From the NCBI RefSeq assembly GCF_014773265.1, contig NZ_JACWMY010000008.1, forward strand, positions 1 to 64,000: 64,000 bases of DNA, read 5' to 3'. A model generated the notes under the pieces. The model was not told where the DNA came from, searched no databases, and saw only the letters and a program-made list of their open reading frames with translations. The number at the start of each line of letters is the position of its first letter. Position 1 is the first letter of the stretch. Source of the DNA: Mucilaginibacter pankratovii. GTDB taxonomy: Bacteria > Bacteroidota > Bacteroidia > Sphingobacteriales > Sphingobacteriaceae. This document shows positions 1 through 64,000 of the stretch, one piece after another. A program made the position numbers and the translations under genes.

Positions 1-55
<55 letters not shown>

Positions 56-211
56 ATAATGTGTTGTTTATATCCAAGCCCTATTAAACTCAATCAATAG
101 AAACTTGTAAAAAAAAATATTCTCTTACATTATCCCTCTATTAATCTCAAGCTTCTTTTTCATTTAGTATAACTGCTCTTCAGCGTTACACTGCATAATT
201 TAATTTTCTAT

Positions 212-225
212 CTCTTTTAAGAACT
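212..225 (-). promoter_or_regulatory. boxA-like motif in the rRNA leader (tentative)
   Basis: On the minus strand the 16S leader reads AGTTCTTAAAAGA here, which resembles the antitermination boxA of rRNA operons (TGCTCTTTAACA in E. coli). A short hairpin (ATGTCTG / CAGACAT, 234-250) lies just upstream of it in the transcript. The match is partial and the call rests on position between the promoters and 16S. Confidence 0.25.
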
Positions 226-373
226 TGTTCGGAATGTCTGTCGCAGACATCCTATATGTTTTCGCATCTCGCAATGCTTAACTTTTCAATTTTTTTTTAG
301 TCTCGAATTGCTCTCGACTTTTTAACGTTTTGCTAACCTCGTTTCCGATTTTCGCTCCCTCGTTTTGGGACTG

Positions 374-404
374 CAAAGGTAGAAAACCTTTTCTATTTCG
401 CAAA
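374..404 (-). promoter_or_regulatory. rRNA promoter, proximal copy
   Basis: On the minus strand TTTG (404-401), exactly 19 bp, then TACCTTTG (381-374). This is the Bacteroidetes primary-sigma promoter (-33 TTTG, -7 TAnnTTTG). It is followed by GCAG and points at the 16S gene. It is the closest of three near-identical tandem promoters. Confidence 0.8.
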
Positions 405-476
405 CTTTATTTTTTTAATTTTCCGTTCGCTTTTTCCCCTTTTCAACACCCGCTTCATTACTGATTTGGCGGGCTG

Positions 477-507
477 CAAAGGTAGTAACCTTTGTTGAAT
501 TTGCAAA
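477..507 (-). promoter_or_regulatory. rRNA promoter, middle copy
   Basis: On the minus strand TTTG (507-504), 19 bp, TACCTTTG (484-477), followed by GCAGCCCGCC. The architecture is the same as in the neighbouring two copies; it lies 103 bp upstream of the proximal one. Confidence 0.8.
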
Positions 508-573
508 CTTTATTTTTTAATTTTTAGCTGCTTATTTTTTCAGAGAACAACCCGCTATTTCGTTTGCGGGCTG

Positions 574-604
574 CAAAGGTACGCAGCTTTTTTGTTTTTG
601 CAAA
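574..604 (-). promoter_or_regulatory. rRNA promoter, distal copy
   Basis: On the minus strand TTTG (604-601), 19 bp, TACCTTTG (581-574), followed by GCAGCCCGC. It is the furthest upstream of three tandem rRNA promoters, 97 bp from the middle copy. An A/T-rich stretch upstream could act as an UP-like element. Confidence 0.8.
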
Positions 605-1640
605 TACTTTGCAAGCTATTTGCTTAGTGTAGTTTTAACACGTTGAAAAAGAGGGAGAAAAAATTGCGGGGATTATACCGATTGAGGGATGATTGCACCG
701 ATAGCTGCTAAAAACATACTATAACTGCATTTATTGTATTTGTTAGCGCCAGAAAATTTAAGCTATTGCTTTGGTTTTGCTGAATGGCTTTGCTAATAGT
801 CGTATTAAATATTAATAGTGCTTAAATAACAACATCGGCTGCTCATTGCCGCAGGGGCTACTTCGTTTGATGCACCAAAAGAAGCAAAAGTGCTTTCACC
901 AGAGAGGCTTCTTTACCGCACAGGCCTTTACCCTGCAAACCGGCCAGAACCACGGGCTGTGAAAATTTGCCCCTTGCTTCGCCGCCCAATCCCTGCGCTT
1001 CAGCAAAAATTCAAATGCCCTCCCTCCGCACCACCCACCACGTTCTGCCCGCTTTCGCCCGAAGCTGTTCTGCTGAGTGAGAGGATTGGTCTCCGAAAAA
1101 AAATCCTTCAATCTTTTAATCCCATAAATCAAGGTTCAGACAATCAACGGAATCATTTAATCATTGAAATCAGCTGTTCAGATAAACCGCGTTAGGGATG
1201 GGCGCGGATACCGGCCATGTGCGTAAGGCCTACAGGCGTATGAGCCCGGGCCCCAGGCATCGCCCAAAATGAGATAAAAGACGGAAGGATAAAGGAGAAA
1301 GGAAAACATCATACATATAATAGCGTACTCCTTATAATATACTAATCACAGTTCTTTACCACAAACCAGCTCTCACTACCCCTTACCCCCACCTGCCATT
1401 CTCGTTTCTATATATACCTTATAATTGTGCACTTCTCTATATTTAAGACAAGCCCTCCTATTAGCTACGAAAAAAGACCACATATATACCATATACAACC
1501 CACCCCTATACATACTATATACAACCCCTCTCCAACCATGAACCATCAACTTAATTCCTAACGTTAAAAGATGTTAAATACATGCCTTATATATATAAGG
1601 TGCAAAAACGTCGTTATATATTCGTCCACTAAATAAATAA
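605..1640. other. gene-free region of about 1 kb upstream of bamD
   Basis: No convincing coding region is seen. Open frames near 890-1195 on both strands have compositionally odd, low-similarity translations and no ribosome-binding context. Positions 1105-1150 carry a member of a dispersed motif (a degenerate ATTC/TTTAAT run followed by GGTTCAGACAAT) that recurs near 29275, 29475 and 41545. Positions 1300-1640 are A/T-rich with no obvious structure. Confidence 0.5.
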
Positions 1641-1671
1641 TTGACTGATTTATAATATTCAACTATCTTTG
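1641..1671 (+). promoter_or_regulatory. bamD promoter, probably leaderless or ultra-short leader
   Basis: TTG (1641-1643), 20 bp, TATCTTTG (1664-1671): a full match to the Bacteroidetes -7 element TAnnTTTG with a -33 TTG. The bamD ATG follows only four bases after the -7 box, so transcription would begin at or next to the start codon. Confidence 0.6.
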
Positions 1672-1675
1672 CAAA

Positions 1676-2608
1676 ATGTTTAAAAAACAACTACACATTA
1701 TTTCGGGCGTATTGCTACTATTAATTATTGCGCTCGGCAGTTGTAAAAGCAAGTACGAAAAGCTAAAGGCCAGTAACGATAACGCCAAGAAATACTCGGA
1801 AGCGGTAAAGTTTTATAATAAAAAGGAGTACAGTAAAGCGCTTGGTTTGTTTGAAGACCTGGTTACCATTTACCGTGGCCGCGCCGGTGCGGAAGACCTA
1901 TATTACTACTACGCTTATACCAACTATAAGCTGAAGGATTATACATCGGCCCGTTACCACTTTAAAACATTTGCGGATACGTACCCTACCAGCCCGCGTG
2001 CTGAGGAGTGCCGTTTTATTGCCGCTTACTGTTTCTACCTCGATTCGCCGATATACTCGCTTGATCAGGAGAACACTACTAAAGCCATTGAGAGCCTGCA
2101 GTTGTTTATTAACCTTTACCCAAAAAGCGACCGTGTTACCGAAGCAAGTAAGCTGATACAAAACCTGCGCGATAAGCTGGAGCGTAAAGCTTACGAAAAC
2201 GCGAAATTGTATTTAACCATTGGCGATTTCCAGGCAGCGGTTATTGCGTTTAATAACACCCTGCGCGATTACCCTGACACTAAATACGCAGAAGAGCTTG
2301 AGTATTTGGCTATAAAAGCGCAATACCAATACGCACAGGTGAGCAGCGAACAACGCCAGGAAGAGCGCTTTGGGCTGGTAATAGCAGGCACCGACCAGTT
2401 TGCAGAGAAATACACAGGCAGCAAGTACTTAAAAGAAACCGCCGACTATAAAAAAGATAGCGAGCGTGGCATAGTACAGGCAAAACGTGTTTTAGCCGAA
2501 TTGGCTTACAACCCTAAACTGGCCGAGAAGGTTGCCAAAAAGGATACTACCAAAGGCGCGCAGCCACCGTCCATTAAGGATAGAGATAATCAGAAAATAC
2601 CATATTAA
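1676..2608 (+). CDS. bamD: BamD, outer-membrane protein assembly lipoprotein
   Basis: 310 aa. An N-terminal hydrophobic stretch ends in the lipobox LGSC with the lipidated cysteine at residue 23, so this is a lipoprotein. The body is helical TPR-like repeats (for example EYSKALGLFEDLVTIY at about 51-66 and DYTSARYHFKTFADTYP at about 88-104), as in the BamD/YfiO family that works with BamA to fold beta-barrel proteins into the outer membrane. The charged C-terminal tail is typical. It is followed 26 bp later by the omega subunit gene, an arrangement common in Bacteroidetes. The start is fixed by the signal peptide. The family call is strong. Confidence 0.93.
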   Translation: MFKKQLHIISGVLLLLIIALGSCKSKYEKLKASNDNAKKYSEAVKFYNKKEYSKALGLFEDLVTIYRGRAGAEDLYYYYAYTNYKLKDYTSARYHFKTFADTYPTSPRAEECRFIAAYCFYLDSPIYSLDQENTTKAIESLQLFINLYPKSDRVTEASKLIQNLRDKLERKAYENAKLYLTIGDFQAAVIAFNNTLRDYPDTKYAEELEYLAIKAQYQYAQVSSEQRQEERFGLVIAGTDQFAEKYTGSKYLKETADYKKDSERGIVQAKRVLAELAYNPKLAEKVAKKDTTKGAQPPSIKDRDNQKIPY

Positions 2609-2634
2609 TACATAAAGCATTTTAAATAACAGAC

Positions 2635-2970
2635 ATGAGCACCACTAACACAAATAAATCAACAGTAGCCAGCAGCACCGTAACACGTGACCTGCGTGAA
2701 CTGGATGTGAAAACCGACAACATTTATGAGTCGCTTGTAATTATGTCAAAAAGGGCAAACCAGATATCAAACAACATAAAGGAAGAGTTACACCAAAAAC
2801 TTTCTGAATTTGCATCGGCAAATGATAACCTGGAAGAAGTTTTTGAAAACCGCGAGCAGATTGAGATCTCTAAATATTACGAAAAATTGCCTAAACCTAC
2901 TTTGGTAGCTGTTCAGGAGTTTTTAGAGGATAAGGTTTACTACCGTAACCCAAGCAAAGAACAGCAATAG
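2635..2970 (+). CDS. rpoZ: RNA polymerase omega subunit (Bacteroidetes type)
   Basis: 111 aa. The segment SKRANQISNNIKEELHQKL (about 38-56) carries the Arg-Ala-xx-Ile core by which omega subunits clamp the beta' C-terminus. The C-terminal part (KYYEKLPKPTLVAVQEFLED) is characteristic of the divergent Bacteroidetes form. Its place between bamD and coaBC matches the conserved Bacteroidetes gene order, which supports the call more than sequence alone. It probably shares the bamD transcript and is closed by the terminator at 3031. Confidence 0.85.
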   Translation: MSTTNTNKSTVASSTVTRDLRELDVKTDNIYESLVIMSKRANQISNNIKEELHQKLSEFASANDNLEEVFENREQIEISKYYEKLPKPTLVAVQEFLEDKVYYRNPSKEQQ

Positions 2971-3030
2971 TAAAAGCCCCCCAGCCCCCGCTGGTTAGCG
3001 GAGGAGCTTTTGATTTGCATGATATTATTA

Positions 3031-3052
3031 AAACTCCCTATGGGAGTTTTTT
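3031..3052 (+). terminator. Rho-independent terminator after rpoZ
   Basis: AAACTCCC (3031-3038), loop TAT, GGGAGTTT (3042-3049) followed by a T run. It is a compact, perfect 8-bp stem 60 bp after the omega stop codon. Confidence 0.8.
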
Positions 3053-3066
3053 TGTTACTTTGAGTT

Positions 3067-3374
3067 TTAATATCGAATAATGAATTTCGAATAATGAACG
3101 CCGATTTAAGGCATGAAGTGTTCGAAACCTTAGGGTGATGTCCGCATGGTGAGTCGACTCACCCCCCGCCCCCTCTCTGCTTCGCAAAGAAGGGGGAAAA
3201 TTGGGGCTATTTTTTCTTTCTTCACCCTCTTTGCGCAGCAGAGAGGGTCGACGCACGGAGTGCCGTCGGGGTGAGTTAAATATACGCGCGACACGAGAGA
3301 TTTTAAGGTTTCGAACCCTCATGAAGTTAAAACCTTTTATCATTCGATATTCAGTATTCGGTGTTCGATATTAA
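3067..3374. repeat. nested inverted-repeat element between rpoZ and coaBC
   Basis: The whole 308-bp gap is one nested palindrome. The outer arms are TTAATATCGAATAATGAA (from 3067) and its near-complement ending TTCGATATTAA at 3374. The next layer is GTTCGAAACCTTA (near 3119) against TAAGGTTTCGAAC (near 3303). The inner arms are CTCACCCC (3158) and GGGGTGAG (3275), with two small G/C hairpins inside. No coding function is apparent; it looks like a composite of palindromic intergenic repeats. Confidence 0.6.
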
Positions 3375-3392
3375 TTCCCACATTAGGGGCTT

Positions 3393-4595
3393 ATGCTTGA
3401 ATCTAAAAAAGTCATTCTCGGTGTTTGCGGTAGCATAGCGGCCTACAAATCTGCTACGCTGGTACGCTTGCTGGTAAAAGCCGGTGCGCAGGTGCAGGTG
3501 GTGATGACACCCGATGCTACCAATTTTATTACACCGCTCACCTTATCAACCCTATCTAAACGCCCGGTTTACAGCGAATACTTTAAATCCGAAACCGGCG
3601 AGTGGAACAACCATGTGGAACTTGGCCTTTGGGGCGACCTGATGATCATAGCACCTGCCAGCGCCAACACCATGGCCAAAATGGCGGGCGGGCTGGTAGA
3701 TAACCTGCTTACCGCGGTATATCTTTCGGCAAAGTGCCCGGTTTATTTTGCCCCGGCCATGGACCTTGATATGTGGAAACACGAAGCCACGCAGGAGAAC
3801 ATCAGCAAAATACAATCCTTCCAAAACATACTGATCCCTCCCGGCAGCGGTGAACTGGCCAGCGGACTGCACGGTGAAGGCCGCATGGCCGAACCTGAGG
3901 AGATTATAGCTTTTGTTGAGGCAGATATCAAACAAAAGCTACCCTTAGTAAATCACAAAGTATTGGTAACCGCCGGCCCAACTTACGAGGCGATAGACCC
4001 GGTAAGGTTTATTGGTAACCATTCATCGGGCAAAATGGGTTTTGCTATTGCGGATGAGCTGGCGGCTTTGGGTGCCGATGTAACCTTAATAGCCGGCCCC
4101 ACAGCGCAACAAAGTAAACAACGGAGCATTAAACGTATTGATGTTACCAGCGCTGCCGATATGCTGCGCGAGTGTTTAGCGAATTTTGCCAATGCCGATG
4201 GCTGCATTATGTGCGCTGCCGTAGCAGATTACACGCCTGCTGTTGTTGCCGAACAAAAGATAAAGAAGCAGGACGGCGGCTTAACCATCGAACTCAAAAA
4301 AACTACCGATATACTAAAAACCCTTGGCCAGCAAAAACGCGAAGGGCAAGTGTTGGTTGGCTTTGCGCTGGAAACCAATAACGAGGAAGAGTATGCTATC
4401 GCGAAGCTGAAAAATAAGAACCTGGACATGATCGTGCTGAATTCGCTAAACGATACCGGTGCCGGTTTTAAAGGCGATACCAATAAAATAACGATGATTG
4501 ATAAGGCGCTGAACAAAACCACCTTCGCGCTGAAAAATAAAAATGAGGTGGCAAAGGATATTTGTGCTAAATTTATCCAACTGCTAAAATCATGA
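3393..4595 (+). CDS. coaBC: CoaBC, phosphopantothenoylcysteine synthetase/decarboxylase
   Basis: 400 aa bifunctional enzyme for two consecutive steps of coenzyme A synthesis: CTP-dependent coupling of 4'-phosphopantothenate to cysteine (CoaB) and FMN-dependent decarboxylation to 4'-phosphopantetheine (CoaC). The N-terminal flavoprotein domain (about 1-185) starts GVCGSIAAYKS and has the catalytic His74 in NNHVELGLWGD and the substrate motif PAMD (121-124; Asn is usual in many phyla at the last position). The CoaB domain (about 188-400) shows GPTYEAIDPVRFIGNHSSG and AAVADYTP. The last codons overlap the next start by 4 bp (ATGA), so the two are translationally coupled. Confidence 0.95.
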   Translation: MLESKKVILGVCGSIAAYKSATLVRLLVKAGAQVQVVMTPDATNFITPLTLSTLSKRPVYSEYFKSETGEWNNHVELGLWGDLMIIAPASANTMAKMAGGLVDNLLTAVYLSAKCPVYFAPAMDLDMWKHEATQENISKIQSFQNILIPPGSGELASGLHGEGRMAEPEEIIAFVEADIKQKLPLVNHKVLVTAGPTYEAIDPVRFIGNHSSGKMGFAIADELAALGADVTLIAGPTAQQSKQRSIKRIDVTSAADMLRECLANFANADGCIMCAAVADYTPAVVAEQKIKKQDGGLTIELKKTTDILKTLGQQKREGQVLVGFALETNNEEEYAIAKLKNKNLDMIVLNSLNDTGAGFKGDTNKITMIDKALNKTTFALKNKNEVAKDICAKFIQLLKS

Positions 4596-5482
4596 AACGC
4601 TGCCTGCTCATCGCCACTTTGCTTTTTACCTGTTGCTTTGCGCAAGCGCAGGATTTAAACGCACGGGTAAAAATATTAACACCCAAAATACAGGTGAGCA
4701 ATAAGCGCATCTTCACCACGCTGGAAACCGCGATGAAGGATTTTCTGAACAGCCGTAAATGGGCCGCAGATGCCATCGCCCCAAACGAACGCATCAACTG
4801 CAACTTTGTATTGAATATTACCAACTGGGATGGCGGCAGCAATTTTAGCTGCGAAATGCAGGTACAATCCTCCCGCCCGGTTTTTAACTCCAGCTATAGC
4901 ACTACCCTGCTTAACATTAACGATAGGGATGTAGATTTTACTTATACCGAAGGCCAAACCATCGATTACAGCGACCAGAATTTTCAGAGCAACCTCAGCT
5001 CGGTAATGGCTTTTTACGCTTATATTATTGTAGGGATGGATTACGATTCGTTCTCGCGCTATGGCGGCAGTCCGTATTTTGCGCAGGCGCAAACGGTTGT
5101 ACAAAACGCCCAAACGGCATCCTATAAAGGCTGGAAGGCTTTCGACAGCAACCTAAACCGTTACTGGCTATCAGAAAATCTGAATAATAAGCTGTACAAT
5201 AACCTCCGCAGTTTTATATACGATTATCACCGCAATGGCCTGGATCTGATGGCCGATAACCCCACCAAAGCACGCAAAGCGATCAGCGCCCTATTGCCCC
5301 AGCTTACCCAGGTAGATCGTAAACGTATAGGATCATACTTGCCGCTTGCATTTTTTACGGCCAAGGATGATGAATTTGTATCTATTTTCAGCAAAGCCAT
5401 CGGCCCCGAAAAGGCACAGGCCATGAATACCCTGCTAAAGGCAGATCCATCAAACGGGAATAAGTATGAGACGCTGAAGTAA
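4592..5482 (+). CDS. DUF4835 family secreted protein (PorD-like)
   Basis: 296 aa with a signal peptide (MKRCLLIATLLFTCCFAQAQ, cleavage after AQA). The mature sequence matches the DUF4835 family, conserved beside coaBC in Bacteroidetes; a member in Porphyromonas is named PorD and linked to the type IX secretion/gliding machinery. The alternation of short beta-rich segments and a helical C-terminal half fits a periplasmic protein. Coupled to coaBC by a 4-bp overlap. In many Bacteroidetes recN follows directly; here it does not, and recN lies at the far end of this window on the other strand. Confidence 0.8.
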   Translation: MKRCLLIATLLFTCCFAQAQDLNARVKILTPKIQVSNKRIFTTLETAMKDFLNSRKWAADAIAPNERINCNFVLNITNWDGGSNFSCEMQVQSSRPVFNSSYSTTLLNINDRDVDFTYTEGQTIDYSDQNFQSNLSSVMAFYAYIIVGMDYDSFSRYGGSPYFAQAQTVVQNAQTASYKGWKAFDSNLNRYWLSENLNNKLYNNLRSFIYDYHRNGLDLMADNPTKARKAISALLPQLTQVDRKRIGSYLPLAFFTAKDDEFVSIFSKAIGPEKAQAMNTLLKADPSNGNKYETLK

Positions 5483-5486
5483 TTTA

Positions 5487-5577
5487 GAGGCAAGAGGTGA
5501 GAATCAAGAGACAAGAAATAGCATGTTTTGAAGCCCATTCTTTTTGTCTTGATTCCTGGCTCTTGATTCTTGCTTCT
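5487..5577. repeat. palindromic repeat, CAAGAATCAAGAGACAAG family
   Basis: The left arm contains GAATCAAGAGACAAGAAA and the right arm TTTGTCTTGATTCCTGGCTC followed by TTGATTCTTGCTTC, an imperfect inverted repeat directly after the DUF4835 stop. The same words recur at 6670-6736 and, as a better palindrome, at 39159-39311. Confidence 0.6.
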
Positions 5578-5671
5578 ATCTTCCGCTGTAACAATTCCCC
5601 CATCCCACTGTCCAATACTAAAACGGCATAAAAGCTAATTAATCATTTACAAAACTAAACACCTACATATC

Positions 5672-5950
5672 ATGGCATCAAAAGAATCATTCTCTATTAA
5701 CGGAGAAAGCATCGTTAAAAAAGTAAAAGAACTAATAAACGAAGGCAACGTAACCAAAATAACTATCACCAACCACGACGGTAAAGAGATCATGAGTTTC
5801 CCGGTTACCTACGGGCTGGTTGGGCTATTGATGGCACCAATATTCGCGGCAGTTGGCGCAGCAGCGGCACTGTTAACGGAGTGTACCATCACTGTTGAGC
5901 GCAAAGGCGATGAGCCGGAAGAGAAGGAAGAGATCAATAAGTTTGAATAG
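5672..5950 (+). CDS. DUF4342 domain protein
   Basis: 92 aa. The sequence has the DUF4342 layout: an N-terminal amphipathic part (SIVKKVKELINEGNVTKITI, a UBA-like start), then a short beta segment, one hydrophobic segment rich in Gly/Ala (VTYGLVGLLMAPIFAAVGAAAALL, about 45-68) that could sit in the membrane, and an acidic tail. The function of the family is unknown. It stands alone, followed by a palindromic element. Confidence 0.7.
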   Translation: MASKESFSINGESIVKKVKELINEGNVTKITITNHDGKEIMSFPVTYGLVGLLMAPIFAAVGAAAALLTECTITVERKGDEPEEKEEINKFE

Positions 5951-5976
5951 GCAATTAGCTTATCAGGCTAATATAT

Positions 5977-6104
5977 TCATTGCCGTCGGTTTCAAACCGA
6001 CGGAAGAAGCAATAATTGTTGGCTTTAGCCGAATTCGCAATGAGTTTGGCTAAAGCCTTTTTGTTTATCTATTCATCCGTCGGTTAAAACCGACGGCAAT
6101 GAAA
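5977..6104. repeat. nested palindromic element, 128 bp
   Basis: Outer arms TTCATTGCCGTCGGTTT (5977) and CCGACGGCAATGAAA (ending 6104). Each arm is itself a small hairpin (CCGTCGGTTTCAAACCGACGG and its partner near 6077-6096). The core is a third hairpin, GGCTTTAGCC / GGCTAAAGCC (6021-6057), followed by a T run that could end transcription rightwards. It has the form of a MITE- or REP-like element without coding capacity. Confidence 0.7.
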
Positions 6105-6135
6105 GTGGTTTTTGCCTCCCCTATTTACCAATGAA

Positions 6136-6438
6136 TCACAGCACCACTCCCTCAATCAAAACAATTTTCTCTACCGATCTATCCTTCATTTCCATAAACG
6201 CCAGCCGTTTTGGGTCGGTTTTGTAGCCTTCAAAATCGGCTTTGCTGCTAAAGGTCACCAGGTGAATTTCGTATGGTAATTCTTGGCAGCTTTCTACAAA
6301 CGCGCTGGCATTGGGCCTGATGCGGTAAAGGAGTGTGCCGTTATGATCCTTTAAAAGCGGCAGTACTTTATCCTCGAAAGCGTGAAATTCTGCCTCGCAT
6401 CCGGGTTTGATGAAGATGAGTTGGGTGTAGTAAAGCAT
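6136..6438 (-). CDS. DUF1330-like small dimeric alpha/beta-barrel protein
   Basis: 100 aa. The pattern YYTQLIFIKPGCEAEFHAFEDKVLPLL, then a central RIRP strand, and FSSKADFEGYKTDPKRLAF matches small ferredoxin-like-fold proteins of the DUF1330/ABM type. The biochemical role cannot be read from the sequence. It is a monocistronic minus-strand gene between two intergenic repeats. Confidence 0.6.
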   Translation of the reverse strand: MLYYTQLIFIKPGCEAEFHAFEDKVLPLLKDHNGTLLYRIRPNASAFVESCQELPYEIHLVTFSSKADFEGYKTDPKRLAFMEMKDRSVEKIVLIEGVVL

Positions 6439-6588
6439 AATGTTAACAATTGGTTAAGCTGAAAGTAAAGCTAATATAACCAACAAACCTAAAAAAGCAA
6501 CTGCGAGGAAGAGGTAATGAAAGCAGCCAAAGACATCTTTTTGATGCTAACCCTGAAAAATGATAAATTATTGATTATCAATAACTTA

Positions 6589-6620
6589 AAAAGTTAACAT
6601 CGTGAATTGTGTTAACTTTT
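6589..6620. other. perfect hairpin upstream of recJ
   Basis: AAAAGTTAACA (6589-6599), 10-base loop, TGTTAACTTTT (6610-6620). The stem is A/T-rich with T runs on both sides, so it could terminate transcription in either direction or be an operator. Nothing nearby decides. Confidence 0.4.
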
Positions 6621-6720
6621 GTAAACTTTTTTGCAGTGAGTACAACTAAACTCACCCTTTTTTATTTCTCACATCTTGATTCTTGTTTCTTACTTCTTGA
6701 TTCTTCCTCTTTTCCCCACC

Positions 6721-6752
6721 TTGTCTTCTTGCCTCTCTTTTTCCTATCTTTA
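6721..6752 (+). promoter_or_regulatory. candidate recJ promoter
   Basis: TTG (6721-6723), 21 bp, TATCTTTA (6745-6752), one base off the Bacteroidetes -7 consensus TAnnTTTG. The recJ ATG is 25 bases downstream. The -33 element lies at the end of a TCTTGATTCTT-type repeat tract (6670-6736). Confidence 0.4.
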
Positions 6753-6777
6753 CACCCTAAAAATCTAACAAATATTT

Positions 6778-8487
6778 ATGGCGAAAAGGTGGGTGTTAAA
6801 AGATGCGGCAGACGAGGATATCGTACAGCAACTGGCAGAGCAGCTTAACATCAGCAAGGTTTTGAGCAATATGCTGGCCCAGCGCGGCATCCGCGATTTT
6901 GAAGAAGCCAAATACTTTTTCCGCCCGAGTCCGTTGCACCTGCACGATCCTTTCCTGATGCAGGATATGGAAAAAGCTATCGACCGCATAGATACCGCCA
7001 TTGCCGCCAACGAAAAGGTTTTAATTTATGGCGATTACGATGTAGACGGCACAACAGCCGTTGCCCTGGTGTACAGCTTCTTTAAAAAGCACCACGCCAA
7101 TATCGAGTATTATATTCCCGACAGGTACAAAGAGGGCTACGGCATCTCTACTGCGGGTATAGATTATGCAGCCGCTAATGGCTTTACGCTCATCATCGCG
7201 CTGGATTGCGGCATAAAATCTGTAGATAAAATTGCTTATGCCAATACATTGGGCGTTGATTTTATTATTTGCGATCACCACTTGCCGGGCGACGAACTAC
7301 CCGCTGCGGTAGCCATCCTCGATCCCAAACGCTCCGATTGCCAGTATCCTTATAAAGAACTCTCCGGCTGTGGCATTGGCCTAAAACTGGCGCAGGCCTA
7401 TGCAGAAAAACACGATCTGCCTTTTGAAGAAGTAAGCAGCTATTTCGACCTGGCATGTATCAGCATTGCCTGCGATATTGTACACATCACCGGCGAGAAC
7501 CGTGTGCTGGCTTACTTCGGCTTGCAAAAAATAAACGAGAACCCCTGCATCGGTGTAAAAATGCTGATGGAAGTTGCCGGTCGTAAAGGGCCGTATACCA
7601 TCAGCGATGTGGTGTTTTTATTGGGCCCGCGTATTAACGCCGCCGGCCGGATAGATGATGCCAAAGATGCCGTACAGCTATTGATAGCCTGCCACGAGGA
7701 TGATGCCAAAGAAAAAGGCCTGCTGATAAACGAGCGCAACCAGGAACGCAAAGGGCACGACCAGCAAATTACCGACGAGGCCCTGAGCCTGATTGATAAT
7801 GATGCCATCCTCATCGGAAAAAAATCTACCGTGGTTTTCAACGAGCGGTGGCACAAGGGCGTTATCGGCATCGTGGCATCGCGGTTAACCGAAAAATATT
7901 ACCGCCCAACCGTGGTGCTTACCCGCAGTAATGGGCATGTGGCAGGTTCCGCGCGCTCCGTTTTGGGATATGATCTTTACGAGGCGCTTTGCGGCTGCAG
8001 CGATCTGCTGCTGCAATTCGGCGGGCACAAATATGCGGCCGGCCTCACCATGCAGCCCGAGCAGGTGCCCGCTTTTATCGAGCGGTTTGAAGAAGTGGTA
8101 AGCAATACCATTACCGATGAACAACTGATACAGCAGGTTTTGATAGATGCGGAGATCGGGTTGGCGGATATCGAATCAAAATTCTTCAGGATCCTGAACC
8201 AATTTGCACCGTTTGGCCCCGAGAATATGGCCCCGGTATTCCTGAGCAAAAATGTGTATGTTAGCGGCAATGCCGGTTTGGTGGGTGGCAATCACGTAAA
8301 AATGAGCGTGATGCAGCCGGGTTCGGCAGCTTTCAGTTGCATTGCATTTAACCATGCCGAATACCTGCCGCAACTGAAGCCCGGCGTACCCTTTGATATT
8401 TGCTACGCCATAGAAGAAAATGTTTGGCGCGAGCAGCGAACAATACAGTTGAATATAAAAGGGATAACGATGGTGAGTGGTGAATAG
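6778..8487 (+). CDS. recJ: RecJ, single-stranded-DNA-specific 5'-3' exonuclease
   Basis: 569 aa, full length for the family. DHH-phosphoesterase motifs: YGDYDVDGTT (84-92), the CDHH motif (165-168) with following LPGDE, and a later DPKRSDC/LSGCGIGLK block; the DHHA1 domain follows with GGHKYAAGLT near 420. RecJ degrades 5'-ended single strands in recombinational and mismatch repair with Mn2+/Mg2+ bound by these Asp/His residues. The final codons (MVSGE) and the stop lie inside an AGTGAGTGGTGAATAGTGAG-type low-complexity tract, so the extreme C-terminus may be repeat-derived. Confidence 0.95.
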   Translation: MAKRWVLKDAADEDIVQQLAEQLNISKVLSNMLAQRGIRDFEEAKYFFRPSPLHLHDPFLMQDMEKAIDRIDTAIAANEKVLIYGDYDVDGTTAVALVYSFFKKHHANIEYYIPDRYKEGYGISTAGIDYAAANGFTLIIALDCGIKSVDKIAYANTLGVDFIICDHHLPGDELPAAVAILDPKRSDCQYPYKELSGCGIGLKLAQAYAEKHDLPFEEVSSYFDLACISIACDIVHITGENRVLAYFGLQKINENPCIGVKMLMEVAGRKGPYTISDVVFLLGPRINAAGRIDDAKDAVQLLIACHEDDAKEKGLLINERNQERKGHDQQITDEALSLIDNDAILIGKKSTVVFNERWHKGVIGIVASRLTEKYYRPTVVLTRSNGHVAGSARSVLGYDLYEALCGCSDLLLQFGGHKYAAGLTMQPEQVPAFIERFEEVVSNTITDEQLIQQVLIDAEIGLADIESKFFRILNQFAPFGPENMAPVFLSKNVYVSGNAGLVGGNHVKMSVMQPGSAAFSCIAFNHAEYLPQLKPGVPFDICYAIEENVWREQRTIQLNIKGITMVSGE

Positions 8488-8529
8488 TGAGCGGTGAATG
8501 GTAAGTCTTTATCACAAACAAATCCGCGC

Positions 8530-8611
8530 GTCATTGCGAGGCACGAAGCAATCTCTACGCAGGACAAGCTGCCGTGTATAGTTTAGAGATTGCTTTGTTC
8601 CTCGCAATGAC
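8530..8611. repeat. palindromic repeat, GTCATTGCGAGG family (copy 1)
   Basis: Arms GTCATTGCGAGGCACGAAG with CAATCTCTA (8530 on) and TAGAGATTGCTTTG then TTCCTCGCAATGAC (to 8611). Length 82 bp, non-coding. Related copies: 18627-18721, 26174-26297, 51618-51711, 61669-61816 and the GIY-YIG-bearing element 15487-15918. Confidence 0.8.
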
Positions 8612-8650
8612 TAGGATAGTTTTCCGTTATAGCGGTAATAATTAAGAGAT

Positions 8651-9391
8651 ATGATCCTTCGGGCAGAAAATTTAGTAAAAAAATATAAGCAACGCAGCGT
8701 TGTTAACGATGTTACGTTCAACGTGGCGCAGGGCGAAATTGTAGGTTTGCTTGGCCCGAATGGTGCCGGTAAAACCACCTCGTTTTACATGATAGTTGGG
8801 CTGATAAAACCCAACGAAGGCAAAATATTTTTGGACGATGAAGAAATAACCGGTGAGCCCATGTACCGCCGTGCCCAAAAAGGTATTGGCTACCTGGCGC
8901 AGGAGGCATCGGTTTTTCGTAAACTGTCGGTAGAAGATAACATTAAAGCGGTACTGGAAATGGGCAAAATGCCAAAAGATCAGCAGCGCGATAAACTGGA
9001 GGAACTGATAGATGAGTTTAGCCTGCATAAAGTACGCAGAAACCGCGGTGATCTGTTAAGCGGTGGTGAACGCCGCCGTACCGAAATTGCCCGGGCCCTG
9101 GCAGCCGAACCCAATTTTATTTTATTGGATGAACCCTTTGCCGGGGTTGACCCGATTGCTGTGGAAGAGATCCAGGCGATGGTTGCTAAACTGAAGCACC
9201 GCAACATAGGCATATTAATAACCGACCACAACGTACAGGAAACCCTTTCCATTACGGATAGAGCATACCTCCTTTTTGAAGGTAAGTTGTTAGAATCGGG
9301 CGTACCTGAGGTACTGGCTGCCAACGAGATGGTACGTAAAGTATATCTTGGCGCAAATTTTGTATTGAAAAGAAAAACCTTTGCTCAGTAA
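8651..9391 (+). CDS. lptB: LptB, ATPase of the LPS export ABC transporter
   Basis: 246 aa single ABC ATPase domain. Walker [10 protein letters not shown] (35-43), Q-loop around [17 protein letters not shown], signature [15 protein letters not shown], Walker [14 protein letters not shown], and the switch His in [10 protein letters not shown]. The [17 protein letters not shown] region and [12 protein letters not shown] are diagnostic of LptB, which powers LptFG to extract lipopolysaccharide from the inner membrane. Its transmembrane partners are not in this window. It stands alone, flanked by repeats. Confidence 0.93.
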
Positions 9392-9404
9392 ATTATATAT
9401 TTGA

Positions 9405-9496
9405 GTTGATGGTTGATGGTTCATAGTTCATGGAAGCTGCTTAAAGTAATTAGCCGTGAATTATTATCTATGAACCATGAACTATAAACCATCAAC
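9405..9496. repeat. inverted repeat of TTGATGGTTCATAG words
   Basis: GTTGATGGTTGATGGTTCAT followed by AGTTCATGG (from 9405) mirrors CTATGAACCATGAACTAT with AAACCATCAAC (to 9496). The arms end six bases before the next start codon, so the downstream gene's leader is formed by the repeat. Confidence 0.6.
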
Positions 9497-9501
9497 TCCC
9501 C

Positions 9502-11037
9502 ATGGCCATTATAAACTCTGTATTTACCTGGTTCATGAAAAAGCGTATCCACCAGATAGAGCTTTTTATGAAATACCCCAACGAAGTGCAGGAAGAATGG
9601 TTTGAGCAACTGATTACCGGTGCCGAAAATACCGAATGGGGCAAAATACACCATTACAAAAGCATTGAAAGCCTGGCCGATTTTAAGCGCCAGGTGCCCA
9701 TCCAAAACTACGATACCCTAAAGCCATACATCGAGCGGATGCTGAAGGGCGAGCAAAACGTACTTTGGCCGTCGGAGATCCGCTGGTTTGCCAAATCATC
9801 GGGCACCACCAGCGATCGCAGCAAGTTTATCCCCGTAAGCGAAGAGTCCTTAGAAGAATGCCATTTTAAGGGCGGTAAGGACATGCTTACCATATATTTT
9901 AATAACCGGCCCAACGCCCGCATTTTCACCGGCAAAAGTTTAACACTTGGTGGCAGTCATCAAATAGGTCAGCTTAATGCCGATACTTCCTTTGGCGACC
10001 TATCGGCGGTGATCATGAAAAACCTGCCGCTTTGGGCCGAATTTTACCGCACGCCACACCTGGACATCGCCCTGCTGGAAAACTTTGAGGAAAAAATAGA
10101 GAAAATGGCCTATGCCACCAAGGACGTAAACGTAACCAGCATCAGCGGCGTACCCACCTGGAACATCCTGCTGTTTAAGCGCATCCTCGAGATCACCGGC
10201 AAAAAAAACCTGCTGGAAGTTTGGCCTAATTTAGAACTGTACTTCCACGGTGCAGTAAACTTTACGCCTTACCGCGAGCAGTTTAAAAAACTGATTCCGA
10301 ACGGGGATATGTACTACCTCGAAACCTATAACGCATCCGAAGGCTTTTTTGGCATCCAGGATCTGGAGGAACCCGGCGATATGCTGCTGATGCTGGATTA
10401 TGGCATCTTCTACGAATTTCTGCCGTTAGAGCAATTACACGACGAAGACCCGCAAACCCTCACACTTGATGAGGTAGAACTGGATAAAAACTACGCGCTC
10501 ATCATTAGTACCAATGCCGGCCTTTGGCGGTATCTGATAGGCGACACCATTAAATTCACTTCGCTGGTGCCTTACCGTATCAGCATAACCGGCCGCACCA
10601 AACATTTTATCAACGCTTTTGGCGAAGAGATCATCATCGATAATGCCGAGCGCGCCCTGGCCGAAGCCTGCGCCCAAACCGGCGCCATCATCCGCGATTA
10701 TACCGCCGCACCCGTTTATTTCAACGGCGACCAATGCGGCGCACACGAGTGGCTGATAGAATTTGAAAAGAAGCCCGCCGAGTTTGAACGCTTTGTAGAT
10801 CTGCTTGATCTTACGCTGCGCCGCGTAAACTCCGATTACGATGCCAAGCGTTTTAAAGATATGGCTCTGCGCCGCCCCATTGTGCGCAAGGTAGCCGAGG
10901 GTACCTTCTTTAACTGGATGAAGCTAAAAGGTAAAATTGGCGGTCAGCACAAAGTTCCCCGCCTGGCCAACAACCGCGAGTATGTAGATTCTATCCTGAA
11001 AATGCTGGATGGGGTAGCCGCTCCCATAAAAAATTAA
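9502..11037 (+). CDS. GH3-family acyl-adenylate-forming protein
   Basis: 511 aa, the usual length for the bacterial GH3 family (named after plant GH3 acyl-acid-amido synthetases, in the ANL superfamily). Visible motifs: P-loop-like SSGTTSDRSKFIPVS (about 106-120), ISGVPTWNILL, YNASEGFFGIQD (about 275-286) and LWRYLIGDTIKF. The plant enzymes conjugate amino acids to acyl hormones; the substrate of the bacterial members is unknown. The start ATG lies directly after an inverted repeat. The C-terminal domain GKIGGQHKVPRL is typical. Confidence 0.85.
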   Translation: MAIINSVFTWFMKKRIHQIELFMKYPNEVQEEWFEQLITGAENTEWGKIHHYKSIESLADFKRQVPIQNYDTLKPYIERMLKGEQNVLWPSEIRWFAKSSGTTSDRSKFIPVSEESLEECHFKGGKDMLTIYFNNRPNARIFTGKSLTLGGSHQIGQLNADTSFGDLSAVIMKNLPLWAEFYRTPHLDIALLENFEEKIEKMAYATKDVNVTSISGVPTWNILLFKRILEITGKKNLLEVWPNLELYFHGAVNFTPYREQFKKLIPNGDMYYLETYNASEGFFGIQDLEEPGDMLLMLDYGIFYEFLPLEQLHDEDPQTLTLDEVELDKNYALIISTNAGLWRYLIGDTIKFTSLVPYRISITGRTKHFINAFGEEIIIDNAERALAEACAQTGAIIRDYTAAPVYFNGDQCGAHEWLIEFEKKPAEFERFVDLLDLTLRRVNSDYDAKRFKDMALRRPIVRKVAEGTFFNWMKLKGKIGGQHKVPRLANNREYVDSILKMLDGVAAPIKN

Positions 11038-11094
11038 ACCGTCCCTGTAGCGTTCCCGAATCCCTCGTCGTAATAGTAATAAAGCAACAAAATT

Positions 11095-11484
11095 ATGAAG
11101 AGGGCTTTATTAGTGTTGGCAGTTGTTTGTGTTTTTTCTGCCTGCACAAAAAATGGTGCGGGTAATGCCAGCATATTTGGCAGGTACGAATTACGGGCAA
11201 GCTACGGCGGCCTCTCTTATTTCCATCAAACTTTCCCGGCAGGTAACGGCAATATCTTTCAGTTTAAAAGCGACAGCACTTACGTTAGATACGCCAATGG
11301 CACCATAGCCGAAAGCGGTAACTACCATATCAAAATAACCGGTACCGATAATGGCGCCCGCTATGGCACCATCACTTTTAACGAGCCGGTTTACCTGGAT
11401 AATTTCCGGATAAAAGCCGACACCATAACCATTGGCACAACAGCCGCAGATGGCATTGCCTCTGATTACGCTAAACTGAAATAA
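11095..11484 (+). CDS. small lipoprotein, paralogue 1 of 3
   Basis: 129 aa. A signal peptide ends in the lipobox FSAC (Cys at about 17), so the protein is membrane-anchored. The mature part opens IFGRYELRASYGGLSY and holds QFKSDSTYVRYANG and ITIGTTAADGIASDYAKLK, shared with the next two genes. This suggests a small lipocalin-like beta-barrel, but no family is recognised with certainty. First gene of a three-gene tandem array on the plus strand. Confidence 0.75.
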   Translation: MKRALLVLAVVCVFSACTKNGAGNASIFGRYELRASYGGLSYFHQTFPAGNGNIFQFKSDSTYVRYANGTIAESGNYHIKITGTDNGARYGTITFNEPVYLDNFRIKADTITIGTTAADGIASDYAKLK

Positions 11485-11498
11485 CGATCTAAAAAAAC

Positions 11499-11888
11499 AT
11501 GAAAAAAGTTTTAATGATGATTGCCGTGGTTGCTTGTTTTGCGGCCTGCAAAAAAGACGAAAAATTGCAAGTTACGCCCGGCCTGTTTGGCAAATGGGAA
11601 CTGGCGTACAGGCATGGCGGGCTATCACCATCTGTAAAAGTAAACAACACCGGCGACATGTACCAGTTTAACAGCGATAGCAGTTATGTAAGGTATATTG
11701 ACAATAAAGCAACAGCAAGCGGGAAATTCAGCATTAACATCTACGAAACGCGCGACACGCTGAAATTCGGCATCATTAAATTCACCAATCCAACCAATAC
11801 CGAAGCCTGGACAGAAACACCGCATTCTATCACAATCGGTTCGTCTATTGCCGACGGGCCATCGTACGAATATGTTAAAGTGAAATAA
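11499..11888 (+). CDS. small lipoprotein, paralogue 2 of 3
   Basis: 129 aa with lipobox FAAC (Cys at about 17). Shared blocks: LFGKWELAYRHGGLSP, QFNSDSSYVRYIDN, SITIGSSIADGPSYEYVKVK. It starts 14 bp after the stop of paralogue 1. It differs in the middle segment, which has lost the Gly-rich strand of paralogue 1. Function unknown; the array most likely arose by tandem duplication. Confidence 0.75.
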   Translation: MKKVLMMIAVVACFAACKKDEKLQVTPGLFGKWELAYRHGGLSPSVKVNNTGDMYQFNSDSSYVRYIDNKATASGKFSINIYETRDTLKFGIIKFTNPTNTEAWTETPHSITIGSSIADGPSYEYVKVK

Positions 11889-11910
11889 CTGATCATAATC
11901 ATCTTTAAAA

Positions 11911-12312
11911 ATGAAAAATAGCTTATTTATCCTTTTAGCGATTGTCGCTTTTGCATCCTGCAAAAAAGCCGATCTGCCTGTTACCTCTACCGGTTACAAT
12001 GGTACATTTGAGTTGCGTGCGCGTTACGGAGGCATTGCGGGCATTAATGAGAAATACACAGCGGGTAACAAAAACATTTTTCAATTGGATGCAGACAGCA
12101 CCTATAAGATTTTTATTGATGGCGAACTGAACAGGCAAGGCACTTTCCGGATAAAGAAAAACGCCGATACGCTGTACAACGTTATTTACGACCGCATATA
12201 TTACGACACCGATACCACCTATGGCACCGAAATAAGGCTACACGGCGATACCCTGACCCTGGGTACCGATATTACCGATAACATTGCCGCAGATTATAAA
12301 CGGATAAAATAG
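11911..12312 (+). CDS. small lipoprotein, paralogue 3 of 3
   Basis: 133 aa with lipobox FASC (Cys at about 17). Shared blocks: YNGTFELRARYGGIAG, QLDADSTYKIFIDG, LTLGTDITDNIAADYKRIK. The central part, rich in Tyr and Asp, is the most divergent of the three. Its stop is two bases from the 3' end of the convergent folP, so folP and the array share a terminus. Confidence 0.75.
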   Translation: MKNSLFILLAIVAFASCKKADLPVTSTGYNGTFELRARYGGIAGINEKYTAGNKNIFQLDADSTYKIFIDGELNRQGTFRIKKNADTLYNVIYDRIYYDTDTTYGTEIRLHGDTLTLGTDITDNIAADYKRIK

Positions 12313-12314
12313 AC

Positions 12315-13175
12315 TTAGCCTACATTGCAGGCTTCCCATATCTTCACCGCCTCCACCGCTTCCTTCACATCGTGCACTCTTAAAATACCTGCTCCTTTGG
12401 TAAGTGCAATGGTGTTTAATGCGGTGGTGCCATTTAATGCTTCTTCGGCATTGCTGCCCAATAAACCGTAGATCATCCGCTTGCGCGAGACGCCCGCCAG
12501 TACCGGCAATTGCAATACATCAAATTCCTGCATGCGGCTCATCAATTGGTAACCCTGCTCTGCGGTTTTGGCAAAACCGAAACCGGGGTCGATGATGATA
12601 TCGTGTACACCCAATTGTTTTAGTTGATAGATCTTCGTCACAAAGTAATCGAATACCTCTGCAAAAACATCTTCGTATTGGGCCTGCTGCACCATATTTT
12701 GCGGCGTACCCTTCATATGCATTAAAATATAAGGCACCTGCAGGCGGGCAACGGTGGCAAACATTTCGGCATCCAGGCTGCCTCCGGATACATCGTTGAT
12801 GATATGCGCACCTGCTTTTACCGCTGCTTCGGCTACGCTTGCACGGAAGGTATCGACAGAGATAATAGCCTCCGGGAAGCTTTGTACAATGGCCTCCACA
12901 GCAGGTAACAACCTTTCGGTTTCCTCCTCAACAGAAATATCCACAGCGCCGGGGCGCGAAGAATAAGCGCCAACATCAAGAAAAGTAGCGCCATCGGTTA
13001 ACATTTTTTCCGCTTGGCTTATTACTGATGACTTGTCTGTTTTGCGGCTTGCGGCATAAAAGGAATCGGGCGTAATATTAATAATACCCATCACTTTCGG
13101 CGACGATAGGTCTATCAATTTGCCGCCGGCATTTAGGGTAACTTTTTTCTGAAAAAATGTATCTTTAGCCACCAT
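12315..13175 (-). CDS. folP: FolP, dihydropteroate synthase
   Basis: 286 aa from the ATG at 13175 (MVAKDTFFQKK), chosen because homologues begin there; a longer frame reaches 13220 but would start inside an A/T-rich GTTGTAAATGTT-type repeat. Motifs of the pterin-binding TIM barrel: GIINITPDSF, DVGAYSSRPGA (usual consensus DxGGxSTRPG, with small substitutions), NDVSGG, DPGFGFAKT and GVSRKR. It joins pterin pyrophosphate to p-aminobenzoate in folate synthesis and is the sulfonamide target. Convergent with the lipoprotein array and divergent from the DUF1599 gene. Confidence 0.92.
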   Translation of the reverse strand: MVAKDTFFQKKVTLNAGGKLIDLSSPKVMGIINITPDSFYAASRKTDKSSVISQAEKMLTDGATFLDVGAYSSRPGAVDISVEEETERLLPAVEAIVQSFPEAIISVDTFRASVAEAAVKAGAHIINDVSGGSLDAEMFATVARLQVPYILMHMKGTPQNMVQQAQYEDVFAEVFDYFVTKIYQLKQLGVHDIIIDPGFGFAKTAEQGYQLMSRMQEFDVLQLPVLAGVSRKRMIYGLLGSNAEEALNGTTALNTIALTKGAGILRVHDVKEAVEAVKIWEACNVG

Positions 13176-13270
13176 TTGGTTAAAAACGTTGTAAGTGTTA
13201 TAAAGGTTAAAATTCACCATCTTTTACAACATCTACAACCTTTACAACAACTATAACATTTACAACTACT

Positions 13271-13810
13271 TTGAGCAACACCGCAGCAGAATACGACGCC
13301 GTCATTAATAATTGCAAAGGCCTTTTCATGAAAAAGACCCGCGATTACGGTACCGCATGGCGCATCCTTCGCCCCTCCTCTATTACCGACCAGATCTTTA
13401 TCAAAGCGCAGCGCATCCGCACGCTCGAAGAAAAACAGGTATCTAAAGTAGGCGACGATATCACCGGCGAATATATCGGTATTGTAAATTATTGCGTTAT
13501 AGCCATGATGCAACTGGATAGCACTGATGAAACGTCCTACGAACTGAACCCGGAAACGGTGGAAACAATGTTCGACGGCAAGGTTACCGAAACCCGTGAC
13601 CTGATGTTTGCCAAAAACCATGATTACGGCGAGGCCTGGCGCGATATGCGCATCAGCAGCCTAACCGACCTTATACTGATGAAGATCCTTCGCGTAAAGC
13701 AAATTGAAGATAATGAAGGTAAAACCCTCGCATCCGAAGGCGTAAAAGCCAACTACCAGGATATGCTGAACTACGCTGTTTTTGCGCTGATAAAATTAGG
13801 AGTAGCATGA
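13271..13810 (+). CDS. DUF1599 domain protein
   Basis: 179 aa. Two similar halves, each with a K/N-xx-DYGxAWR motif (TRDYGTAWRILRPSSITDQI near 19-38 and NHDYGEAWRDMRISSLTDLI near 115-134), the DUF1599 tandem. The duplicated, all-helical fold suggests a nucleotide-pyrophosphatase-like (MazG-type) relative, but that is inference. A TTG start at 13271 is used because no ATG lies upstream of the conserved YDAVINNCKGLF block. It overlaps the next gene by 4 bp. Confidence 0.8.
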   Translation: MSNTAAEYDAVINNCKGLFMKKTRDYGTAWRILRPSSITDQIFIKAQRIRTLEEKQVSKVGDDITGEYIGIVNYCVIAMMQLDSTDETSYELNPETVETMFDGKVTETRDLMFAKNHDYGEAWRDMRISSLTDLILMKILRVKQIEDNEGKTLASEGVKANYQDMLNYAVFALIKLGVA

Positions 13811-14958
13811 AGAACAGCCTAATTTGGTTTTGCAGAATAGCCGTTGGGCTACTGTTCATCTTCTCGGGGCTGATCAAAGCCAACGACCCACTTGGTTTTT
13901 CTTATAAACTGGAAGAGTACTTCGAGGTTTTTCACCTCACTTTTTTAAATGGCTTTGCGCTAAGTGCTGCCATTATTCTTTGCGCGCTGGAAATGCTGCT
14001 GGGCTTTGCCCTGCTGGTAGGCACGCGCGCGGTAACCGTGATTTGGGGATTGCTCTTGCTTATCACCTTTTTCGGCTTCCTTACCTTTTACTCGGCCTAT
14101 TTTAAAGTGGTGCAAACCTGCGGTTGTTTTGGCGATGCCATTCCGCTTACGCCTTGGCAGTCGTTTAGTAAAGATATGGTGCTGCTGATTTTAGTGCTGG
14201 TGCTTTTTCTCAACCGCAAGGCCATCCAACCGCTGGTAAAACAAAAAACCGGGGACAAATTATTGATCGGTGCTACGGTATTATCGCTTGGCTTTGGCTT
14301 ATACACCTATAACTTTTCGCCAATAGTGGATTTCCTGCCTTATAAAATTGGTGCCAATATTTTAGAAGAGATGAAAACACCGCCGGGTGCGCCTGCCGAT
14401 GTTTACGAGATCACCTATCATCTTAAAAACAAAAAGACCGCCGAAACCAAAGTGATGACGGATAAGGAATACCTGAAAACCGCCATCTGGAAAGATACCA
14501 ACTGGGAAATTGTGGGCAACCCCGAAAGCGTTTTGCTTAAAAAAGGCTTCGAACCCAAAATACGCGATCTGAATATACAAGATGCCCAGGGCAATAACTA
14601 CAACCAGGAGTTATTATCAATTCCGTTTTATAGTTTGGTAATTGTGGCTTACAACCTCGAAGAAACAAATGTAGAAGCAATTGGGCGCATCAACGCCTTG
14701 GCGGCAAATCTTAAAGATAATTTTAATACCCGTGTAGTGTTGCTCACTTCAAATCCGCCGCAAAGTGCCGAGGCATTTGCAAAAAAGAACAACCTGGTAA
14801 GCGAATTATTTTACGCCGATGGCGTTCCGTTAAAAAGTATGGTACGCGCTAACCCCGGTGTTATATTAATGAAGAATGGCGTTGTTATTAATAAATGGCA
14901 TTACCATGGTTTGCCAAAGTACGAGGATTTAGTAAAGGAATATTTTAGCAAGCAATGA
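13807..14958 (+). CDS. BT_3928-type DoxX/MauE-like membrane protein with thioredoxin-like tail
   Basis: 383 aa. The N-terminal half has four hydrophobic segments (about 5-24, 45-68, 72-95, 118-137) of the DoxX/MauE type, with Cys-Gly-Cys in VQTCGCFGD, a motif of methylamine-utilisation MauE and BT_3928 proteins. The C-terminal part (about 240-383) resembles a thioredoxin fold without a CxxC. This suggests redox or quinone-linked membrane work, substrate unknown. Coupled to DUF1599 upstream (ATGA) and aroK downstream (4-bp overlap). Confidence 0.8.
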   Translation: MKNSLIWFCRIAVGLLFIFSGLIKANDPLGFSYKLEEYFEVFHLTFLNGFALSAAIILCALEMLLGFALLVGTRAVTVIWGLLLLITFFGFLTFYSAYFKVVQTCGCFGDAIPLTPWQSFSKDMVLLILVLVLFLNRKAIQPLVKQKTGDKLLIGATVLSLGFGLYTYNFSPIVDFLPYKIGANILEEMKTPPGAPADVYEITYHLKNKKTAETKVMTDKEYLKTAIWKDTNWEIVGNPESVLLKKGFEPKIRDLNIQDAQGNNYNQELLSIPFYSLVIVAYNLEETNVEAIGRINALAANLKDNFNTRVVLLTSNPPQSAEAFAKKNNLVSELFYADGVPLKSMVRANPGVILMKNGVVINKWHYHGLPKYEDLVKEYFSKQ

Positions 14959-15470
14959 GCCGGGTATATTTAATAGGATTTATGGGCTGCGGCAAAACCA
15001 GCTGGGGCAAAAAATTGGCCGCAGGTTTAGGCTATAATTTCATAGACCTGGACCATGTGCTGGAAGCACAGGTAGGTAGTACCATTGCCGAATATTTTGC
15101 CAGCCACGGCGAAGAGGCTTTCCGCAAGCTGGAATCGGAAGTGCTAAAACAAACCGAATACCCGGAGAACGTCATCGTATCTACCGGCGGCGGCCTGCCC
15201 TGCTTTTTTGATAATATGGACTGGATGAACAGCCATGGCCAAACCCTATATATCCAGCTATCTCCAAAGGGCCTTGCTTCCCGTTTAGAAAATGCCAAAA
15301 CACCACGCCCTGTGCTGCAAGGCAAAAAAGGCGACGAACTGGTGGCTTTTATAGAGCACAAATTAGCCGAACGCGAAGGCTTTTACCTGCAAGCCACACA
15401 TTATGTGGATGGGATTGATATGAGTGTGGAGAAGTTAGTGGAGATAGTGGGGTTGGAAAAGATAGCGTAA
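14955..15470 (+). CDS. aroK: Shikimate kinase
   Basis: 171 aa. P-loop GFMGCGKTSWGKKLA (about 8-22), the shikimate-binding DLDHVLE and FRKLESEVL, and VSTGGGLPC. It phosphorylates shikimate at the 3-hydroxyl in aromatic amino acid synthesis. Last gene of the DUF1599/DoxX-like/aroK run. The transcript would enter the palindromic element at 15487. Confidence 0.95.
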   Translation: MSRVYLIGFMGCGKTSWGKKLAAGLGYNFIDLDHVLEAQVGSTIAEYFASHGEEAFRKLESEVLKQTEYPENVIVSTGGGLPCFFDNMDWMNSHGQTLYIQLSPKGLASRLENAKTPRPVLQGKKGDELVAFIEHKLAEREGFYLQATHYVDGIDMSVEKLVEIVGLEKIA

Positions 15471-15486
15471 CACACATTTCCGCCCT

Positions 15487-15918
15487 GTCATTGGGAGCGA
15501 TAGCGTGGCAATCTCATAGGACATTCGGATTAGCAGGTGCTACATGCTTGCCACGAAGCTAATCTTACCACCCGGCGCTCAAATCTAACCATTCAGGGTT
15601 ATCGGCAACAATCAAGTCTATTTTCTTCTTCCTCGAACCTGCCTTAAGCTGCTTTTCCCGGGCAATTGCATCTTGTACCCATTGAAACTCCTCGTAATAA
15701 ACTAATTTACTGCATTGGTATTTCGCGGTAAAGCCTTGATTTATCTTTTCGCGATGTTGCAAAATTCTGCTCTCCAAATTATTGGTTACGCCAATATACA
15801 GAACATTATTAGAAGCGTTCGTTACAATGTAGACATAGTATTGGTGGACTTTCGTGATGGTTACTTAGCATAGGCGCTATTTGTCCTATAAGATTGCCGC
15901 GCTATCGCTCGCAATGAC
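15487..15918. mobile_element. GTCATTGCGAGG-family element with 37-bp terminal inverted repeats carrying a GIY-YIG frame
   Basis: The left end 15487-15523 starts GTCATTGGGAGCGATAGCG and ends CTCATAGGACA; the right end 15882-15918 is its inverted copy, matching at 34 of 37 positions. The same words form short non-coding palindromes elsewhere; the closest is 26174-26297, with CTCATAGGAC/GTCCTATGAG inside. Here about 360 bp with a nuclease-like frame separates the two arms. No direct target duplication is evident. Whether the element moves is unknown. Confidence 0.65.
15565..15858 (-). CDS. GIY-YIG nuclease-like frame without a standard start codon
   Basis: The frame is open from 15864 to the stop at 15565. 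It reads ITKVHQYYVYIVTN, then NNVLYIGVTNNLESRILQHR, then AIAREKQLK and ADNPEWLDL. This is a complete small GIY-YIG domain of the UvrC-N/Slx1-like type: YVYIV and YIG motif halves, catalytic Arg in LESRILQH, and the metal-binding Glu of REKQLK. The only ATG/GTG/TTG in frame is TTG at 15777, which would remove both motif halves. ATC at 15858 sits where homologues usually have ATG, so the gene may be a start-codon mutant or use a rare start. Confidence 0.65.
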   Translation of the reverse strand: MTKVHQYYVYIVTNASNNVLYIGVTNNLESRILQHREKINQGFTAKYQCSKLVYYEEFQWVQDAIAREKQLKAGSRKKKIDLIVADNPEWLDLSAGW

Positions 15919-15940
15919 ATGGAGGTGAGCTAATTCTCCT

Positions 15941-16450
15941 CTACACCAAATAAACCGCATCCTCCTCACCTTCTACATCTAAAACAACGCTTACGTGTTC
16001 TTTGATAACGGTAGAGAGGGCCATGCCGGCGTAATCAGTTGCAAGAGGGAAACTTTTGTGGTTACGGTCTACCAGGACAACGGTGCGGAGCTTTTTTAGG
16101 GGTACATCCAGAAAAACGCCGAAGCCATAGGCCAAGGTTTTACCACTGTTAAGCACATCATCAACCAGTACGATCACCTTATTGCTGCATTCTTCTATCT
16201 CGAAGTTGATATGGGCGCTGAGGCTGGTGCTATCCTTTTCTAATTCTATTGTAAGCAGGCGGCTGCTGAAGGGGGCAATTTTATCCAATACAGCCTTCAG
16301 TCTTTTGGCAACATGGTTACCACGCGGCAGGATGCCGGCGATAAGGATCTCCGTTTCGTCGAAATTATCTTCCAGTATCTGGTAAGCAATACGGTCTATC
16401 TTTTGCTGTATCTGCGTACTGTTTAATATCAGGAGTTTTTTATCGGGCAT
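15941..16450 (-). CDS. Phosphoribosyltransferase (PyrR/type I PRTase family)
   Basis: 169 aa type I PRTase fold. The PRPP-binding loop is VIVLVDDVLNSGKTL (about 91-105), preceded by a PxxG-type loop in AGILPRGNHVAKRL and followed by the hood strand VVLVDRNHKSFP. The length and loop resemble PyrR-like uracil phosphoribosyltransferases, but substrate specificity cannot be assigned. The neighbouring aroK is convergent across the GIY-YIG element. Last gene of the minus-strand run from 18305. Confidence 0.8.
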   Translation of the reverse strand: MPDKKLLILNSTQIQQKIDRIAYQILEDNFDETEILIAGILPRGNHVAKRLKAVLDKIAPFSSRLLTIELEKDSTSLSAHINFEIEECSNKVIVLVDDVLNSGKTLAYGFGVFLDVPLKKLRTVVLVDRNHKSFPLATDYAGMALSTVIKEHVSVVLDVEGEEDAVYLV

Positions 16451-16514
16451 GGCAGGTGAGTATTATCTTTCAAATATATCCTAAATTATTAAAATGAAAA
16501 CTTTCTGATGCAGG

Positions 16515-16856
16515 CTAATTAATAATAGCGGCAACAATGAAGAGGATAATAATTACTAATATAATGATGCAACTTCGTGAGCTTTCTTTGTCTTGCTTTT
16601 CGATATCGGCCTCAAACATTGCCGCCTTCTCCAACGGTAAGAAATATCCTCGCCAGGCATTTTCGGGAACAGATAAAACCCATTGTTCGTGGCAAATGCT
16701 ACATTTATAGGCTTCATGACTATGCCGAAGAGGCAGAATAGGAGAAGCTATAATGTGATTATGTGAAATTTTTGGATGAAGAAGATGCTCAAATTCTTCA
16801 AAATCTAAGTAAGTGTTAAATTGATATATTTCTGTTGTAAAGCAGTTGTCGCACAT
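16515..16856 (-). CDS. zinc-ribbon protein with C-terminal membrane anchor
   Basis: 113 aa from ATG 16856. The frame continues to a GTG at 16886, but that codon falls in a small palindrome (GTGCGAAAGCAC), so the ATG giving MCDNCFTTEIY is preferred. It has a CxxC at the start and a second CxxC (YKCSICHEQW), which together could form one zinc ribbon. The tail CIIILVIIILFIVAAIIN is a single membrane helix with two residues after it, a tail anchor. No family recognised. Confidence 0.65.
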   Translation of the reverse strand: MCDNCFTTEIYQFNTYLDFEEFEHLLHPKISHNHIIASPILPLRHSHEAYKCSICHEQWVLSVPENAWRGYFLPLEKAAMFEADIEKQDKESSRSCIIILVIIILFIVAAIIN

Positions 16857-16914
16857 GATAGTTTGCAAAACGGAGTGCTTTCGCACTCACAAGATAAAAC
16901 AACTTTACAACATT

Positions 16915-17316
16915 TCAACTTTTCACATACGGATAATACACAAAATTCGCCCCTTCCGGTACCACCACAAACAGGCACATAAAATCGTGCGGGTTTTTGT
17001 AGGTGCTGAGGAAGCGTTCTTTCAGTTCCGCTTTGATGATACCGCGCTCTGTAAATTCCTCGATAGTTGAGGCATGGATGCTCCACTCGGTATTGAGTTC
17101 GTTGCGGTCGAGGATTACCTCACCAAGTTTTAACTCGTGCTGGTGGGCGATAAATATGGGGTGCAGTGACAAGCCTTCGAGCATAATTTCAACGGCTACC
17201 TCGCGGATAGATTCGTTAAAAAGTTTCAGGTCGCGTTCCAGGCTTACCAGGGGGCTTTCCTTTTTGGCTTTATCTTGCTCTCCGCCGGGTTGGCTCAGCA
17301 GTTCTTCGGGATCCAT
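16915..17316 (-). CDS. conserved hypothetical protein
   Basis: 133 aa, no signal peptide or membrane segment. An acidic, polar N-terminus is followed by an alpha/beta pattern (SIREVAVEIMLEGLSLHPIFIAHQHELKLGEVILD) and a hydrophobic strand pair FMCLFVVVPEGANFVYYPY at the end. I do not recognise a family. It follows the FKPRF-repeat gene by 35 bp on the same strand and is probably cotranscribed with it. Confidence 0.6.
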   Translation of the reverse strand: MDPEELLSQPGGEQDKAKKESPLVSLERDLKLFNESIREVAVEIMLEGLSLHPIFIAHQHELKLGEVILDRNELNTEWSIHASTIEEFTERGIIKAELKERFLSTYKNPHDFMCLFVVVPEGANFVYYPYVKS

Positions 17317-17351
17317 ATATAATTGTTGCTATGGGTTCGTAAATGGGTTGA

Positions 17352-18305
17352 TTATTCCTGCGGTGGTTTGGGCTTCATTTTGGCCGCATTAAAGCGGGGC
17401 TTAAAGCCAACAGGTTTTGGAATGGTTTCTTCCGCAGGAGCTTCCTGCGCCGCCGGGTTTTCAGTAGCCTGCTCTACAGGTGTTTCTGCCACCGGTTCAA
17501 CCTTCTCCGGTTTAGCTGTTTCTTCCTCTGCAGGTTTGGGTGCCACCATTTTCATATTAAAGCGCGGTTTAAAACCGGGCTTTGGTGTGGTAGTTTCTAC
17601 GGGAGGTGCGGGGGGGTCATCAGCGCTTTCAGCTTTTGGCTCTATACTTTCAGCTTCTTCCGCCGGTTTTGGTGCTGCCATTTTCATATTAAAGCGCGGC
17701 TTAAAAGCAGGCTTTGGTGCGGTGCTTTCAACGGGAGATGCAGGAGTTTCATCAGGGCTTTCTGCTTTAGGCTTTTCGTTCTCAGCTTCCTCCGCAGGTT
17801 TAGGCGGCATCGTCTTCATGTTGAAGCGTGGCTTAAAGGCCGGTTTTGGCGTAAGAGGTTCCACCTGGTTTTCTGCTTGGGGTGCTTCGCTTTCAGCTTT
17901 CGACTTTTCGCTTTCAGTATCCTCCGCAGGCTTTGGCGCCACCATTTTAGGGTTGAAGCGCGGCTTAAAGGCCGGTTTTGGTGAAGCGGTTTCCGCAGAA
18001 CTTTCCGCTTTCGGCTGTTCGCTTTCTGCTTTTTTTGGCGTTGCCGAAGGGATGCTTTCGGTTAGCGTTTCAACAATGGTTTGCTCGGCCAGCCTGTTTT
18101 CCAGATGCATCTTCTCTGGCTTTTGTTCTGCTGCCAGGTGATACTGCAGGCGCAATTTATTGAACCAGTACTTTTTGGTATGGTCGAAACTCTTTTCGCC
18201 CATTTGCTCGAAGTGGGTTTTAAATTCAAAAAATAAGGCCGGCTCACCGGCTTGCAGGCGGGTAAGGTCTATCCTCTTTTTCTGAAAAAACTCTTCGAAA
18301 GTCAT
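17352..18305 (-). CDS. protein with five tandem FKPRFN proline-rich repeats
   Basis: 317 aa. The first ~75 residues form a compact, charged domain (MTFEEFFQKKRIDLTRLQ then EPALFFEFKTHFEQMGEKSF). The rest is low complexity: five units, each built around KPxFKPRFNxKM followed by xPKPAEE, at about residues 110, 155, 200, 245 and 300, separated by acidic Ser/Glu/Ala linkers of similar length (SEKSKAESEAP, ENEKPKAESPDE). The repeats are visible at DNA level, so copy number could change by slippage. Repeated basic/aromatic patches in an acidic disordered chain suggest a multivalent binding tail. No known function. Confidence 0.75.
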   Translation of the reverse strand: MTFEEFFQKKRIDLTRLQAGEPALFFEFKTHFEQMGEKSFDHTKKYWFNKLRLQYHLAAEQKPEKMHLENRLAEQTIVETLTESIPSATPKKAESEQPKAESSAETASPKPAFKPRFNPKMVAPKPAEDTESEKSKAESEAPQAENQVEPLTPKPAFKPRFNMKTMPPKPAEEAENEKPKAESPDETPASPVESTAPKPAFKPRFNMKMAAPKPAEEAESIEPKAESADDPPAPPVETTTPKPGFKPRFNMKMVAPKPAEEETAKPEKVEPVAETPVEQATENPAAQEAPAEETIPKPVGFKPRFNAAKMKPKPPQE

Positions 18306-18310
18306 ATTTT

Positions 18311-18396
18311 AATTTGAAGATTTGAGAATTTGAAGATTTGAAGATTGGCAGTAAGAAGCATTTTCAAATTGCCTCATTTTCAAATCCTTAAATTGA
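18311..18396. repeat. inverted repeat of AATTTGAAGATTTGA words
   Basis: AATTTGAAGATTTGAGAATT with TGAAGATTTGAAG (from 18311) mirrors CATTTTCAAATTGCCTC with ATTTTCAAATCC (to 18390). It lies between the FKPRF-repeat gene and the DUF2442 gene, touching the end of the latter. Confidence 0.5.
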
Positions 18397-18603
18397 AACG
18401 TCAACATCCAACTTATTAAACCGTATCCCTCTATCCGTTTGCTCCCAGTCTTCGCGCTCCTCGTCGGTAGCGTTTAGTAACTTGGGGAACCATTCCAGCG
18501 GGAAGGCTTGCTGTTTACCATCTGCCTTCTCCACAAAAAGCAAACCATTGGCAAAGGTTACCTTAACTTTTTGTTCCTGTTTACGGGTTGATGTTAGTGG
18601 CAT
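18388..18603 (-). CDS. DUF2442 domain protein
   Basis: 71 aa. The pattern of DUF2442: VTFANGLLFVEKADG, then the Pro-Leu-Glu-Trp-Phe motif (FPLEWFPKLLNATDEERE) and W-x-GIRFNKLDVDVSI at the end. DUF2442 proteins often sit with DUF4160 partners in toxin-antitoxin-like pairs; none is visible next to it here, so the role is unknown. Neighbouring yebC is upstream, separated by a palindromic repeat. Confidence 0.75.
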   Translation of the reverse strand: MPLTSTRKQEQKVKVTFANGLLFVEKADGKQQAFPLEWFPKLLNATDEEREDWEQTDRGIRFNKLDVDVSI

Positions 18604-18626
18604 GGTTCGTCAATTTTTATTACTGC

Positions 18627-18721
18627 GTCATTGCGAGGAACGAAGCAATCCCCGGCAAGCAGTTCGGACTTGCAAGGCGGCTCTGCTTGCCGGGGATTGC
18701 CACGCTATCGCTCGCAATGAC
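18627..18721. repeat. palindromic repeat, GTCATTGCGAGG family (copy 2)
   Basis: GTCATTGCGAGGAACGAAGC with AATCCCCGGCAAGCAG pairs with CTGCTTGCCGGGGATTGC and CGCTCGCAATGAC. Length 95 bp, in the gap between yebC and the DUF2442 gene, non-coding. Confidence 0.8.
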
Positions 18722-18738
18722 GCGTGGGGTATAGTGGA

Positions 18739-19464
18739 CTACTCCGCCATATTGTGGTACACCGCCTGTACGTCGTCGTCTTCCTCTAAATGGTCGATGA
18801 TCTTAAATACATCAACGGATTGCTCCTCGGTTACGGCGATGTTTGATTGTGCAACACGCTCCAGCTTAGCCGATTTGGTTTCGATACCTAATCCTTCCAA
18901 TGCTTTTTGCATCTTGCCAAAATCTTCGTAAGCGGCGTGCAATACGGCAATTTCATTTCCTTCTTCATCGGCATCCACAAACAGGTCTTCCAGGCCGGCG
19001 TCTATCAGTTCAAACTCCAGTTCTTCCAGGTCGCGGTCGCCCGGATCGAAAGTAAATACCGATTTACGGCTGAAGATAAAATCAAGCGAGCCGGTTTTAC
19101 CCAGCGTACCGCCATATTTGGTAAAGTAGCTGCGTACGTTTGCCACGGTGCGGTTAATATTATCGGTAGCGGTTTCTACCAAAATAGCTACGCCATGCTG
19201 CGCGTAACCTTCGTACACCAGCTCTTCGTAATCTTTTTCGTCGCGGCTGGTAGCGCGTTTAATCGCAGCCTCTACCCTATCCTTAGGCATATTAACCGCC
19301 TTGGAGTTTTGGATGGCCGTGCGCAGGCGCGAGTTAGAGTTGGGGTCGCCGCCGCCGGCTTTAACCGCCATTACAATTTCCTTACCTAAACGCGTAAACT
19401 GAACCGCCATTTTGGCCCAGCGCTTAAATTTCCTTTCCTTGCGGAATTCAAATGCTCTTCCCAT
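18739..19464 (-). CDS. yebC: YebC/PmpR family regulator
   Basis: 241 aa. Starts MGRAFEFRKERKFKRWAKMA and has the conserved blocks KAGGGDPNSNSRLRTAI, AVNMPKDRVEAAIKRA, YEGYAQHGVAILVE and TDNINRTVANVRSYFTKYGG. Members are called transcription regulators by family name; recent work on some points to a role at ribosomes paused on proline runs, but I cannot tell which applies here. The gap upstream contains GATTACACCGAT-type repeat words. Confidence 0.93.
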   Translation of the reverse strand: MGRAFEFRKERKFKRWAKMAVQFTRLGKEIVMAVKAGGGDPNSNSRLRTAIQNSKAVNMPKDRVEAAIKRATSRDEKDYEELVYEGYAQHGVAILVETATDNINRTVANVRSYFTKYGGTLGKTGSLDFIFSRKSVFTFDPGDRDLEELEFELIDAGLEDLFVDADEEGNEIAVLHAAYEDFGKMQKALEGLGIETKSAKLERVAQSNIAVTEEQSVDVFKIIDHLEEDDDVQAVYHNMAE

Positions 19465-19569
19465 ACTTTTTGGATTACACCGATATTAAAGTGATTCCAC
19501 CGATTTCGATGAATTGATTACACCGATTCGGCATCATTAATAACGTGATTTTATTCTTATCTAAGTTTC

Positions 19570-20520
19570 TTATATTACTTTCTTTAAATTCTCCAGCATG
19601 TCGCTGGTCATTTTACCAAGGTCGTACTCTATTTGCCAGCCCCAGTCTTTGCCCGCCTGGCTATCATCTATCGATTTCGGCCAGCTATCGGCAATGGCCT
19701 GGCGCGGGTCGCTGTCTGCATAACTCATCTCGAAATCAGGCAAATGCTTTTTTATTTCTTCGGCCAGTTGTGTTGGCGTAAAGCTAATGCCCGCCAAATT
19801 ATAACTACTGCGGATACTGATCTGTTCTGCCGGTGCATCCATCAAACTAATGGTCGCCCGGATGGCATCTTCCATATACATCATCGGCAAAGCCGTTTCT
19901 GCCGAAAGGAAGCTCTGATATTTGCCCTTCTTTAGCGCTTCGTGGAAAATGTGGACCGCGTAATCGGTAGTGCCACCACCAGGTGAAGCACGCCAACCTA
20001 TCAGCCCGGGGTAACGAATGCTGCGCACATCAACACCATATTTAGTATAGTAATACTCGCACCAGCGTTCGCCGGCCAGTTTGCTGAAACCATAAACGGT
20101 GTTCGGGTCCATTACGCAGTATTGCGGCGTATTATATTGCGGCGAATGCGGACCAAAAACGGCTATCGAACTCGGCCAGAAAACCTTGGCGGTTTTAAAT
20201 TCAACGGCAAAATCGAGGATGTGCAAAAGGCCGGTCATGTTCAGGTCCCAGGCTATTTTGGGTTTTTGTTCGCCTACGGCCGATAAAATGGCCGCCAGCA
20301 GGTAAACCTGGGTAGGGCGGTGCTTATCAAACAAATGGTGCAGGTTATCCTTATCCAGCACATTGGCAAACTCGAAAGGGCCGCTGTTGCGGATGGCATA
20401 ATTAGGGCTGTTAATGTCTGATGCTATTACATTCTCAGGGCCATGAATATTTCTCAAAGCAGTAACCAGTTCGGTACCAATTTGCCCGTTGGCGCCTATC
20501 ACTAAAATCTTTTCGCTCAT
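19570..20520 (-). CDS. SDR-type L-threonine 3-dehydrogenase-like NAD-dependent epimerase/dehydratase
   Basis: 316 aa. N-terminal NAD site ILVIGANGQIGTELV, SSIAVFGP, catalytic YxxxK as VYGFSKLAGERW, then GWRASPGGGTTDYAVHIFHEAL and PMMYMEDAIRATI. This pattern matches the short-chain threonine 3-dehydrogenases of Bacteroidetes (threonine to 2-amino-3-ketobutyrate), and length fits. An epimerase of another substrate cannot be fully excluded. Confidence 0.82.
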   Translation of the reverse strand: MSEKILVIGANGQIGTELVTALRNIHGPENVIASDINSPNYAIRNSGPFEFANVLDKDNLHHLFDKHRPTQVYLLAAILSAVGEQKPKIAWDLNMTGLLHILDFAVEFKTAKVFWPSSIAVFGPHSPQYNTPQYCVMDPNTVYGFSKLAGERWCEYYYTKYGVDVRSIRYPGLIGWRASPGGGTTDYAVHIFHEALKKGKYQSFLSAETALPMMYMEDAIRATISLMDAPAEQISIRSSYNLAGISFTPTQLAEEIKKHLPDFEMSYADSDPRQAIADSWPKSIDDSQAGKDWGWQIEYDLGKMTSDMLENLKKVI

Positions 20521-20539
20521 GCAGATGCGGGTTTGGCTA

Positions 20540-20547
20540 CAAAGGTA
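20540..20547 (-). promoter_or_regulatory. -7 promoter element of the threonine dehydrogenase gene
   Basis: On the minus strand TACCTTTG, a perfect TAnnTTTG, ends 19 bases before the ATG at 20520. A strong -33 TTTG is not visible at 19-21 bp, so only the -7 box is claimed. Confidence 0.45.
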
Positions 20548-20635
20548 AAAATTTGAGCGAAATGAGTTAAACTTTGCAAAAACAAAGGTTTGACAACATT
20601 ATGTAACTGTGTTTTTTAAATTATATATTTAGTTT

Positions 20636-21625
20636 ATGAAGTATATACTATTGCTTGCCCTGCTGTTTACCGGCCTTATAGATTGTGCCGCCCAGGTATC
20701 TGTTCAATCCGCAAACTGGAATGACCATATCGATCAACAATCACGGGACGAAATAAAAGTACTTGATGATAAAGTAATTGATTGTTTCATATCGGGTGAC
20801 TCGGTTAAACTAATTTCTTTATACTCTGATGGTTTAAAACAGCGGGCCAAAGGGAAAACAGGTGCTATTGTGAAGTTCCTGAAACCCGTTATCACCACTA
20901 CAAACTACCGCCTGCTGGATGAATATTTATGTACAAATTCCGCTGTGGGCGGTACCTCCAGCATTTTTAAAGGGGTATCTGCCGATAATGACTATAAACT
21001 GAACTACAATGTTTATGCTAAGGAAACCTATTTTTCGCTGATGTTGTACACCCACGGTGATATAGAGGTATTGCTCACCTGTGGTTACGGCAAGTATGGT
21101 AACGATTGGAAATTGGACAATTTGTACGCCGGCCAATATAAGATAAAGGGACATACCGCTGTAGAATACTACCGGACGGCCCAAAAGTATATGGACGAAG
21201 GCGACTTTACGGATGCTTTTATAGCAATGGAGGTAACAGCGCAAATAGCCACGCCTGCCAGCAACATGTTCGAGTATTTTAAGTTTTCGGAGATGAAGGC
21301 ATTTGGTCAAAAAATTGATAAAGAGACTGCAGCAAAGTTTCCCATTACCATACCTGATGTAAGCAGCTCGCCACAAATTATCGGCGTAGCATCTGTAATA
21401 ATAGCAGAGGGCATTTTTCCGCTGGTAAAATACCACACAACTATTCCGCTGGATGATATGGTAAAATTAAAGGCGGAAAACGACAGTATTCAAAAACAGA
21501 TTACTAAAGTTTTACCCAAAATTGATAAGAACAATACGATGGTGTTGTTTTGGGCCTATAATCAAATACCCGACGGTAAAGCACCCGTTAAGCGCTACGG
21601 TTTTTATATGAAAACCTCCAAATAG
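20636..21625 (+). CDS. secreted hypothetical protein
   Basis: 329 aa with a signal peptide (MKYILLLALLFTGLIDCAAQ). The mature sequence has an N-terminal domain with FISGDSVKLISLYSDGLKQR and a middle beta-rich part, vaguely like an NTF2-type fold, then a helical region (about 185-210) and a hydrophobic strand region. No family recognised. Monocistronic; the plus-strand promoter is not clear. Confidence 0.65.
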   Translation: MKYILLLALLFTGLIDCAAQVSVQSANWNDHIDQQSRDEIKVLDDKVIDCFISGDSVKLISLYSDGLKQRAKGKTGAIVKFLKPVITTTNYRLLDEYLCTNSAVGGTSSIFKGVSADNDYKLNYNVYAKETYFSLMLYTHGDIEVLLTCGYGKYGNDWKLDNLYAGQYKIKGHTAVEYYRTAQKYMDEGDFTDAFIAMEVTAQIATPASNMFEYFKFSEMKAFGQKIDKETAAKFPITIPDVSSSPQIIGVASVIIAEGIFPLVKYHTTIPLDDMVKLKAENDSIQKQITKVLPKIDKNNTMVLFWAYNQIPDGKAPVKRYGFYMKTSK

Positions 21626-21654
21626 CTATTTATATACTAAACTGGTAGACTTAA

Positions 21655-21685
21655 TTGCAGCTAAGGCAAAAAAAATGCATATTTG
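21655..21685 (+). promoter_or_regulatory. candidate asd promoter
   Basis: TTG (21655-21657), 20 bp, CATATTTG (21678-21685), one base off TAnnTTTG. The asd ATG follows 35 bases later. Confidence 0.4.
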
Positions 21686-21720
21686 GGGTTTAGTTTAATT
21701 ACACATATATAACAAACAAA

Positions 21721-22728
21721 ATGAAAGTCGCAGTAGTAGGTGCCACCGGGCTGGTAGGCACTAAAATGTTGCAGATCCTTGAGGAGCGCAACTTCCCCGT
21801 TACAGAATTATTCCCCGTAGCTTCCGCAAAAAGTATTGGTAAAGAAATTACTTTTAAGGGTAAGCAGTATAAGGTGGTTTCTGTTGAGGATGCGATAAAG
21901 CAAAGGCCCGATGTTGCCCTGTTTAGTGCAGGTGGCAGTGCTTCCTTAGAGCAGGCCCCGATGTTTGCCGAGGTTGGTACCACTGTTATCGATAACTCAT
22001 CGGCCTGGCGCATGGACCCAAGCAAAAAGTTAATTGTGCCCGAAGTAAATGCTGATGTGCTAACCGCCGATGACAAGATCATCGCTAACCCAAATTGCTC
22101 AACCATACAAATGGTAATGGCTTTAAAGCCCCTGCACGATAAATATAAAATTAAACGCGTGGTGGTTTCTACCTACCAATCGGTAACGGGTACCGGCGTA
22201 AAAGCGGTTGACCAATTATTTAACGAGCGTAAAGGTATCGACGGACCAAAAGCATACCCATACACCATCGATTTGAACGTTATCCCGCAGATTGACGTTT
22301 TCACCGAGAACGGCTACACCAAAGAAGAAATGAAAATGGTGAAGGAAACGGTGAAGATAATGGGCGACGATAGCATTAAAGTTACCGCTACCACTGTGCG
22401 TATCCCGGTAATGGGCGGCCACTCGGAGTCGGTTAACATCGAATTTCTGAATGATTTTGATGTAGAAGAAGTAAAAGAACTTCTTGCAAAATCGCCGGGC
22501 ATTGTGGTAACGGATGATATTGCTAACCTTAAATACCCGATGCCATTAGATGCACACGATAAGGACGAAGTTTTTGTTGGCCGCATCCGCCGCGATGAAA
22601 CCCAGCCGAACACGTTAAACTGCTGGATAGTATCTGATAACCTGCGCAAGGGCGCTGCAACCAATGCCGTGCAAATTGCCGAGTATTTGGTGGCTAAGCA
22701 TTTGATAGGGCAGGCTGTGGAGGCGTAG
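21721..22728 (+). CDS. asd: Aspartate-semialdehyde dehydrogenase
   Basis: 335 aa. Rossmann start VAVVGATGLVGTKMLQIL, SAGGSASLEQAP, catalytic Cys in NPNCSTIQM (about 123-131), and the conserved VPVMGGHSESVN-like block (RIPVMGGHSESVNIEF) holding the catalytic His. It reduces aspartyl phosphate to the semialdehyde shared by lysine, threonine and methionine synthesis. Single-gene unit ended by the hairpin at 22787. Confidence 0.95.
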   Translation: MKVAVVGATGLVGTKMLQILEERNFPVTELFPVASAKSIGKEITFKGKQYKVVSVEDAIKQRPDVALFSAGGSASLEQAPMFAEVGTTVIDNSSAWRMDPSKKLIVPEVNADVLTADDKIIANPNCSTIQMVMALKPLHDKYKIKRVVVSTYQSVTGTGVKAVDQLFNERKGIDGPKAYPYTIDLNVIPQIDVFTENGYTKEEMKMVKETVKIMGDDSIKVTATTVRIPVMGGHSESVNIEFLNDFDVEEVKELLAKSPGIVVTDDIANLKYPMPLDAHDKDEVFVGRIRRDETQPNTLNCWIVSDNLRKGAATNAVQIAEYLVAKHLIGQAVEA

Positions 22729-22786
22729 TTTAGACATTAGAGGCCGGAGATTAAAGGTTAGTTTCCGAATTTTAAATAAATATTTG

Positions 22787-22820
22787 AATAGGGATAGTCG
22801 GGAGATTATCCCTATTTTTA
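22787..22820 (+). terminator. terminator after asd
   Basis: AATAGGGATA (22787-22796), 10-base loop, TATCCCTATT (22807-22816) followed by TTTATT. A perfect 10-bp stem. Confidence 0.75.
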
Positions 22821-22851
22821 TTAAAAAAGCGTGAGTTAAGCGAAGTGTAAT

Positions 22852-23595
22852 ATGGCAGATTTAGAAAAGTTGGCAAATGTTTTAGGAGCAGAAACTATCA
22901 AGAGAATATATGAGGATGGCTTTTCAGGTTCTGTGCAAGAAGCAGGCAAGATGCTGACCGATTTAATGAAGTCGCTAAGACTTTTTACTTTGCCTTTGCA
23001 ATTATCAGCCAGTTATCAAGACAGAATAACAAAATATCTTGATAAAGCTCGCCTTGCCGTTCCCGAAAAAAATCAAATTCAGGCTCCTGCTTCTTTAAGC
23101 GGACCAATAATTGAAAGATTTAAGTATTTAGAGGAAAGCAATTATCTAACAAGTTTGTATATTAATCTTCTATCGCGCTCTATCGATAAAGAAAGGGTGA
23201 ACGAAGCACATCCCGCATTCTTCCACATTATTGATCAACTATCCCCAGACGAAGCATATTCGCTTTTTAAGTTAAAGGGGGGGAAGGTTAAAGTTGCTAC
23301 TCACAGCGATTTAGATCACCAAGAAAATAAGTTTATAAACTATCGAATCATTTCATCAGAATTTTCACTTAGTGAATTGACTTTCCCTGAAAATTTTCAG
23401 ATGTACTTTGCGCACCTTGAAAGCTTAAATTTAATTAAATGGCCTATTCTTCATACAGAATTCCCAAGAAATGAGTTAAATATCCAAACAGGAATAATCG
23501 AACATGGTGAGATTGAGCTTACAACTTTTGGAAAATTATTTGTAAAGGCCTGTATACCGGAGACAGGATTTATTTTCTTCAAAGATAAACGCTAA
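22852..23595 (+). CDS. DUF4393 (Abi-alpha) protein, candidate phage-defence gene
   Basis: 247 aa, visibly A/T-richer than its neighbours. The pattern LANVLGAETIKRIYEDGFSG, then KSLRLFTLPLQL, YLDKARLAVPEKNQIQAPASLSGPIIERFKYLEES and LYINLLSRSID matches DUF4393, also called Abi-alpha (abortive infection alpha) after its presence in phage-resistance loci. No catalytic motif is visible. It is followed 5 bp later by a HicB-like gene. The family call is fairly firm; a defence role here is inference. Confidence 0.72.
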   Translation: MADLEKLANVLGAETIKRIYEDGFSGSVQEAGKMLTDLMKSLRLFTLPLQLSASYQDRITKYLDKARLAVPEKNQIQAPASLSGPIIERFKYLEESNYLTSLYINLLSRSIDKERVNEAHPAFFHIIDQLSPDEAYSLFKLKGGKVKVATHSDLDHQENKFINYRIISSEFSLSELTFPENFQMYFAHLESLNLIKWPILHTEFPRNELNIQTGIIEHGEIELTTFGKLFVKACIPETGFIFFKDKR

Positions 23596-23600
23596 CGATT

Positions 23601-23777
23601 ATGCCGATACCACCTATTGATTTTATTGTAAATAATGGATATACAGCAAGGGCTATTGATTATTCAATTTTTACCCAAGCCAATACCCTTGAAGAATTAG
23701 AACTTAATATTGCCGAGGCTATAACATGTCATTTTGATGGGCCTATTTTTCCCAAATTTAAGTTGATATTTGCTTAA
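23601..23777 (+). CDS. HicB-like small protein (2-oxoisovalerate dehydrogenase-named family)
   Basis: 58 aa, MPIPPIDFIVNNGYTARAID then YSIFTQANTLEELELNIAEA and ITCHFDGP. This is the HicB-fold family in which GGYTARA..YSIFTEADTLEELKEMIKDAVRCHF is typical; databases often misname these 2-oxoisovalerate dehydrogenase subunits. HicB proteins are antitoxins to HicA, but no HicA-like double-stranded-RNA-binding fold gene is seen next to it. It sits 5 bp after DUF4393 and 3 bp before the LysR gene, so cotranscription with both is likely. Confidence 0.75.
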   Translation: MPIPPIDFIVNNGYTARAIDYSIFTQANTLEELELNIAEAITCHFDGPIFPKFKLIFA

Positions 23778-23780
23778 TCT

Positions 23781-24680
23781 ATGATCTCCTTCGCCCACCG
23801 TGTTTTTATGGAAGTTGCTGCCAACCTTAGTTTCAGCAAGGCGGCGCAGGTGCTGTTTATTACACAGCCGGCCATCAGCAAGCACGTAAAGGCTTTGGAA
23901 GATCAGTATAAATTACCGCTGTTCGAACGTAAAGGCAACACCATTTTACTCACCGAAGCCGGTATCAAACTAAACGATTACCTTAAACAAGCTTCGGAAA
24001 TTGAGCGCAAGGTAGAATACGACCTTTCTATCCTCAGCAACGCGGCCAATGCAGCCGGGCATTTAAGGCTGGGGGCGAGTACCACTATAGCGCTATATAT
24101 TTTACCTTATATCCTCTCTGGTTTTCAGCGCGAATATGCTAATGTGGGTGTGCAGCTGGTTAACCGCAACTCGGAATATATTCTAAACGCCCTGCTTAAT
24201 CACGAGGTTGATCTGGGTATCATCGAGGCAGACAGCAAGCTCACCACAGTTACCTACACCCATTTTATGAGCGACGAGGTGATCCCGGTTTGCTCGGCTA
24301 AAAGCCCGTTGGCGGGGAAATCGCTTAGCTTAAAACAATTTGTAAAAACGCCGCTCGCCCTGCGCGAACGTGGCTCGGGTACGCTTACGGCTTTGCTTAA
24401 AGCTATCGCTGTACTCAATATCAAACCTGCCGACCTATCCGTTAAGATCCGCCTTGGCGGTACCGAAGCGCTAAAGAATTTCCTGCTGGCCGATCAATGC
24501 CTCGGCTTTATGCCCCGGCCATCTATAATACGCCAATTGGCGGAAGGTGACCTGGTAGAAGTACCCATCGAAGGCTTAAAAATAACGCGTGACTTTTATT
24601 TTATCCGCCGCAAAGGCACAGAGGATAACGGGTTAACGGGCAATTTTATCAATTATGCGGTAAAGCATATAGCCGGTTAA
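23781..24680 (+). CDS. LysR-family transcriptional regulator
   Basis: 299 aa. N-terminal winged helix-turn-helix: HRVFMEVAANLSFSKAAQVL followed by FITQPAISKHVKALEDQYKL (about 5-44), then the periplasmic-binding-like effector domain (GHLRLGASTTIALYILP). The start ATG at 23781 follows the HicB-like stop by 3 bp and the downstream gene begins 4 bp after its stop, so it is locked in a tight same-strand run. LysR regulators more often are divergent from their target, which makes this arrangement notable. Effector unknown. Confidence 0.9.
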   Translation: MISFAHRVFMEVAANLSFSKAAQVLFITQPAISKHVKALEDQYKLPLFERKGNTILLTEAGIKLNDYLKQASEIERKVEYDLSILSNAANAAGHLRLGASTTIALYILPYILSGFQREYANVGVQLVNRNSEYILNALLNHEVDLGIIEADSKLTTVTYTHFMSDEVIPVCSAKSPLAGKSLSLKQFVKTPLALRERGSGTLTALLKAIAVLNIKPADLSVKIRLGGTEALKNFLLADQCLGFMPRPSIIRQLAEGDLVEVPIEGLKITRDFYFIRRKGTEDNGLTGNFINYAVKHIAG

Positions 24681-24684
24681 TACC

Positions 24685-26154
24685 ATGTCTTCAAAAAAAG
24701 CCATCATTATAGGTGCAGGTATTGCCGGTATTGCAACAGCTATCCGTTTGGCAGTAAAGGGTTATGTGGTAGAAGTATTTGAAGCCAACAGCTACCCCGG
24801 TGGCAAACTGTCGGAAATTGAGCAAAATGGTTATCGTTTCGATGCGGGTCCAAGCCTGCTCACCATGCCGCAATATATTGATGAGTTGTTTACCCTTGCC
24901 GGTAAAAACCCTGCCGACTACTTCCAATATCAAAAGCTGAACACGGTTTGCAATTATTTTTACGAGGATGGCACCCGAATAAAGGCTTATGCCGACACCC
25001 AACAATTTGCGCAGGAAATTAACCGCGCCACGGGCGAGCCTGCCGCCAATGTGATCAAATACCTGGCAAGCAGTGCCGATATCTATAACATCACCAACCA
25101 TGTTTTTTTAGAGCGTTCATTGCACCGCCTGCAAACCTTTTTAAGGTGGGACACCGTCCGTTCGATATTTAAACTGCCGCAGATAGATGCTTTCCGCACC
25201 ATGCACAAAGCCAACGAAACTTATTTTAAAGATAAGCGCGTGGTGCAGTTTTTCGACAGATATGCTACGTACAATGGCTCCAACCCATATGAAGCGCCCG
25301 CCACGCTGAATGTGATCCCCCATCTCGAACATCATTTCGGCGCGTATTTTCCTGATGGCGGGATGTACAGCATTACCCAATCACTGGTAAAACTGGCGGA
25401 AGAATTGGGCGTGAAATTCCGCTACAATGCTAAAGTGGATGAGATCGTCGTCATTAATAAAATAGCAAAAGGCATCAGGGTACAAGGCGAAAATATCGTG
25501 GGCGATATTGTGGTATCCAACATGGATATCTGGTTTACCTATAAAAACCTGCTGCAAAAACATCAGCAATTGCACCCGCAAAAAACGCTTAACCAGCAAC
25601 GCAGCAGCTCTGCGCTGATATTTTATTGGGGGATAAAAAAGACGTTCCCGGAACTTGACCTCCACAACATCTTCTTCAGTGCCGATTATAAAGCCGAATT
25701 CAGCCATATCTGGCAGCAACAGCAGATCTACCACGACCCAACTGTTTACGTCAATATCAGCTCCAAATTAAAACCTGATGATGCACCGGATGGCAGCGAG
25801 AATTGGTTTGTGATGATAAACGTACCAGCCAATAACGGGCAGGATTGGGAAAGATTGATTGCCGGTGCCCGGCAAAATATCCTACGAAAGCTGAGCAAAG
25901 TTTTAGGGGAAGACATTAGCTTGCTGATTGCATGCGAAAGCATTTTAGACCCGCGCAGTATCGAAACAAAAACATCATCCTACAAAGGTTCTATTTACGG
26001 CACCAGTTCTAACAGCCAGTTTGCTGCATTTCTAAGACATGCAAATCAATCCTCGAAAGTAAAAGGGTTGCATTTTTGCGGAGGAAGCGTGCACCCTAGC
26101 GGCGGGATTCCGCTTTGTTTGTTATCGGCGAAGATAACTGCGGAGATAATATAA
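24685..26154 (+). CDS. crtD: CrtI/CrtD-type carotenoid desaturase (probably 1'-hydroxycarotenoid 3',4'-desaturase)
   Basis: 489 aa FAD oxidoreductase. N-terminal dinucleotide site AIIIGAGIAGIATAIRLAV, the PGGKLSE motif, RFDAGPSLLTMP, and the C-terminal FCGGSVHPSGGIPLCL typical of the phytoene desaturase family. Bacteroidetes have several paralogues (CrtI, CrtD, CrtO-like). The CruF and CrtW genes nearby make the CrtD type (introducing the 3',4' double bond in the acyclic end of 1'-hydroxylated carotenoids) most likely. Exact substrate is inference. Confidence 0.75.
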   Translation: MSSKKAIIIGAGIAGIATAIRLAVKGYVVEVFEANSYPGGKLSEIEQNGYRFDAGPSLLTMPQYIDELFTLAGKNPADYFQYQKLNTVCNYFYEDGTRIKAYADTQQFAQEINRATGEPAANVIKYLASSADIYNITNHVFLERSLHRLQTFLRWDTVRSIFKLPQIDAFRTMHKANETYFKDKRVVQFFDRYATYNGSNPYEAPATLNVIPHLEHHFGAYFPDGGMYSITQSLVKLAEELGVKFRYNAKVDEIVVINKIAKGIRVQGENIVGDIVVSNMDIWFTYKNLLQKHQQLHPQKTLNQQRSSSALIFYWGIKKTFPELDLHNIFFSADYKAEFSHIWQQQQIYHDPTVYVNISSKLKPDDAPDGSENWFVMINVPANNGQDWERLIAGARQNILRKLSKVLGEDISLLIACESILDPRSIETKTSSYKGSIYGTSSNSQFAAFLRHANQSSKVKGLHFCGGSVHPSGGIPLCLLSAKITAEII

Positions 26155-26173
26155 AACCCATAATAACCGCCGT

Positions 26174-26297
26174 GTCATTGCGAGGAGCGGCGTGGGGCTG
26201 CGTAATGGGGCGACGTGGCAACCTCATAGGACAAGCATCGGTACTTTGCAAGGTGGCTAAACGTCCTATGAGGTTGCCGCGCTTCGCTCGCAATGAC
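26174..26297. repeat. palindromic repeat, GTCATTGCGAGG family (copy 3)
   Basis: Outer arms GTCATTGCGAGGAGCG and CGCTTCGCTCGCAATGAC; inner arms GGCAACCTCATAGGAC and GTCCTATGAGGTTGCC. Length 124 bp. The inner words match those flanking the GIY-YIG frame at 15487-15918. Confidence 0.8.
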
Positions 26298-26320
26298 ATA
26301 CTTTTAAGTTACTATTGTCT

Positions 26321-27340
26321 CTACCCTTCCAGCACCATCTTTTCCAGCGCATCTATCCATTTTGGCTCGGCGTTTAAGCTTTCTACCAGCTGCACATGTT
26401 CGCCGCCGAGGGCTTTAAACTCATCGCCGTATTCGGTGGTGACTTCGTAAACAGTTTCCAGGCAGTCGGATACAAAGGCGGGGCAAAATACCAGCAGACG
26501 TTTTTTGCCTTGCTCGGCCATTTGTTTGATCACCTCGCTGGTGTAGGGCTGTACCCATGGGTCGCTGCCGAGGCGGCTTTGAAAACACACGGTATACTTA
26601 TCTTTTGGCAGATCCATTTTGGCGGCTATGAGTCGCGCGGTATCATAAGATTGTGCCGAGTAGCAAAATTTATTGGTATCGTTTAATGTGTTGCAGCAGC
26701 CATCCACCTTCAGGCAATAGCTGTTGGTATGATCGCATTTTTTTAGCTGGCGCTGCGGCAGGCCATGAAAGCTGAACAAAACATGGTCATAAGTTTCGGG
26801 CTGATGTTTGGCTGCATTATCAGCAAAGGTCTCGATCATGAGTTCGTTATCATGAAACGAATTGATGAAGGTAATATCAGGCACGGTTTGCCATTCTTTT
26901 ACAATACTCATCACCTTCTCGTGCACCGAACCCGTACTTGCCGACGCATATTGCGGGAAGAGCGCGATCACCTGGATCTCGCTCACCAGGGCCTCCTTCA
27001 ATTTCTGCAGGGCAGATTCGATAGAAGGGCTCTGATAACGCATAGCCAGCTCCACCATATAACCATCGCCAAGGCGCTGCTGCAGGGCTTTTTGCTGTAA
27101 AATGCTATAGTGTTTTAGGGGCGAACCAGTCTCGTTGTTCCAGATGGCCTGGTAAAGCTTCGCGGATTTTGGTGCCCTGAAGGGTACGATAATGGCTTTC
27201 ACCAAAAATGTACGCAATGCAGCGTTCACATCTATCACCCGTGGGTCCATCAAAAATTCATCGAGGTATTTGCGTACATCCGCTGTTGACGGACTATCTG
27301 GTGTACCAAGATTTACAAGTAAGATTCCCTTTTTCGCCAT
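26321..27340 (-). CDS. hemH: HemH, ferrochelatase
   Basis: 339 aa. Starts MAKKGILLVNLGTPDSPSTA and has SFHGLPQRQLKKCDHTNSYC with the catalytic His of SFHGLP, then CFQSRLGSDPWVQPYT and VFCPAFVSDCLETVYEV with the distal Glu. Several Cys (CDHTNSYC, GCC, CYSAQS) resemble the bacterial cysteine-rich subgroup. It inserts Fe2+ into protoporphyrin IX. A TAATTTTG -7-like box at 27355-27362 (minus strand) lies just upstream. The gene sits between crtD and crtW but is not part of the pigment pathway. Confidence 0.93.
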   Translation of the reverse strand: MAKKGILLVNLGTPDSPSTADVRKYLDEFLMDPRVIDVNAALRTFLVKAIIVPFRAPKSAKLYQAIWNNETGSPLKHYSILQQKALQQRLGDGYMVELAMRYQSPSIESALQKLKEALVSEIQVIALFPQYASASTGSVHEKVMSIVKEWQTVPDITFINSFHDNELMIETFADNAAKHQPETYDHVLFSFHGLPQRQLKKCDHTNSYCLKVDGCCNTLNDTNKFCYSAQSYDTARLIAAKMDLPKDKYTVCFQSRLGSDPWVQPYTSEVIKQMAEQGKKRLLVFCPAFVSDCLETVYEVTTEYGDEFKALGGEHVQLVESLNAEPKWIDALEKMVLEG

Positions 27341-27424
27341 AATTTATAGTTGCGCAAAATTAAGATAATTTAAACCCCCGTGGCAGTGCAGAAGGTACAA
27401 ATTACAAATATATGATGAGTATCA

Positions 27425-27556
27425 TATTTAGCCCCCTCCGCCCCCTGAAGAGGTGTTAACCAAAGCCTCACCCTGCCCTCTACAAAGGAGGGGGTTCTTT
27501 TTTTCTTCATTACGCTAATCAAAAGCTCCCCCTTCAGGAGGCCGGGGGGCCTGCCA
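27425..27556. repeat. G/C-rich palindromic repeat, CCCCCT/AGGGGG family
   Basis: TATTTAGCCCCCTCCGCCCC on one side and AAAGCTCCCCCTTCAGGAGG with CCGGGGGGCC on the other, with ACAAAGGAGGGGGTT in the middle, forming several alternative hairpins. The right end covers the last codons of crtW. Related words occur at 2972-3010 and 3158-3275. Confidence 0.55.
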
Positions 27557-28213
27557 CAACTTCCACCAAGGCAGCCATGGCGCATCATGATGCTCGTAAT
27601 GGTATCCAAAAAAGTAACAGCTAAAAAAAGCCAGGAAATGGTTACGCTGCAAGCTGCGCGACTGGTGCTTATTATCATGCTCACCCTTATGCGGCAGGTA
27701 GGTTCCAAAGTAAAACAGCTGTAAAGTGCTCAACAACGATGGCACCACCCAAAACAAAATGAGATTTGGCTGCGGCACCCACATTTTAAATACGTTGAAC
27801 AGGATGGCCATCACTACAATTTGCCAGATGGACAAGTAATTACGAATGAACTGCACATACCAGGCAAAAAAATTACCGTTATGATAATCGGGGTCCTCAT
27901 GGGTATGCACGTGGCTGTGGTGCTTGTGGTGCTTAGTATAGAGCTGCGGGTACCAAAACGAAGCGTATAAAAAGGTGCAGATATAACCCACCAAATTATT
28001 CAGTTTTGGGTTTGGCGCAACCGTGCCGTGCATGGCATCGTGCGCGGTAATGAACAACCCGGTATACAGGTGCATCTGCACCAAGATAAACAGGTACAGG
28101 AACGGATTAGCAAAGTTCACCTGCCATTGCATCAACAGCAATGTAGATGTAACCCAGCTGCCAATGACTAACAGGGCAACAAATAAACCGGTATAAGATG
28201 GATTTTTTTGCAC
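27515..28213 (-). CDS. crtW: CrtW-type beta-carotene 4-ketolase
   Basis: 232 aa, membrane-bound di-iron enzyme. His boxes: HDAMHG (about 58-63), HHKHHSHVH and YEHHDAPWLPWWKLW; four hydrophobic segments. The TGLFITAHDAMHG and HHDAPWLPWW features are diagnostic of CrtW, which oxidises C-4 of a beta ring. The last residues (APRPPEGGAFD) come from the palindromic repeat at 27425-27556, so the native C-terminus appears altered. Follows ispH by 28 bp on the same strand. Confidence 0.85.
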   Translation of the reverse strand: MQKNPSYTGLFVALLVIGSWVTSTLLLMQWQVNFANPFLYLFILVQMHLYTGLFITAHDAMHGTVAPNPKLNNLVGYICTFLYASFWYPQLYTKHHKHHSHVHTHEDPDYHNGNFFAWYVQFIRNYLSIWQIVVMAILFNVFKMWVPQPNLILFWVVPSLLSTLQLFYFGTYLPHKGEHDNKHQSRSLQRNHFLAFFSCYFFGYHYEHHDAPWLPWWKLWQAPRPPEGGAFD

Positions 28214-28241
28214 GTTTGTTTATACAGCAAATAGCGTGCTG

Positions 28242-29093
28242 TTAATATCTTTCCAGTTCGGCTTTTACCATTTGCATCAGCCACATAGGGCTGGATGTGG
28301 CCCCGGCAATGCCAACCTTATCGCCGGCGGCAAACATGTTTTTATCCAGTTCGCTCACGCTGGATATAAAGTAAGTATTTGGGTTATGCTTGCGGCAAAC
28401 CTCGTAAAGCACCTTGCCATTGCTCGATTTTTTGCCTGATACAAACACAATTTTATCAAAATTGGCCACAAAAGCGGGCAGATCCTTATCGCGGTTACTT
28501 ACCTGGCGACAAATGGTATCGTTCGCCTTTACTTCGTAACCGCGGCTCAGCAGTTCATCCTTCACATGGTAAAATTTCTCCATGCTTTTGGTGGTTTGGC
28601 TGTATAGGGTAAAGTTGGCAGGGAGGTCGGCATTATCCAACTCGCTGATGTCCTGAAAAACCAACGCGTTGCCATTGGTTTGCCCTTCAAGGCCCACTAC
28701 TTCGGCATGGCCGTGCTTACCAAATATCAGTATCTTCTCGTTATTATCGTACGATGTTTTAATGCGGTTCTGCAGTTTTAGCACCACCGGGCAGCTGGCA
28801 TCTATCAGCGTGATATTATTTTCTAAGGCAATTTTATAGGTCTCCGGCGCCTCGCCATGGGCACGGATCAGCACTTTTTCGTCGTGCAGGCCCACAAGGT
28901 CGGCATGTTCTATAATGCGCAGGCCCAGGGCTTTCAGGCGGTCAACCTCTTCGTCGTTGTGTACAATATCGCCCAGGCAATACAAATAGCCATCCTCGGC
29001 CAGTATTTCCTCGGCCATATCAATGGCATACACCACCCCGAAGCAAAAGCCGGAGTCCTGATCGATAGTAACCTGAAGTTGATAATCACCCAT
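28242..29093 (-). CDS. ispH: IspH, 4-hydroxy-3-methylbut-2-enyl diphosphate reductase
   Basis: 283 aa. Three conserved cysteines for the [4Fe-4S] cluster: GFCFGVVYAI near residue 17, DASCPVVLKL near 100 and TICRQVSNRDKDL near 195, plus SSNGKVLYEV and GATSSPMWLM. It makes IPP and DMAPP, the precursors of all isoprenoids, in the last MEP-pathway step. Position directly before crtW suggests coupled supply of carotenoid precursors. The promoter lies beside a heptamer tandem repeat. Confidence 0.95.
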   Translation of the reverse strand: MGDYQLQVTIDQDSGFCFGVVYAIDMAEEILAEDGYLYCLGDIVHNDEEVDRLKALGLRIIEHADLVGLHDEKVLIRAHGEAPETYKIALENNITLIDASCPVVLKLQNRIKTSYDNNEKILIFGKHGHAEVVGLEGQTNGNALVFQDISELDNADLPANFTLYSQTTKSMEKFYHVKDELLSRGYEVKANDTICRQVSNRDKDLPAFVANFDKIVFVSGKKSSNGKVLYEVCRKHNPNTYFISSVSELDKNMFAAGDKVGIAGATSSPMWLMQMVKAELERY

Positions 29094-29100
29094 TTGCCTG

Positions 29101-29108
29101 CAAATTTA
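29101..29108 (-). promoter_or_regulatory. -7 promoter element of ispH
   Basis: On the minus strand TAAATTTG, a perfect TAnnTTTG, lies seven bases before the ATG at 29093. A -33 half resembling TTTG is TTTC at 19 bp. As with bamD, the leader would be absent or very short. Confidence 0.5.
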
Positions 29109-29142
29109 CGGTATTTATTTTAAGTTAGAAAGGTTGGGAAAA

Positions 29143-29230
29143 GTTAGAGGTTAGAGGTTAGAGGTTAGAGGTTAGAGGTTAGAGGTTAGAGGTTAGAGGT
29201 TAGAGGTTAGAGGTTAGAGGTTAGAGGTTA
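29143..29230. repeat. tandem heptamer repeat, GTTAGAG x about 12.5
   Basis: 88 bp of perfect GTTAGAG units, with no imperfect copies inside. It lies 50-137 bp upstream of the ispH start. It is a simple-sequence tract prone to slippage and could vary in length between strains. Confidence 0.9.
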
Positions 29231-29257
29231 ATGCAGAATAAGGCCCCTTGTTTTAAA

Positions 29258-29489
29258 ATTCTGTTAATTATTAAAATTCGTTTAATTCGAGTTCAGACAA
29301 TTGATTATAGCGCCTCCGCTATTCAGCGGACCGGGCTTTGCAGGGCTGCGCTTCGCTCCGGCCCTTCGGGCTAAACCCTTACAATCCCTGGCGCATTTTT
29401 CTGAACCATAATTTAGTAGGATTTTAGGATTTCTTGAATTTTAATCAGGGTAATCCTCGAATCCTCCTCATCAAGGTTCAGACAATTCG
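29258..29489. repeat. degenerate dispersed repeat with two GTTCAGACAATT motifs
   Basis: GAGTTCAGACAATTGATTA near 29290 and AAGGTTCAGACAATTCGC near 29475 are two copies of a motif seen also at 1136 and 41548 (GGTTCAGACA). Each is preceded by an ATTC/TTTAATT tract. The middle (29310-29400) is a C/G-rich, degenerate stretch without coding function. Confidence 0.5.
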
Positions 29490-29493
29490 CAAG

Positions 29494-30153
29494 CTAACTC
29501 AACAACCCCACGATATTCAGAAGCCCAAAAAACACAAACTCGGTTGCCAGCAATACCGGCGCGGCTATACTTTGTTTCTTAAACCCAAACTTCTCGAACA
29601 CGAAAAGCATAGTTGCGCTTACCAAAAACCAGCAATAGTAATTTTTAAAAGGGATGATGTTATCCGCCCAGTGCCAGTAATCAAACCGGATGGCAACGGG
29701 TTCTATGAGCAGGTCGAGCAGTACTAAAAGCAGCGCGCCAACTATTACCCTCGGGAAGATGCTCTTGAGCCGGCTCCGTTGCATGGTAACGCCGGCCGCG
29801 TATATCAGCAGGAACCAGTTGATACCGATGGTTAGGGGGATGTCGAATATTTTAAGTCCAAGGGTTTTGCCGTAAGCGTAGTTGCCAAACAGCCAATTTT
29901 TGTGTACCCCAATCCATTCCAAAACAATCCCGGAGATAAAAAGGAGCGCTATAAAAGCCGCGAATTTGTTATCAAAGTTTTTATGTGCCAGTACAATCAC
30001 CAGCAGCATCAGTAACAGGTGCCAGGGGACAATTTGTAAAAACAGCTGTCGCGTAGCGGGTATCATCAACCCCACCAGCCCAACAAAATGGAACAGAATA
30101 ATGACTATGTTGGCCGTGCGCGGGGTTATACTGAGATCTTTCGGCCTTTCCAT
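29494..30153 (-). CDS. cruF: CruF-type carotenoid 1',2'-hydratase (DUF422 family)
   Basis: 219 aa integral membrane protein with about seven hydrophobic segments. The sequence SGIVLEWIGVHKNWLFGNYAYGKTLGLKIFDIPLTIGINWFLL and DLLIEPVAIRFDYWHW are the core of the CruF/bisanhydrobacterioruberin hydratase family, which adds water to the acyclic psi end to give the 1'-hydroxy group. Its 5' end overlaps the glycosyltransferase by 28 bp. Last gene of the operon. The family call is firm, regiochemistry is by analogy. Confidence 0.88.
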   Translation of the reverse strand: MERPKDLSITPRTANIVIILFHFVGLVGLMIPATRQLFLQIVPWHLLLMLLVIVLAHKNFDNKFAAFIALLFISGIVLEWIGVHKNWLFGNYAYGKTLGLKIFDIPLTIGINWFLLIYAAGVTMQRSRLKSIFPRVIVGALLLVLLDLLIEPVAIRFDYWHWADNIIPFKNYYCWFLVSATMLFVFEKFGFKKQSIAAPVLLATEFVFFGLLNIVGLLS

Positions 30154-31220
30154 ACGGTGGTTTTGGTGAGGTGTTTTTGTATTGATGTAATGCCGATAAT
30201 TAACAGGCTAAGCATTTGTACCGGATGTAAAAATACATTTATCCAGGCGTTTTGCCCGGCAGCAAGTGATATCATAATACGGCCAAGCACAATTAAGCCA
30301 ACCATAATAAAAATGAGGTTAAGGTTCATGGTCATCACAATGATGGCAGGCCCTCCAATAATAAGCAACAGGTAAACTAAAAAGCCGATGATGTTGTAAT
30401 TAAACGCAGCCAAAAAATTCTTACCGAAACCGTTTATCGCCTCGTTATATCCTTTATACATGCGGCAGCTGATCATCCCATTAGCTAACAAGGCCTCGCC
30501 ATTCAGCTTGGCGGCCTTTACCAGCTTCATAATCTCCACATCTTCTACCACCCTGTTTTTTGCCAGCTGGTGCCATTGGTATTTTTTGTAATCGGCGGCA
30601 TCAAACAACATAAATTGCCCGCTGGCTGCCGACAAAGCCGCGCTTTTTACCAGGTAGACTAATCGTAAGGGCAAAAGGTTTAACAGAATGTAATGCATTA
30701 GCGGCACCACCATCTCCTCGCCAACACTCAGCATGGTTTGGTTGGTGAACAGGCTAAGCAACGATAGACGGCGCAATTTCATCCGGTGAACAGCGCTGTT
30801 GATAAGCCCTTTCTGCACTTGCTCATCGGCATCTAAAAACAAATAGTAATCGCCGGTGGCCTGTTGCGCCAGTTGGTGGCAGGCGTAGTTTTTTCCGAGC
30901 CAGTCTGTCGGCAGGGCTTCGCCTTTTATCACTTTAAAGCGGGGATGCCTGGCGGCAAAATCAAGGCACACTTTATAGGTTTCATCGGTGGAGTTGTCGT
31001 CCAGTATCAGCACTTCGTAGTTATCGTAATCCTGCAGATGGAGGGACGTAAGCAGGGGCAAAATATTCTCCGCTTCGTTACGGGCCGGGATAAGGATGGA
31101 TACCCTATCGGCATAGTGCTTACCTATGCGCGGCAATTTGGGGTTCGACAAAAAATTGAACAGGGTTACCGTAAAGCGCAGGATCAAAAAAATAAAAACG
31201 ATGAGCAGGGCTATGATCAC
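30126..31220 (-). CDS. GT2 family glycosyltransferase (CruC/CruG-like)
   Basis: 364 aa. N-terminal membrane segment (about 1-22), then the GT2 domain with ILIPARNEAENILPLL, EVLILDDNSTDET and the DxD motif FLDADEQ, and three hydrophobic C-terminal segments. The acceptor cannot be read from sequence, but position between cruF and acyltransferases parallels known carotenoid glycosylation genes (CruC in green sulfur bacteria, CruG in cyanobacteria). It overlaps cruF (28 bp) and the acyltransferase (4 bp). Confidence 0.78.
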   Translation of the reverse strand: MIIALLIVFIFLILRFTVTLFNFLSNPKLPRIGKHYADRVSILIPARNEAENILPLLTSLHLQDYDNYEVLILDDNSTDETYKVCLDFAARHPRFKVIKGEALPTDWLGKNYACHQLAQQATGDYYLFLDADEQVQKGLINSAVHRMKLRRLSLLSLFTNQTMLSVGEEMVVPLMHYILLNLLPLRLVYLVKSAALSAASGQFMLFDAADYKKYQWHQLAKNRVVEDVEIMKLVKAAKLNGEALLANGMISCRMYKGYNEAINGFGKNFLAAFNYNIIGFLVYLLLIIGGPAIIVMTMNLNLIFIMVGLIVLGRIMISLAAGQNAWINVFLHPVQMLSLLIIGITSIQKHLTKTTVWKGRKISV

Positions 31221-31846
31221 TTTATCTCAATTTCGGTTTGTTGCAATTTGCTGGCATCGTAGTGTTGCTGATAGGTGCTTTGTAATTCATCAATGGTTTT
31301 ATCAGAGTAGGTCTCCCTTTCGGTTTTTAAATAAACGGTTACCGATGGCTTTTTGTGCTTAAGATACTGAATAAAAGTTGCGGCGAACAAGATCTGGAAT
31401 TTCCCTTCGGCCTTTTTCATGATCTTTAACAACCCCTGTTCAAAATGCACGCGGTTTACAAAGTTGGAATAAAGCTTCCCCTGCGGAAACATCAGCAGCA
31501 GGTTGCCGGGCTGGTTCAATAATTCCGCAGCGTAGTTTAAAGATTCCAGCATATCACGGGAGTTTTTACTTACCGAGAACGCCCCGGCGTAACGCAGCAT
31601 CCCTTCGCGCTTTGCGGTATCCTCCAATATCATTACATGGAATTTTTTATGCAGCAGCTTATCGTTTAAAACATACAGAATTAGCCCATCCCAAAAACTG
31701 AAGTGGTTAGCTACCAACAATACAGACTTATCACTATCCAACCCCACCTCGTTATACAAAAATTGATGAAAAGTTTTGCCCACCAGCCACTTTACGTAGG
31801 TGTCGAACATCCATTTCATCAAGCGGTTGTTTTTGGGATAGATCAT
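31217..31846 (-). CDS. PlsC-type acyltransferase, copy A
   Basis: 209 aa. HX4D motif in LLVANHFSFWDGLIL (about 44-58), FSVSKNSRDM, and the substrate motif LLMFPQGKLYSN. The family moves acyl groups from acyl-CoA/ACP to glycerol-phosphate or other hydroxyls. Lacking a clear PlsC partner context and sitting next to the pigment glycosyltransferase, it may acylate the carotenoid sugar (as CruD does in Chlorobium). That is inference. It begins two bases after copy B ends. Confidence 0.8.
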   Translation of the reverse strand: MIYPKNNRLMKWMFDTYVKWLVGKTFHQFLYNEVGLDSDKSVLLVANHFSFWDGLILYVLNDKLLHKKFHVMILEDTAKREGMLRYAGAFSVSKNSRDMLESLNYAAELLNQPGNLLLMFPQGKLYSNFVNRVHFEQGLLKIMKKAEGKFQILFAATFIQYLKHKKPSVTVYLKTERETYSDKTIDELQSTYQQHYDASKLQQTEIEIK

Positions 31847-31848
31847 AT

Positions 31849-32475
31849 TTAATGCGCTACGTTTACCTGGTTTTTTAAAGCCTGCCTGTGAAAAGTGTTT
31901 ATCTTTTCCGTCAGTTCATCAAAACTCAGCTCGCCTGCCACGCCCAGGTCCAGCAGGTGAAAATATACCGACGGCTTAAGGCTCTCAAAATATTCTACCA
32001 GGGCGCAGTTATAAATGATATGGCAGGGGCCTTTTATGTTTTTGATAAGGCGCTCGATACCTTTCTCTACTTTAATTTCGGTGGTATGGTTGGATATCAG
32101 TTCGCCCTGCGGGAAAACGATCACCATATTCTCCGGATCGTTTAAAATATCCGCCGCGTGCTGTAAGGATTTGATCATCTCGCGCGAGCTGCGGCTGATG
32201 GAAAATGCCCCGCAATGGTTTAGCCACATGCGCGCCTGCAGGTGGTCTTCCTGCATCATGATGTACGATTTGCGCCCGAGGTGCCAGTAGGCCAGGTAAT
32301 TGGCCCAAAGCCCGTCCCACCAGCCAAAGTGATTACAAAGCAGCAGTACCGAGTGCCCTGGTTTGGGCGTAATTTTATTCACCACCTCCAGCTTATTAAA
32401 AGCCTTGCGCATACGGTGATACATGTATTTGGCAAATACATCGGCCAGGAACTTTTTGCGGCGGGCTGCTATCAT
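31849..32475 (-). CDS. PlsC-type acyltransferase, copy B
   Basis: 208 aa. HX4D motif in LLLCNHFGWWDGLWA, FSISRSSREM, and VFPQGELISNHTTEIKVEKGIE. It is a clear paralogue of copy A with the same length and motif spacing, so the pair arose by duplication and likely differ in acyl donor or acceptor. It overlaps the hydrolase gene by 4 bp. Confidence 0.8.
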   Translation of the reverse strand: MIAARRKKFLADVFAKYMYHRMRKAFNKLEVVNKITPKPGHSVLLLCNHFGWWDGLWANYLAYWHLGRKSYIMMQEDHLQARMWLNHCGAFSISRSSREMIKSLQHAADILNDPENMVIVFPQGELISNHTTEIKVEKGIERLIKNIKGPCHIIYNCALVEYFESLKPSVYFHLLDLGVAGELSFDELTEKINTFHRQALKNQVNVAH

Positions 32476-33290
32476 CGGGGTAAATTTACTAAATACTCGT
32501 CCAATTCTTTTACTACCAGCCAGTGGCCTAAGGCCACTTCGTGTACATCCGGGTTATCCAAACTATTTACAAAAGGCATCGCGGCCGATTTGGGGAACAG
32601 GTTATCGCTTTTACCAAATATCAGCCGGCATTTGATATGATGTTGGTTAATGAGCTGCGCAATTTTTACAGTATCGGGTTTTAGCAAACGGATGAGGTTT
32701 AGGGTATAATACACATCCAGCCGTTTTTGTTCGGTATCGATTTCATTATAGGCGATATTGAAGAGGCTCTCATCAATAAAACCGACTTTTTTTAGGCTCT
32801 TCATTAGTCCCGGTGCCAGCCATTTACTTTTAGTAACGGTTTTAAAAAACCGGCGGCCAACAGGTTGATGCGTTAAAAAATGGAAGCCTTTGTAAACCGA
32901 AAGCCCATCGGGCGCCATCAGGATAACTTCGTCTATCAGGTCGGCATATTCTTCTAACAATATCAGCGCGATATTGGCACCGATGGAGTACCCCATTACG
33001 GAAAATCGCTGCCTGCCATGCGCCTTAAACCATTCTTCCACATAAGCTTTTACCATGGCTTTGGGCATACCGGCTACAATTTGGGCCTCGCTCCAGCCTT
33101 CAACTTTGCTTTCACCATGAAAAAAATGATCGAAGCCGTAAACGTGGTATTCCTTCAGGATGGAGTTTTGCAGCACATGAAATTGCCTGCCCGTCATCCC
33201 GTACCCGTGGAAGGCAAGCAGGGGTTTACTGCCGCTGCCATATTCGTGATAATGTGCCTTGCCCAGTCCGGCGATGTCCAAAAAACCCAT
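32472..33290 (-). CDS. alpha/beta hydrolase
   Basis: 272 aa. Oxyanion-side HGYGMTG, nucleophile elbow MGYSIGANIAL with Ser at about 98, acid in IFGKSDNLFP and His in EVALGHWLV: a complete catalytic triad. First gene of the minus-strand run hydrolase, acyltransferase B, acyltransferase A, glycosyltransferase, cruF. It could be an esterase for the same glycolipid, but no specificity is visible. Confidence 0.85.
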   Translation of the reverse strand: MGFLDIAGLGKAHYHEYGSGSKPLLAFHGYGMTGRQFHVLQNSILKEYHVYGFDHFFHGESKVEGWSEAQIVAGMPKAMVKAYVEEWFKAHGRQRFSVMGYSIGANIALILLEEYADLIDEVILMAPDGLSVYKGFHFLTHQPVGRRFFKTVTKSKWLAPGLMKSLKKVGFIDESLFNIAYNEIDTEQKRLDVYYTLNLIRLLKPDTVKIAQLINQHHIKCRLIFGKSDNLFPKSAAMPFVNSLDNPDVHEVALGHWLVVKELDEYLVNLPR

Positions 33291-33343
33291 GGCGGCAATA
33301 TTAAGAAATTTGCAGGGTTTATTTGGAGAGCGATAAATACGTA

Positions 33344-33373
33344 TTGAATAATTACTTAAATGGTTTAACTTTA
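33344..33373 (+). promoter_or_regulatory. promoter of the 33385 gene
   Basis: TTG (33344-33346), 19 bp, TAACTTTA (33366-33373), one base off TAnnTTTG. The ATG follows 11 bases later. It lies in the 94-bp gap divergent from the hydrolase operon. Confidence 0.45.
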
Positions 33374-33384
33374 CCTAAACCAAC

Positions 33385-33888
33385 ATGAAAAACCTTAAAT
33401 TTTATTACGGGCGAGATTTTACTTTATCAAACTACGCCTCGGTGCTATTGTGTTCAATATCGATCCCCAATATGCTTATCCGCGACATGAAAAAACCAGG
33501 AATACACACGGTAGCTATATATTTCGATATTGCCTTTCTCGCTTTTTTTTTATTTTTCATAAGCTACACGTTTATTAATACTTACGTAAAAAATAGAGCA
33601 AAGAAAGTAGCGCTCGAACTAACCGAAAATGAGATCGTTGACGTTGGCGGTAACCGAAATATCCTTTGGAGTGAAGTTTACAATCTGGTTTTGGAAAAAG
33701 GGAAGATTAAAGTAATTTTCAAAGACGAAAAGAGAGAATCCTTAACCTTCAGCATGCGCAAAATAAAAGGTGATGCTTTCGACAATTACAACATCATGTA
33801 CGATTACATGGAAGCGTTGGAAAAGCTTCGCGATAAAGAAGACGCAATTAATGCTTTGCCTTTATATACTTCACAATCGCCTCTGTAG
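33385..33888 (+). CDS. membrane protein with PH-like domain
   Basis: 167 aa. Two hydrophobic segments (about 19-34 and 47-67), then a small soluble domain with strand pattern KVALELTENEIVDVGGNRNILWSEVYNLVLEKGKIKVIFKD, as in bacterial PH-like or STM3941-type membrane proteins. Function unknown. Its last 41 bp overlap the 3' end of the convergent waaA. Confidence 0.6.
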   Translation: MKNLKFYYGRDFTLSNYASVLLCSISIPNMLIRDMKKPGIHTVAIYFDIAFLAFFLFFISYTFINTYVKNRAKKVALELTENEIVDVGGNRNILWSEVYNLVLEKGKIKVIFKDEKRESLTFSMRKIKGDAFDNYNIMYDYMEALEKLRDKEDAINALPLYTSQSPL

Positions 33889-35062
33889 CCCCCACATGTT
33901 CCTCCACATATTTTTTTGATGTCCTTGCCGTGCGGTAACGGAATATCTCATCATCCATCAAACTCCCGGCAGTAGTTAATAATTCCGCTTCGGTACTAAT
34001 GCTGAAGGCGGCATTCAATTCAATCAGGTCCTTCGCTTCCTTAAATTTATCATACTTAGGCCCAAATATCACCGGCATACCAAAGGCCGCGGCCTCCAGC
34101 GTATTGTGGATGCCCGCGCCAAACCCACCGCCAATGTAAGCGATATCGGCGTATTGATACAGGGACGAAAGCATCCCGATGTTATCCACGATGAGGGTAG
34201 TGAGTGGTGAGTGGTGAGTACTGAGTTGAGAATACTTTACAGTAGAGTCCTTTGGCAATATGTTTACCAGGTTGCTTATCTTCTCCCCGCCAATCTCGTG
34301 CGGGGCGAAGATGAATTTCCAATCGGGGTGTTTGTCGATCAGCGTAGCTAACAATTTTTCATCAGCGGACCAGGTGCTGCCTGCTATAAAGAGCTTGTGG
34401 TCGCCTTTAAAAGCGGCAATCTCAGGCAATTCCCGTGGCTGCTGCGCGTTGGCCCATACCCTGTCAAACCGGGTATCGCCGCTGATGGTGATGTTTGATT
34501 TACCCAAACCCTGCAACAAATGTTTACTATCCGCATCCTGCACAAAAAACCAGGTAACCAGTTTCAGCATGTTGCGATGCAAGCCCCCGTACCATTTAAA
34601 AAAAACCTGCCCGGGCCTGAAGATGCCCGAGATAATATAAAGAGGCACATGCTGCTTATGCAGCTCGTTAAAATAATGATACCAGTACTCGTACTTGGTA
34701 AAAATGACCATCGCCGGTTTTATGGTGCTGATAAATTTGGCCGCGTTTTGAGCCGTATCCAGCGGCAAATAGTAAACGGCGTTAGCAAGCGGCGTATTTT
34801 TACGCACCTCGTAACCCGAGGGCGAAAAAAAGGTGATAACGATAGGTTTATCCGGGTAAAGCAGCTTCATTTGCTCTAAAACCGGCCTGCCCTGCTCAAA
34901 TTCGCCCAGCGAAGCGAAGTGAAACCAGATGCTGGAAGCTAAGGGTTCAACCGTATTGTTTTTTTGCCCGGCAAGCCATAACCCGGCTTTTTTATTAAAA
35001 ACAGCTACAATATGCGCCAGGCAGTAATATATAATGATGGCAATGTTGTATAGTTGAACCAT
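33848..35062 (-). CDS. waaA: WaaA, Kdo transferase
   Basis: 404 aa. N-terminal membrane anchor, then WFHFASLGEFEQGRPV (the catalytic Glu in this motif), TFFSPSGYEVR, GDTRFDRV, and the C-terminal GGGFGAGIHNTLEAAAFG and GPKYDKFKEA. It adds Kdo from CMP-Kdo to lipid IVA in LPS core synthesis. Residues about 277-289 (SQLSTHHSPLTTL) are encoded by a TGAGTGGTGAG-type low-complexity repeat. Confidence 0.92.
   Translation of the reverse strand: MVQLYNIAIIIYYCLAHIVAVFNKKAGLWLAGQKNNTVEPLASSIWFHFASLGEFEQGRPVLEQMKLLYPDKPIVITFFSPSGYEVRKNTPLANAVYYLPLDTAQNAAKFISTIKPAMVIFTKYEYWYHYFNELHKQHVPLYIISGIFRPGQVFFKWYGGLHRNMLKLVTWFFVQDADSKHLLQGLGKSNITISGDTRFDRVWANAQQPRELPEIAAFKGDHKLFIAGSTWSADEKLLATLIDKHPDWKFIFAPHEIGGEKISNLVNILPKDSTVKYSQLSTHHSPLTTLIVDNIGMLSSLYQYADIAYIGGGFGAGIHNTLEAAAFGMPVIFGPKYDKFKEAKDLIELNAAFSISTEAELLTTAGSLMDDEIFRYRTARTSKKYVEEHVGATEAIVKYIKAKH
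34196..34231. repeat. in-frame AGTGAGTGGTGAG repeat inside waaA
   Basis: GTAGTGAGTGGTGAGTGGTG followed by AGTACTGAGTTGAG reads within the coding frame. The same word family (GTGAGTGGTGAATAGTGAG) sits at the end of recJ (8469-8505). Confidence 0.6.
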
Positions 35063-35207
35063 TTTTAAATTTGTAATTATTATCTTCGTCGGCAGTAAAA
35101 GTAATAACTTATATCACAAGTATCGTGCTATATTACCTGCGCAAGGCTGGTATCCTCTATAATTGGCTTCGGTTTTTAAATATTCAATAATTAAATAAAA
35201 TAAATTA

Positions 35208-36200
35208 ATGGCAACGCGTAAACGTATTTTAATAACCGGTGCTGCCGGATTTTTAGGCTCGCATCTTTGCGACAGGTTTATAAAAGAAGATTTTCATGTT
35301 ATTGCAATGGACAACCTGATAACAGGCGACCTGCGCAACATCGAACACCTCTTTAAATTAGAGAATTTCGAATTCTACAATCACGATGTTTCTACATTTG
35401 TGTATGTATCCGGCGAATTGGATTACATCCTGCATTTTGCTTCGCCGGCAAGCCCTATCGATTATTTAAAAATACCTATCCAAACCTTAAAAGTTGGTTC
35501 GTTGGGTACGCATAATCTGCTGGGCCTTGCTAAACACAAAAACGCCAGGATGCTTATCGCCTCCACTTCAGAAATTTATGGCGACCCAAGCGTTAACCCG
35601 CAACCCGAAGAATATTGGGGTAATGTAAACACGGTTGGCCCGCGTGGTGTTTACGACGAAGCCAAACGCTTCCAGGAATCTATCACCATGGCTTACCACA
35701 CTTTCCATGGTTTAGAAACCCGCATCGTGCGCATCTTTAATACCTACGGGCCGCGTATGCGCCTAAACGACGGACGCGTACTACCTGCTTTCATAGGCCA
35801 GGCTATCCGCGGCGAAGACCTTACCGTTTTTGGTGATGGCTCGCAAACACGTTCGTTTTGCTATGTAGATGATCTGATTGAAGGTATTTACCGTTTACTG
35901 TTTAGCGATTACGCACTGCCTATGAATATTGGTAACCCAAGCGAGATCACCATTAAAGAATTTGGCGAAGAGATCATCAAGCTTACCGGTACTTCGCAAA
36001 AAATGGTTTATAAAGACCTGCCTACAGACGACCCTAAACAACGCCGCCCGGATATCACCAAAGCAAGGGCCATTTTAGGCTGGGAGCCAAAGGTATCGCG
36101 CGAGGAAGGCCTTAAAATAACTTACGATTATTTTAAATCGCTACCGCAGGATGTGATTGAAAAAGTAGAACATAAGGATTTTACAACCTACAATAAATAA
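35208..36200 (+). CDS. UDP-glucuronate decarboxylase-like SDR (UXS type)
   Basis: 330 aa. [18 protein letters not shown], the diagnostic [35 protein letters not shown], catalytic YxxxK in [12 protein letters not shown], and [10 protein letters not shown] with [14 protein letters not shown]. These are the features of UXS (UDP-xylose synthase), which makes UDP-xylose from UDP-glucuronate for glycan synthesis. Function of the product here is unknown. It ends with a terminator hairpin. Confidence 0.85.
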
Positions 36201-36205
36201 TTTTG

Positions 36206-36241
36206 TTAAGCCTTGCGAATATCTTTGCAAGGCTTAACTTT
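36206..36241 (+). terminator. terminator after the UXS-like gene
   Basis: TTAAGCCTTGC (36206-36216), 10-base loop, GCAAGGCTTAA (36227-36237), then CTTTATCC. A perfect 11-bp stem. The loop region holds TATCTTTG, which looks like a -7 box but has no -33 partner. Confidence 0.8.
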
Positions 36242-36258
36242 ATCCAAAAGTGTTATAA

Positions 36259-37278
36259 ATGAAAATATTAGTTACAGGAGGTTTAGGTTTTATTGGCTCG
36301 CATACCGTAGTTGAATTAGTAAACGCAGGCTACGAGCCGGTAATTATCGATGATCTCTCTAACTCCAGCATCAAAATATTAGATCAGCTTGCAAAAATAA
36401 TAGGCTACAAACCAAAATTTTACAAGCTGGACCTTTGCGATGAAGAAGCTGTAAACAACTTTGCCCGCCAGGAGCCCGAAATTGGTGGCATTATCCATTT
36501 TGCCGCCTTTAAGGCCGTTGGCGAATCGGTAAAGCTTCCGCTTAAATATTACCGCAACAATTTTTTCTCGTTAATAAACATCCTTAACGCTTACGAAGGC
36601 AAAGCACTAAACTTTGTGTTCTCATCCAGCTGTACCGTTTACGGCCAGCCCGATAATCTCCCCGTAACCGAGGACGCTCCGGTAAAAGCAGCGCAATCGC
36701 CTTATGGTAATACCAAGCAAATTGCAGAGGAAATATTGAAAGATGTTATCGCCGCGGGCAGTACCTATAAAATTATCTCGCTGAGATATTTTAACCCGGT
36801 TGGCGCACACGAATCGGCCTTAATTGGCGAGTTGCCTATTGGCGTACCGCAAAACCTGGTGCCTTTTATTACGCAAACAGCCATTGGCAAGCGCGAAAAA
36901 CTTACCGTATTCGGCGATCAGTACAACACACGCGATGGCAGCAACGTTCGCGATTATATACACGTTGTAGACCTTGGCAAGGCACACGTAGCAGCCCTTA
37001 AACTGGCCGAAAAGGCAAGCTTTAAAGGATTTGATGTGTTTAACATCGGCACGGGCACCGGCACCTCGGTATTAGAGGTAATCAAAGCCTTTGAAGAAAC
37101 AACCGGCGTTAAACTCAACTACCAGATAGGCCCCGCACGCGCAGGCGATGTGGAGCAGGTTTGGGGCGATGTTACAAAATCTACCAACGAGCTCAATTGG
37201 AAAACCGGGCTGGGCATCAACGAAATGATGTCATCTGCATGGAATTGGGAAAACTATTTGGCCAAAAATCCATTATAG
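36259..37278 (+). CDS. galE: UDP-glucose 4-epimerase
   Basis: 339 aa. ILVTGGLGFIGSHTVVEL, IHFAAFKAVGESVKLPLKYY, SSSCTVYGQP, catalytic YxxxK in SPYGNTKQIAEEIL, and LRYFNPVGAHESALIGE with GDQYNTRDGSNVRDYIHVVDL. It interconverts UDP-glucose and UDP-galactose. Middle gene of the nucleotide-sugar block. Confidence 0.95.
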   Translation: MKILVTGGLGFIGSHTVVELVNAGYEPVIIDDLSNSSIKILDQLAKIIGYKPKFYKLDLCDEEAVNNFARQEPEIGGIIHFAAFKAVGESVKLPLKYYRNNFFSLINILNAYEGKALNFVFSSSCTVYGQPDNLPVTEDAPVKAAQSPYGNTKQIAEEILKDVIAAGSTYKIISLRYFNPVGAHESALIGELPIGVPQNLVPFITQTAIGKREKLTVFGDQYNTRDGSNVRDYIHVVDLGKAHVAALKLAEKASFKGFDVFNIGTGTGTSVLEVIKAFEETTGVKLNYQIGPARAGDVEQVWGDVTKSTNELNWKTGLGINEMMSSAWNWENYLAKNPL

Positions 37279-37349
37279 CACATACAATTAAGCTAATGCC
37301 GGTAATTGCCACGTTATGGCTACGGCTTTAGTTGAAACAGCTTTCTGAA

Positions 37350-38402
37350 ATGAAAAAAATTATTATTACCGGCGGGGCTGGGTTTATCGGTTCGCACGTG
37401 GTGCGCCGGTTTGTAAAAACCTACCCGCAGTACCAGATCATCAACCTCGATAAATTAACCTACGCCGGCAACCTGGCCAATTTAAAAGATATTGAAAATG
37501 AGCCTAACTATCGCTTTGTAAAAGGCGATATTGTTGACCTGGCCTACATCAATAACTTATTTGAAGTGGAGCAGCCGGATGCGGTGATACACCTTGCAGC
37601 CGAGTCGCATGTGGACCGCTCTATATCTAACCCGCTGGAATTTGTGATGACCAACGTGGTTGGCACCGTAAATTTGCTGAACGCGGCTAAAACCATCTGG
37701 AAGGATAACTACGCCGATAAACGCTTTTACCATGTATCTACCGATGAGGTGTACGGCACCCTTGGCGATACCGACATGTTTGTGGAAACTACCGCCTACG
37801 ATCCGCACTCGCCGTATTCGGCTTCTAAAGCAAGTTCCGATCACTTTGTGAGGGCTTACTATGACACTTACGGGTTGCCAACGGTTATATCCAACTGCAG
37901 CAACAACTACGGTTCGTTCCATTTCCCCGAGAAACTGATACCGCTTGCCATCCATAATATAAAGCAGCAAAAACCTGTACCCGTATATGGCAAAGGCGAA
38001 AACATCCGCGATTGGCTTTGGGTAGAAGACCATGCCCGTGCTATTGATGTGATATTTCACCAGGCGGCCACAGGCACCACCTACAACATAGGCGGGCACA
38101 ACGAGTGGAAAAATATTGACCTGATACAACTGCTTTGTAGTATATTAGACAAAAAACTGGGTCGCGAGGCGGGGGAATCGGCAAAACTGATCACCTACGT
38201 TACCGACCGGGCCGGGCACGACCTTCGTTACGCCATCGATGCAACCAAGCTAAAGAACGAGCTGGGATGGGAGCCATCGATAACTTTTGAAGAAGGGCTG
38301 GAAAAAACTGTAGATTGGTACCTGGCAAACGAAGGCTGGCTTAGCGATGTAACATCGGGCCATTACCAGGAATATTACAGTGAGCAATATAATAACCGTT
38401 AA
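37350..38402 (+). CDS. rfbB: dTDP-glucose 4,6-dehydratase
   Basis: 350 aa from ATG 37350 (MKKIIITGGAGFIGSHV); a TTG at 37332 in frame is less likely. Motifs: HLAAESHVDRSI, STDEVYGTLG, catalytic YxxxK in SPYSASKASSDHFVRAY with the preceding DE pair, and NNYGSFHFPEKLIPL. It makes dTDP-4-keto-6-deoxyglucose, the first step to dTDP-rhamnose and other deoxysugars. RfbA, C and D are not in this window. Confidence 0.95.
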   Translation: MKKIIITGGAGFIGSHVVRRFVKTYPQYQIINLDKLTYAGNLANLKDIENEPNYRFVKGDIVDLAYINNLFEVEQPDAVIHLAAESHVDRSISNPLEFVMTNVVGTVNLLNAAKTIWKDNYADKRFYHVSTDEVYGTLGDTDMFVETTAYDPHSPYSASKASSDHFVRAYYDTYGLPTVISNCSNNYGSFHFPEKLIPLAIHNIKQQKPVPVYGKGENIRDWLWVEDHARAIDVIFHQAATGTTYNIGGHNEWKNIDLIQLLCSILDKKLGREAGESAKLITYVTDRAGHDLRYAIDATKLKNELGWEPSITFEEGLEKTVDWYLANEGWLSDVTSGHYQEYYSEQYNNR

Positions 38403-38405
38403 AGA

Positions 38406-39149
38406 ATGTTTGGATTATTTAAGAGAAAGCAAGTAAAAAAAGAAAGAACGCTCGATTATGGGCCGGTTGTGGTAGATATGCATTCACACGTGCTACCGGG
38501 GATAGATGATGGCGCGCAAACGCCCGAAGAATCTGTTTTCCTCATCAAAAAAATGATGGAACTGGGCATTAAAAAAATAATTGCCACCCCCCATGTGATG
38601 GTTGATTATTATCGTAACGATCGCGAATCTATCATGAACGCGCTTGCTGTTCTTAAAGAAGAACTCAAAAACCAGAACATAGATATCCCTGTTGAGGCGG
38701 CTGCCGAGCACTACTTCGATGAGACCTTTGAGAAACGTATAGACGAACGCAGCCTGATGACCATGGGTGCCGATAATTATGTATTGTTTGAGCTATCGTT
38801 TATTAACGAGCCGCCTAACGTGATACAAATGATCCAAAAAATGCGAGATGCCGGTTACAAGCCCATTTTGGCCCACCCCGAACGTTACGCTTATATGGAT
38901 ATCGACCGCATGATGGCTATACGCAGCTGGGGTTGCAGCCTACAGATAAACACCATATCATTAACAGGGTATTATGGTAAGCCAACCCAAAAAATGGCCG
39001 AGAGCATGGTAGATCACCAGATAGTTGATTTTATATCGAGCGATATGCACCATCCGCGCCATGCACAAGCATTTGAAGATGCCCTTACTACCGATTATAT
39101 AGAAAAGCTGCTGGTAGATTATCCACTAAAGAACAAGATGCTGCTTTAG
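38406..39149 (+). CDS. CpsB/YwqE-type PHP tyrosine phosphatase
   Basis: 247 aa PHP-domain metalloenzyme. Metal-binding motifs VDMHSHVLPGIDDGA (about 26-40), TPHVMVDYYRN, AHPERYAYM and SSDMHHPRHAQ. The family dephosphorylates the tyrosine kinase that controls capsule or exopolysaccharide polymerisation. It begins 3 bp after rfbB, so it is probably coupled to the sugar genes. The kinase partner is not in this window. Confidence 0.88.
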   Translation: MFGLFKRKQVKKERTLDYGPVVVDMHSHVLPGIDDGAQTPEESVFLIKKMMELGIKKIIATPHVMVDYYRNDRESIMNALAVLKEELKNQNIDIPVEAAAEHYFDETFEKRIDERSLMTMGADNYVLFELSFINEPPNVIQMIQKMRDAGYKPILAHPERYAYMDIDRMMAIRSWGCSLQINTISLTGYYGKPTQKMAESMVDHQIVDFISSDMHHPRHAQAFEDALTTDYIEKLLVDYPLKNKMLL

Positions 39150-39158
39150 AGTTAGGGG

Positions 39159-39311
39159 CAAAAAGTCAAGAATCAAGAGACAAGAAAATAAGAGATAATA
39201 AGAAGGGGAATAAGCAATGTGCTTATTCCCCTTCTTATTTATTATATACAGATCAGGAGTAGCCCCGAGCCTCTTATCTTCCAGTCTTGTCTCTTGATTC
39301 TTGTCTCTTAA
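39159..39311. repeat. palindromic repeat, CAAGAATCAAGAGACAAG family (full copy)
   Basis: The left arm AAGTCAAGAATCAAGAGACA pairs with CTTGTCTCTTGATTCTTG on the right. The core carries the strong hairpin 39198-39238. It is the best-preserved copy of the family also seen at 5487 and 6670. Confidence 0.75.
39198..39240. terminator. very strong hairpin, likely bidirectional terminator
   Basis: ATAAGAAGGGGAATAAGC (39198-39215) pairs perfectly with GCTTATTCCCCTTCTTAT (39221-39238), then TTTATTATA. The stem is 18-19 bp with a 3-5 base loop, between convergent cpsB-type and ABC permease genes. Confidence 0.75.
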
Positions 39312-39320
39312 CTCTAACCT

Positions 39321-40559
39321 CTATTCATACCTCAACGCTTCCACCGGATCAAGCTTAGCCGCTTTTTTTGCCGGGTAAAAGCCCGACGACAGGCCAATAA
39401 ACGTACAAAGCCCAATGGCGCAAAACAGCCAGAACCACGGCACTACAAAGGTGCCGCTAATTTGTACGGCTATAAGATTACCTGCAGCCATACCCAATAT
39501 AATACCCCCGACACCTCCGATAAGGCATATCACGATAGCTTCTATTAAAAACTGTTTACGTATAACCGATGGTGTGGCACCAATGGCTTTGCGCAGGCCT
39601 ATTTCGCGGGTACGCTCGGTAACGGATACCAGCATAATGTTCATCAGGCCAATGGCGGCGCCTATCAGGGTAATAATGCCTACCGCAAAACCGGCAGCGG
39701 TAACACCATTTAGGTTACTGGCAAGTTCGGCCTGTATCGAATCGGCACGGAAGATCTCAAAATTATCATCCTGCCCTAAATGCAGGCTGCGCACGTTCCT
39801 GAACAATGACGTTGCTTCGCCAATGGTAGCATCCAATGCTTCGGGCTGGCCTACGTTAACCACAATGGCAAATGATGGTTTTGACGTTGCCGCCAGTTGC
39901 CTTGCCTTTACAACCGGGATGATACAAAATTTATCGCCGCCAAAGCTGTTGCTCCCTTTTGCTGCGATAACGCCAATCACCCTGAATTTACTGGAACCGA
40001 GCAATATAGATTTGTTTATCGGGTCGGTATTTTTAAAAAGTTTCGATCTAAGCTCATCGCCTATGATCACCACGTTAGCGCCGTGATCAACCTCCGATGT
40101 AGAAAAATTACGCCCGAAAGCGATCTTGTGCCCCTTAATAAATATGTAATTCTCGTTACTGCCTATAACCCTGATGTTGGGGTTCGTTTTTATACTCTCG
40201 TATTTTGCGATAGCCGTACCCGATACGGTAAAATCGATACTGATGCGCACCGGCAGCTTAAAAGTTTTCTGGAAACGTTCGGCCTCCTGGTAACTGATGG
40301 CCGGGTAAATTTTACGGTGGCCGCCATTACCAAAGCTAATGCCCGAGCCACGGTTTTGTATAGTGAAGGAGTTTGCGCCAAGCCCGGCGAAGGCATCGTT
40401 AGTGAACTGTTTAATCCCTTCAATTGCCGTTAGTATCCCCACCAGCGCCATAATGCCTATGGCAATAATGAGGGCCGTAAGCGATGTACGCAGCCTGTTA
40501 CCAGCGATGGATTGTAAGGCTATAGCTATATTTTCTTTGTAGGTAGTTTTTACCGGCAT
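39321..40559 (-). CDS. MacB/FtsX-type ABC transporter permease
   Basis: 412 aa. One N-terminal membrane segment (SLTALIIAIGIMALVGILTA), a large periplasmic MacB_PCD domain (about 45-260), and three C-terminal membrane segments ending FYPAKKAAKLDPVEALRYE, the standard FtsX/MacB end. No ATPase gene is adjacent. These exporters move lipoproteins, peptides or drugs; substrate unknown. Confidence 0.88.
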   Translation of the reverse strand: MPVKTTYKENIAIALQSIAGNRLRTSLTALIIAIGIMALVGILTAIEGIKQFTNDAFAGLGANSFTIQNRGSGISFGNGGHRKIYPAISYQEAERFQKTFKLPVRISIDFTVSGTAIAKYESIKTNPNIRVIGSNENYIFIKGHKIAFGRNFSTSEVDHGANVVIIGDELRSKLFKNTDPINKSILLGSSKFRVIGVIAAKGSNSFGGDKFCIIPVVKARQLAATSKPSFAIVVNVGQPEALDATIGEATSLFRNVRSLHLGQDDNFEIFRADSIQAELASNLNGVTAAGFAVGIITLIGAAIGLMNIMLVSVTERTREIGLRKAIGATPSVIRKQFLIEAIVICLIGGVGGIILGMAAGNLIAVQISGTFVVPWFWLFCAIGLCTFIGLSSGFYPAKKAAKLDPVEALRYE

Positions 40560-40706
40560 GGCTTAAAATTAAGAAACTCGTTTGCATTTGACTATGGCAC
40601 AGCACAATTTGTTACAAGCTGCCTAACGATTTAATACAGGCAAATTAAAAGTATTTGCGCAGGCAAAAAACTTGTAGTACTTTCATTTAAATAAGCACCT
40701 ATACCT

Positions 40707-41444
40707 GTGAGAAAGATAGTATTACTGATAACCTTAACCTTTGCTGCAATAACAGACGCTGCCGCGCAGCAGGAAACCGTTTCAACTAAAGTGGTAGCTG
40801 TATCACAAACCACTATGGAACAAAAAATAGTAAAAGACAGCACGGGCGCAATATTGCCGTATGCCCAATGGCATCAAATGATGGCAGGGGGTGGCTACAT
40901 GCTCAGGAGCAAGGGTTATAACACCGATAGTATGACGATTGTTAAAATGAGTGCCGCTGATATCGCCGCCCGCAATAGCAGGCGAAGTGCCATGCCCGCA
41001 ATAATGCTGCCGCCAAGTCCGGCCTTCCCGATAGGTGAAAAAAAAGAGCTTTTTAATGCCAAAGATGTGGACGGTAAAAAGGTTGATTTTAAAGCGCTGG
41101 CCGGTAAAGTTATCGTACTCAATTTTTGGTTTATCAACTGCCCGCCATGCAAAGAAGAGATCCCCGAACTTAATAAATTGGTGGCCGATAACCCTGATGT
41201 AGTGTTTATTGGTATAGGGCTCGACTTGAAATACGAGATAAAAGATTTCCTGAAAGCCACTCCATTTAATTACCGCCAAATTTATGATGCCCGTGAAGAT
41301 TGCACCCGCTATGGCATTAACAGCTACCCTACCAACGTAGTGATCGATAAAAAGGGAGTTACCCGGTACAGTTCATCGGGTTTTGGTGAAGGTGCTTTAA
41401 CTTATCTCAAAAAAACAATTGAAGAGGTAAAAGCAGAAAATTAA
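40707..41444 (+). CDS. TlpA-type thiol-disulfide oxidoreductase, secreted
   Basis: 245 aa with a GTG start at 40707 and a signal peptide (MRKIVLLITLTFAAITDAAAQ). The C-terminal half (about 115-245) is a thioredoxin fold with active site FINCPPCKEEIPELN and YPTNVVIDKKG. The N-terminal half is an unrecognised beta-rich domain. It probably acts in the periplasm in redox folding or cytochrome maturation. Confidence 0.85.
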   Translation: MRKIVLLITLTFAAITDAAAQQETVSTKVVAVSQTTMEQKIVKDSTGAILPYAQWHQMMAGGGYMLRSKGYNTDSMTIVKMSAADIAARNSRRSAMPAIMLPPSPAFPIGEKKELFNAKDVDGKKVDFKALAGKVIVLNFWFINCPPCKEEIPELNKLVADNPDVVFIGIGLDLKYEIKDFLKATPFNYRQIYDAREDCTRYGINSYPTNVVIDKKGVTRYSSSGFGEGALTYLKKTIEEVKAEN

Positions 41445-41479
41445 TTGGGAAAAGTTGTAGGGGAAAACCGCTAACTAAA

Positions 41480-41504
41480 AAACCCCATCCAAGGGACGGG
41501 GTTT
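41480..41504 (-). terminator. terminator downstream of the iscA-like gene
   Basis: On the minus strand AAACCCC, loop, GGGGTTT followed by TTTAG: stem between 41498-41504 and 41480-41486. It serves the minus-strand gene; on the plus strand it lacks a T run. Confidence 0.6.
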
Positions 41505-41555
41505 ACAATATCATTCTATAAATTCTCAGAATTCTTTAAAATTCGGGTTCAGACA

Positions 41556-41909
41556 TTATACCGAAAACGAAGTACCGCAACCGCAGGTGCTTGCAGCGTT
41601 AGGGTTATTAAAAGTAAAGCCGCGGGCGTTCAATCCGTCCTGAAAATCTATCTGCATACCAGCCAGGTATAAGCCATGTGCTTTGTGCATATAAACTACC
41701 AAACCCTCAATTAAAAACTCCTGATCGCCTTCTTTTTTCTGGTCGAAACCTAAAACGTAGCTCATGCCCGAGCAGCCACCACCCTCAACGCCAATGCGTA
41801 AGCCAAAATCGTCAGTTAATTCCTGCTGATCTCTCAGTTTAAAAAGTTCTTTTACGGCACCCTGGGTAAAGGTTACAGGTGCAGTTAGGGTTTCCACAAA
41901 CGCGCTCAT
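41556..41909 (-). CDS. A-type iron-sulfur carrier (HesB/IscA)
   Basis: 117 aa. The three conserved cysteines are present: GGGCSGMSYVLGF (about 44-56) and the C-terminal STCGCGTSF. It carries Fe-S clusters to apoproteins. The subtype (IscA, SufA or ErpA) cannot be told. Its 5' side is a short gap to the divergent 42002 gene. Confidence 0.9.
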   Translation of the reverse strand: MSAFVETLTAPVTFTQGAVKELFKLRDQQELTDDFGLRIGVEGGGCSGMSYVLGFDQKKEGDQEFLIEGLVVYMHKAHGLYLAGMQIDFQDGLNARGFTFNNPNAASTCGCGTSFSV

Positions 41910-42001
41910 CTTATTTTTAATTAACTATACAAATATAAGGTAAAATGCGGATTTTTGTCGCGGCCATATTATTTATGACCTCTGCCTAACATTTAAAAAA
42001 C

Positions 42002-42532
42002 ATGGTACTTTATAGCATATTAATGGATATTGCAAAATATACAATGGCCGGTATTGGCGTGGTGTATGTTGCCTTCTATCTGTTTAAACCTTACTTAGAT
42101 AAAACCCAAACCCTGCAGGCACTGGAGTTGAAAAAGGGATTAAGCGCGCAAACGCTTCCATTGCGCCTGCAAGCTTATGAGCGGCTGGTGCTTTTTGTAG
42201 AGCGGGTAAACCCTGCCAATTTACTCATCCGCTTAAACGGCAACAGCCTTTCGGCAGCCGAACTGAATATTATTATTGTGAACGAGGTACGCAACGAGTA
42301 CCAGCATAACGTAACCCAGCAAATTTATGTAAGCGACCGCGCCTGGGCCGTGATCAAACGCGTAAAAGAAGATACTCTTGCCGTAGTGAACAGCGCTGTA
42401 AAAGCACTGCCCGAAGGTGCCAACGGGCTCGATTTGGGCCGTATTATTCTAAACCACCTCGGCAAGCTGGAAGATAACCCTTACGATATTGCCATTACCC
42501 TGTTAAGGAAAGACCTGGAGGACTTGTTTTAA
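42002..42532 (+). CDS. membrane-anchored hypothetical protein upstream of the mutase
   Basis: 176 aa. One N-terminal membrane segment (about 12-28), then a long helical cytoplasmic part ([54 protein letters not shown]). I recall similar proteins next to mutase genes in Bacteroidetes but no domain name is certain. It ends 5 bp before the mutase gene. Confidence 0.6.
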
Positions 42533-42537
42533 CACTT

Positions 42538-44085
42538 ATGGCTGGTAAAAAGATCACCAATAGCTCGGGCATCGAGGTAAAGGAGGTATACACCGAACCT
42601 TCGGGCATGAACGAATTGCCGGGAGAGTTCCCGTATACCCGCGGCATCCAAAAAGATATGTACCGCGGCAAACCCTGGACCATGCGCCAGTACGCCGGCT
42701 TCTCCACCGCCGAAGAAAGCAATAAGCGTTACCATTACCTGCTCAGCCAAGGCACCATGGGCCTTTCGGTAGCGTTCGATCTGCCTACCCAAATAGGCTA
42801 CGACAGCGACCATGAACTCGCCGAAGGCGAAGTGGGCAAAGTGGGCGTGGCAATAGATTCCTTAAAAGATATGGAAGCCTTGTTTGATGGCATCCAACTA
42901 AAGGATATCACCACCAGCATGACTATCAACGCCACGGCCTCCATCCTGCTGGCCATGTACATCGCGTTAGCAAAAAAACAGGGAGCCGATCTGAAGCAGA
43001 TCTCGGGCACCATCCAAAACGATATATTAAAGGAGTACGCGGCACGGGGCACCTATATTTACCCGCCCTCACCATCCATGCGGCTCATTACCGATATTTT
43101 TGAATACTGCAGTAAAGAAGTGCCTAAGTGGAACACCATATCCATATCCGGCTACCACATCCGCGAGGCGGGCTCAACTGCCGTGCAGGAGCTGGCGTTT
43201 ACCCTCGCCAATGGCAAAACCTATTTAAAAGCCGCGCTTGATAAAGGTTTAGATATTAATGTCTTCGCCAAACGGCTGTCCTTCTTTTTCAATTGCCACA
43301 ACAATTTCTTCGAAGAGATAGCCAAGTTTAGGGCCGCCAGGCGTATGTGGGCGCATATTACTAAGGAATTGGGAGCCACTGATGCGGGTGCGCAAAAACT
43401 ACGTTTCCATACCCAAACAGGAGGCTCCACACTTACGGCCCAGCAGCCCATGAACAATATTGTGCGCGTAGGGATGCAGGCCATGGCAGCAGTGCTGGGC
43501 GGCACACAAAGCTTACACACCAACGGGTATGATGAAGCACTTTCATTGCCTACCGAAGCAGCCGCCAAAATAGCCCTGCGTACCCAGCAGATCATTGCTT
43601 TTGAAAGCGGCGTTACCGATACAGTTGACCCGCTGGCCGGCTCGTACTTTATAGAAGCTCTTACAAACGAGATAGAGACCGCCGCGCAGGTATATATTGA
43701 TAAGATAGATGCGATGGGTGGCTCGGTAAAAGCCATTGAGAACGACTACATGCAGCAGGAAATTGCAGCCGCTGCCTACCAGTATCAAAACGATATTGAG
43801 AGTGGCGAACGGGTGCTGGTTGGCGTAAATAAATTTATTCAGGCTGAGGCAGTGGCAGATAGTGTTTTCCGCGTAAATGATTCTATCAGGCGCAAACAAA
43901 CGGAGCAACTGATACGTTTAAAGGACGAAAGAAATAAAGCTGAGGTAAGCCGGGCGCTGCAAAATTTAGCAGCAGCCGCAAAAGGCACCGAAAACCTTAT
44001 GCCTTACATTTTAACCGCTGTAGAAAGCTACGCCACCTTAGGCGAAATAGCCGATACGCTCCGCGATATTTTCGGGGAATATTAA
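42538..44085 (+). CDS. methylmalonyl-CoA mutase family protein, catalytic domain only
   Basis: 515 aa, just the substrate-binding TIM-barrel domain; the ~130-aa C-terminal B12-binding domain is absent and must come from another protein. Conserved: [28 protein letters not shown], the Arg in PSMRLITDI, and the Tyr-His pair in [10 protein letters not shown]. The usual YPTM in front of YRGKPW reads QKDM here, so acyl-carboxylate contacts may differ from true methylmalonyl-CoA mutases. Small-subunit MutA or an isobutyryl/2-hydroxyisobutyryl-type mutase are alternatives. Confidence 0.82.
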
Positions 44086-44419
44086 TAAAACATTAGCGGT
44101 TAAAATTTATTATAAGCTTAGAGCAAATTGAAGTAGGCGAGCTCCGATATTTTACAAAAAAGAGGATTCGGATTGCTGTTTAAACTTGCAAAAACGCCCA
44201 TACGAAGCGTATAGGGGCATAATGCATTTTCACTTGCGAAAGATAACATTTAATATGAATTACACATTAAAAAAAGTTAAGCTTTAGATAAATATATTTC
44301 GGAAATATTCTCAAAATATCTTTTTTAATCCGCTTTTTTTATGAATATTCGATGTTCCGAAACGGGCTAAAAAGTTGCTTGCTGGGACGCTGAAAATCAA
44401 AGAATTACTACTATCTACT
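44086..44419. other. intergenic region before dnaA, no origin signature
   Basis: 334 bp. A hairpin GCCCATACG / CGTATAGGGGC (44196-44218, with one bulged base) may end mutase transcription. No TTATCCACA-type DnaA boxes are seen, so this is unlikely to be oriC. The dnaA promoter is not clear; TATATTTC at about 44294 is a weak -7 candidate. Confidence 0.5.
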
Positions 44420-45844
44420 ATGGAAAAAACTTGTACTACCGTTTGGAATAGCTGCTTGCAGATCATCAAGGACAACATACCGGCCCAGAGTTTTAAGACC
44501 TGGTTTGAGCCGATAAAGGCCTTAAGGATGGAAGGAAGCGTGTTAACCATACAGGTACCAAGTTTATTTTTTTACGAATGGCTGGAGGAACACTATGTTG
44601 GCCTGCTGCGTAAAACGATAAAGAAGCAACTGGGTGACGAAGGAAGGCTGGAGTATAACATTGTTGTGGAGCAATCTACCAGCAAGCCGTATACCACTAA
44701 TATGCCATCCAACGGAAACGGCGCCGAATCGAAAAACCAGTCGATGCCAATACCCATTTCTATTAACAAGGACATTAAAAACCCTTTTGTTATACCGGGA
44801 TTGAAGAAACTGAATGTAGACCCTCAGCTTAACCGTAACTACACCTTCGAAAACTTTGTAGAGGGCGATTGTAACCGTTTGGCACGCTCTGCCGGTTACG
44901 CTGTTGCTGCCAAACCGGGAGGTACTTCATTTAACCCTTTAATGATATATGGCGGTGTGGGTTTGGGTAAAACCCACCTGGCACAAGCTATTGGTAACGA
45001 AATAAAACGCGCCCTGCCCGATAAGCTGGTGCTGTACGTTAGCTGCGAAAAATTTACCCAACAATTTGTTGATGCTTTAAAGCATAATAACATAAACGAT
45101 TTTGTGAATTTTTACCAGGCGATAGATGTACTCATTATGGATGATGTGCACAACTTTGCCGGCAAAGAAAAAACACAGGATTTCTTTTTCCATATCTTCA
45201 ACCACCTGCACCAAAGCGGCAAACAGCTAATCATTACATCAGATAAAGCGCCCAAGGATCTGGCCGGTTTAGAGGAGCGGTTGCTATCGCGTTTCAAATG
45301 GGGCCTTTCTGCCGATCTGCAGATCCCTGATCTGGAAACCCGTATGGCTATCCTGAAAAATAAAATTTACCAGGACGGTATCGAACTATCAAACGATGTG
45401 ATTGAATACGTTGCCCACAACATTGATAACAACGTACGTGAGCTGGAAGGCGCGATGGTATCCTTACTGGCACAATCAACCCTCAACCGCAAGGAGATAG
45501 ACCTGAACCTGGCCAAGCAGATGCTGAAGAATTTTGTAAAAAATTCGGCCAAAGAAATTTCGATGGAATACATCCAGAGCCTTGTTTGCGAGTACTTTGA
45601 AGTACCTATCGAGATGGTAAAATCGCAAACCCGCAAACGCGAGATCGTTCAGGCCCGCCAGATCTCCATGTACCTGGCCAAGGCACATACCAAAAGCTCA
45701 TTAAAATCAATTGGTAACTTCTTCGGCGGCCGCGACCACTCTACCGTTATCTACGCCTGCCAAACAGTTGAAGATTTAATTGATACCGATAAAAAATTCA
45801 AAGGCTATGTAGCCGATATACAGAAGAAACTGAAAATGTCGTAA
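44420..45844 (+). CDS. dnaA: DnaA, replication initiator
   Basis: 474 aa from ATG 44420 (MEKTCTTVWNSCLQIIKDNI); an in-frame TTG at 44375 would add a poorly conserved lead. Domain I (about 1-75), a linker rich in Ser/Asn, AAA+ domain with Walker A GGVGLGKTHLAQAIGNE, Walker B VLIMDDVHNFAG, and the C-terminal DnaA-box-binding domain with GGRDHSTVIYACQT. It melts the origin. Closed by a perfect terminator at 45866. Confidence 0.95.
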   Translation: MEKTCTTVWNSCLQIIKDNIPAQSFKTWFEPIKALRMEGSVLTIQVPSLFFYEWLEEHYVGLLRKTIKKQLGDEGRLEYNIVVEQSTSKPYTTNMPSNGNGAESKNQSMPIPISINKDIKNPFVIPGLKKLNVDPQLNRNYTFENFVEGDCNRLARSAGYAVAAKPGGTSFNPLMIYGGVGLGKTHLAQAIGNEIKRALPDKLVLYVSCEKFTQQFVDALKHNNINDFVNFYQAIDVLIMDDVHNFAGKEKTQDFFFHIFNHLHQSGKQLIITSDKAPKDLAGLEERLLSRFKWGLSADLQIPDLETRMAILKNKIYQDGIELSNDVIEYVAHNIDNNVRELEGAMVSLLAQSTLNRKEIDLNLAKQMLKNFVKNSAKEISMEYIQSLVCEYFEVPIEMVKSQTRKREIVQARQISMYLAKAHTKSSLKSIGNFFGGRDHSTVIYACQTVEDLIDTDKKFKGYVADIQKKLKMS

Positions 45845-45865
45845 TTGGCGTTAAAGATATATGGG

Positions 45866-45892
45866 AAGCCTCGCGAATGCGGGGCTTTTTTG
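45866..45892 (+). terminator. terminator after dnaA
   Basis: AAGCCTCGC (45866-45874), loop GAAT, GCGGGGCTT (45879-45887; one G-T pair) and a T run. Confidence 0.85.
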
Positions 45893-45904
45893 GTTAAAAA
45901 AAGT

Positions 45905-46585
45905 GCAGTCGCTCGGCTCCGGCCGAGTGACACACTATTATAAGGCCTCTGGCCGCCCCCCCCTTGCCTCAACTCTCGTCAACCAAAAACGGAGAGTCAG
46001 GATTTGCACTACTGTAAACATAACAGGTCTCATCGTTTACCAGCATCGCCTTCACCGGATTTTGATGGATATAATCCATTTTCTGATCAAAAACCGCCCC
46101 GGTTATTAGTTCAATAGGATAACTCGTTTTCTGCCAGAATTGATATTCGCTATTCTGGCTCGTTTTATTCGCAAAGAATTTAAATAAATAGAGCAGCCAT
46201 TCCTTTCGGCTCTCCCGTGGATTATTTTCGATATTTGCAATTAACTGTTTAGCCGTATAGCTTTTAAGGTCCCGCAGAATATCAGGCAATCTACCCTCAT
46301 CATGCGCAGCAATCAAATGTATATGACTGCTCATGATACAGTAAGCATACACTTTTAATCCCTTGTGTTTTCTGCAATACTCCATGTTACGGATAAATAA
46401 CTCGCAATATTCGTTCCGGGTAAAAACATCTACCCAGCCAACAACAGGCATAGTTATAAAAAACGGGCGGTCGGTGTTTGCTTTTCTTAATTCGGACATT
46501 AAAACTAAGATAAATATTTGCCCTTAAATTGAGGCGGCCGGAGGCCTATTAATAATAGTCACTCGGCCGGAGCCGAGCGACTGCG
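45905..46585. mobile_element. REP-flanked RAYT element (REPtron-like)
   Basis: The left arm 45905-45972 begins GCAGTCGCTCGGCTCCGGCC and carries GGCCTCTGGCCGCC; the right arm 46529-46585 is the inverted copy (TTGAGGCGGCCGGAGGCC ... GGCCGGAGCCGAGCGACTGC). Each arm contains two small perfect hairpins (CGGCTCCGGCCG type), the form of REP sequences. A RAYT gene sits between them. The left arm has a run of extra Cs, and no obvious target duplication is seen. Confidence 0.8.
45969..46499 (-). CDS. REP-associated tyrosine transposase (RAYT, Y1_Tnp)
   Basis: 176 aa single-domain HUH transposase of the IS200/RAYT family. The metal-binding HUH is SSHIHLIAA (about 55-63) and the catalytic Tyr is in DYIHQNPVKAMLV (about 142-154), a Y-x-x-N-P pattern typical of RAYTs. 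RAYTs recognise and process the REP hairpins of their own element. Here it is framed by matching inverted REPs, so the pair is probably functional. Start at 46499, ATG. Confidence 0.88.
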   Translation of the reverse strand: MSELRKANTDRPFFITMPVVGWVDVFTRNEYCELFIRNMEYCRKHKGLKVYAYCIMSSHIHLIAAHDEGRLPDILRDLKSYTAKQLIANIENNPRESRKEWLLYLFKFFANKTSQNSEYQFWQKTSYPIELITGAVFDQKMDYIHQNPVKAMLVNDETCYVYSSANPDSPFLVDES

Positions 46586-46647
46586 CTGTTTGGTGGATTA
46601 TTTAAAGAAAAAAACTTTTCTTAAATTGCCTTCACAATCCAGCCATC

Positions 46648-47106
46648 ATGAAAAAAGCCATACTCCTCCTTGCCATCACCTGCTTTTCTACTACTGCCTT
46701 TTGCCAAAACACCGACAAGGACGATATCAAAAAAGCCATCAACACCATGTTCGATGCTATGCGCAAAGGTGATAGCACCATGCTAAAATCTGTTTTTGCA
46801 GACGGGCTGGCATTCCAGGGTGTACATACCAAAGCGGACGGTACCAATATACTGGAGAACGAAAAACCCGACGGTTTTATAAAAGCAGTAGGCACTCCGC
46901 ATAAAGAAGTATGGGATGAGCGTATTACCTATGGTGATATAAAAGTGGACGGCCCCCTTGCCAGTGTGTGGACGCCCTATAAATTTTATCGTGGCCCGGT
47001 GTTCAGCCATTGCGGGGTAAACTTTTTCCAGCTGATGAAAACCACCACGGGCTGGAAGATCGTGTACATCATAGATACCCGAAGGAAAGACAATTGCCCG
47101 GAGTAA
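46648..47106 (+). CDS. secreted NTF2-like protein
   Basis: 152 aa with a signal peptide (MKKAILLLAITCFSTTAFCQ). The body IKKAINTMFDAMRKGDSTMLKSVFADGLAFQGV and ASVWTPYKFYRGPVFSHCGVNFFQLMKTTTGWKIVYIIDTRR follow the NTF2-like/DUF4440 pattern of a cone-shaped fold that binds small ligands. Ligand unknown. It lies right after the RAYT element. Confidence 0.8.
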   Translation: MKKAILLLAITCFSTTAFCQNTDKDDIKKAINTMFDAMRKGDSTMLKSVFADGLAFQGVHTKADGTNILENEKPDGFIKAVGTPHKEVWDERITYGDIKVDGPLASVWTPYKFYRGPVFSHCGVNFFQLMKTTTGWKIVYIIDTRRKDNCPE

Positions 47107-47185
47107 TTTAAGGCTGAAGCAGAAAGTCTTAGGTTAAAATCTTCACCACTTAAAAACTATCGACCTGAGACTTTCGGCTTAAGAC

Positions 47186-47917
47186 TCAAGACTTCTCTAT
47201 CAGCTTATAAAATGCATCCCTGTAGCTATCCCCTACGGGGATTATTGTTTCACCTATAAAAATACGGCTGCGCTCGATGTACGTGATATGCTTTAGGGCT
47301 ACAATGAATGATTTATGCACCCGCACAAAATCCTGCACGGGCAGTTGCTCGGCTATCCGTTTTAGTGTTTGCAGGCTCATAATGCGCTCGGTGGAAGTTT
47401 GCATGCTGATATAATTCTGCAGGCCTTCTATGTACAAAATATCATCCAGGTTTACCCGCTGTATACGATGTTCGGTTTTTACAAAAAGATAATTGGCGGT
47501 ATTGGCTTGCTGCAAATTGCCCGGGCTGAACAGATGTGCTGCTTTTCCGTTTTCGGAAATCATTAGCACCTGCGCTGCTTTTTCCGCCGCGCGGTAAAAT
47601 CTGTCAAATGCAATAGGCTTCAGCAAGTAATCTACCACATCGTGTTCATAACCATCCAGCGCATATTCGCTGTAGGCGGTGGTCAAAACAACTTTGCATT
47701 GCCTGCCTGCTATTTTAATAAACTGTAATCCGTTTAACTGGGGCATTTGAATATCCAGAAACACCAGGTCAATATTTTGTTCGCGAACGATGCTCAATCC
47801 CTCTACCGGGTTGGTGGTAGTAGCAACCAATTTGAGGAAGGGGACTTTTCCTATATAATCCGCAAGGATATCTATGGCAAGCGGCTTATCATCAATTACC
47901 AAACAGTTCAGCTCCAT
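47186..47917 (-). CDS. LytTR-type response regulator
   Basis: 243 aa. REC domain (about 1-120): NCLVIDDKP, phospho-acceptor Asp in DLVFLDIQMPQLNGL (about 54), VLTTAYSEYALDGYEHDVVDYLLKP with Thr and Lys of the switch. The LytTR DNA-binding domain (about 140-240) has FVRVHKSFIVALKHITYIERS. It regulates genes in response to the sensor upstream, which it overlaps by 10 bp. Binding sites are not identified. Confidence 0.9.
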   Translation of the reverse strand: MELNCLVIDDKPLAIDILADYIGKVPFLKLVATTTNPVEGLSIVREQNIDLVFLDIQMPQLNGLQFIKIAGRQCKVVLTTAYSEYALDGYEHDVVDYLLKPIAFDRFYRAAEKAAQVLMISENGKAAHLFSPGNLQQANTANYLFVKTEHRIQRVNLDDILYIEGLQNYISMQTSTERIMSLQTLKRIAEQLPVQDFVRVHKSFIVALKHITYIERSRIFIGETIIPVGDSYRDAFYKLIEKS

Positions 47918-48975
47918 TCGTTCTGTTTCAAAATTAAATTCACTTCGTAAAAGTCGGCACTATCGCTTACGGTTAACTGATGCCTGTCGGGATAGATCAG
48001 TTGCAAACGGCGCTGCACATTACTAAGGCCTATACCGCCCCTGATATCCTTAAGGCCTTTATTCTTTTTGTTACGCACATTAAAAATAATACCCAGGTTA
48101 TCGGCATGCAGGTATATTTCAACCGGGCTCGCTGGTTCATTCAGCACACCATGTTTAAAGGCGTTTTCTACAAATGCGATAAACAGCAGAGACGCTACCG
48201 GCTGATCGCCAATATACCCCTCTTGCGTAAAATTGATATAAGCCACACCTTTTGCACCTATCCGCTGCAATGCTATGGCGTTTTCCAGGTACTCCACTTC
48301 CCGGTTAAGTGGCATAAAATCTTCATTCCCGTCGCGCAGCATATACCGCAGCATTACCGATAATTTCAAGAGTGCTTCCGGCGCCTGATCCGATTTTTGA
48401 TACGTAAGCGCATAAATGTCGTTAATGGTGTTAAACAAAAAATGGGGATTCACCTGCGAGCGCAGAAACGCCAGTTCGGTAGACAGCTTTTCTTTTTGCA
48501 GTTCCTGGTGGCGGCGATTGTTCTTATACCAGTTTTCGGCAAAAAAGTACGCCATCCCGTACATAAAGTTACCCGGGAAATAATACAGCACAATATTGCT
48601 GATGTACCGCTTTGCGGGCCAGGGGTGCCCCATATAATTATCAAAACCCAGTACCGGTAAAAAGAAGCCGTACTCCAGCGCATACCGTAGTAAAATGACC
48701 AAAGCCATGCAGAGTATCATGAAGACAATCCCCTGTACATACCTTTTATGTACAAAAAACTGAGGGGCTATAAATAAGTAACTGCCATAAAAGCAACTAA
48801 TGAGAATAAGCGTGTACCCAAATTCTATCAGTAAATATTTAAAGTATAATACAGCATCCGGTGCAGTGTGTTTATACGAGAAAAAGTTATTGGCAAGAAA
48901 CTTTGGGACTGAGTTGCTGATGATAAACACCGCCCAAAATGCAACATGTAAAAGTATAATATACTTTTTCTTCAT
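47908..48975 (-). CDS. LytS-type sensor histidine kinase
   Basis: 355 aa. About four membrane segments in the first 150 residues, then the His_kinase domain with the phospho-acceptor motif RSQVNPHFLFNTINDIYAL (about 175-193) and GIGLSNVQRRL in the ATP-binding part. It pairs with the LytTR regulator in the same operon. Signal unknown. Its 5' gap holds TATATTTA (48980-48987, minus strand), a weak -7 box. Confidence 0.9.
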   Translation of the reverse strand: MKKKYIILLHVAFWAVFIISNSVPKFLANNFFSYKHTAPDAVLYFKYLLIEFGYTLILISCFYGSYLFIAPQFFVHKRYVQGIVFMILCMALVILLRYALEYGFFLPVLGFDNYMGHPWPAKRYISNIVLYYFPGNFMYGMAYFFAENWYKNNRRHQELQKEKLSTELAFLRSQVNPHFLFNTINDIYALTYQKSDQAPEALLKLSVMLRYMLRDGNEDFMPLNREVEYLENAIALQRIGAKGVAYINFTQEGYIGDQPVASLLFIAFVENAFKHGVLNEPASPVEIYLHADNLGIIFNVRNKKNKGLKDIRGGIGLSNVQRRLQLIYPDRHQLTVSDSADFYEVNLILKQNEWS

Positions 48976-49176
48976 TGGGTAAATATAGATGGATGGGCCG
49001 GAGTTTTAAACAGCAATATACCAAGGCACCATTATTAATGACGAATATGTGCTTTTGCTTGATGAATCCATTTAGGCCCGTTTTTGCAGATTCATCAATA
49101 AATTATGGGGGTTGGTCAACTGTAGTTGTGGCAGCGCCTGTTGCTGCGGATACTTGCCTCAATCAATCACAAAAAC

Positions 49177-50235
49177 ATGAAAAGATCAATAACTATTTGC
49201 CTGTTATTACTGCTGCCGATGCTTGCCGTTTGTCAGGAAAAACTTACTGTAAAAGTTCACCCCGGCGTGGAACTGTTTACCATTATACAAATACTGGCCG
49301 AAAAATATCCCCAGCCAAACCCATCAGCTTATAGCAAGGAAGCGCTGGCCTATTTCGATCAGTATAAGAACCATCCGGCGGTACAGAAAGTTAAATCGTT
49401 CGGCAATACTTATACAGATCTGGTAGAACTCGGCTGGTGCATGAGCGATTTCCCAAACATTAAAATTTATGAACCAACAGGGGAGATAAACTGGTATAAA
49501 ATGTACGGCAAAGAAAACGTGCTGGAATACCTGAAACTTTGTCGCGATTTTTTTAACGACAGCAAATTCTGGGAGTTTTACCAGCAGCATTTACCCCGTT
49601 ATACTGCATGGGGCGAACAGATGAAGCACAAGCTTGATTCGGTACAATACATTAAAAACCTGCAGGATTTTTACAGATACAATGCGGATGTAAAATGGTA
49701 CATCTGTGTAGACCCGCTAAACAGCTGGGGATCGCACGCCATCATGACCAAAGCCATCAACCCGCAATTTGCCGATCTGCTGGTTTACAATACCGGTTAC
49801 TTTACCCGTGGCGGAAAAGCCGATGCCGACCCCGTTTTTGAATTCAAAGATTTTGAAAACCTGGTTTGGCACGAAGGCAGCCATGTGTACGTCAATGGCT
49901 TGTTAAACGATCATGCGAAAGAGATTGAGGCCTTGGATTACCTTTTCAATAAAGATGACGACGGCCAGAAGCGGAACAACATTACCACATGGCGTTATTG
50001 CTTCGACGAAACGCTGGTACGTTCCATTACTGCCGCATTGTACAAAAAATACCGCACTGAACGGCTTTACAAACGCCAGTTGGCCAAAGAAACCCTTAGC
50101 GATTTTATTTATGTAGATGAACTCGCCCCGTTTATTTACGACAAGTACATCAACAGCACCAGGTACAAAAACTTCACAGAGTTTTTCCCGCAGATATTAA
50201 AGTTCCTTGCAGAAAAACACCCCAAAGTTAAATAA
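49177..50235 (+). CDS. DUF4932-like secreted putative metalloprotease
   Basis: 352 aa from ATG 49177 (MKRSITICLLLLLPMLAVCQ, a signal peptide); an upstream in-frame ATG would precede it with unconserved residues. An HExxH motif (VWHEGSHVYVNGLL, about 248-261) followed by a distant Glu/Asp suggests zinc peptidase activity. The FDETLVRSITAALY segment could supply the third ligand. The family name DUF4932 is recalled, not verified; activity is inference. Upstream lies the divergent sensor kinase. Confidence 0.7.
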   Translation: MKRSITICLLLLLPMLAVCQEKLTVKVHPGVELFTIIQILAEKYPQPNPSAYSKEALAYFDQYKNHPAVQKVKSFGNTYTDLVELGWCMSDFPNIKIYEPTGEINWYKMYGKENVLEYLKLCRDFFNDSKFWEFYQQHLPRYTAWGEQMKHKLDSVQYIKNLQDFYRYNADVKWYICVDPLNSWGSHAIMTKAINPQFADLLVYNTGYFTRGGKADADPVFEFKDFENLVWHEGSHVYVNGLLNDHAKEIEALDYLFNKDDDGQKRNNITTWRYCFDETLVRSITAALYKKYRTERLYKRQLAKETLSDFIYVDELAPFIYDKYINSTRYKNFTEFFPQILKFLAEKHPKVK

Positions 50236-50251
50236 GAACCCATCCTTGCTC

Positions 50252-50286
50252 GCCGGGCCTGCTATACAATACATAACAGGCCCGGC
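50252..50286 (+). terminator. hairpin after the DUF4932-like gene
   Basis: GCCGGGCCTG (50252-50261) pairs with CAGGCCCGGC (50277-50286), with a 15-base loop. No T run follows, so it may end transcription with Rho or only stabilise the mRNA. Confidence 0.5.
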
Positions 50287-50389
50287 TGTCTGTAATAATA
50301 TTAAGCGCTCTAAATCCTCTATCTACTAACCCCTGGGCACTACTCTCCATCCTCTCCTTCTGTAACATTTTAAATATCAGCCCGCAATA

Positions 50390-50629
50390 GGGTTACTATT
50401 TGCTGATGACAGGTATCAATACTAAATCATCACGAAACCCAAACTCCTGCTTTATCGATTTTAATTTTAAGAAGCCTTACTACCCTGTTCACAGGCACCA
50501 TCAATAGCCGCCGGCACATTTAGCCGGGGGCTTTCGGTATTATTTAACTATTTGATAATCAATTTATTATATAAATAAAAACAGGAGATAATGGGTTACT
50601 ATTTCATGGTTCGGGGTATCAATACTAAA
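50390..50629 (+). repeat. imperfect direct repeat upstream of the DUF4349 gene
   Basis: GGGTTACTATTT ... GGTATCAATACTAAA occurs at 50390-50426 and again at 50593-50629, 203 bp apart, the second copy running into the DUF4349 leader. The rest of 50287-50641 is A/T-rich and shows no gene. Confidence 0.6.
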
Positions 50630-50641
50630 CCGATTATCATC

Positions 50642-51532
50642 ATGAAAACAAAAATTTTATTTGTGCTTGCAGCCGTGGCTTTGCTGGCTGCCTGTAAAGG
50701 AAAAAACGGAAGTTATGAATATGCCAACACCGATAAACGTGCGTCGGCGGCTGACACCGTTGGCATAGCTACCGATACCACATTAGAAGGCCCGGCTAAA
50801 CTGGTAAAAACTGCCGACATGACCTTTAAGGTAAAAAACGTGCAAAAAACCGGGGATTCGGTATCGGCACTTACTAACCGGTATGGCGGCATGGTGATGC
50901 ACCACCAAATGAGCTCGAACATTGTAAACAGCCAGGACATCCGGGTGAGCGACGACTCGGTGATGCATGTTTCTGCCTTTAATACCAATGCCGATATGAC
51001 GGTGAAGATCCCGTCAGACAAATTGGAGGATTTTATGGTAAAGGTAAGCCATATGGGCATGTACATTACATCGCGCCAGATGGATATTGCGGATAAATCG
51101 CTCGATTACCTTTCAGAAAAAATGAAATTAAATAACCGCAGGGAGTTGATTGCCCAGCAAAAAAGCGGTAAGATCAAAATAAAAAACCCGGAAGCTGTTC
51201 TTTGGCTAAAAGACGACCTGGTTGACGGTCAAATAAATAATCAGCGCATTGATGCCGCCGTAAAATACAGCAACATCAGCCTGAATTTTTACCAGAGCAA
51301 TACTATTGTTAAAGAAATGGTTGCTAATGACGATCCTTCAAGCTACCAACTGCCATTCTTTAAACGCCTGGGTATGGCCATCGTAAACGGTTGGCTGATG
51401 TTTACCGAACTGATACTTGGATTGGCTAATTTATGGGTATTTATATTGGCAGGTATTGGTTTATGGATGGTATATAGGGTTTACAGGAAGAGATTTGTGG
51501 TGGTGGCGCAAACAACTAATGCGACGATTTAG
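50642..51532 (+). CDS. DUF4349 lipoprotein
   Basis: 296 aa from ATG 50642 (MKTKILFVLAAVALLAACKG; lipobox LAAC). A further in-frame ATG at 50591 is rejected because it falls in the direct repeat. The body LVKTADMTFKVKNVQKTGDSVSALTNRYGGMV is the DUF4349 domain with a coiled central helix (about 160-200), and a C-terminal membrane helix (VFILAGIGLWMVYRVYRKR). Role unknown. Confidence 0.8.
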   Translation: MKTKILFVLAAVALLAACKGKNGSYEYANTDKRASAADTVGIATDTTLEGPAKLVKTADMTFKVKNVQKTGDSVSALTNRYGGMVMHHQMSSNIVNSQDIRVSDDSVMHVSAFNTNADMTVKIPSDKLEDFMVKVSHMGMYITSRQMDIADKSLDYLSEKMKLNNRRELIAQQKSGKIKIKNPEAVLWLKDDLVDGQINNQRIDAAVKYSNISLNFYQSNTIVKEMVANDDPSSYQLPFFKRLGMAIVNGWLMFTELILGLANLWVFILAGIGLWMVYRVYRKRFVVVAQTTNATI

Positions 51533-51542
51533 CCCACATCAT

Positions 51543-51711
51543 CGTCTTTGCGAGCGATAGCGTGGCAATCATCTGCAGGCAGAGCGGGCTATAAGGCAGC
51601 CTGTTTCTAACCCCCGCGTCATTGCGAGGAACGAAGCAATCTCCCGATAAGCAGGGCGGACTTGCACAGCGGCTTGTCCAACGTAGAGATTGCTTCGTTC
51701 CTCGCAATGAC
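51543..51711. repeat. palindromic repeat, GTCATTGCGAGG family (copy 4 plus a half copy)
   Basis: A half element (CTTTGCGAGCGATAGCGTGG from 51545) is followed by a full 94-bp element GTCATTGCGAGGAACGAAGC ... TTCGTTCCTCGCAATGAC (51618-51711). Non-coding, between the DUF4349 gene and ettA. Confidence 0.75.
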
Positions 51712-51781
51712 GATGGAATTAAAAAAGGGAAACCCGGCTTTGGCCAGGCTTCCCTTTTCCTATAAAGTCCTGCCTCTAAAC

Positions 51782-53464
51782 CTACTCCACCAACTTCTTA
51801 TACCTGATCCTCTTCGGCGCTACATCGCCAAGGCGCTTTTTACGGTTCTCTTCGTAATCGCTATAGTTGCCTTCGAAGAAGTAAACCTGCGAGTTTCCTT
51901 CAAACGCCAGGATGTGTGTACAGATCCTATCCAGGAACCACCTGTCGTGACTAATCACTACCGCACAGCCGCCAAAGTTTTCCAGCGCTTCTTCCAGGGA
52001 ACGTAAAGTATTTACGTCGATATCGTTGGTAGGCTCATCCAGCAATAATACGTTGGAACCTTTTTTCAGCGTGATGGATAAATGCACCCGGTTACGTTCA
52101 CCACCTGATAGTACGCCCACTTTCTTCTGCTGGTCGGCACCGTTAAAGTTAAAGCGCGATACGTAAGCTCTCGAATTCAACGGACGATTGCCAACCATAA
52201 TGGTTTCCAGTCCGCCGGTTACGTTTTCCCAAACAGATTTGTTGGGGTCCAAATCGTCATGCATCTGGTCAACATAACCAAGGGCAACGGTTTCGCCCAC
52301 GCGGAAAGTACCTGCATCCGGCTGATCCTGCCCGGTTATTAAACGGAACAAAGTGGTTTTACCCGCACCATTGGGGCCAATGATACCAACGATACCCGCA
52401 GGCGGCAATGAGAAGGTCAAATTCTCAAACAATACCTTATCGCCATAGGCTTTGGTGACGTTGTTGGCCTCTATCACTATATTACCCAAGCGCGGGCCCG
52501 GCGGGATAAAGAGCTCCAGCTTTTCTTCCCTGTCCTTTGTTTCTTCAGATGCTAATTTATCATAGTTGGATAAACGCGCTTTCGATTTGGCGTGGCGGCC
52601 TTTTGCCCCCATACGTACCCATTCCAGCTCGCGCTCCAAAATCTTCTGGCGTTTGCTCTCGCCTTTTTCTTCCTGCGCAAGGCGTTTTGATTTCTGGTCG
52701 AGCCATGAGGAATAATTTCCCTTCCATGGCAAACCTTCGCCACGGTCGAGCTCCAGGATCCAGCCGGCAACATTATCCAGGAAGTACCTATCGTGCGTTA
52801 CCGCTATAACGGTTCCTTTATATTGTTTCAGGTGTTGCTCCAGCCAATCGATAGACTCTGCGTCTAAGTGGTTGGTAGGCTCATCCAATAGCAAAACATC
52901 CGGCTCCTGTAATAACAGGCGACATAAAGCTACGCGGCGGCGCTCACCACCGGATAGTACAGAGATCTTGGCATCCGGGTCGGGGCAACGCAGGGCATCC
53001 ATAGCACGTTCCAGTTTTACATCCAGTTCCCAGGCGTTTACGGCATCTATCTGGTCCTGCAGTTCGCCCTGGCGGCTCATCAGCTTATCCATTTTGTCGG
53101 CATCGCCGTAATATTCTTCCAGGCCGAATTTTTCGTTGATATCTTCGTATTCTTTAAGCAGCGCGGTGGTTGCGGCAACGCCTTCCTCTACAATTTCCTT
53201 AACGGTTTTGTTGGGGTCAAGCTCGGGCTCCTGGCTCAGGTAGCCCACGGTATAGCCCGGTGAAAATACAACTTCACCGATGTTTGTTTTATCGATACCT
53301 GCAATGATCTTGAGCAGGCTTGATTTACCCGAACCGTTTAAACCGATAACGCCAATTTTGGCACCGTAAAAAAACGACAGGTAAATATTTTTGAGCACTG
53401 TTTTTTGCGGGGGATAAACTTTGCTTACCCCAGCCATAGAAAATATGATCTTCTCGTCAGCCAT
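51782..53464 (-). CDS. ettA: EttA, energy-dependent translational throttle (ABC-F)
   Basis: 560 aa from ATG 53464 (MADEKIIFSM); a TTG three codons earlier is unlikely. Two ABC domains: Walker A GLNGSGKSSLL and [11 protein letters not shown], signatures [15 protein letters not shown] and LSGGERNRVHLS, both with LLLDEPTNHLD/LLLDEPTNDID. The linker carries the RQKILERELEWVRMGAKGRHAKSKARLS segment of the EttA group. It binds the ribosomal E site and responds to ATP/ADP. Cytoplasmic. Confidence 0.95.
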   Translation of the reverse strand: MADEKIIFSMAGVSKVYPPQKTVLKNIYLSFFYGAKIGVIGLNGSGKSSLLKIIAGIDKTNIGEVVFSPGYTVGYLSQEPELDPNKTVKEIVEEGVAATTALLKEYEDINEKFGLEEYYGDADKMDKLMSRQGELQDQIDAVNAWELDVKLERAMDALRCPDPDAKISVLSGGERRRVALCRLLLQEPDVLLLDEPTNHLDAESIDWLEQHLKQYKGTVIAVTHDRYFLDNVAGWILELDRGEGLPWKGNYSSWLDQKSKRLAQEEKGESKRQKILERELEWVRMGAKGRHAKSKARLSNYDKLASEETKDREEKLELFIPPGPRLGNIVIEANNVTKAYGDKVLFENLTFSLPPAGIVGIIGPNGAGKTTLFRLITGQDQPDAGTFRVGETVALGYVDQMHDDLDPNKSVWENVTGGLETIMVGNRPLNSRAYVSRFNFNGADQQKKVGVLSGGERNRVHLSITLKKGSNVLLLDEPTNDIDVNTLRSLEEALENFGGCAVVISHDRWFLDRICTHILAFEGNSQVYFFEGNYSDYEENRKKRLGDVAPKRIRYKKLVE

Positions 53465-53499
53465 TTTATACAAAAATTGGTTTATGATGTATGAGGCTT

Positions 53500-53530
53500 C
53501 AAATATCTCGTAAATAAGGTTTGCAGCAAA
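53500..53530 (-). promoter_or_regulatory. ettA promoter
   Basis: On the minus strand TTTG (53530-53527), 19 bp, GATATTTG (53507-53500), one base off TAnnTTTG. The ATG is at 53464, giving a leader of roughly 30 bases. Confidence 0.55.
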
Positions 53531-53715
53531 ATTAATGTGGAAGGAAAATAAGTTTTTCTTTAGCTGACCGAAGCCTTATTTATTCACGCAAAACCGCGAA
53601 GCCGCAAAATATTAGATACAAAAACCGCTGCTTTGCGCCTTTATGTGAAACCTTTACACAATAACGACATAATTTTTCATGTAAAATTCATCCGATAACT
53701 TGTATATTACAATGC

Positions 53716-53882
53716 AAATCGTTTGGTTTGCTTTTGTAGAAGTGCAATACGTGGGGCAGAAAGTCCACATGCCGTATTGTCATATGGGGAATGACTATTT
53801 GCCCTGCTTATATTAAAAGCCGGTTTTATCGGTAACGCGCTAAACTAATCCGTCAAAAACTCATCTTACTATTAAGTTTTTG
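53716..53882 (+). ncRNA. candidate structured RNA upstream of clpC (6S-like?)
   Basis: A stable hairpin GCAATACG (53744) / CGTATTGT (53780) with internal TGG/CCA, an alternative stem GTCAT/ATGAC (53779-53783 and 53791-53795) and an outer GCTTTT/AAAAGC pair. A terminator-like stem CAAAAACT/AGTTTTTG (53854-53882) follows. The gap of about 560 bp between ettA and clpC would suit a 6S-Flavo-type RNA, but I cannot match a family from memory. No coding frame is seen in 53531-54093. Confidence 0.2.
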
Positions 53883-54093
53883 TCGTATTTATAGTAATAA
53901 TCAGGCGGTTCTCAGGTTTAAAAAACAAAAGGCAGGTTTATTCTATTCCTTTTAAACAGGCGGCATATCATCAAATTGTCTGTTTACAATAAAGGTAAAA
54001 AGCTGGCAACATTGTTGATAAATGTAAAAACTATCGCCTTGACTAATAAAAACAATTTTATAGATTAGGACGATCATAATCAGAAAGGTATAT

Positions 54094-56637
54094 ATGGAAG
54101 CTAAATTTTCGCCGCGGGTTAAAGATGTGATACAGTACAGCAGGGAGGAGGCCTTACGCCTTGGCCACGATTATATTGGTACAGAGCACCTTTTGCTTGG
54201 CCTTATTCGCGATGGCGATGGCGTGGCAATTAAATTATTAAAAGGGCTAACTGTTGATACCGCCAAATTACGCCGCGCTGTGGAAGATGCTGTGAAAGGC
54301 ACCATTGGCACCAACGTACATATAGGCAGTATCCCGTTAACCAAACAAGCCGAAAAAGTATTAAAGATCACTTACCTGGAAGCAAAAATTTTCAAAAGCG
54401 ATGTGATTGGTACCGAGCATCTTTTGCTCTCTATCCTTCGCGATGAAGACAACATCGCGTCGCAGATTTTAATGCAATTTAACGTGAACTACGAAGTATT
54501 TAAAAGCGAAGTAGAATCACACAAAAACGATGTTACCGACGAAATGCCGGGTTCATCAACCGGTGGCGACGACGATTTTAAAGAAGACGACAACTTTACA
54601 CAGCCTAAAAAGGTTTCAGATATTAAATCTAAAACCCCGGTGCTGGATAACTTTGGCCGCGATTTGACAAAAGCTGCTGAAGATGGCAAGCTTGACCCGA
54701 TCGTTGGTCGTGAAAAAGAAATTGAGCGTGTATCACAGATCTTATCACGTCGTAAAAAGAACAACCCTATCCTGATAGGCGAGCCGGGCGTTGGTAAAAG
54801 TGCCATTGCCGAAGGTTTGGCATTGCGTATTGTACAGCGTAAAGTATCGCGTGTGTTGTTTAACAAGCGCGTAGTTACTTTAGATCTTGCCTCTTTGGTT
54901 GCCGGTACCAAATACCGCGGACAGTTTGAAGAGCGTATGAAAGCGGTGATGAACGAGCTGGAAAAATCTCCGGATGTGATCCTGTTCATCGATGAGATCC
55001 ACACCATTGTTGGCGCAGGCGGCGCATCTGGCTCGCTTGATGCATCTAACATGTTTAAACCGGCTTTGGCCCGCGGAGAAATTCAATGCATTGGCGCAAC
55101 CACTTTAGATGAGTATCGCCAGTACATCGAAAAAGATGGGGCTTTAGATCGCCGTTTCCAAAAGGTAATGGTAGAACCTGCCACACCTGACGAAACTGTA
55201 GAGATATTGAACCGCATTAAAGAGAAATACGAAGAGCATCACGGTGTAACCTATACCGATGAGGCCATTAACGCCTGCGTTACCTTAACCACCCGCTATA
55301 TTACCGACAGGTTTTTACCGGACAAGGCTATCGACGCGCTTGACGAATCGGGCTCGCGTGTTCACTTAACCAATATCCACGTACCACAACAGATCCTGGA
55401 TATTGAGCAAAAGATTGAGCAAATCAAGATTGAAAAGAACAAGGTTGTACGCAGCCAGAAATACGAAGAAGCAGCCAAACTTCGCGATACCGAGAAGCAC
55501 CTGTTAGAGGAGCTTGACCAGGCAAAAGCAGTTTGGGAGGCCGAAACAAAATCTAAACGCTACACCGTATCTGAAGATAACGTTGCCGAAGTAGTTGCAA
55601 TGATGACCGGCATCCCCGTACAACGCGTGGGCCAGGCAGACAGCCTGAAACTGCTGAACATGGGCGATACCATTGCCAACAAAATTATTGGCCAGGATGA
55701 AGCCATTAAAAAGCTTACCCGCGCTATCCAGCGTACCCGCGCGGGATTGAAAGATCCTAAAAAACCAATTGGTTCGTTCATCTTCTTAGGCCCTACCGGT
55801 GTTGGTAAAACAGAGCTTGCCAAAGAGCTTGCCCGATTTATGTTTGATACCGAAGACGCCCTGATACAGATTGACATGAGCGAGTACATGGAGAAATTCG
55901 CGGTATCACGCTTAGTGGGCGCGCCTCCGGGCTACGTGGGTTACGAAGAAGGCGGACAATTAACCGAAAAAGTACGCCGTAAACCATACGCCGTTGTATT
56001 ACTGGATGAAATTGAGAAAGCTCACCCTGATGTGTTCAACATCCTGTTACAGGTGTTGGATGAAGGCCAGCTGACTGATTCCTTAGGCCGTAAGGTTGAT
56101 TTTAGGAACACCATCATCATCATGACCTCGAACATTGGCGCACGCCAGCTGAAAGATTTTGGCCAGGGTGTTGGTTTCACTACCGCTGCTAAAACTACAC
56201 AGGCAGATGCACATTCACGTGGTGTGATTGAGAATGCTTTAAAACGCGCTTTCGCTCCGGAATTTTTGAATCGTATTGACGATGTGATCGTGTTTAACTC
56301 CTTGGGTAAAGACGAGATCTTCAAAATAATTGATATCGAATTGGGCTTCCTGTTTGGCAGGGTGAACAGCCTCGGTTACAAAATTGAGCTGACCTTAGCT
56401 GCCAAAGAGTTCATCGCCGAAAAAGGTTACGACTCACAATTTGGTGCCCGTCCGTTAAAACGTGCCATCCAGAAATATTTGGAAGACCCGATTGCGGAAG
56501 AGATCTTGAAAGGTGAACTGGCCGAAGGTGATACCATGGAAGTTGACTACGATAAAGAAGCCGACCAGGTGAAAATTGTAGCGAAACACAAAGCCGCCGG
56601 CGAAGACAAAACGCCCGAAGAAGAGCAGCAGCAATAA
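54094..56637 (+). CDS. clpC: ClpC, AAA+ chaperone/unfoldase
   Basis: 847 aa. Two Clp_N repeats (about 1-145), AAA+ domain 1 with GEPGVGKSAIAEG, a UVR motif in VVRSQKYEEAAKLRD (about 450), AAA+ domain 2 with GPTGVGKTELAKELA, and the long C-terminal QLTDSLGRKVDFRNTIIIMTSN segment. The UVR motif and length mark ClpC rather than ClpB. It unfolds substrates for ClpP. No ctsR or mcsB gene is adjacent. Confidence 0.95.
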   Translation: MEAKFSPRVKDVIQYSREEALRLGHDYIGTEHLLLGLIRDGDGVAIKLLKGLTVDTAKLRRAVEDAVKGTIGTNVHIGSIPLTKQAEKVLKITYLEAKIFKSDVIGTEHLLLSILRDEDNIASQILMQFNVNYEVFKSEVESHKNDVTDEMPGSSTGGDDDFKEDDNFTQPKKVSDIKSKTPVLDNFGRDLTKAAEDGKLDPIVGREKEIERVSQILSRRKKNNPILIGEPGVGKSAIAEGLALRIVQRKVSRVLFNKRVVTLDLASLVAGTKYRGQFEERMKAVMNELEKSPDVILFIDEIHTIVGAGGASGSLDASNMFKPALARGEIQCIGATTLDEYRQYIEKDGALDRRFQKVMVEPATPDETVEILNRIKEKYEEHHGVTYTDEAINACVTLTTRYITDRFLPDKAIDALDESGSRVHLTNIHVPQQILDIEQKIEQIKIEKNKVVRSQKYEEAAKLRDTEKHLLEELDQAKAVWEAETKSKRYTVSEDNVAEVVAMMTGIPVQRVGQADSLKLLNMGDTIANKIIGQDEAIKKLTRAIQRTRAGLKDPKKPIGSFIFLGPTGVGKTELAKELARFMFDTEDALIQIDMSEYMEKFAVSRLVGAPPGYVGYEEGGQLTEKVRRKPYAVVLLDEIEKAHPDVFNILLQVLDEGQLTDSLGRKVDFRNTIIIMTSNIGARQLKDFGQGVGFTTAAKTTQADAHSRGVIENALKRAFAPEFLNRIDDVIVFNSLGKDEIFKIIDIELGFLFGRVNSLGYKIELTLAAKEFIAEKGYDSQFGARPLKRAIQKYLEDPIAEEILKGELAEGDTMEVDYDKEADQVKIVAKHKAAGEDKTPEEEQQQ

Positions 56638-56660
56638 GCGCTAACGCTTTTAAATATTGT

Positions 56661-56691
56661 AAGCCCCCGGAGAAATTCGGGGGCTTTTTTT
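56661..56691 (+). terminator. terminator after clpC
   Basis: AAGCCCCCG (56661-56669), 8-base loop, CGGGGGCTT (56678-56686) with a T run. Confidence 0.9.
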
Positions 56692-56798
56692 ATACAATTC
56701 ACCTCGACCCGCCCCTCAATAATTCATACTTATCAAAATATTTTCTTTTTGCTGTAATATCCACCTCCTTCGTGATACTCATTGTAAAAAATGATGAC

Positions 56799-57068
56799 AT
56801 GAAAACCTTATTATCTCCATCAGCGCAGTTATGTTCGGTAAAGTATAACCGCATAGCTTATGCAGGCCTGCTGTTTGCCGCAATTGTTTTGTTAATTTTA
56901 AAGGACTGGCAAAACGGCTTTTGCATGCTGGGTATTAGCCTTGTGGCCGACCCCTTTGACCACCGGGTTACCTGGGCCAAACGCCCGCTATGGCAGCGCA
57001 GCTGGTTGATAGTACACCTTGCCATTTTATTCGCGGCAATGCTATACCTTACGATATCTAAACTTTAA
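56799..57068 (+). CDS. small membrane protein before the sigma factor gene
   Basis: 89 aa from ATG 56799 (MKTLLSPSAQLC); an in-frame GTG at 56772 is less likely. Two membrane segments (RIAYAGLLFAAIVLLIL and WLIVHLAILFAAMLYLTI) with a loop carrying DPFDHRVTWAKRPLWQR. No family recognised. Its stop is directly followed by the TTG start of the sigma factor gene, so the two are coupled. Confidence 0.7.
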   Translation: MKTLLSPSAQLCSVKYNRIAYAGLLFAAIVLLILKDWQNGFCMLGISLVADPFDHRVTWAKRPLWQRSWLIVHLAILFAAMLYLTISKL

Positions 57069-57548
57069 TTGGAAGAGCAAGAATTTTTAACACAGGTAAA
57101 GCAATGCCATGGGCTTATCTTAAAACTGATAGGCTTGTATGCCTATTCGCTAAGCGACCGTAACGACCTGTACCAGGAAATCCTGTTGAACGCCTGGAAA
57201 GGGCGTGCCGGCTTTCGTAAGGAGGCTAAGTTCAGTACCTGGCTGTACCAGGTGGCTATTAATACCATATTTACGGCCAATCGCAAAACCAAGGCTGTAA
57301 GCTATTCGGATGCTATGGAAGATTTCGTCATCCCGGTGGTTCCGCAAACCGAGCAAAAAGAGGATGTACAGCGCCTTTATGCTGCTATAAGGCAGCTGGC
57401 AGAGATAGACCGCGTGGTAATAACCATGCACCTGGAGGGCTATGATAACCCGGAAATTGCCGATGTGCTGGGTATAAGCGCCAATTACATCGGCGTTAAG
57501 CTGCATCGGGTAAAAAACCAATTACAAATCATTTTAAAACAAGATTAA
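57069..57548 (+). CDS. ECF RNA polymerase sigma factor
   Basis: 159 aa with a TTG start. Region 2: LYAYSLSDRNDLYQEILLNAWKG and FSTWLYQVAINT; region 4: EIDRVVITMHLEGYDNPEIADVLGISANYIGVKLHRVKNQL with the helix-turn-helix. Lacks regions 1 and 3, hence ECF. It probably controls its own operon and is held by the next membrane protein. Target promoter motif not identified. Confidence 0.9.
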   Translation: MEEQEFLTQVKQCHGLILKLIGLYAYSLSDRNDLYQEILLNAWKGRAGFRKEAKFSTWLYQVAINTIFTANRKTKAVSYSDAMEDFVIPVVPQTEQKEDVQRLYAAIRQLAEIDRVVITMHLEGYDNPEIADVLGISANYIGVKLHRVKNQLQIILKQD

Positions 57549-57551
57549 GCC

Positions 57552-58166
57552 ATGGATATTGAACAAGTGTGGAAAGGGCACGTAGCCGAAACCGGGGGCT
57601 TGCCCGAAGTGCAAAACGTGGGGCAGCTAAAACCATCCAACCAAAACAGTCCCTTAAAAAAAATGAAGAAGCTTTTGGTACAAAACATGGTTGGCGTAGC
57701 CTTTTGTGTGGTATTATACGTTGCCGTTATCTGTTTTTTTAGTTTTTGGCAAATACGTGTTTTGGTAGGGATCACCCTTGCTTTTACCCTTTGGGCTTTG
57801 GCAAATGCCTGGCAACTTTATCGCAGGGTTGATGAGAAAGTACTGGCCAATAATTTACTCGCCGAACTTAAACGTAACCGGGACGCACTCCAGTCCTGGA
57901 TGCGTGTACAAATGCGGGTGGCCATATTTATTTATCCTTTTAGTGCTGCCGGCGGCTATTTATGGGGTGGCGTACTGGGCTCGGGCCAAGATGTTTCGGT
58001 TTTTATGAGCAAACCAATAGCCGGCTGGGCATTAATAGCCTGTATTATCGTACTAACGCCGCTTGGCTACCTGGCAGGTAAATGGATGTTTAAAAAAACG
58101 TTTGGGAAGGTTATCATACAGCTCGACGAACACATGGCAAGTATTTCGGCCGATGCATCTGAATAA
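57552..58166 (+). CDS. membrane protein, possible anti-sigma factor
   Basis: 204 aa. A soluble N-terminal part of about 40 residues (MDIEQVWKGHVAETGGLPEV) and four membrane segments (about 49-66, 70-88, 120-140, 157-178) with an intervening helix VDEKVLANNLLAELKRNRDALQ. The location 3 bp after an ECF sigma gene makes an anti-sigma role plausible, but no known anti-sigma domain is visible. Confidence 0.6.
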   Translation: MDIEQVWKGHVAETGGLPEVQNVGQLKPSNQNSPLKKMKKLLVQNMVGVAFCVVLYVAVICFFSFWQIRVLVGITLAFTLWALANAWQLYRRVDEKVLANNLLAELKRNRDALQSWMRVQMRVAIFIYPFSAAGGYLWGGVLGSGQDVSVFMSKPIAGWALIACIIVLTPLGYLAGKWMFKKTFGKVIIQLDEHMASISADASE

Positions 58167-58189
58167 TCTGAAAACCAATCAAAACGCTT

Positions 58190-58357
58190 ATGGTACAAAC
58201 AGGTATTTTGGCGGGCTTTACATTTAACACGGGTTTGTTATGGGGGCTTGATAATAAGCTGGATGTGATACTACCTATTCTTTTTATTGCGGCAATTATA
58301 TTTATAGCTGTTAACCTTTTAATACAACAATCAACAACCCCTTCTTCAAAACAATAA
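58190..58357 (+). CDS. small membrane protein, 55 aa
   Basis: MVQTGILAGFTFNTGLLWGL then DNKLDVILPILFIAAIIFIA and VNLLIQQSTTPSSKQ. One clear membrane helix (about 26-44) and a weaker one in front. It follows the possible anti-sigma gene by 23 bp and would end the sigma operon. Below common gene-length cutoffs. Function unknown. Confidence 0.5.
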   Translation: MVQTGILAGFTFNTGLLWGLDNKLDVILPILFIAAIIFIAVNLLIQQSTTPSSKQ

Positions 58358-58421
58358 CTACCAATTGCAAAGCAAAAGGGCGGGTATGTCCCCGCCCCTT
58401 TGCCTGTTAAAACATTTGGTT

Positions 58422-58796
58422 TTAGTTCACTACTCTTTTGTCTTTAGCGGCAAAGCGGGCATATACCAGCAACGCGCCTACCACCATCATATTCCTAAAG
58501 ATATTCAGCATATCATTCTTTGACTCGGCAGCACGGGGAATGTGCACCAAAAATATCATCAGGAAAACGTAGAGCGCCATTAATAACGTGGCCAGTTTAT
58601 CGTACTTGCCTATAAGGCAGCTAACAATGTATGCAAGTATACAAACCCCGGTAAAGTAATTCCAAAATAAAGGGAAGGGTATCCAGCCCGGTACAAAAGC
58701 TGCGCCCATGGCAGCGTTACCAAAATGAAGCCCTACGTATAGCAGAAACGAAAGCGGAAAAAGCCAGGTTCCTATTTTTGTAAGTTTATCTGTCAT
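58422..58796 (-). CDS. DoxX-like membrane protein
   Basis: 124 aa with four membrane segments (about 10-28, 44-65, 69-86, 100-115), the layout of the DoxX-like family. Conserved WNYFTGVCILAYIVSCLIGKYDKLATLLMALYVFLMI. Role unknown. It lies 5 bp after the YCII-type gene, probably in one transcript under the Crp/Fnr-type regulator. Confidence 0.75.
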   Translation of the reverse strand: MTDKLTKIGTWLFPLSFLLYVGLHFGNAAMGAAFVPGWIPFPLFWNYFTGVCILAYIVSCLIGKYDKLATLLMALYVFLMIFLVHIPRAAESKNDMLNIFRNMMVVGALLVYARFAAKDKRVVN

Positions 58797-58801
58797 GGCT
58801 T

Positions 58802-59155
58802 TTAGTTTATCGGGAATGGAACTAAAGGCCTTATCTCTACGCTGCTGTTAGGGTATTTAAGGATGGGACAGCTTTTGCTCCATTCTTGTACCTCCGCCAG
58901 GCTATCGGCCTTGCAAATAAGGTAACCGCTAACCATTACATTGTCCGCTTCTTTATGCGCGGTGTTTTCACCGCCATACTTAAACACGAGGCTACCGGCA
59001 AATTCTACGGGCGCGGTAGATACAAGCTTGCCTTGCATTGCGATACCGCCGATCCATGCTTGCCATAAGGGCATATCGGTAGCCATGTCTTGCGTGGTGC
59101 TTAGGTAACCTTCATCGCCCGCGCTGTTCCTGAATAATAAAAGATACTCTTTCAT
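58802..59155 (-). CDS. YCII-related (DGPF) small protein
   Basis: 117 aa from ATG 59155 (MKEYLLLFRNSAGDEGY); an upstream frame to 59197 would start without support. YCII-like dimeric alpha/beta-barrel with PLWQAWIGGIAMQGKLVSTAP, VSGYLICKADSLAEVQEWSKSCPILKYPNSSVEIRPL. In other bacteria, members sit with ECF sigma or Crp-type regulators. It is the first gene after the 59215 palindrome. Confidence 0.85.
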   Translation of the reverse strand: MKEYLLLFRNSAGDEGYLSTTQDMATDMPLWQAWIGGIAMQGKLVSTAPVEFAGSLVFKYGGENTAHKEADNVMVSGYLICKADSLAEVQEWSKSCPILKYPNSSVEIRPLVPFPIN

Positions 59156-59214
59156 GATAATAAATTTTAGTTTATTTAATGCCCTAAAATTCATCAAAAG
59201 GAGGCCGAAGGGGT

Positions 59215-59230
59215 GTTGACAAATGTCAAC
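59215..59230. promoter_or_regulatory. perfect Fnr/Crp-like operator palindrome
   Basis: GTTGACAAATGTCAAC is a perfect inverted repeat (GTTGAC, 4 bp, GTCAAC). It has the spacing of FNR sites (TTGAT-N4-ATCAA). It lies 59 bp upstream of the YCII start and four bases after the stop of the Crp/Fnr gene itself. Confidence 0.55.
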
Positions 59231-59233
59231 GTT

Positions 59234-59803
59234 TTAAATTTTTGCTTTGAGCCGGCTAAAGGTCTCCTGCGAGATGCCGAGGTAGGAAGCAATAAGTTTG
59301 CTCGACAAGCGGCTCATCAGTTTTGGGCGATAATCCATCAGCCATTTTATCCGGTCGAGTGCGGAAAGGGATACAAAAGTATTGATACGGTAAACAGAAT
59401 TGGCGTACGATGCTTCCAATATTTGCCTGTAAACCTTATCAAACTGCGGCACGGTTTGCATTAAGTGATAAAAATCGGCTCGGTTAATTGCCAGCAAAAT
59501 GCAGGGTTCTACTGCCTTTATGTTTTCGGTGGCAGGCTGGCTGCCGCCAAAACTTATCAAATCGGCGCACCAATTATCTTCAATAACAATATCGCGCGTA
59601 GTTTCATTAACATCTGCATCGTACACAAAAACCTGTAAACATCCGCTGGCGATGTAATATACATGGTCGCAGTTTTCACCCTGCCTCACAACCAGCTCAC
59701 CGCGTTTAATATGCCGTTCTTTAAAAGTTGTCAATACATCCTCCAGCCCGCTTACATCATTGCCAAGCCTGGTTTGTATATGCTGCCTAAGTAGGTGTAT
59801 CAC
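59234..59803 (-). CDS. Crp/Fnr-type transcriptional regulator
   Basis: 189 aa, GTG start. The cyclic-nucleotide-binding-like domain (about 30-135) has KRGELVVRQGENCDHVYYIASGCLQVF, and the short C-terminal helix-turn-helix SRLSSKLIASYLGISQETFSRLKAKI. The four-cysteine Fe-S set of Fnr is missing, so it is not an oxygen sensor of that type. Ligand unknown. The target is probably the YCII/DoxX-like pair downstream (palindrome 59215-59230). Confidence 0.88.
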   Translation of the reverse strand: MIHLLRQHIQTRLGNDVSGLEDVLTTFKERHIKRGELVVRQGENCDHVYYIASGCLQVFVYDADVNETTRDIVIEDNWCADLISFGGSQPATENIKAVEPCILLAINRADFYHLMQTVPQFDKVYRQILEASYANSVYRINTFVSLSALDRIKWLMDYRPKLMSRLSSKLIASYLGISQETFSRLKAKI

Positions 59804-59841
59804 TGCAATTTATTTCAAGCTAATATAACTACAAAAGCCAA

Positions 59842-60906
59842 TCACTTCCACTTAATTTCTAACGGCTCATAATCAACCGGCAGCAATTCCGCTATGCGGT
59901 AGCGGCCCCAGTAGCCTTCGTAAAGTACAATGGCAGGGTTTATAACGATTCCATTCTTATCAAAAAAAGCGTAAGTACCGTTGATGGTTACAACAGTCGA
60001 TTCATTATTGCTGCGGTGCCTGATGTATAAAAGATCGCTGAATGCAATGGCGTATAAGCCCTCCTGATCTGTTTGCCGCAAAAAGTCGATCTCCTTAAGC
60101 GGTTCCTTTACCAGGGTTTGAATATACTTATTCGTCAGGTCCCCTTCCCCTGCCCATTTTGGGTTTAGCCGGCGTATCAACCGCTGAACTGTAAATCCTT
60201 CATACTTCATGGTATCTGCAATTACCGATCGTAGAAAATGCATACTCGACCCTATGTACGTTTCCTTACGCCTTTTTTCCCAGCGCCGCCTTTGCGAAAG
60301 CGAACCCTGCATTGGCTCAAACAAGGCCGATCCATCAAAATAAAGCATCCCGGTAGCTTCATCTTTGCTGAATGATTTGAGCAGGTATTTTATTTTATAG
60401 CCGAGGTATTTATTTTCGATCTCCAAAAAATCGTTCGATGAGCCGGTTAACTTTCGGGTTGCTTTATCATACTCAAGCGTAAGCGCGTCGTTATTGGTAA
60501 TTTTGCAATCTTCGGCCGCTGTAGATGTTCCTATAAATTCCCGCTTAAACTTTTCGTAATTGCCTTCCCAATCGCTGGCAACAATTTTAACCTCGTTTAA
60601 CGAGGTAGTTTTTGGCAATAGCTTGATGCCGGGCAAGCGAATATTTTCGTTGCCTGCCATTACAATTTGGCGGTAAGTTTCAAAGCCTACCACAGAAACC
60701 ACAAATTCGTACTGGCCGGGTCGCACATAATTCAGCACAAACGCGCCATCATCTGTGGTTTTACTGCCCACCGTGGCGTTACTTAAAAACACACTGGCGT
60801 TGGACACGGGTTTGCCATCGGCACCGTTTACCACATTACCGGTAATTTTTATTTGTGCAAAACCGGCAAGCGGTAAAAGGAAAAGGAATAGGAGGTAGTA
60901 TTTCAT
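59842..60906 (-). CDS. secreted protein with carboxypeptidase-like regulatory domain
   Basis: 354 aa with a signal peptide (MKYYLLFLFLLPLAGFAQ). Residues about 20-100 are a CarboxypepD_reg-like beta-sandwich (ITGNVVNGADGKPVSNASVFL, TTDDGAFVLNYVRPGQYEFVV). The rest is a beta-rich domain ending in FFDKNGIVINPAIVLYEGYWGRYRIAELLPVDYEP. Similar proteins are common in Bacteroidetes without known role. Stand-alone gene. Confidence 0.8.
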   Translation of the reverse strand: MKYYLLFLFLLPLAGFAQIKITGNVVNGADGKPVSNASVFLSNATVGSKTTDDGAFVLNYVRPGQYEFVVSVVGFETYRQIVMAGNENIRLPGIKLLPKTTSLNEVKIVASDWEGNYEKFKREFIGTSTAAEDCKITNNDALTLEYDKATRKLTGSSNDFLEIENKYLGYKIKYLLKSFSKDEATGMLYFDGSALFEPMQGSLSQRRRWEKRRKETYIGSSMHFLRSVIADTMKYEGFTVQRLIRRLNPKWAGEGDLTNKYIQTLVKEPLKEIDFLRQTDQEGLYAIAFSDLLYIRHRSNNESTVVTINGTYAFFDKNGIVINPAIVLYEGYWGRYRIAELLPVDYEPLEIKWK

Positions 60907-61004
60907 TTTTAGTTCAGACTAACAGATCACTATAAGGTTTAATAACGCCAGCTTTTAAAAGCTGATGGTCCACCTTATTTGGGCACGGCAACACACAAAT
61001 CGCG

Positions 61005-61055
61005 CGTGTTCGGGCTTGTTCGGGCTGTTCGCGCCCATACGCGAACGCGAACACG
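61005..61055. repeat. G/C-rich inverted repeat, CGTGTTCG/CGAACACG
   Basis: CGTGTTCGGGCTTGTTCGGG and GTTCGCG mirror CGCGAACGCGAACACG. 51 bp, non-coding, within the leader of the next gene. Confidence 0.5.
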
Positions 61056-61152
61056 CTCAATACCTCCGCTGCTTTTAACCAAATATAATAAATGCGGGCC
61101 TGTTAAACCTTTGCGTCTAAAAATATTCCTACTGATATATACACACAACAAT

Positions 61153-61554
61153 ATGAAACGAATTCTATCTATTTTATGCCTGGCGATCGTAGTATTGACA
61201 GCATCATCCTGCGTAAAGGAAAACTCCGTAGCACCAAATAACAACCTTACTATTCTTACCAGCGTAAGCACCAACGGATGGAGCACATTGGATAATGGCA
61301 AAACCTGGAAACAATCCATCAGCGTGCCCGAACTGGATAGCTATGCAAATGAAAATGCCGGTGTACTGGTGTACCTGTCATTCACCAACGGTGTTTACGA
61401 ACAAATTCCCGAAGTTTTTAATGGTGTTAGTTACAGCTACATCCACGAACGTGGTTTGCTTACCGTTTATGCACAGGCTTACAGCGGCAACTTAACCACC
61501 CCCAATCCGGGCAGTGGTAATGTAAAGATCGTGCTTGTTGATTCTAATCAATAA
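61153..61554 (+). CDS. hypothetical lipoprotein
   Basis: 133 aa from ATG 61153 (MKRILSILCLAIVVLTASSC; lipobox ASSC). A longer in-frame reading to 60979 is rejected since it crosses the GTTCG palindrome. The mature part is a beta-rich domain (SWTNGWSTLDNGKTW-like, EVFNGVSYSYIHERGLLTVYAQAYSG). No family recognised. Ended by the terminator at 61624. Confidence 0.75.
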   Translation: MKRILSILCLAIVVLTASSCVKENSVAPNNNLTILTSVSTNGWSTLDNGKTWKQSISVPELDSYANENAGVLVYLSFTNGVYEQIPEVFNGVSYSYIHERGLLTVYAQAYSGNLTTPNPGSGNVKIVLVDSNQ

Positions 61555-61623
61555 GCGCCCTTCAATCTCTCCGCTGATTAGCGGGAGGTTTCCACATATA
61601 TGTTCAATAAATTTTCAAAAAAA

Positions 61624-61658
61624 GAAAAGGCGCCGGTTGGGCGCCTTTTCTTTTTTTA
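61624..61658 (+). terminator. strong terminator
   Basis: GAAAAGGCGCC (61624-61634), 5-base loop, GGCGCCTTTTC (61640-61650) and a T run. Perfect 11-bp stem. Confidence 0.9.
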
Positions 61659-61668
61659 TTCGTTTCGT

Positions 61669-61816
61669 TTTTGCGAGCGAAGCGTGGACAACCGACCGAA
61701 GGGAGCTCATTGATACCTTAAAGAATAAATTTAAAACATCAATAATCATCGGCATGAAGAGCTACTTTGCAAATCCGACCTGCTTATCGGGGGATTGCTT
61801 CGTGCCTCGCAATGAC
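61669..61816. repeat. palindromic repeat, GTCATTGCGAGG family (decayed copy 5)
   Basis: The left end TTTTTGCGAGCGAAGCGTGG (61667 on) and the right end GGGATTGCTTCGTGCCTCGC then AATGAC (to 61816) are the two arms; the middle is unrelated sequence. Length about 148 bp. Confidence 0.6.
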
Positions 61817-61848
61817 GCGCGGGGTGTTGTGCGTTTGCGTGTGGTTTT

Positions 61849-62661
61849 CTATTTCTCCATCTGCTCTATCACCGCCTGTGTTACGCCGGTGTAAGAGAAA
61901 CCGCCATCGTGGAACAGGTTCTGCATGGTAACCATACGGGTAAGGTCGCTAAACAGGGTTACTACATAGTCGGCGCATTGGTCGGCATCGGCGTTACCAA
62001 GCGGACTCATTTTTTCTGCGTAGTTTACAAAACCATCAAAGCCTTTAACACCGTTACCTGCGGTAGTGCGGGTTGGCGATTGCGAAATGGTATTTACACG
62101 TACATGTTTTTTAACACCGTACTGGTAGCCAAAGTTGCGGGCAATGCTTTCCAGGTAAGCCTTGTTATCGGCCATATCGTTATAGTCAGGAAATACGCGC
62201 TGCGCGGCAATATAAGTTAAAGCCAGTATCGACCCCCACTCGTTAACAGCATCCAATTTCATGGCTATCTGCATTACGCGGTGAAAGCTTAGTGCCGATA
62301 TATCAAAACCCTTGTGGGTAAATTCGTAGTTGTTTTCGGTATAGTGGATGTTTTTGCGCACGTTTACGCTCATGCCTATCGAGTGCAGGATAAAATCCAC
62401 ACCGCCGCCAAAATGCTCCATGCTTTTGGTGATGAGGTTGGTAACATCCTCATTGCTGGTAACATCAGCCGGGATAACAGGGGCATTACATTCCTCTGCA
62501 AGTTTATTCAGTTCGCCCATACGCAATGCAAGCGGCGAGTTGGTTAAAACTATTTCGGCACCCTCTGCAACGCAGCGCTGAGCCACTTTCCAGGCTATAG
62601 ATTGCTCGTTAAGCGCCCCGAAAATAATTCCTTTTTTACCTTTTAATAAATTGTAAGCCAT
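61849..62661 (-). CDS. fabI: FabI, enoyl-ACP reductase
   Basis: 270 aa. NAD site KGIIFGALNEQSIAWKVAQ, DVTSNEDVTNLI, HSIGMSVN, and the Tyr/Lys active site in QRVFPDYNDMADNKAYLESIARNFGYQYG (Tyr and Lys with the FabI spacing). It reduces the enoyl double bond in fatty acid elongation, target of triclosan. Start ATG 62661 is upstream of a strong nucleotide site. Confidence 0.95.
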   Translation of the reverse strand: MAYNLLKGKKGIIFGALNEQSIAWKVAQRCVAEGAEIVLTNSPLALRMGELNKLAEECNAPVIPADVTSNEDVTNLITKSMEHFGGGVDFILHSIGMSVNVRKNIHYTENNYEFTHKGFDISALSFHRVMQIAMKLDAVNEWGSILALTYIAAQRVFPDYNDMADNKAYLESIARNFGYQYGVKKHVRVNTISQSPTRTTAGNGVKGFDGFVNYAEKMSPLGNADADQCADYVVTLFSDLTRMVTMQNLFHDGGFSYTGVTQAVIEQMEK

Positions 62662-62733
62662 TGTTTTTGGTTTTTATAATGGGGCAAAGTTATATATTTA
62701 TATGTGAGAATAAAACCCTTACTTTAAGCTCTC

Positions 62734-63279
62734 ATGGCCGGCGCAGAATACTTCAAACCACTTATAGTTTTTCTTACACCAAAGGATGTTAGGCACCATT
62801 ATGAACCTGAAGCGCCCTTACCGGCCCACGAAACAGTGATACGCCCTTTGCTACTAAATAGCATTGCGGCTTATGTTTACAGGTTGAGCAAAGATGCCGA
62901 CCTTTATAAGGACAACGCTGATATTCTGCTGCCCGATAAAGGCAAATATCGGTTAGACATATCAAAAGAATGTATCAAAGGGCACGAATTGCTGTGGAAC
63001 AAAACGGCATGGGCAAGGGGTTCTATTGTAATTATCTGCAAGCCCGAAAACATCGATTTCGATTCGTTATTTAAGGGATGCTATGATATAGGGCTAAATA
63101 ATACACCAAACTCCGGCAATTCGCCCGCTGCCCTAAAACTATGCCTGAAAGAAATAGAGGCCGGTAACGTTTCATTTTGCTTTAGCGCTTCTAATGGATT
63201 AGAGTGGATGAGCATTTATAGTACGGATGAACGACGTGAAACGTTGTACCGTACGGCACTTAAGAACATTAAAAAATAA
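62734..63279 (+). CDS. hypothetical protein
   Basis: 181 aa, no signal or membrane segment. Alpha/beta composition: IVFLTPKDVRHHYEP at the start, a SIAAYVYRLSKDADLYKDNADILLP helix-turn block, IVIICKPENIDFDSLFKG and YDIGLNNTPNSGNSPAALKLCLKEIEAGNVSFCFS. No family recognised. Divergent from fabI, sharing the 72-bp gap. Confidence 0.65.
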   Translation: MAGAEYFKPLIVFLTPKDVRHHYEPEAPLPAHETVIRPLLLNSIAAYVYRLSKDADLYKDNADILLPDKGKYRLDISKECIKGHELLWNKTAWARGSIVIICKPENIDFDSLFKGCYDIGLNNTPNSGNSPAALKLCLKEIEAGNVSFCFSASNGLEWMSIYSTDERRETLYRTALKNIKK

Positions 63280-63299
63280 ATTAGTTGCCGCACAATTTG

Positions 63300-63545
63300 A
63301 GAAGTGAGGGCGGCGAAAGCACTATTAATTCTCCCCATCCGTTTAATTCGGTTCGAAAAATTTTTTAGGCGATGCCTTCGGCGCGGGCTATGCGCTCCAA
63401 CTCCTCATTCCGCGCTGCTGATAGAAGCAGCACTTCATTCCGGGGTTTCCGCTGCTATCCCTATCGCAATTTTTTCTGAACCGTTGATTTAAATGATTTT
63501 AAGATTCCGTTGATACTTGGGTAAACCGCGTTCAAACTGGCTACT
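63300..63545. repeat. degenerate intergenic repeat before recN
   Basis: Contains TTTTTCTGAACCGTTGATTT (near 63472) and AAACCGCGTTCAAACTGG (63525), reverse-strand relatives of the GGTTCAGACA motif and of the 1100-1200 stretch. Nothing coding is seen. Confidence 0.4.
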
Positions 63546-63553
63546 GAAAACTG

Positions 63554-64000
63554 CTATCTGCCAACTGAGTTCAATAGCTCCCTCGCATTCTGCAAAGCAC
63601 TCTCGCCCGGCTTATCTCCGCTCAGCATTTTGGCAATTTCTAAAACGCGCTCGTCGTCGCTTAGCTTTTTGATGCGGGTTTTGGTTGCTACATCGGTGTC
63701 ATCCTTATAAACGAAGTAGTGGCTCTTGCCCTTGCCTGCAATTTGCGGCAGGTGGGTTATGGTAATTACCTGCAGGTTTTGCGCAAGGCGCTCCATCACC
63801 TGCCCTACCTTGTTGGCTACTTCGCCGCTTACGCCTGTATCTATCTCATCAAAAATAATGGTTGGTAAGGCGGTGTATTCTGCAATAATGGATTTGATAC
63901 TCAGCATTAACCGACTTAACTCACCGCCCGATGCTACTTTGCTCATATCCGCCAAAGCATGGCCCTTATTGGCCGAGAACATAAACCTTATACCATCCAC
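63554..64000 (-). CDS. recN: RecN, DNA repair ATPase (C-terminal part)
   Basis: 148 aa visible; the gene runs off the window at 64000. ASGGELSRLMLSIKSII (ABC signature), PTIIFDEIDTGVSGEVANKVG (Walker B with D-loop), TITHLPQIAGKGKSHYFVYKD. These are the SMC-like head motifs of RecN, involved in double-strand-break repair. The N-terminal head and coiled coil lie outside. In many Bacteroidetes it follows the DUF4835 gene; here it is separated from it by 58 kb and on the opposite strand. Confidence 0.93.
   Translation of the reverse strand: MDGIRFMFSANKGHALADMSKVASGGELSRLMLSIKSIIAEYTALPTIIFDEIDTGVSGEVANKVGQVMERLAQNLQVITITHLPQIAGKGKSHYFVYKDDTDVATKTRIKKLSDDERVLEIAKMLSGDKPGESALQNARELLNSVGR

Follow-up and report, generated by a model that had tools for sequence, protein, structure and literature searches.

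The window analysed here comprises 64,000 nucleotides of Mucilaginibacter pankratovii (contig NZ_JACWMY010000008.1, positions 1 to 64,000) and contains a GIY-YIG nuclease frame enclosed by inverted copies of a short palindromic repeat, with a shikimate kinase gene on one side and a phosphoribosyltransferase-domain gene on the other. The features of this locus are as follows:

14955..15470, forward strand: flanking shikimate kinase gene, here called aroK (Pfam SKI)
15480..15925, no strand assigned: whole gene-bearing element of 446 bp, with 44-nt inverted arms and 358 nt between them
15486..15523, forward strand: left REP-like unit of type A, with a TGTC tag, the stem ATTG../..CAAT and the inner extension CATAGGACA
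15568..15864, reverse strand: GIY-YIG nuclease frame of 99 codons, stop-free, with the standard start codon missing
15882..15919, reverse strand: right REP-like unit of type A, an inverted copy of the left unit
15941..16450, reverse strand: flanking gene for a phosphoribosyltransferase-domain protein (Pfam Pribosyltran, pyrR-like; the name pyrR is presumed)

The two arms (15480-15523 and 15882-15925) are inverted, 44 nt each and 89% complementary, and the outer tag of the left unit is directed away from the nuclease gene. The first-pass annotation had described 37-bp inverted ends with 34 of 37 matches, and this core was confirmed at 15487-15523 and 15882-15918 (92% matching). Its description of the enclosed frame as a GIY-YIG nuclease with intact motifs also held, the frame being free of stops, matching the Pfam GIY-YIG domain PF01541 with 65.8 bits (cut-off 22.6) and keeping the catalytic columns. 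Residues Y12, Y23, R33, E70, and N89 of the window protein P0001 were invariant in an alignment of three sequences (A1), as were the matching columns Y6, Y17, R27, E64, and N83 in an alignment of 13 sequences (A2), and these Tyr, Tyr, Arg, Glu, and Asn columns are taken to be the conserved catalytic residues. At ~95 aa the nuclease is hardly more than its catalytic domain, and the solved structures that it matched by sequence were two UPF0213 proteins (1zg2 and 1ywl). A defence role was considered and set aside, PADLOC returning just weak matches to a homing-endonuclease model (E 0.0035) and to UzuA (E 0.0066).

The N-terminus of the window protein reads TKVHQYYVYI compared to MKIHQYYVYI in an intact relative in genome G021. 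Intact relatives carry ATG at the start position, the homologous codon in the window copy is ACG, and no in-frame ATG, GTG, or TTG occurs upstream of the conserved part of the window nuclease. The start codon had previously been noted as lost through an ATC in place of ATG; the loss was upheld, the codon was not, as ATC only precedes the ACG at the start position. The window copy is probably decaying and, because the start codon is gone, is unlikely to be the source of the short copies, a role that had been suggested for it.

Besides the gene-bearing copy, the window holds five geneless inverted dimers and one single unit, and all five of the gene-free palindromes previously placed at 8530, 18627, 26174, 51618, and 61669 were present (no strand assigned):

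8530..8611: geneless dimer of type A
18627..18721: geneless dimer of type A
26173..26298: geneless dimer of the window repeat, its inner CATAGGACA common with the gene-bearing copies C33 (the window copy) and C28
51618..51711: geneless dimer of type A, plus the extra single unit at 51544-51562
61667..61816: geneless dimer of type A with a diverged left end

The palindromes of these five dimers were delimited at 8531-8610, 18628-18720, 26175-26296, 51619-51710, and 61668-61815. The window contains 13 occurrences of the pattern TCATTGCGAGCG with up to 2 mismatches, where 5.0 would be expected and 0 of 100 shuffles reached 13, and the unit head GTCATTGCGAG was found 140 times genome-wide compared to once for the reversed control.

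Seven GIY-YIG matches were identified in the genome, two in long frames of 626 and 456 aa, the former presumably UvrC, and five in small genes. Repeat units lie on both sides of three of the small genes (C33, C31, and C34:85568) and on one side only of C28; the flanks of the fifth, C34:118127, were examined and showed no such palindromes. The standard start codon is missing in both clade-1 copies of this genome (C33 and C28), the C31 nuclease has type-A repeats, an ATG start, and both ends, and the C34:85568 nuclease, with one stop in the gene, pairs with another repeat designated type B (TGTCATTTCGA...). The C34 gene without palindromes (118127-118339; L010 1408-1826) directly adjoins a tRNA-Val gene, as if inserted there, and a second partial tRNA-like stretch, read by eye, lies on its other side. 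The genome also has eight Y1_Tnp matches, and no head of type A or B lies within ~1.5 kb of any of the eight loci. Close to the three best Y1_Tnp genes (L016, L017, and L018) are repeats of other sequence, direct or inverted, so that the genome seems to hold HUH-linked and GIY-YIG-linked repeats together. As the Y1_Tnp genes lack type A and B heads, the nuclease is the best candidate partner of these repeats.

Comparative analysis of the genus revealed GIY-YIG matches in 100 of 100 genomes, among which 73 loci were examined, comprising the 69 best-ranked of the other genomes and four from the genome itself, so that the rates below refer to these loci and not to all GIY-YIG genes. An inverted-repeat pair scoring at least 16 within 350 bp was found at 56/73 nuclease loci, leaving 17/73 below the threshold, compared to 1/279 controls at positions shifted by 750-1100 bp inside the same loci; the threshold of 16 was chosen after earlier results had been seen, and the patterns for types A, B, and C were written after the inverted-repeat results. 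Outward-facing typed units of one repeat type at both sides were present at 58/68 loci with full flanks and at 0/279 controls, loci cut by contig ends having been kept among the 73 of the inverted-repeat count and excluded from these 68. Inward-facing units on both sides, expected where dimers flank the gene, occurred at 11/68 loci (0/279 controls). Typed units (A, B, or C) were present at all 73 loci, on both sides in 61 and on one side in 12. Type C, with TCATGCTGA heads, is a third repeat type accompanied by a separate nuclease clade at two loci (L078 and L092, in G021 and G034).

Repeat type and nuclease clade are matched: when the types are mapped onto the tree of the nucleases, 2 changes are required, the minimum for three types, compared to 12-15 in 200 shuffles. 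The tree rests on few columns and has many open forks, with an SH-aLRT of 98 for the split of type A from type B/C nucleases. The 46 clade-1 loci, in 39 genomes, include 38 genes without and eight with an in-frame stop, counted within the matched stretch. Among ten close nuclease pairs tried, six were computable and gave dN/dS values of 0.05-0.10 in five and 0.35 in the sixth, and the close pairs are under purifying selection.

The gene-bearing unit occupies different places in related genomes. By the neighbour on either side, 29 clade-1 nuclease loci fell into 15-23 contexts (ten samples) compared to one for 29 aroK loci, and by the neighbours on both sides into 19-24 compared to five; the aroK control used 29 of the 30 most similar loci, from genomes somewhat closer to the window than those of the nuclease set. 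Among the 30 aroK loci, the window site is occupied by the nuclease unit in two genomes (G000 and G021), by a geneless dimer in three (G013, G017, and G074), and by a gap of <70 bp in six loci (L100, L101, L115, L116, L119, and L122), the rest having other sequence, in several cases with two small genes, or an unrecognised neighbour. In G025 the space from aroK to the phosphoribosyltransferase gene (L095 974-1511) holds two small overlapping genes of 80 and 100 aa, with similar ones in several relatives; these genes resemble a toxin-antitoxin pair in size and layout only.

A second site carries a nuclease unit and, after it, a geneless dimer in G013, one unit with an end like that of the dimer in G091, dimers alone in G074 and G017, and a remnant together with two type-B dimers in G031. 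The right end of the second-site unit gave dozens of listed matches, mostly of 90-100% identity, in G013, G031, G091, G017, and G074. A greater similarity of the nuclease unit between G091 and G013 (98-99%) than of its surroundings (mostly 0.90-0.97) was not used, as other blocks reached 0.98-1.0. Across 120-160 kb of G091, G013, and G031, the presence of dimers varied with replacement of the neighbouring intergenic DNA, and neither a clean empty site nor a target duplication was seen at the dimer sites of these three relatives. The same was true of the two nuclease sites, neither set of sites offering a clean empty one by which a target duplication could be judged, and transposition itself was not seen in the relatives compared. 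In the comparison of empty sites that the first-pass annotation had proposed, the unit was variable by site (dimers, genes, and short gaps) and clean empty sites were lacking.

The abundance of the repeat was not clearly tied to the nuclease once relatedness was considered. The median number of repeat heads per Mb was 22.0 in the 39 genomes with a clade-1 nuclease compared to 8.8 in the 61 without (p = 1.6e-6); with relatedness considered, in the 30 genomes with a tree, the association gave p = 0.086 and independent pairs were uninformative. The expectation that short copies would be more numerous in genomes with the GIY-YIG copy was therefore borne out strongly by the raw difference and was unsupported once relatedness was considered. 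Genome G017 has 579 type-A heads (70.6 per Mb) and no clade-1 nuclease among the matches listed, reflecting either that the nuclease was recently lost or that the repeat spread without it.

Outside the genus, flanking inverted repeats were found at 74/97 loci compared to 14/365 controls, with 23/97 loci below the threshold. These comprised 14/17 plasmid loci (3/68 controls), for which 17 of 35 matching records in the plasmid collection were examined, and 60/80 loci on genome contigs (11/297 controls), representing the best 80 of 578 relatives. The plasmid loci that passed included those from Azospirillum lipoferum, Novosphingobium aromaticivorans, Sinorhizobium meliloti, Rhizobium, Shinella, Aeromonas caviae, Planktothrix agardhii, Spirosoma oryzicola, and Neisseria gonorrhoeae, and the passing contig loci, assigned by record title, included those from Alpha-, Beta- (Neisseria), Gamma-, and Deltaproteobacteria, Winogradskyella, Chloroflexi, Nitrospinae, Elusimicrobiales, and Uhrbacteria. 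The single Armatimonadetes locus, the single Ignavibacteriales locus, and both Thiobacillus loci were below the threshold. Outward-facing [CT]GTCA[TC] heads occurred at 69/95 non-genus loci with full flanks (41/365 controls), inward-facing heads on both sides at 45/95 (50/365 controls), and a CGTC/TGTC-tagged hairpin on both sides at 35/95 (6/361 controls). Although the search demanded neither feature, the stem of these cross-phylum hairpin units starts with AT in 84/103 and their tail is CCA in 78/103, with stem/loop sizes of 8/4 in 39, 10/3 in 34, and 9/3 in 19 of the 103 units.

On the A. lipoferum plasmid AZO_p3 (L134 1492-1785) a GIY-YIG gene lies between sufB and sufC with CGTC repeats on both sides, and the Azospirillum end is dispersed, with 45 matching places (E <=0.1) among the five A. 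lipoferum plasmids listed. The relative in N. gonorrhoeae (46.6% identity over 89% of the query, E 4e-16) lies amid CGTCATTCCCGCG repeats. The link between nuclease and ends had been regarded as open to dismissal as chance if genes of this family occurred mostly without the ends; the search of related genomes gave the opposite result, since most of the loci examined, in the genus (56/73 and 58/68) and in other phyla, bear their own repeat at their ends.

The element at 15480-15925 is read as that form of a two-part system, made up of a nuclease and its cognate palindromic repeat, in which the gene is present, and a probability of roughly 0.6 is given to this reading, which includes the spreading of the repeats by the nuclease. 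In the proposed mechanism, a GIY-YIG nuclease of ~95 aa encoded between two inverted copies of a cognate CGTC-type palindrome, which is also dispersed gene-free, would recognise and cut its own repeat folded as a hairpin in single-stranded DNA. The hairpin might be cut during replication or uptake, and the dimer could then be copied elsewhere, gene included or not, as the break is repaired or the freed strand is used again. Cutting together with host repair or replication would in this way copy or move geneless dimers and gene-bearing unit alike, in the manner proposed for RAYT transposases and GTAG REPs. GIY-YIG enzymes hydrolyse DNA and are not known to join strands, and spread would therefore need host repair. 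Nuclease and cognate repeat most likely form a REPtron-like pair, within which the nuclease would recognise the repeat and may be what drives the spread of the short copies. The wider proposal, that small GIY-YIG nucleases are the dedicated mobility enzymes of CGTC REPs and represent another REPtron class of independent origin, one in which a hydrolytic nuclease lacking strand-joining chemistry amplifies its hairpin repeats in many phyla, is advanced tentatively, at slightly less than even odds.

A different role for the nuclease, as an Ssn-like policing or DNA-uptake enzyme that cuts single-stranded repeats and shapes transformation and recombination, with the repeats spreading mainly by other means and the gene homing by repair at its own sites, would agree with the N. 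gonorrhoeae relative amid CGTCATTCCCGCG repeats, with the reported cutting by Ssn, and with the site replacements in sister genomes, which resemble recombination and not clean insertion. The variable contexts and the repeat-bounded gene units in several phyla fit a moving unit, and this alternative, which differs from the two-part system mostly in what moves the repeats, is considered rather unlikely.

The remaining two accounts take the nuclease out of the process altogether. If a RAYT/HUH transposase moved the repeats with the GIY-YIG gene as a passenger, a source of such enzymes would be available in the eight Y1_Tnp matches of the genome, and GTAG REPs are linked to RAYT/Y1 HUH enzymes (Di Nocera et al., 2013; PMC3733652). 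The nuclease tracks the repeat type (2 changes compared to 12-15), as a passenger would not, and with a type A or B head at 0/8 Y1_Tnp loci, the three best of which bear other repeats, a RAYT was rejected as the mover of the repeats in this genome and the account as a whole is very improbable. Even less credible is an accumulation of independent small elements in shared intergenic hot spots, for which the type-B dimers of G031, where its sisters hold a type-A nuclease unit, would be an example. Chance pairing is refuted because the shifted controls nearly lack flanking repeats (outward pairs at 58/68 loci compared to 0/279 controls), and the repeat types are specific to nuclease clades. The G031 site itself (G031:C1 ~497800-498200; L151) holds two near-identical type-B dimers of ~132 bp close together.

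The two-part reading names a candidate enzyme for CGTC REPs and predicts which nuclease fits which repeat, and it can be put to the test using a 95-aa protein together with a 30-nt hairpin. Should the repeats prove to be mobilised by the nuclease, the drivers of miniature palindromes would include hydrolytic GIY-YIG enzymes alongside HUH transposases, with a mechanism that would have to depend on host repair.

The repeats have a close counterpart in the CGTC REPs, which have been reported from five phyla and, in the part of the paper available, are said to be without a dedicated transposase, with no Y1_Tnp gene reported there as flanked by CGTC units (Di Nocera et al., 2013; PMC3733652). In the same text, CGTC REPs are marked by an unpaired CGTC/TGTC tag, an AT stem start, a stem of 8-9 bp, a loop of 4-5 nt, and a CCA tail, and A. 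lipoferum, S. meliloti, and “N. aromatocivorans” (Novosphingobium aromaticivorans), all among the loci tested here, are named (PMC3733652). The window ends share the tag (TGTC) and the AT stem start (ATTG), the cross-phylum units are mostly CCA-tailed, and both systems have dimers and many dispersed copies. Unlike the REPs of that text, for which no enzyme of their own is reported (PMC3733652), the repeats here are accompanied by a GIY-YIG gene, and the type A stem of the window is broken, with at most 5+3 bp and an internal loop, and is followed by a CT-rich tail (CTC/CTT) instead of CCA. Folded singly, the seven type A units of the window were not distinct from shuffles (best z -1.6), one folded dimer reached z -6.2, and two cross-phylum units folded alone gave z -4.0 and -3.3.

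The arrangement also resembles the RAYT/REPtron: a small nuclease gene is flanked by its own repeat, dimers occur without the gene, each genome has few copies of the gene, and the enzyme clade matches the repeat type. It differs in that the enclosed gene encodes a GIY-YIG enzyme and not a Y1 HUH transposase, the two belonging to unrelated superfamilies. Free-standing GIY-YIG homing endonucleases share the catalytic domain, and weak PHROG matches of the nuclease are so named, whereas the present element has inverted repeats at both ends and no room for a separate DNA-binding domain. No group I intron or intein location was found for it, the element lying between the shikimate kinase and phosphoribosyltransferase genes.

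The nearest enzymes may be the Ssn GIY-YIG nucleases of Neisseria, which in a 2025 Nature Communications paper reportedly cut single-stranded Neisseria repeats and modulate transformation, and the N. gonorrhoeae relative with 46.6% identity may itself be a published Ssn. Likenesses include protein superfamily, size, and the position of the Neisseria relative amid dispersed repeats; single-strand cutting and a role in DNA uptake are reported features of Ssn and putative ones of the nucleases described here. In the openly licensed literature no paper joining GIY-YIG enzymes with REPs was noticed, and one may exist. The kind is probably known in part, since CGTC REPs are in print and the 2025 paper reportedly describes related Ssn nucleases. 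The enclosed, site-variable unit goes beyond Ssn, unless that paper already has it, and the wide, clade-matched enclosure of a nuclease gene by its own CGTC-type repeats is a useful addition to what has been described for either system.
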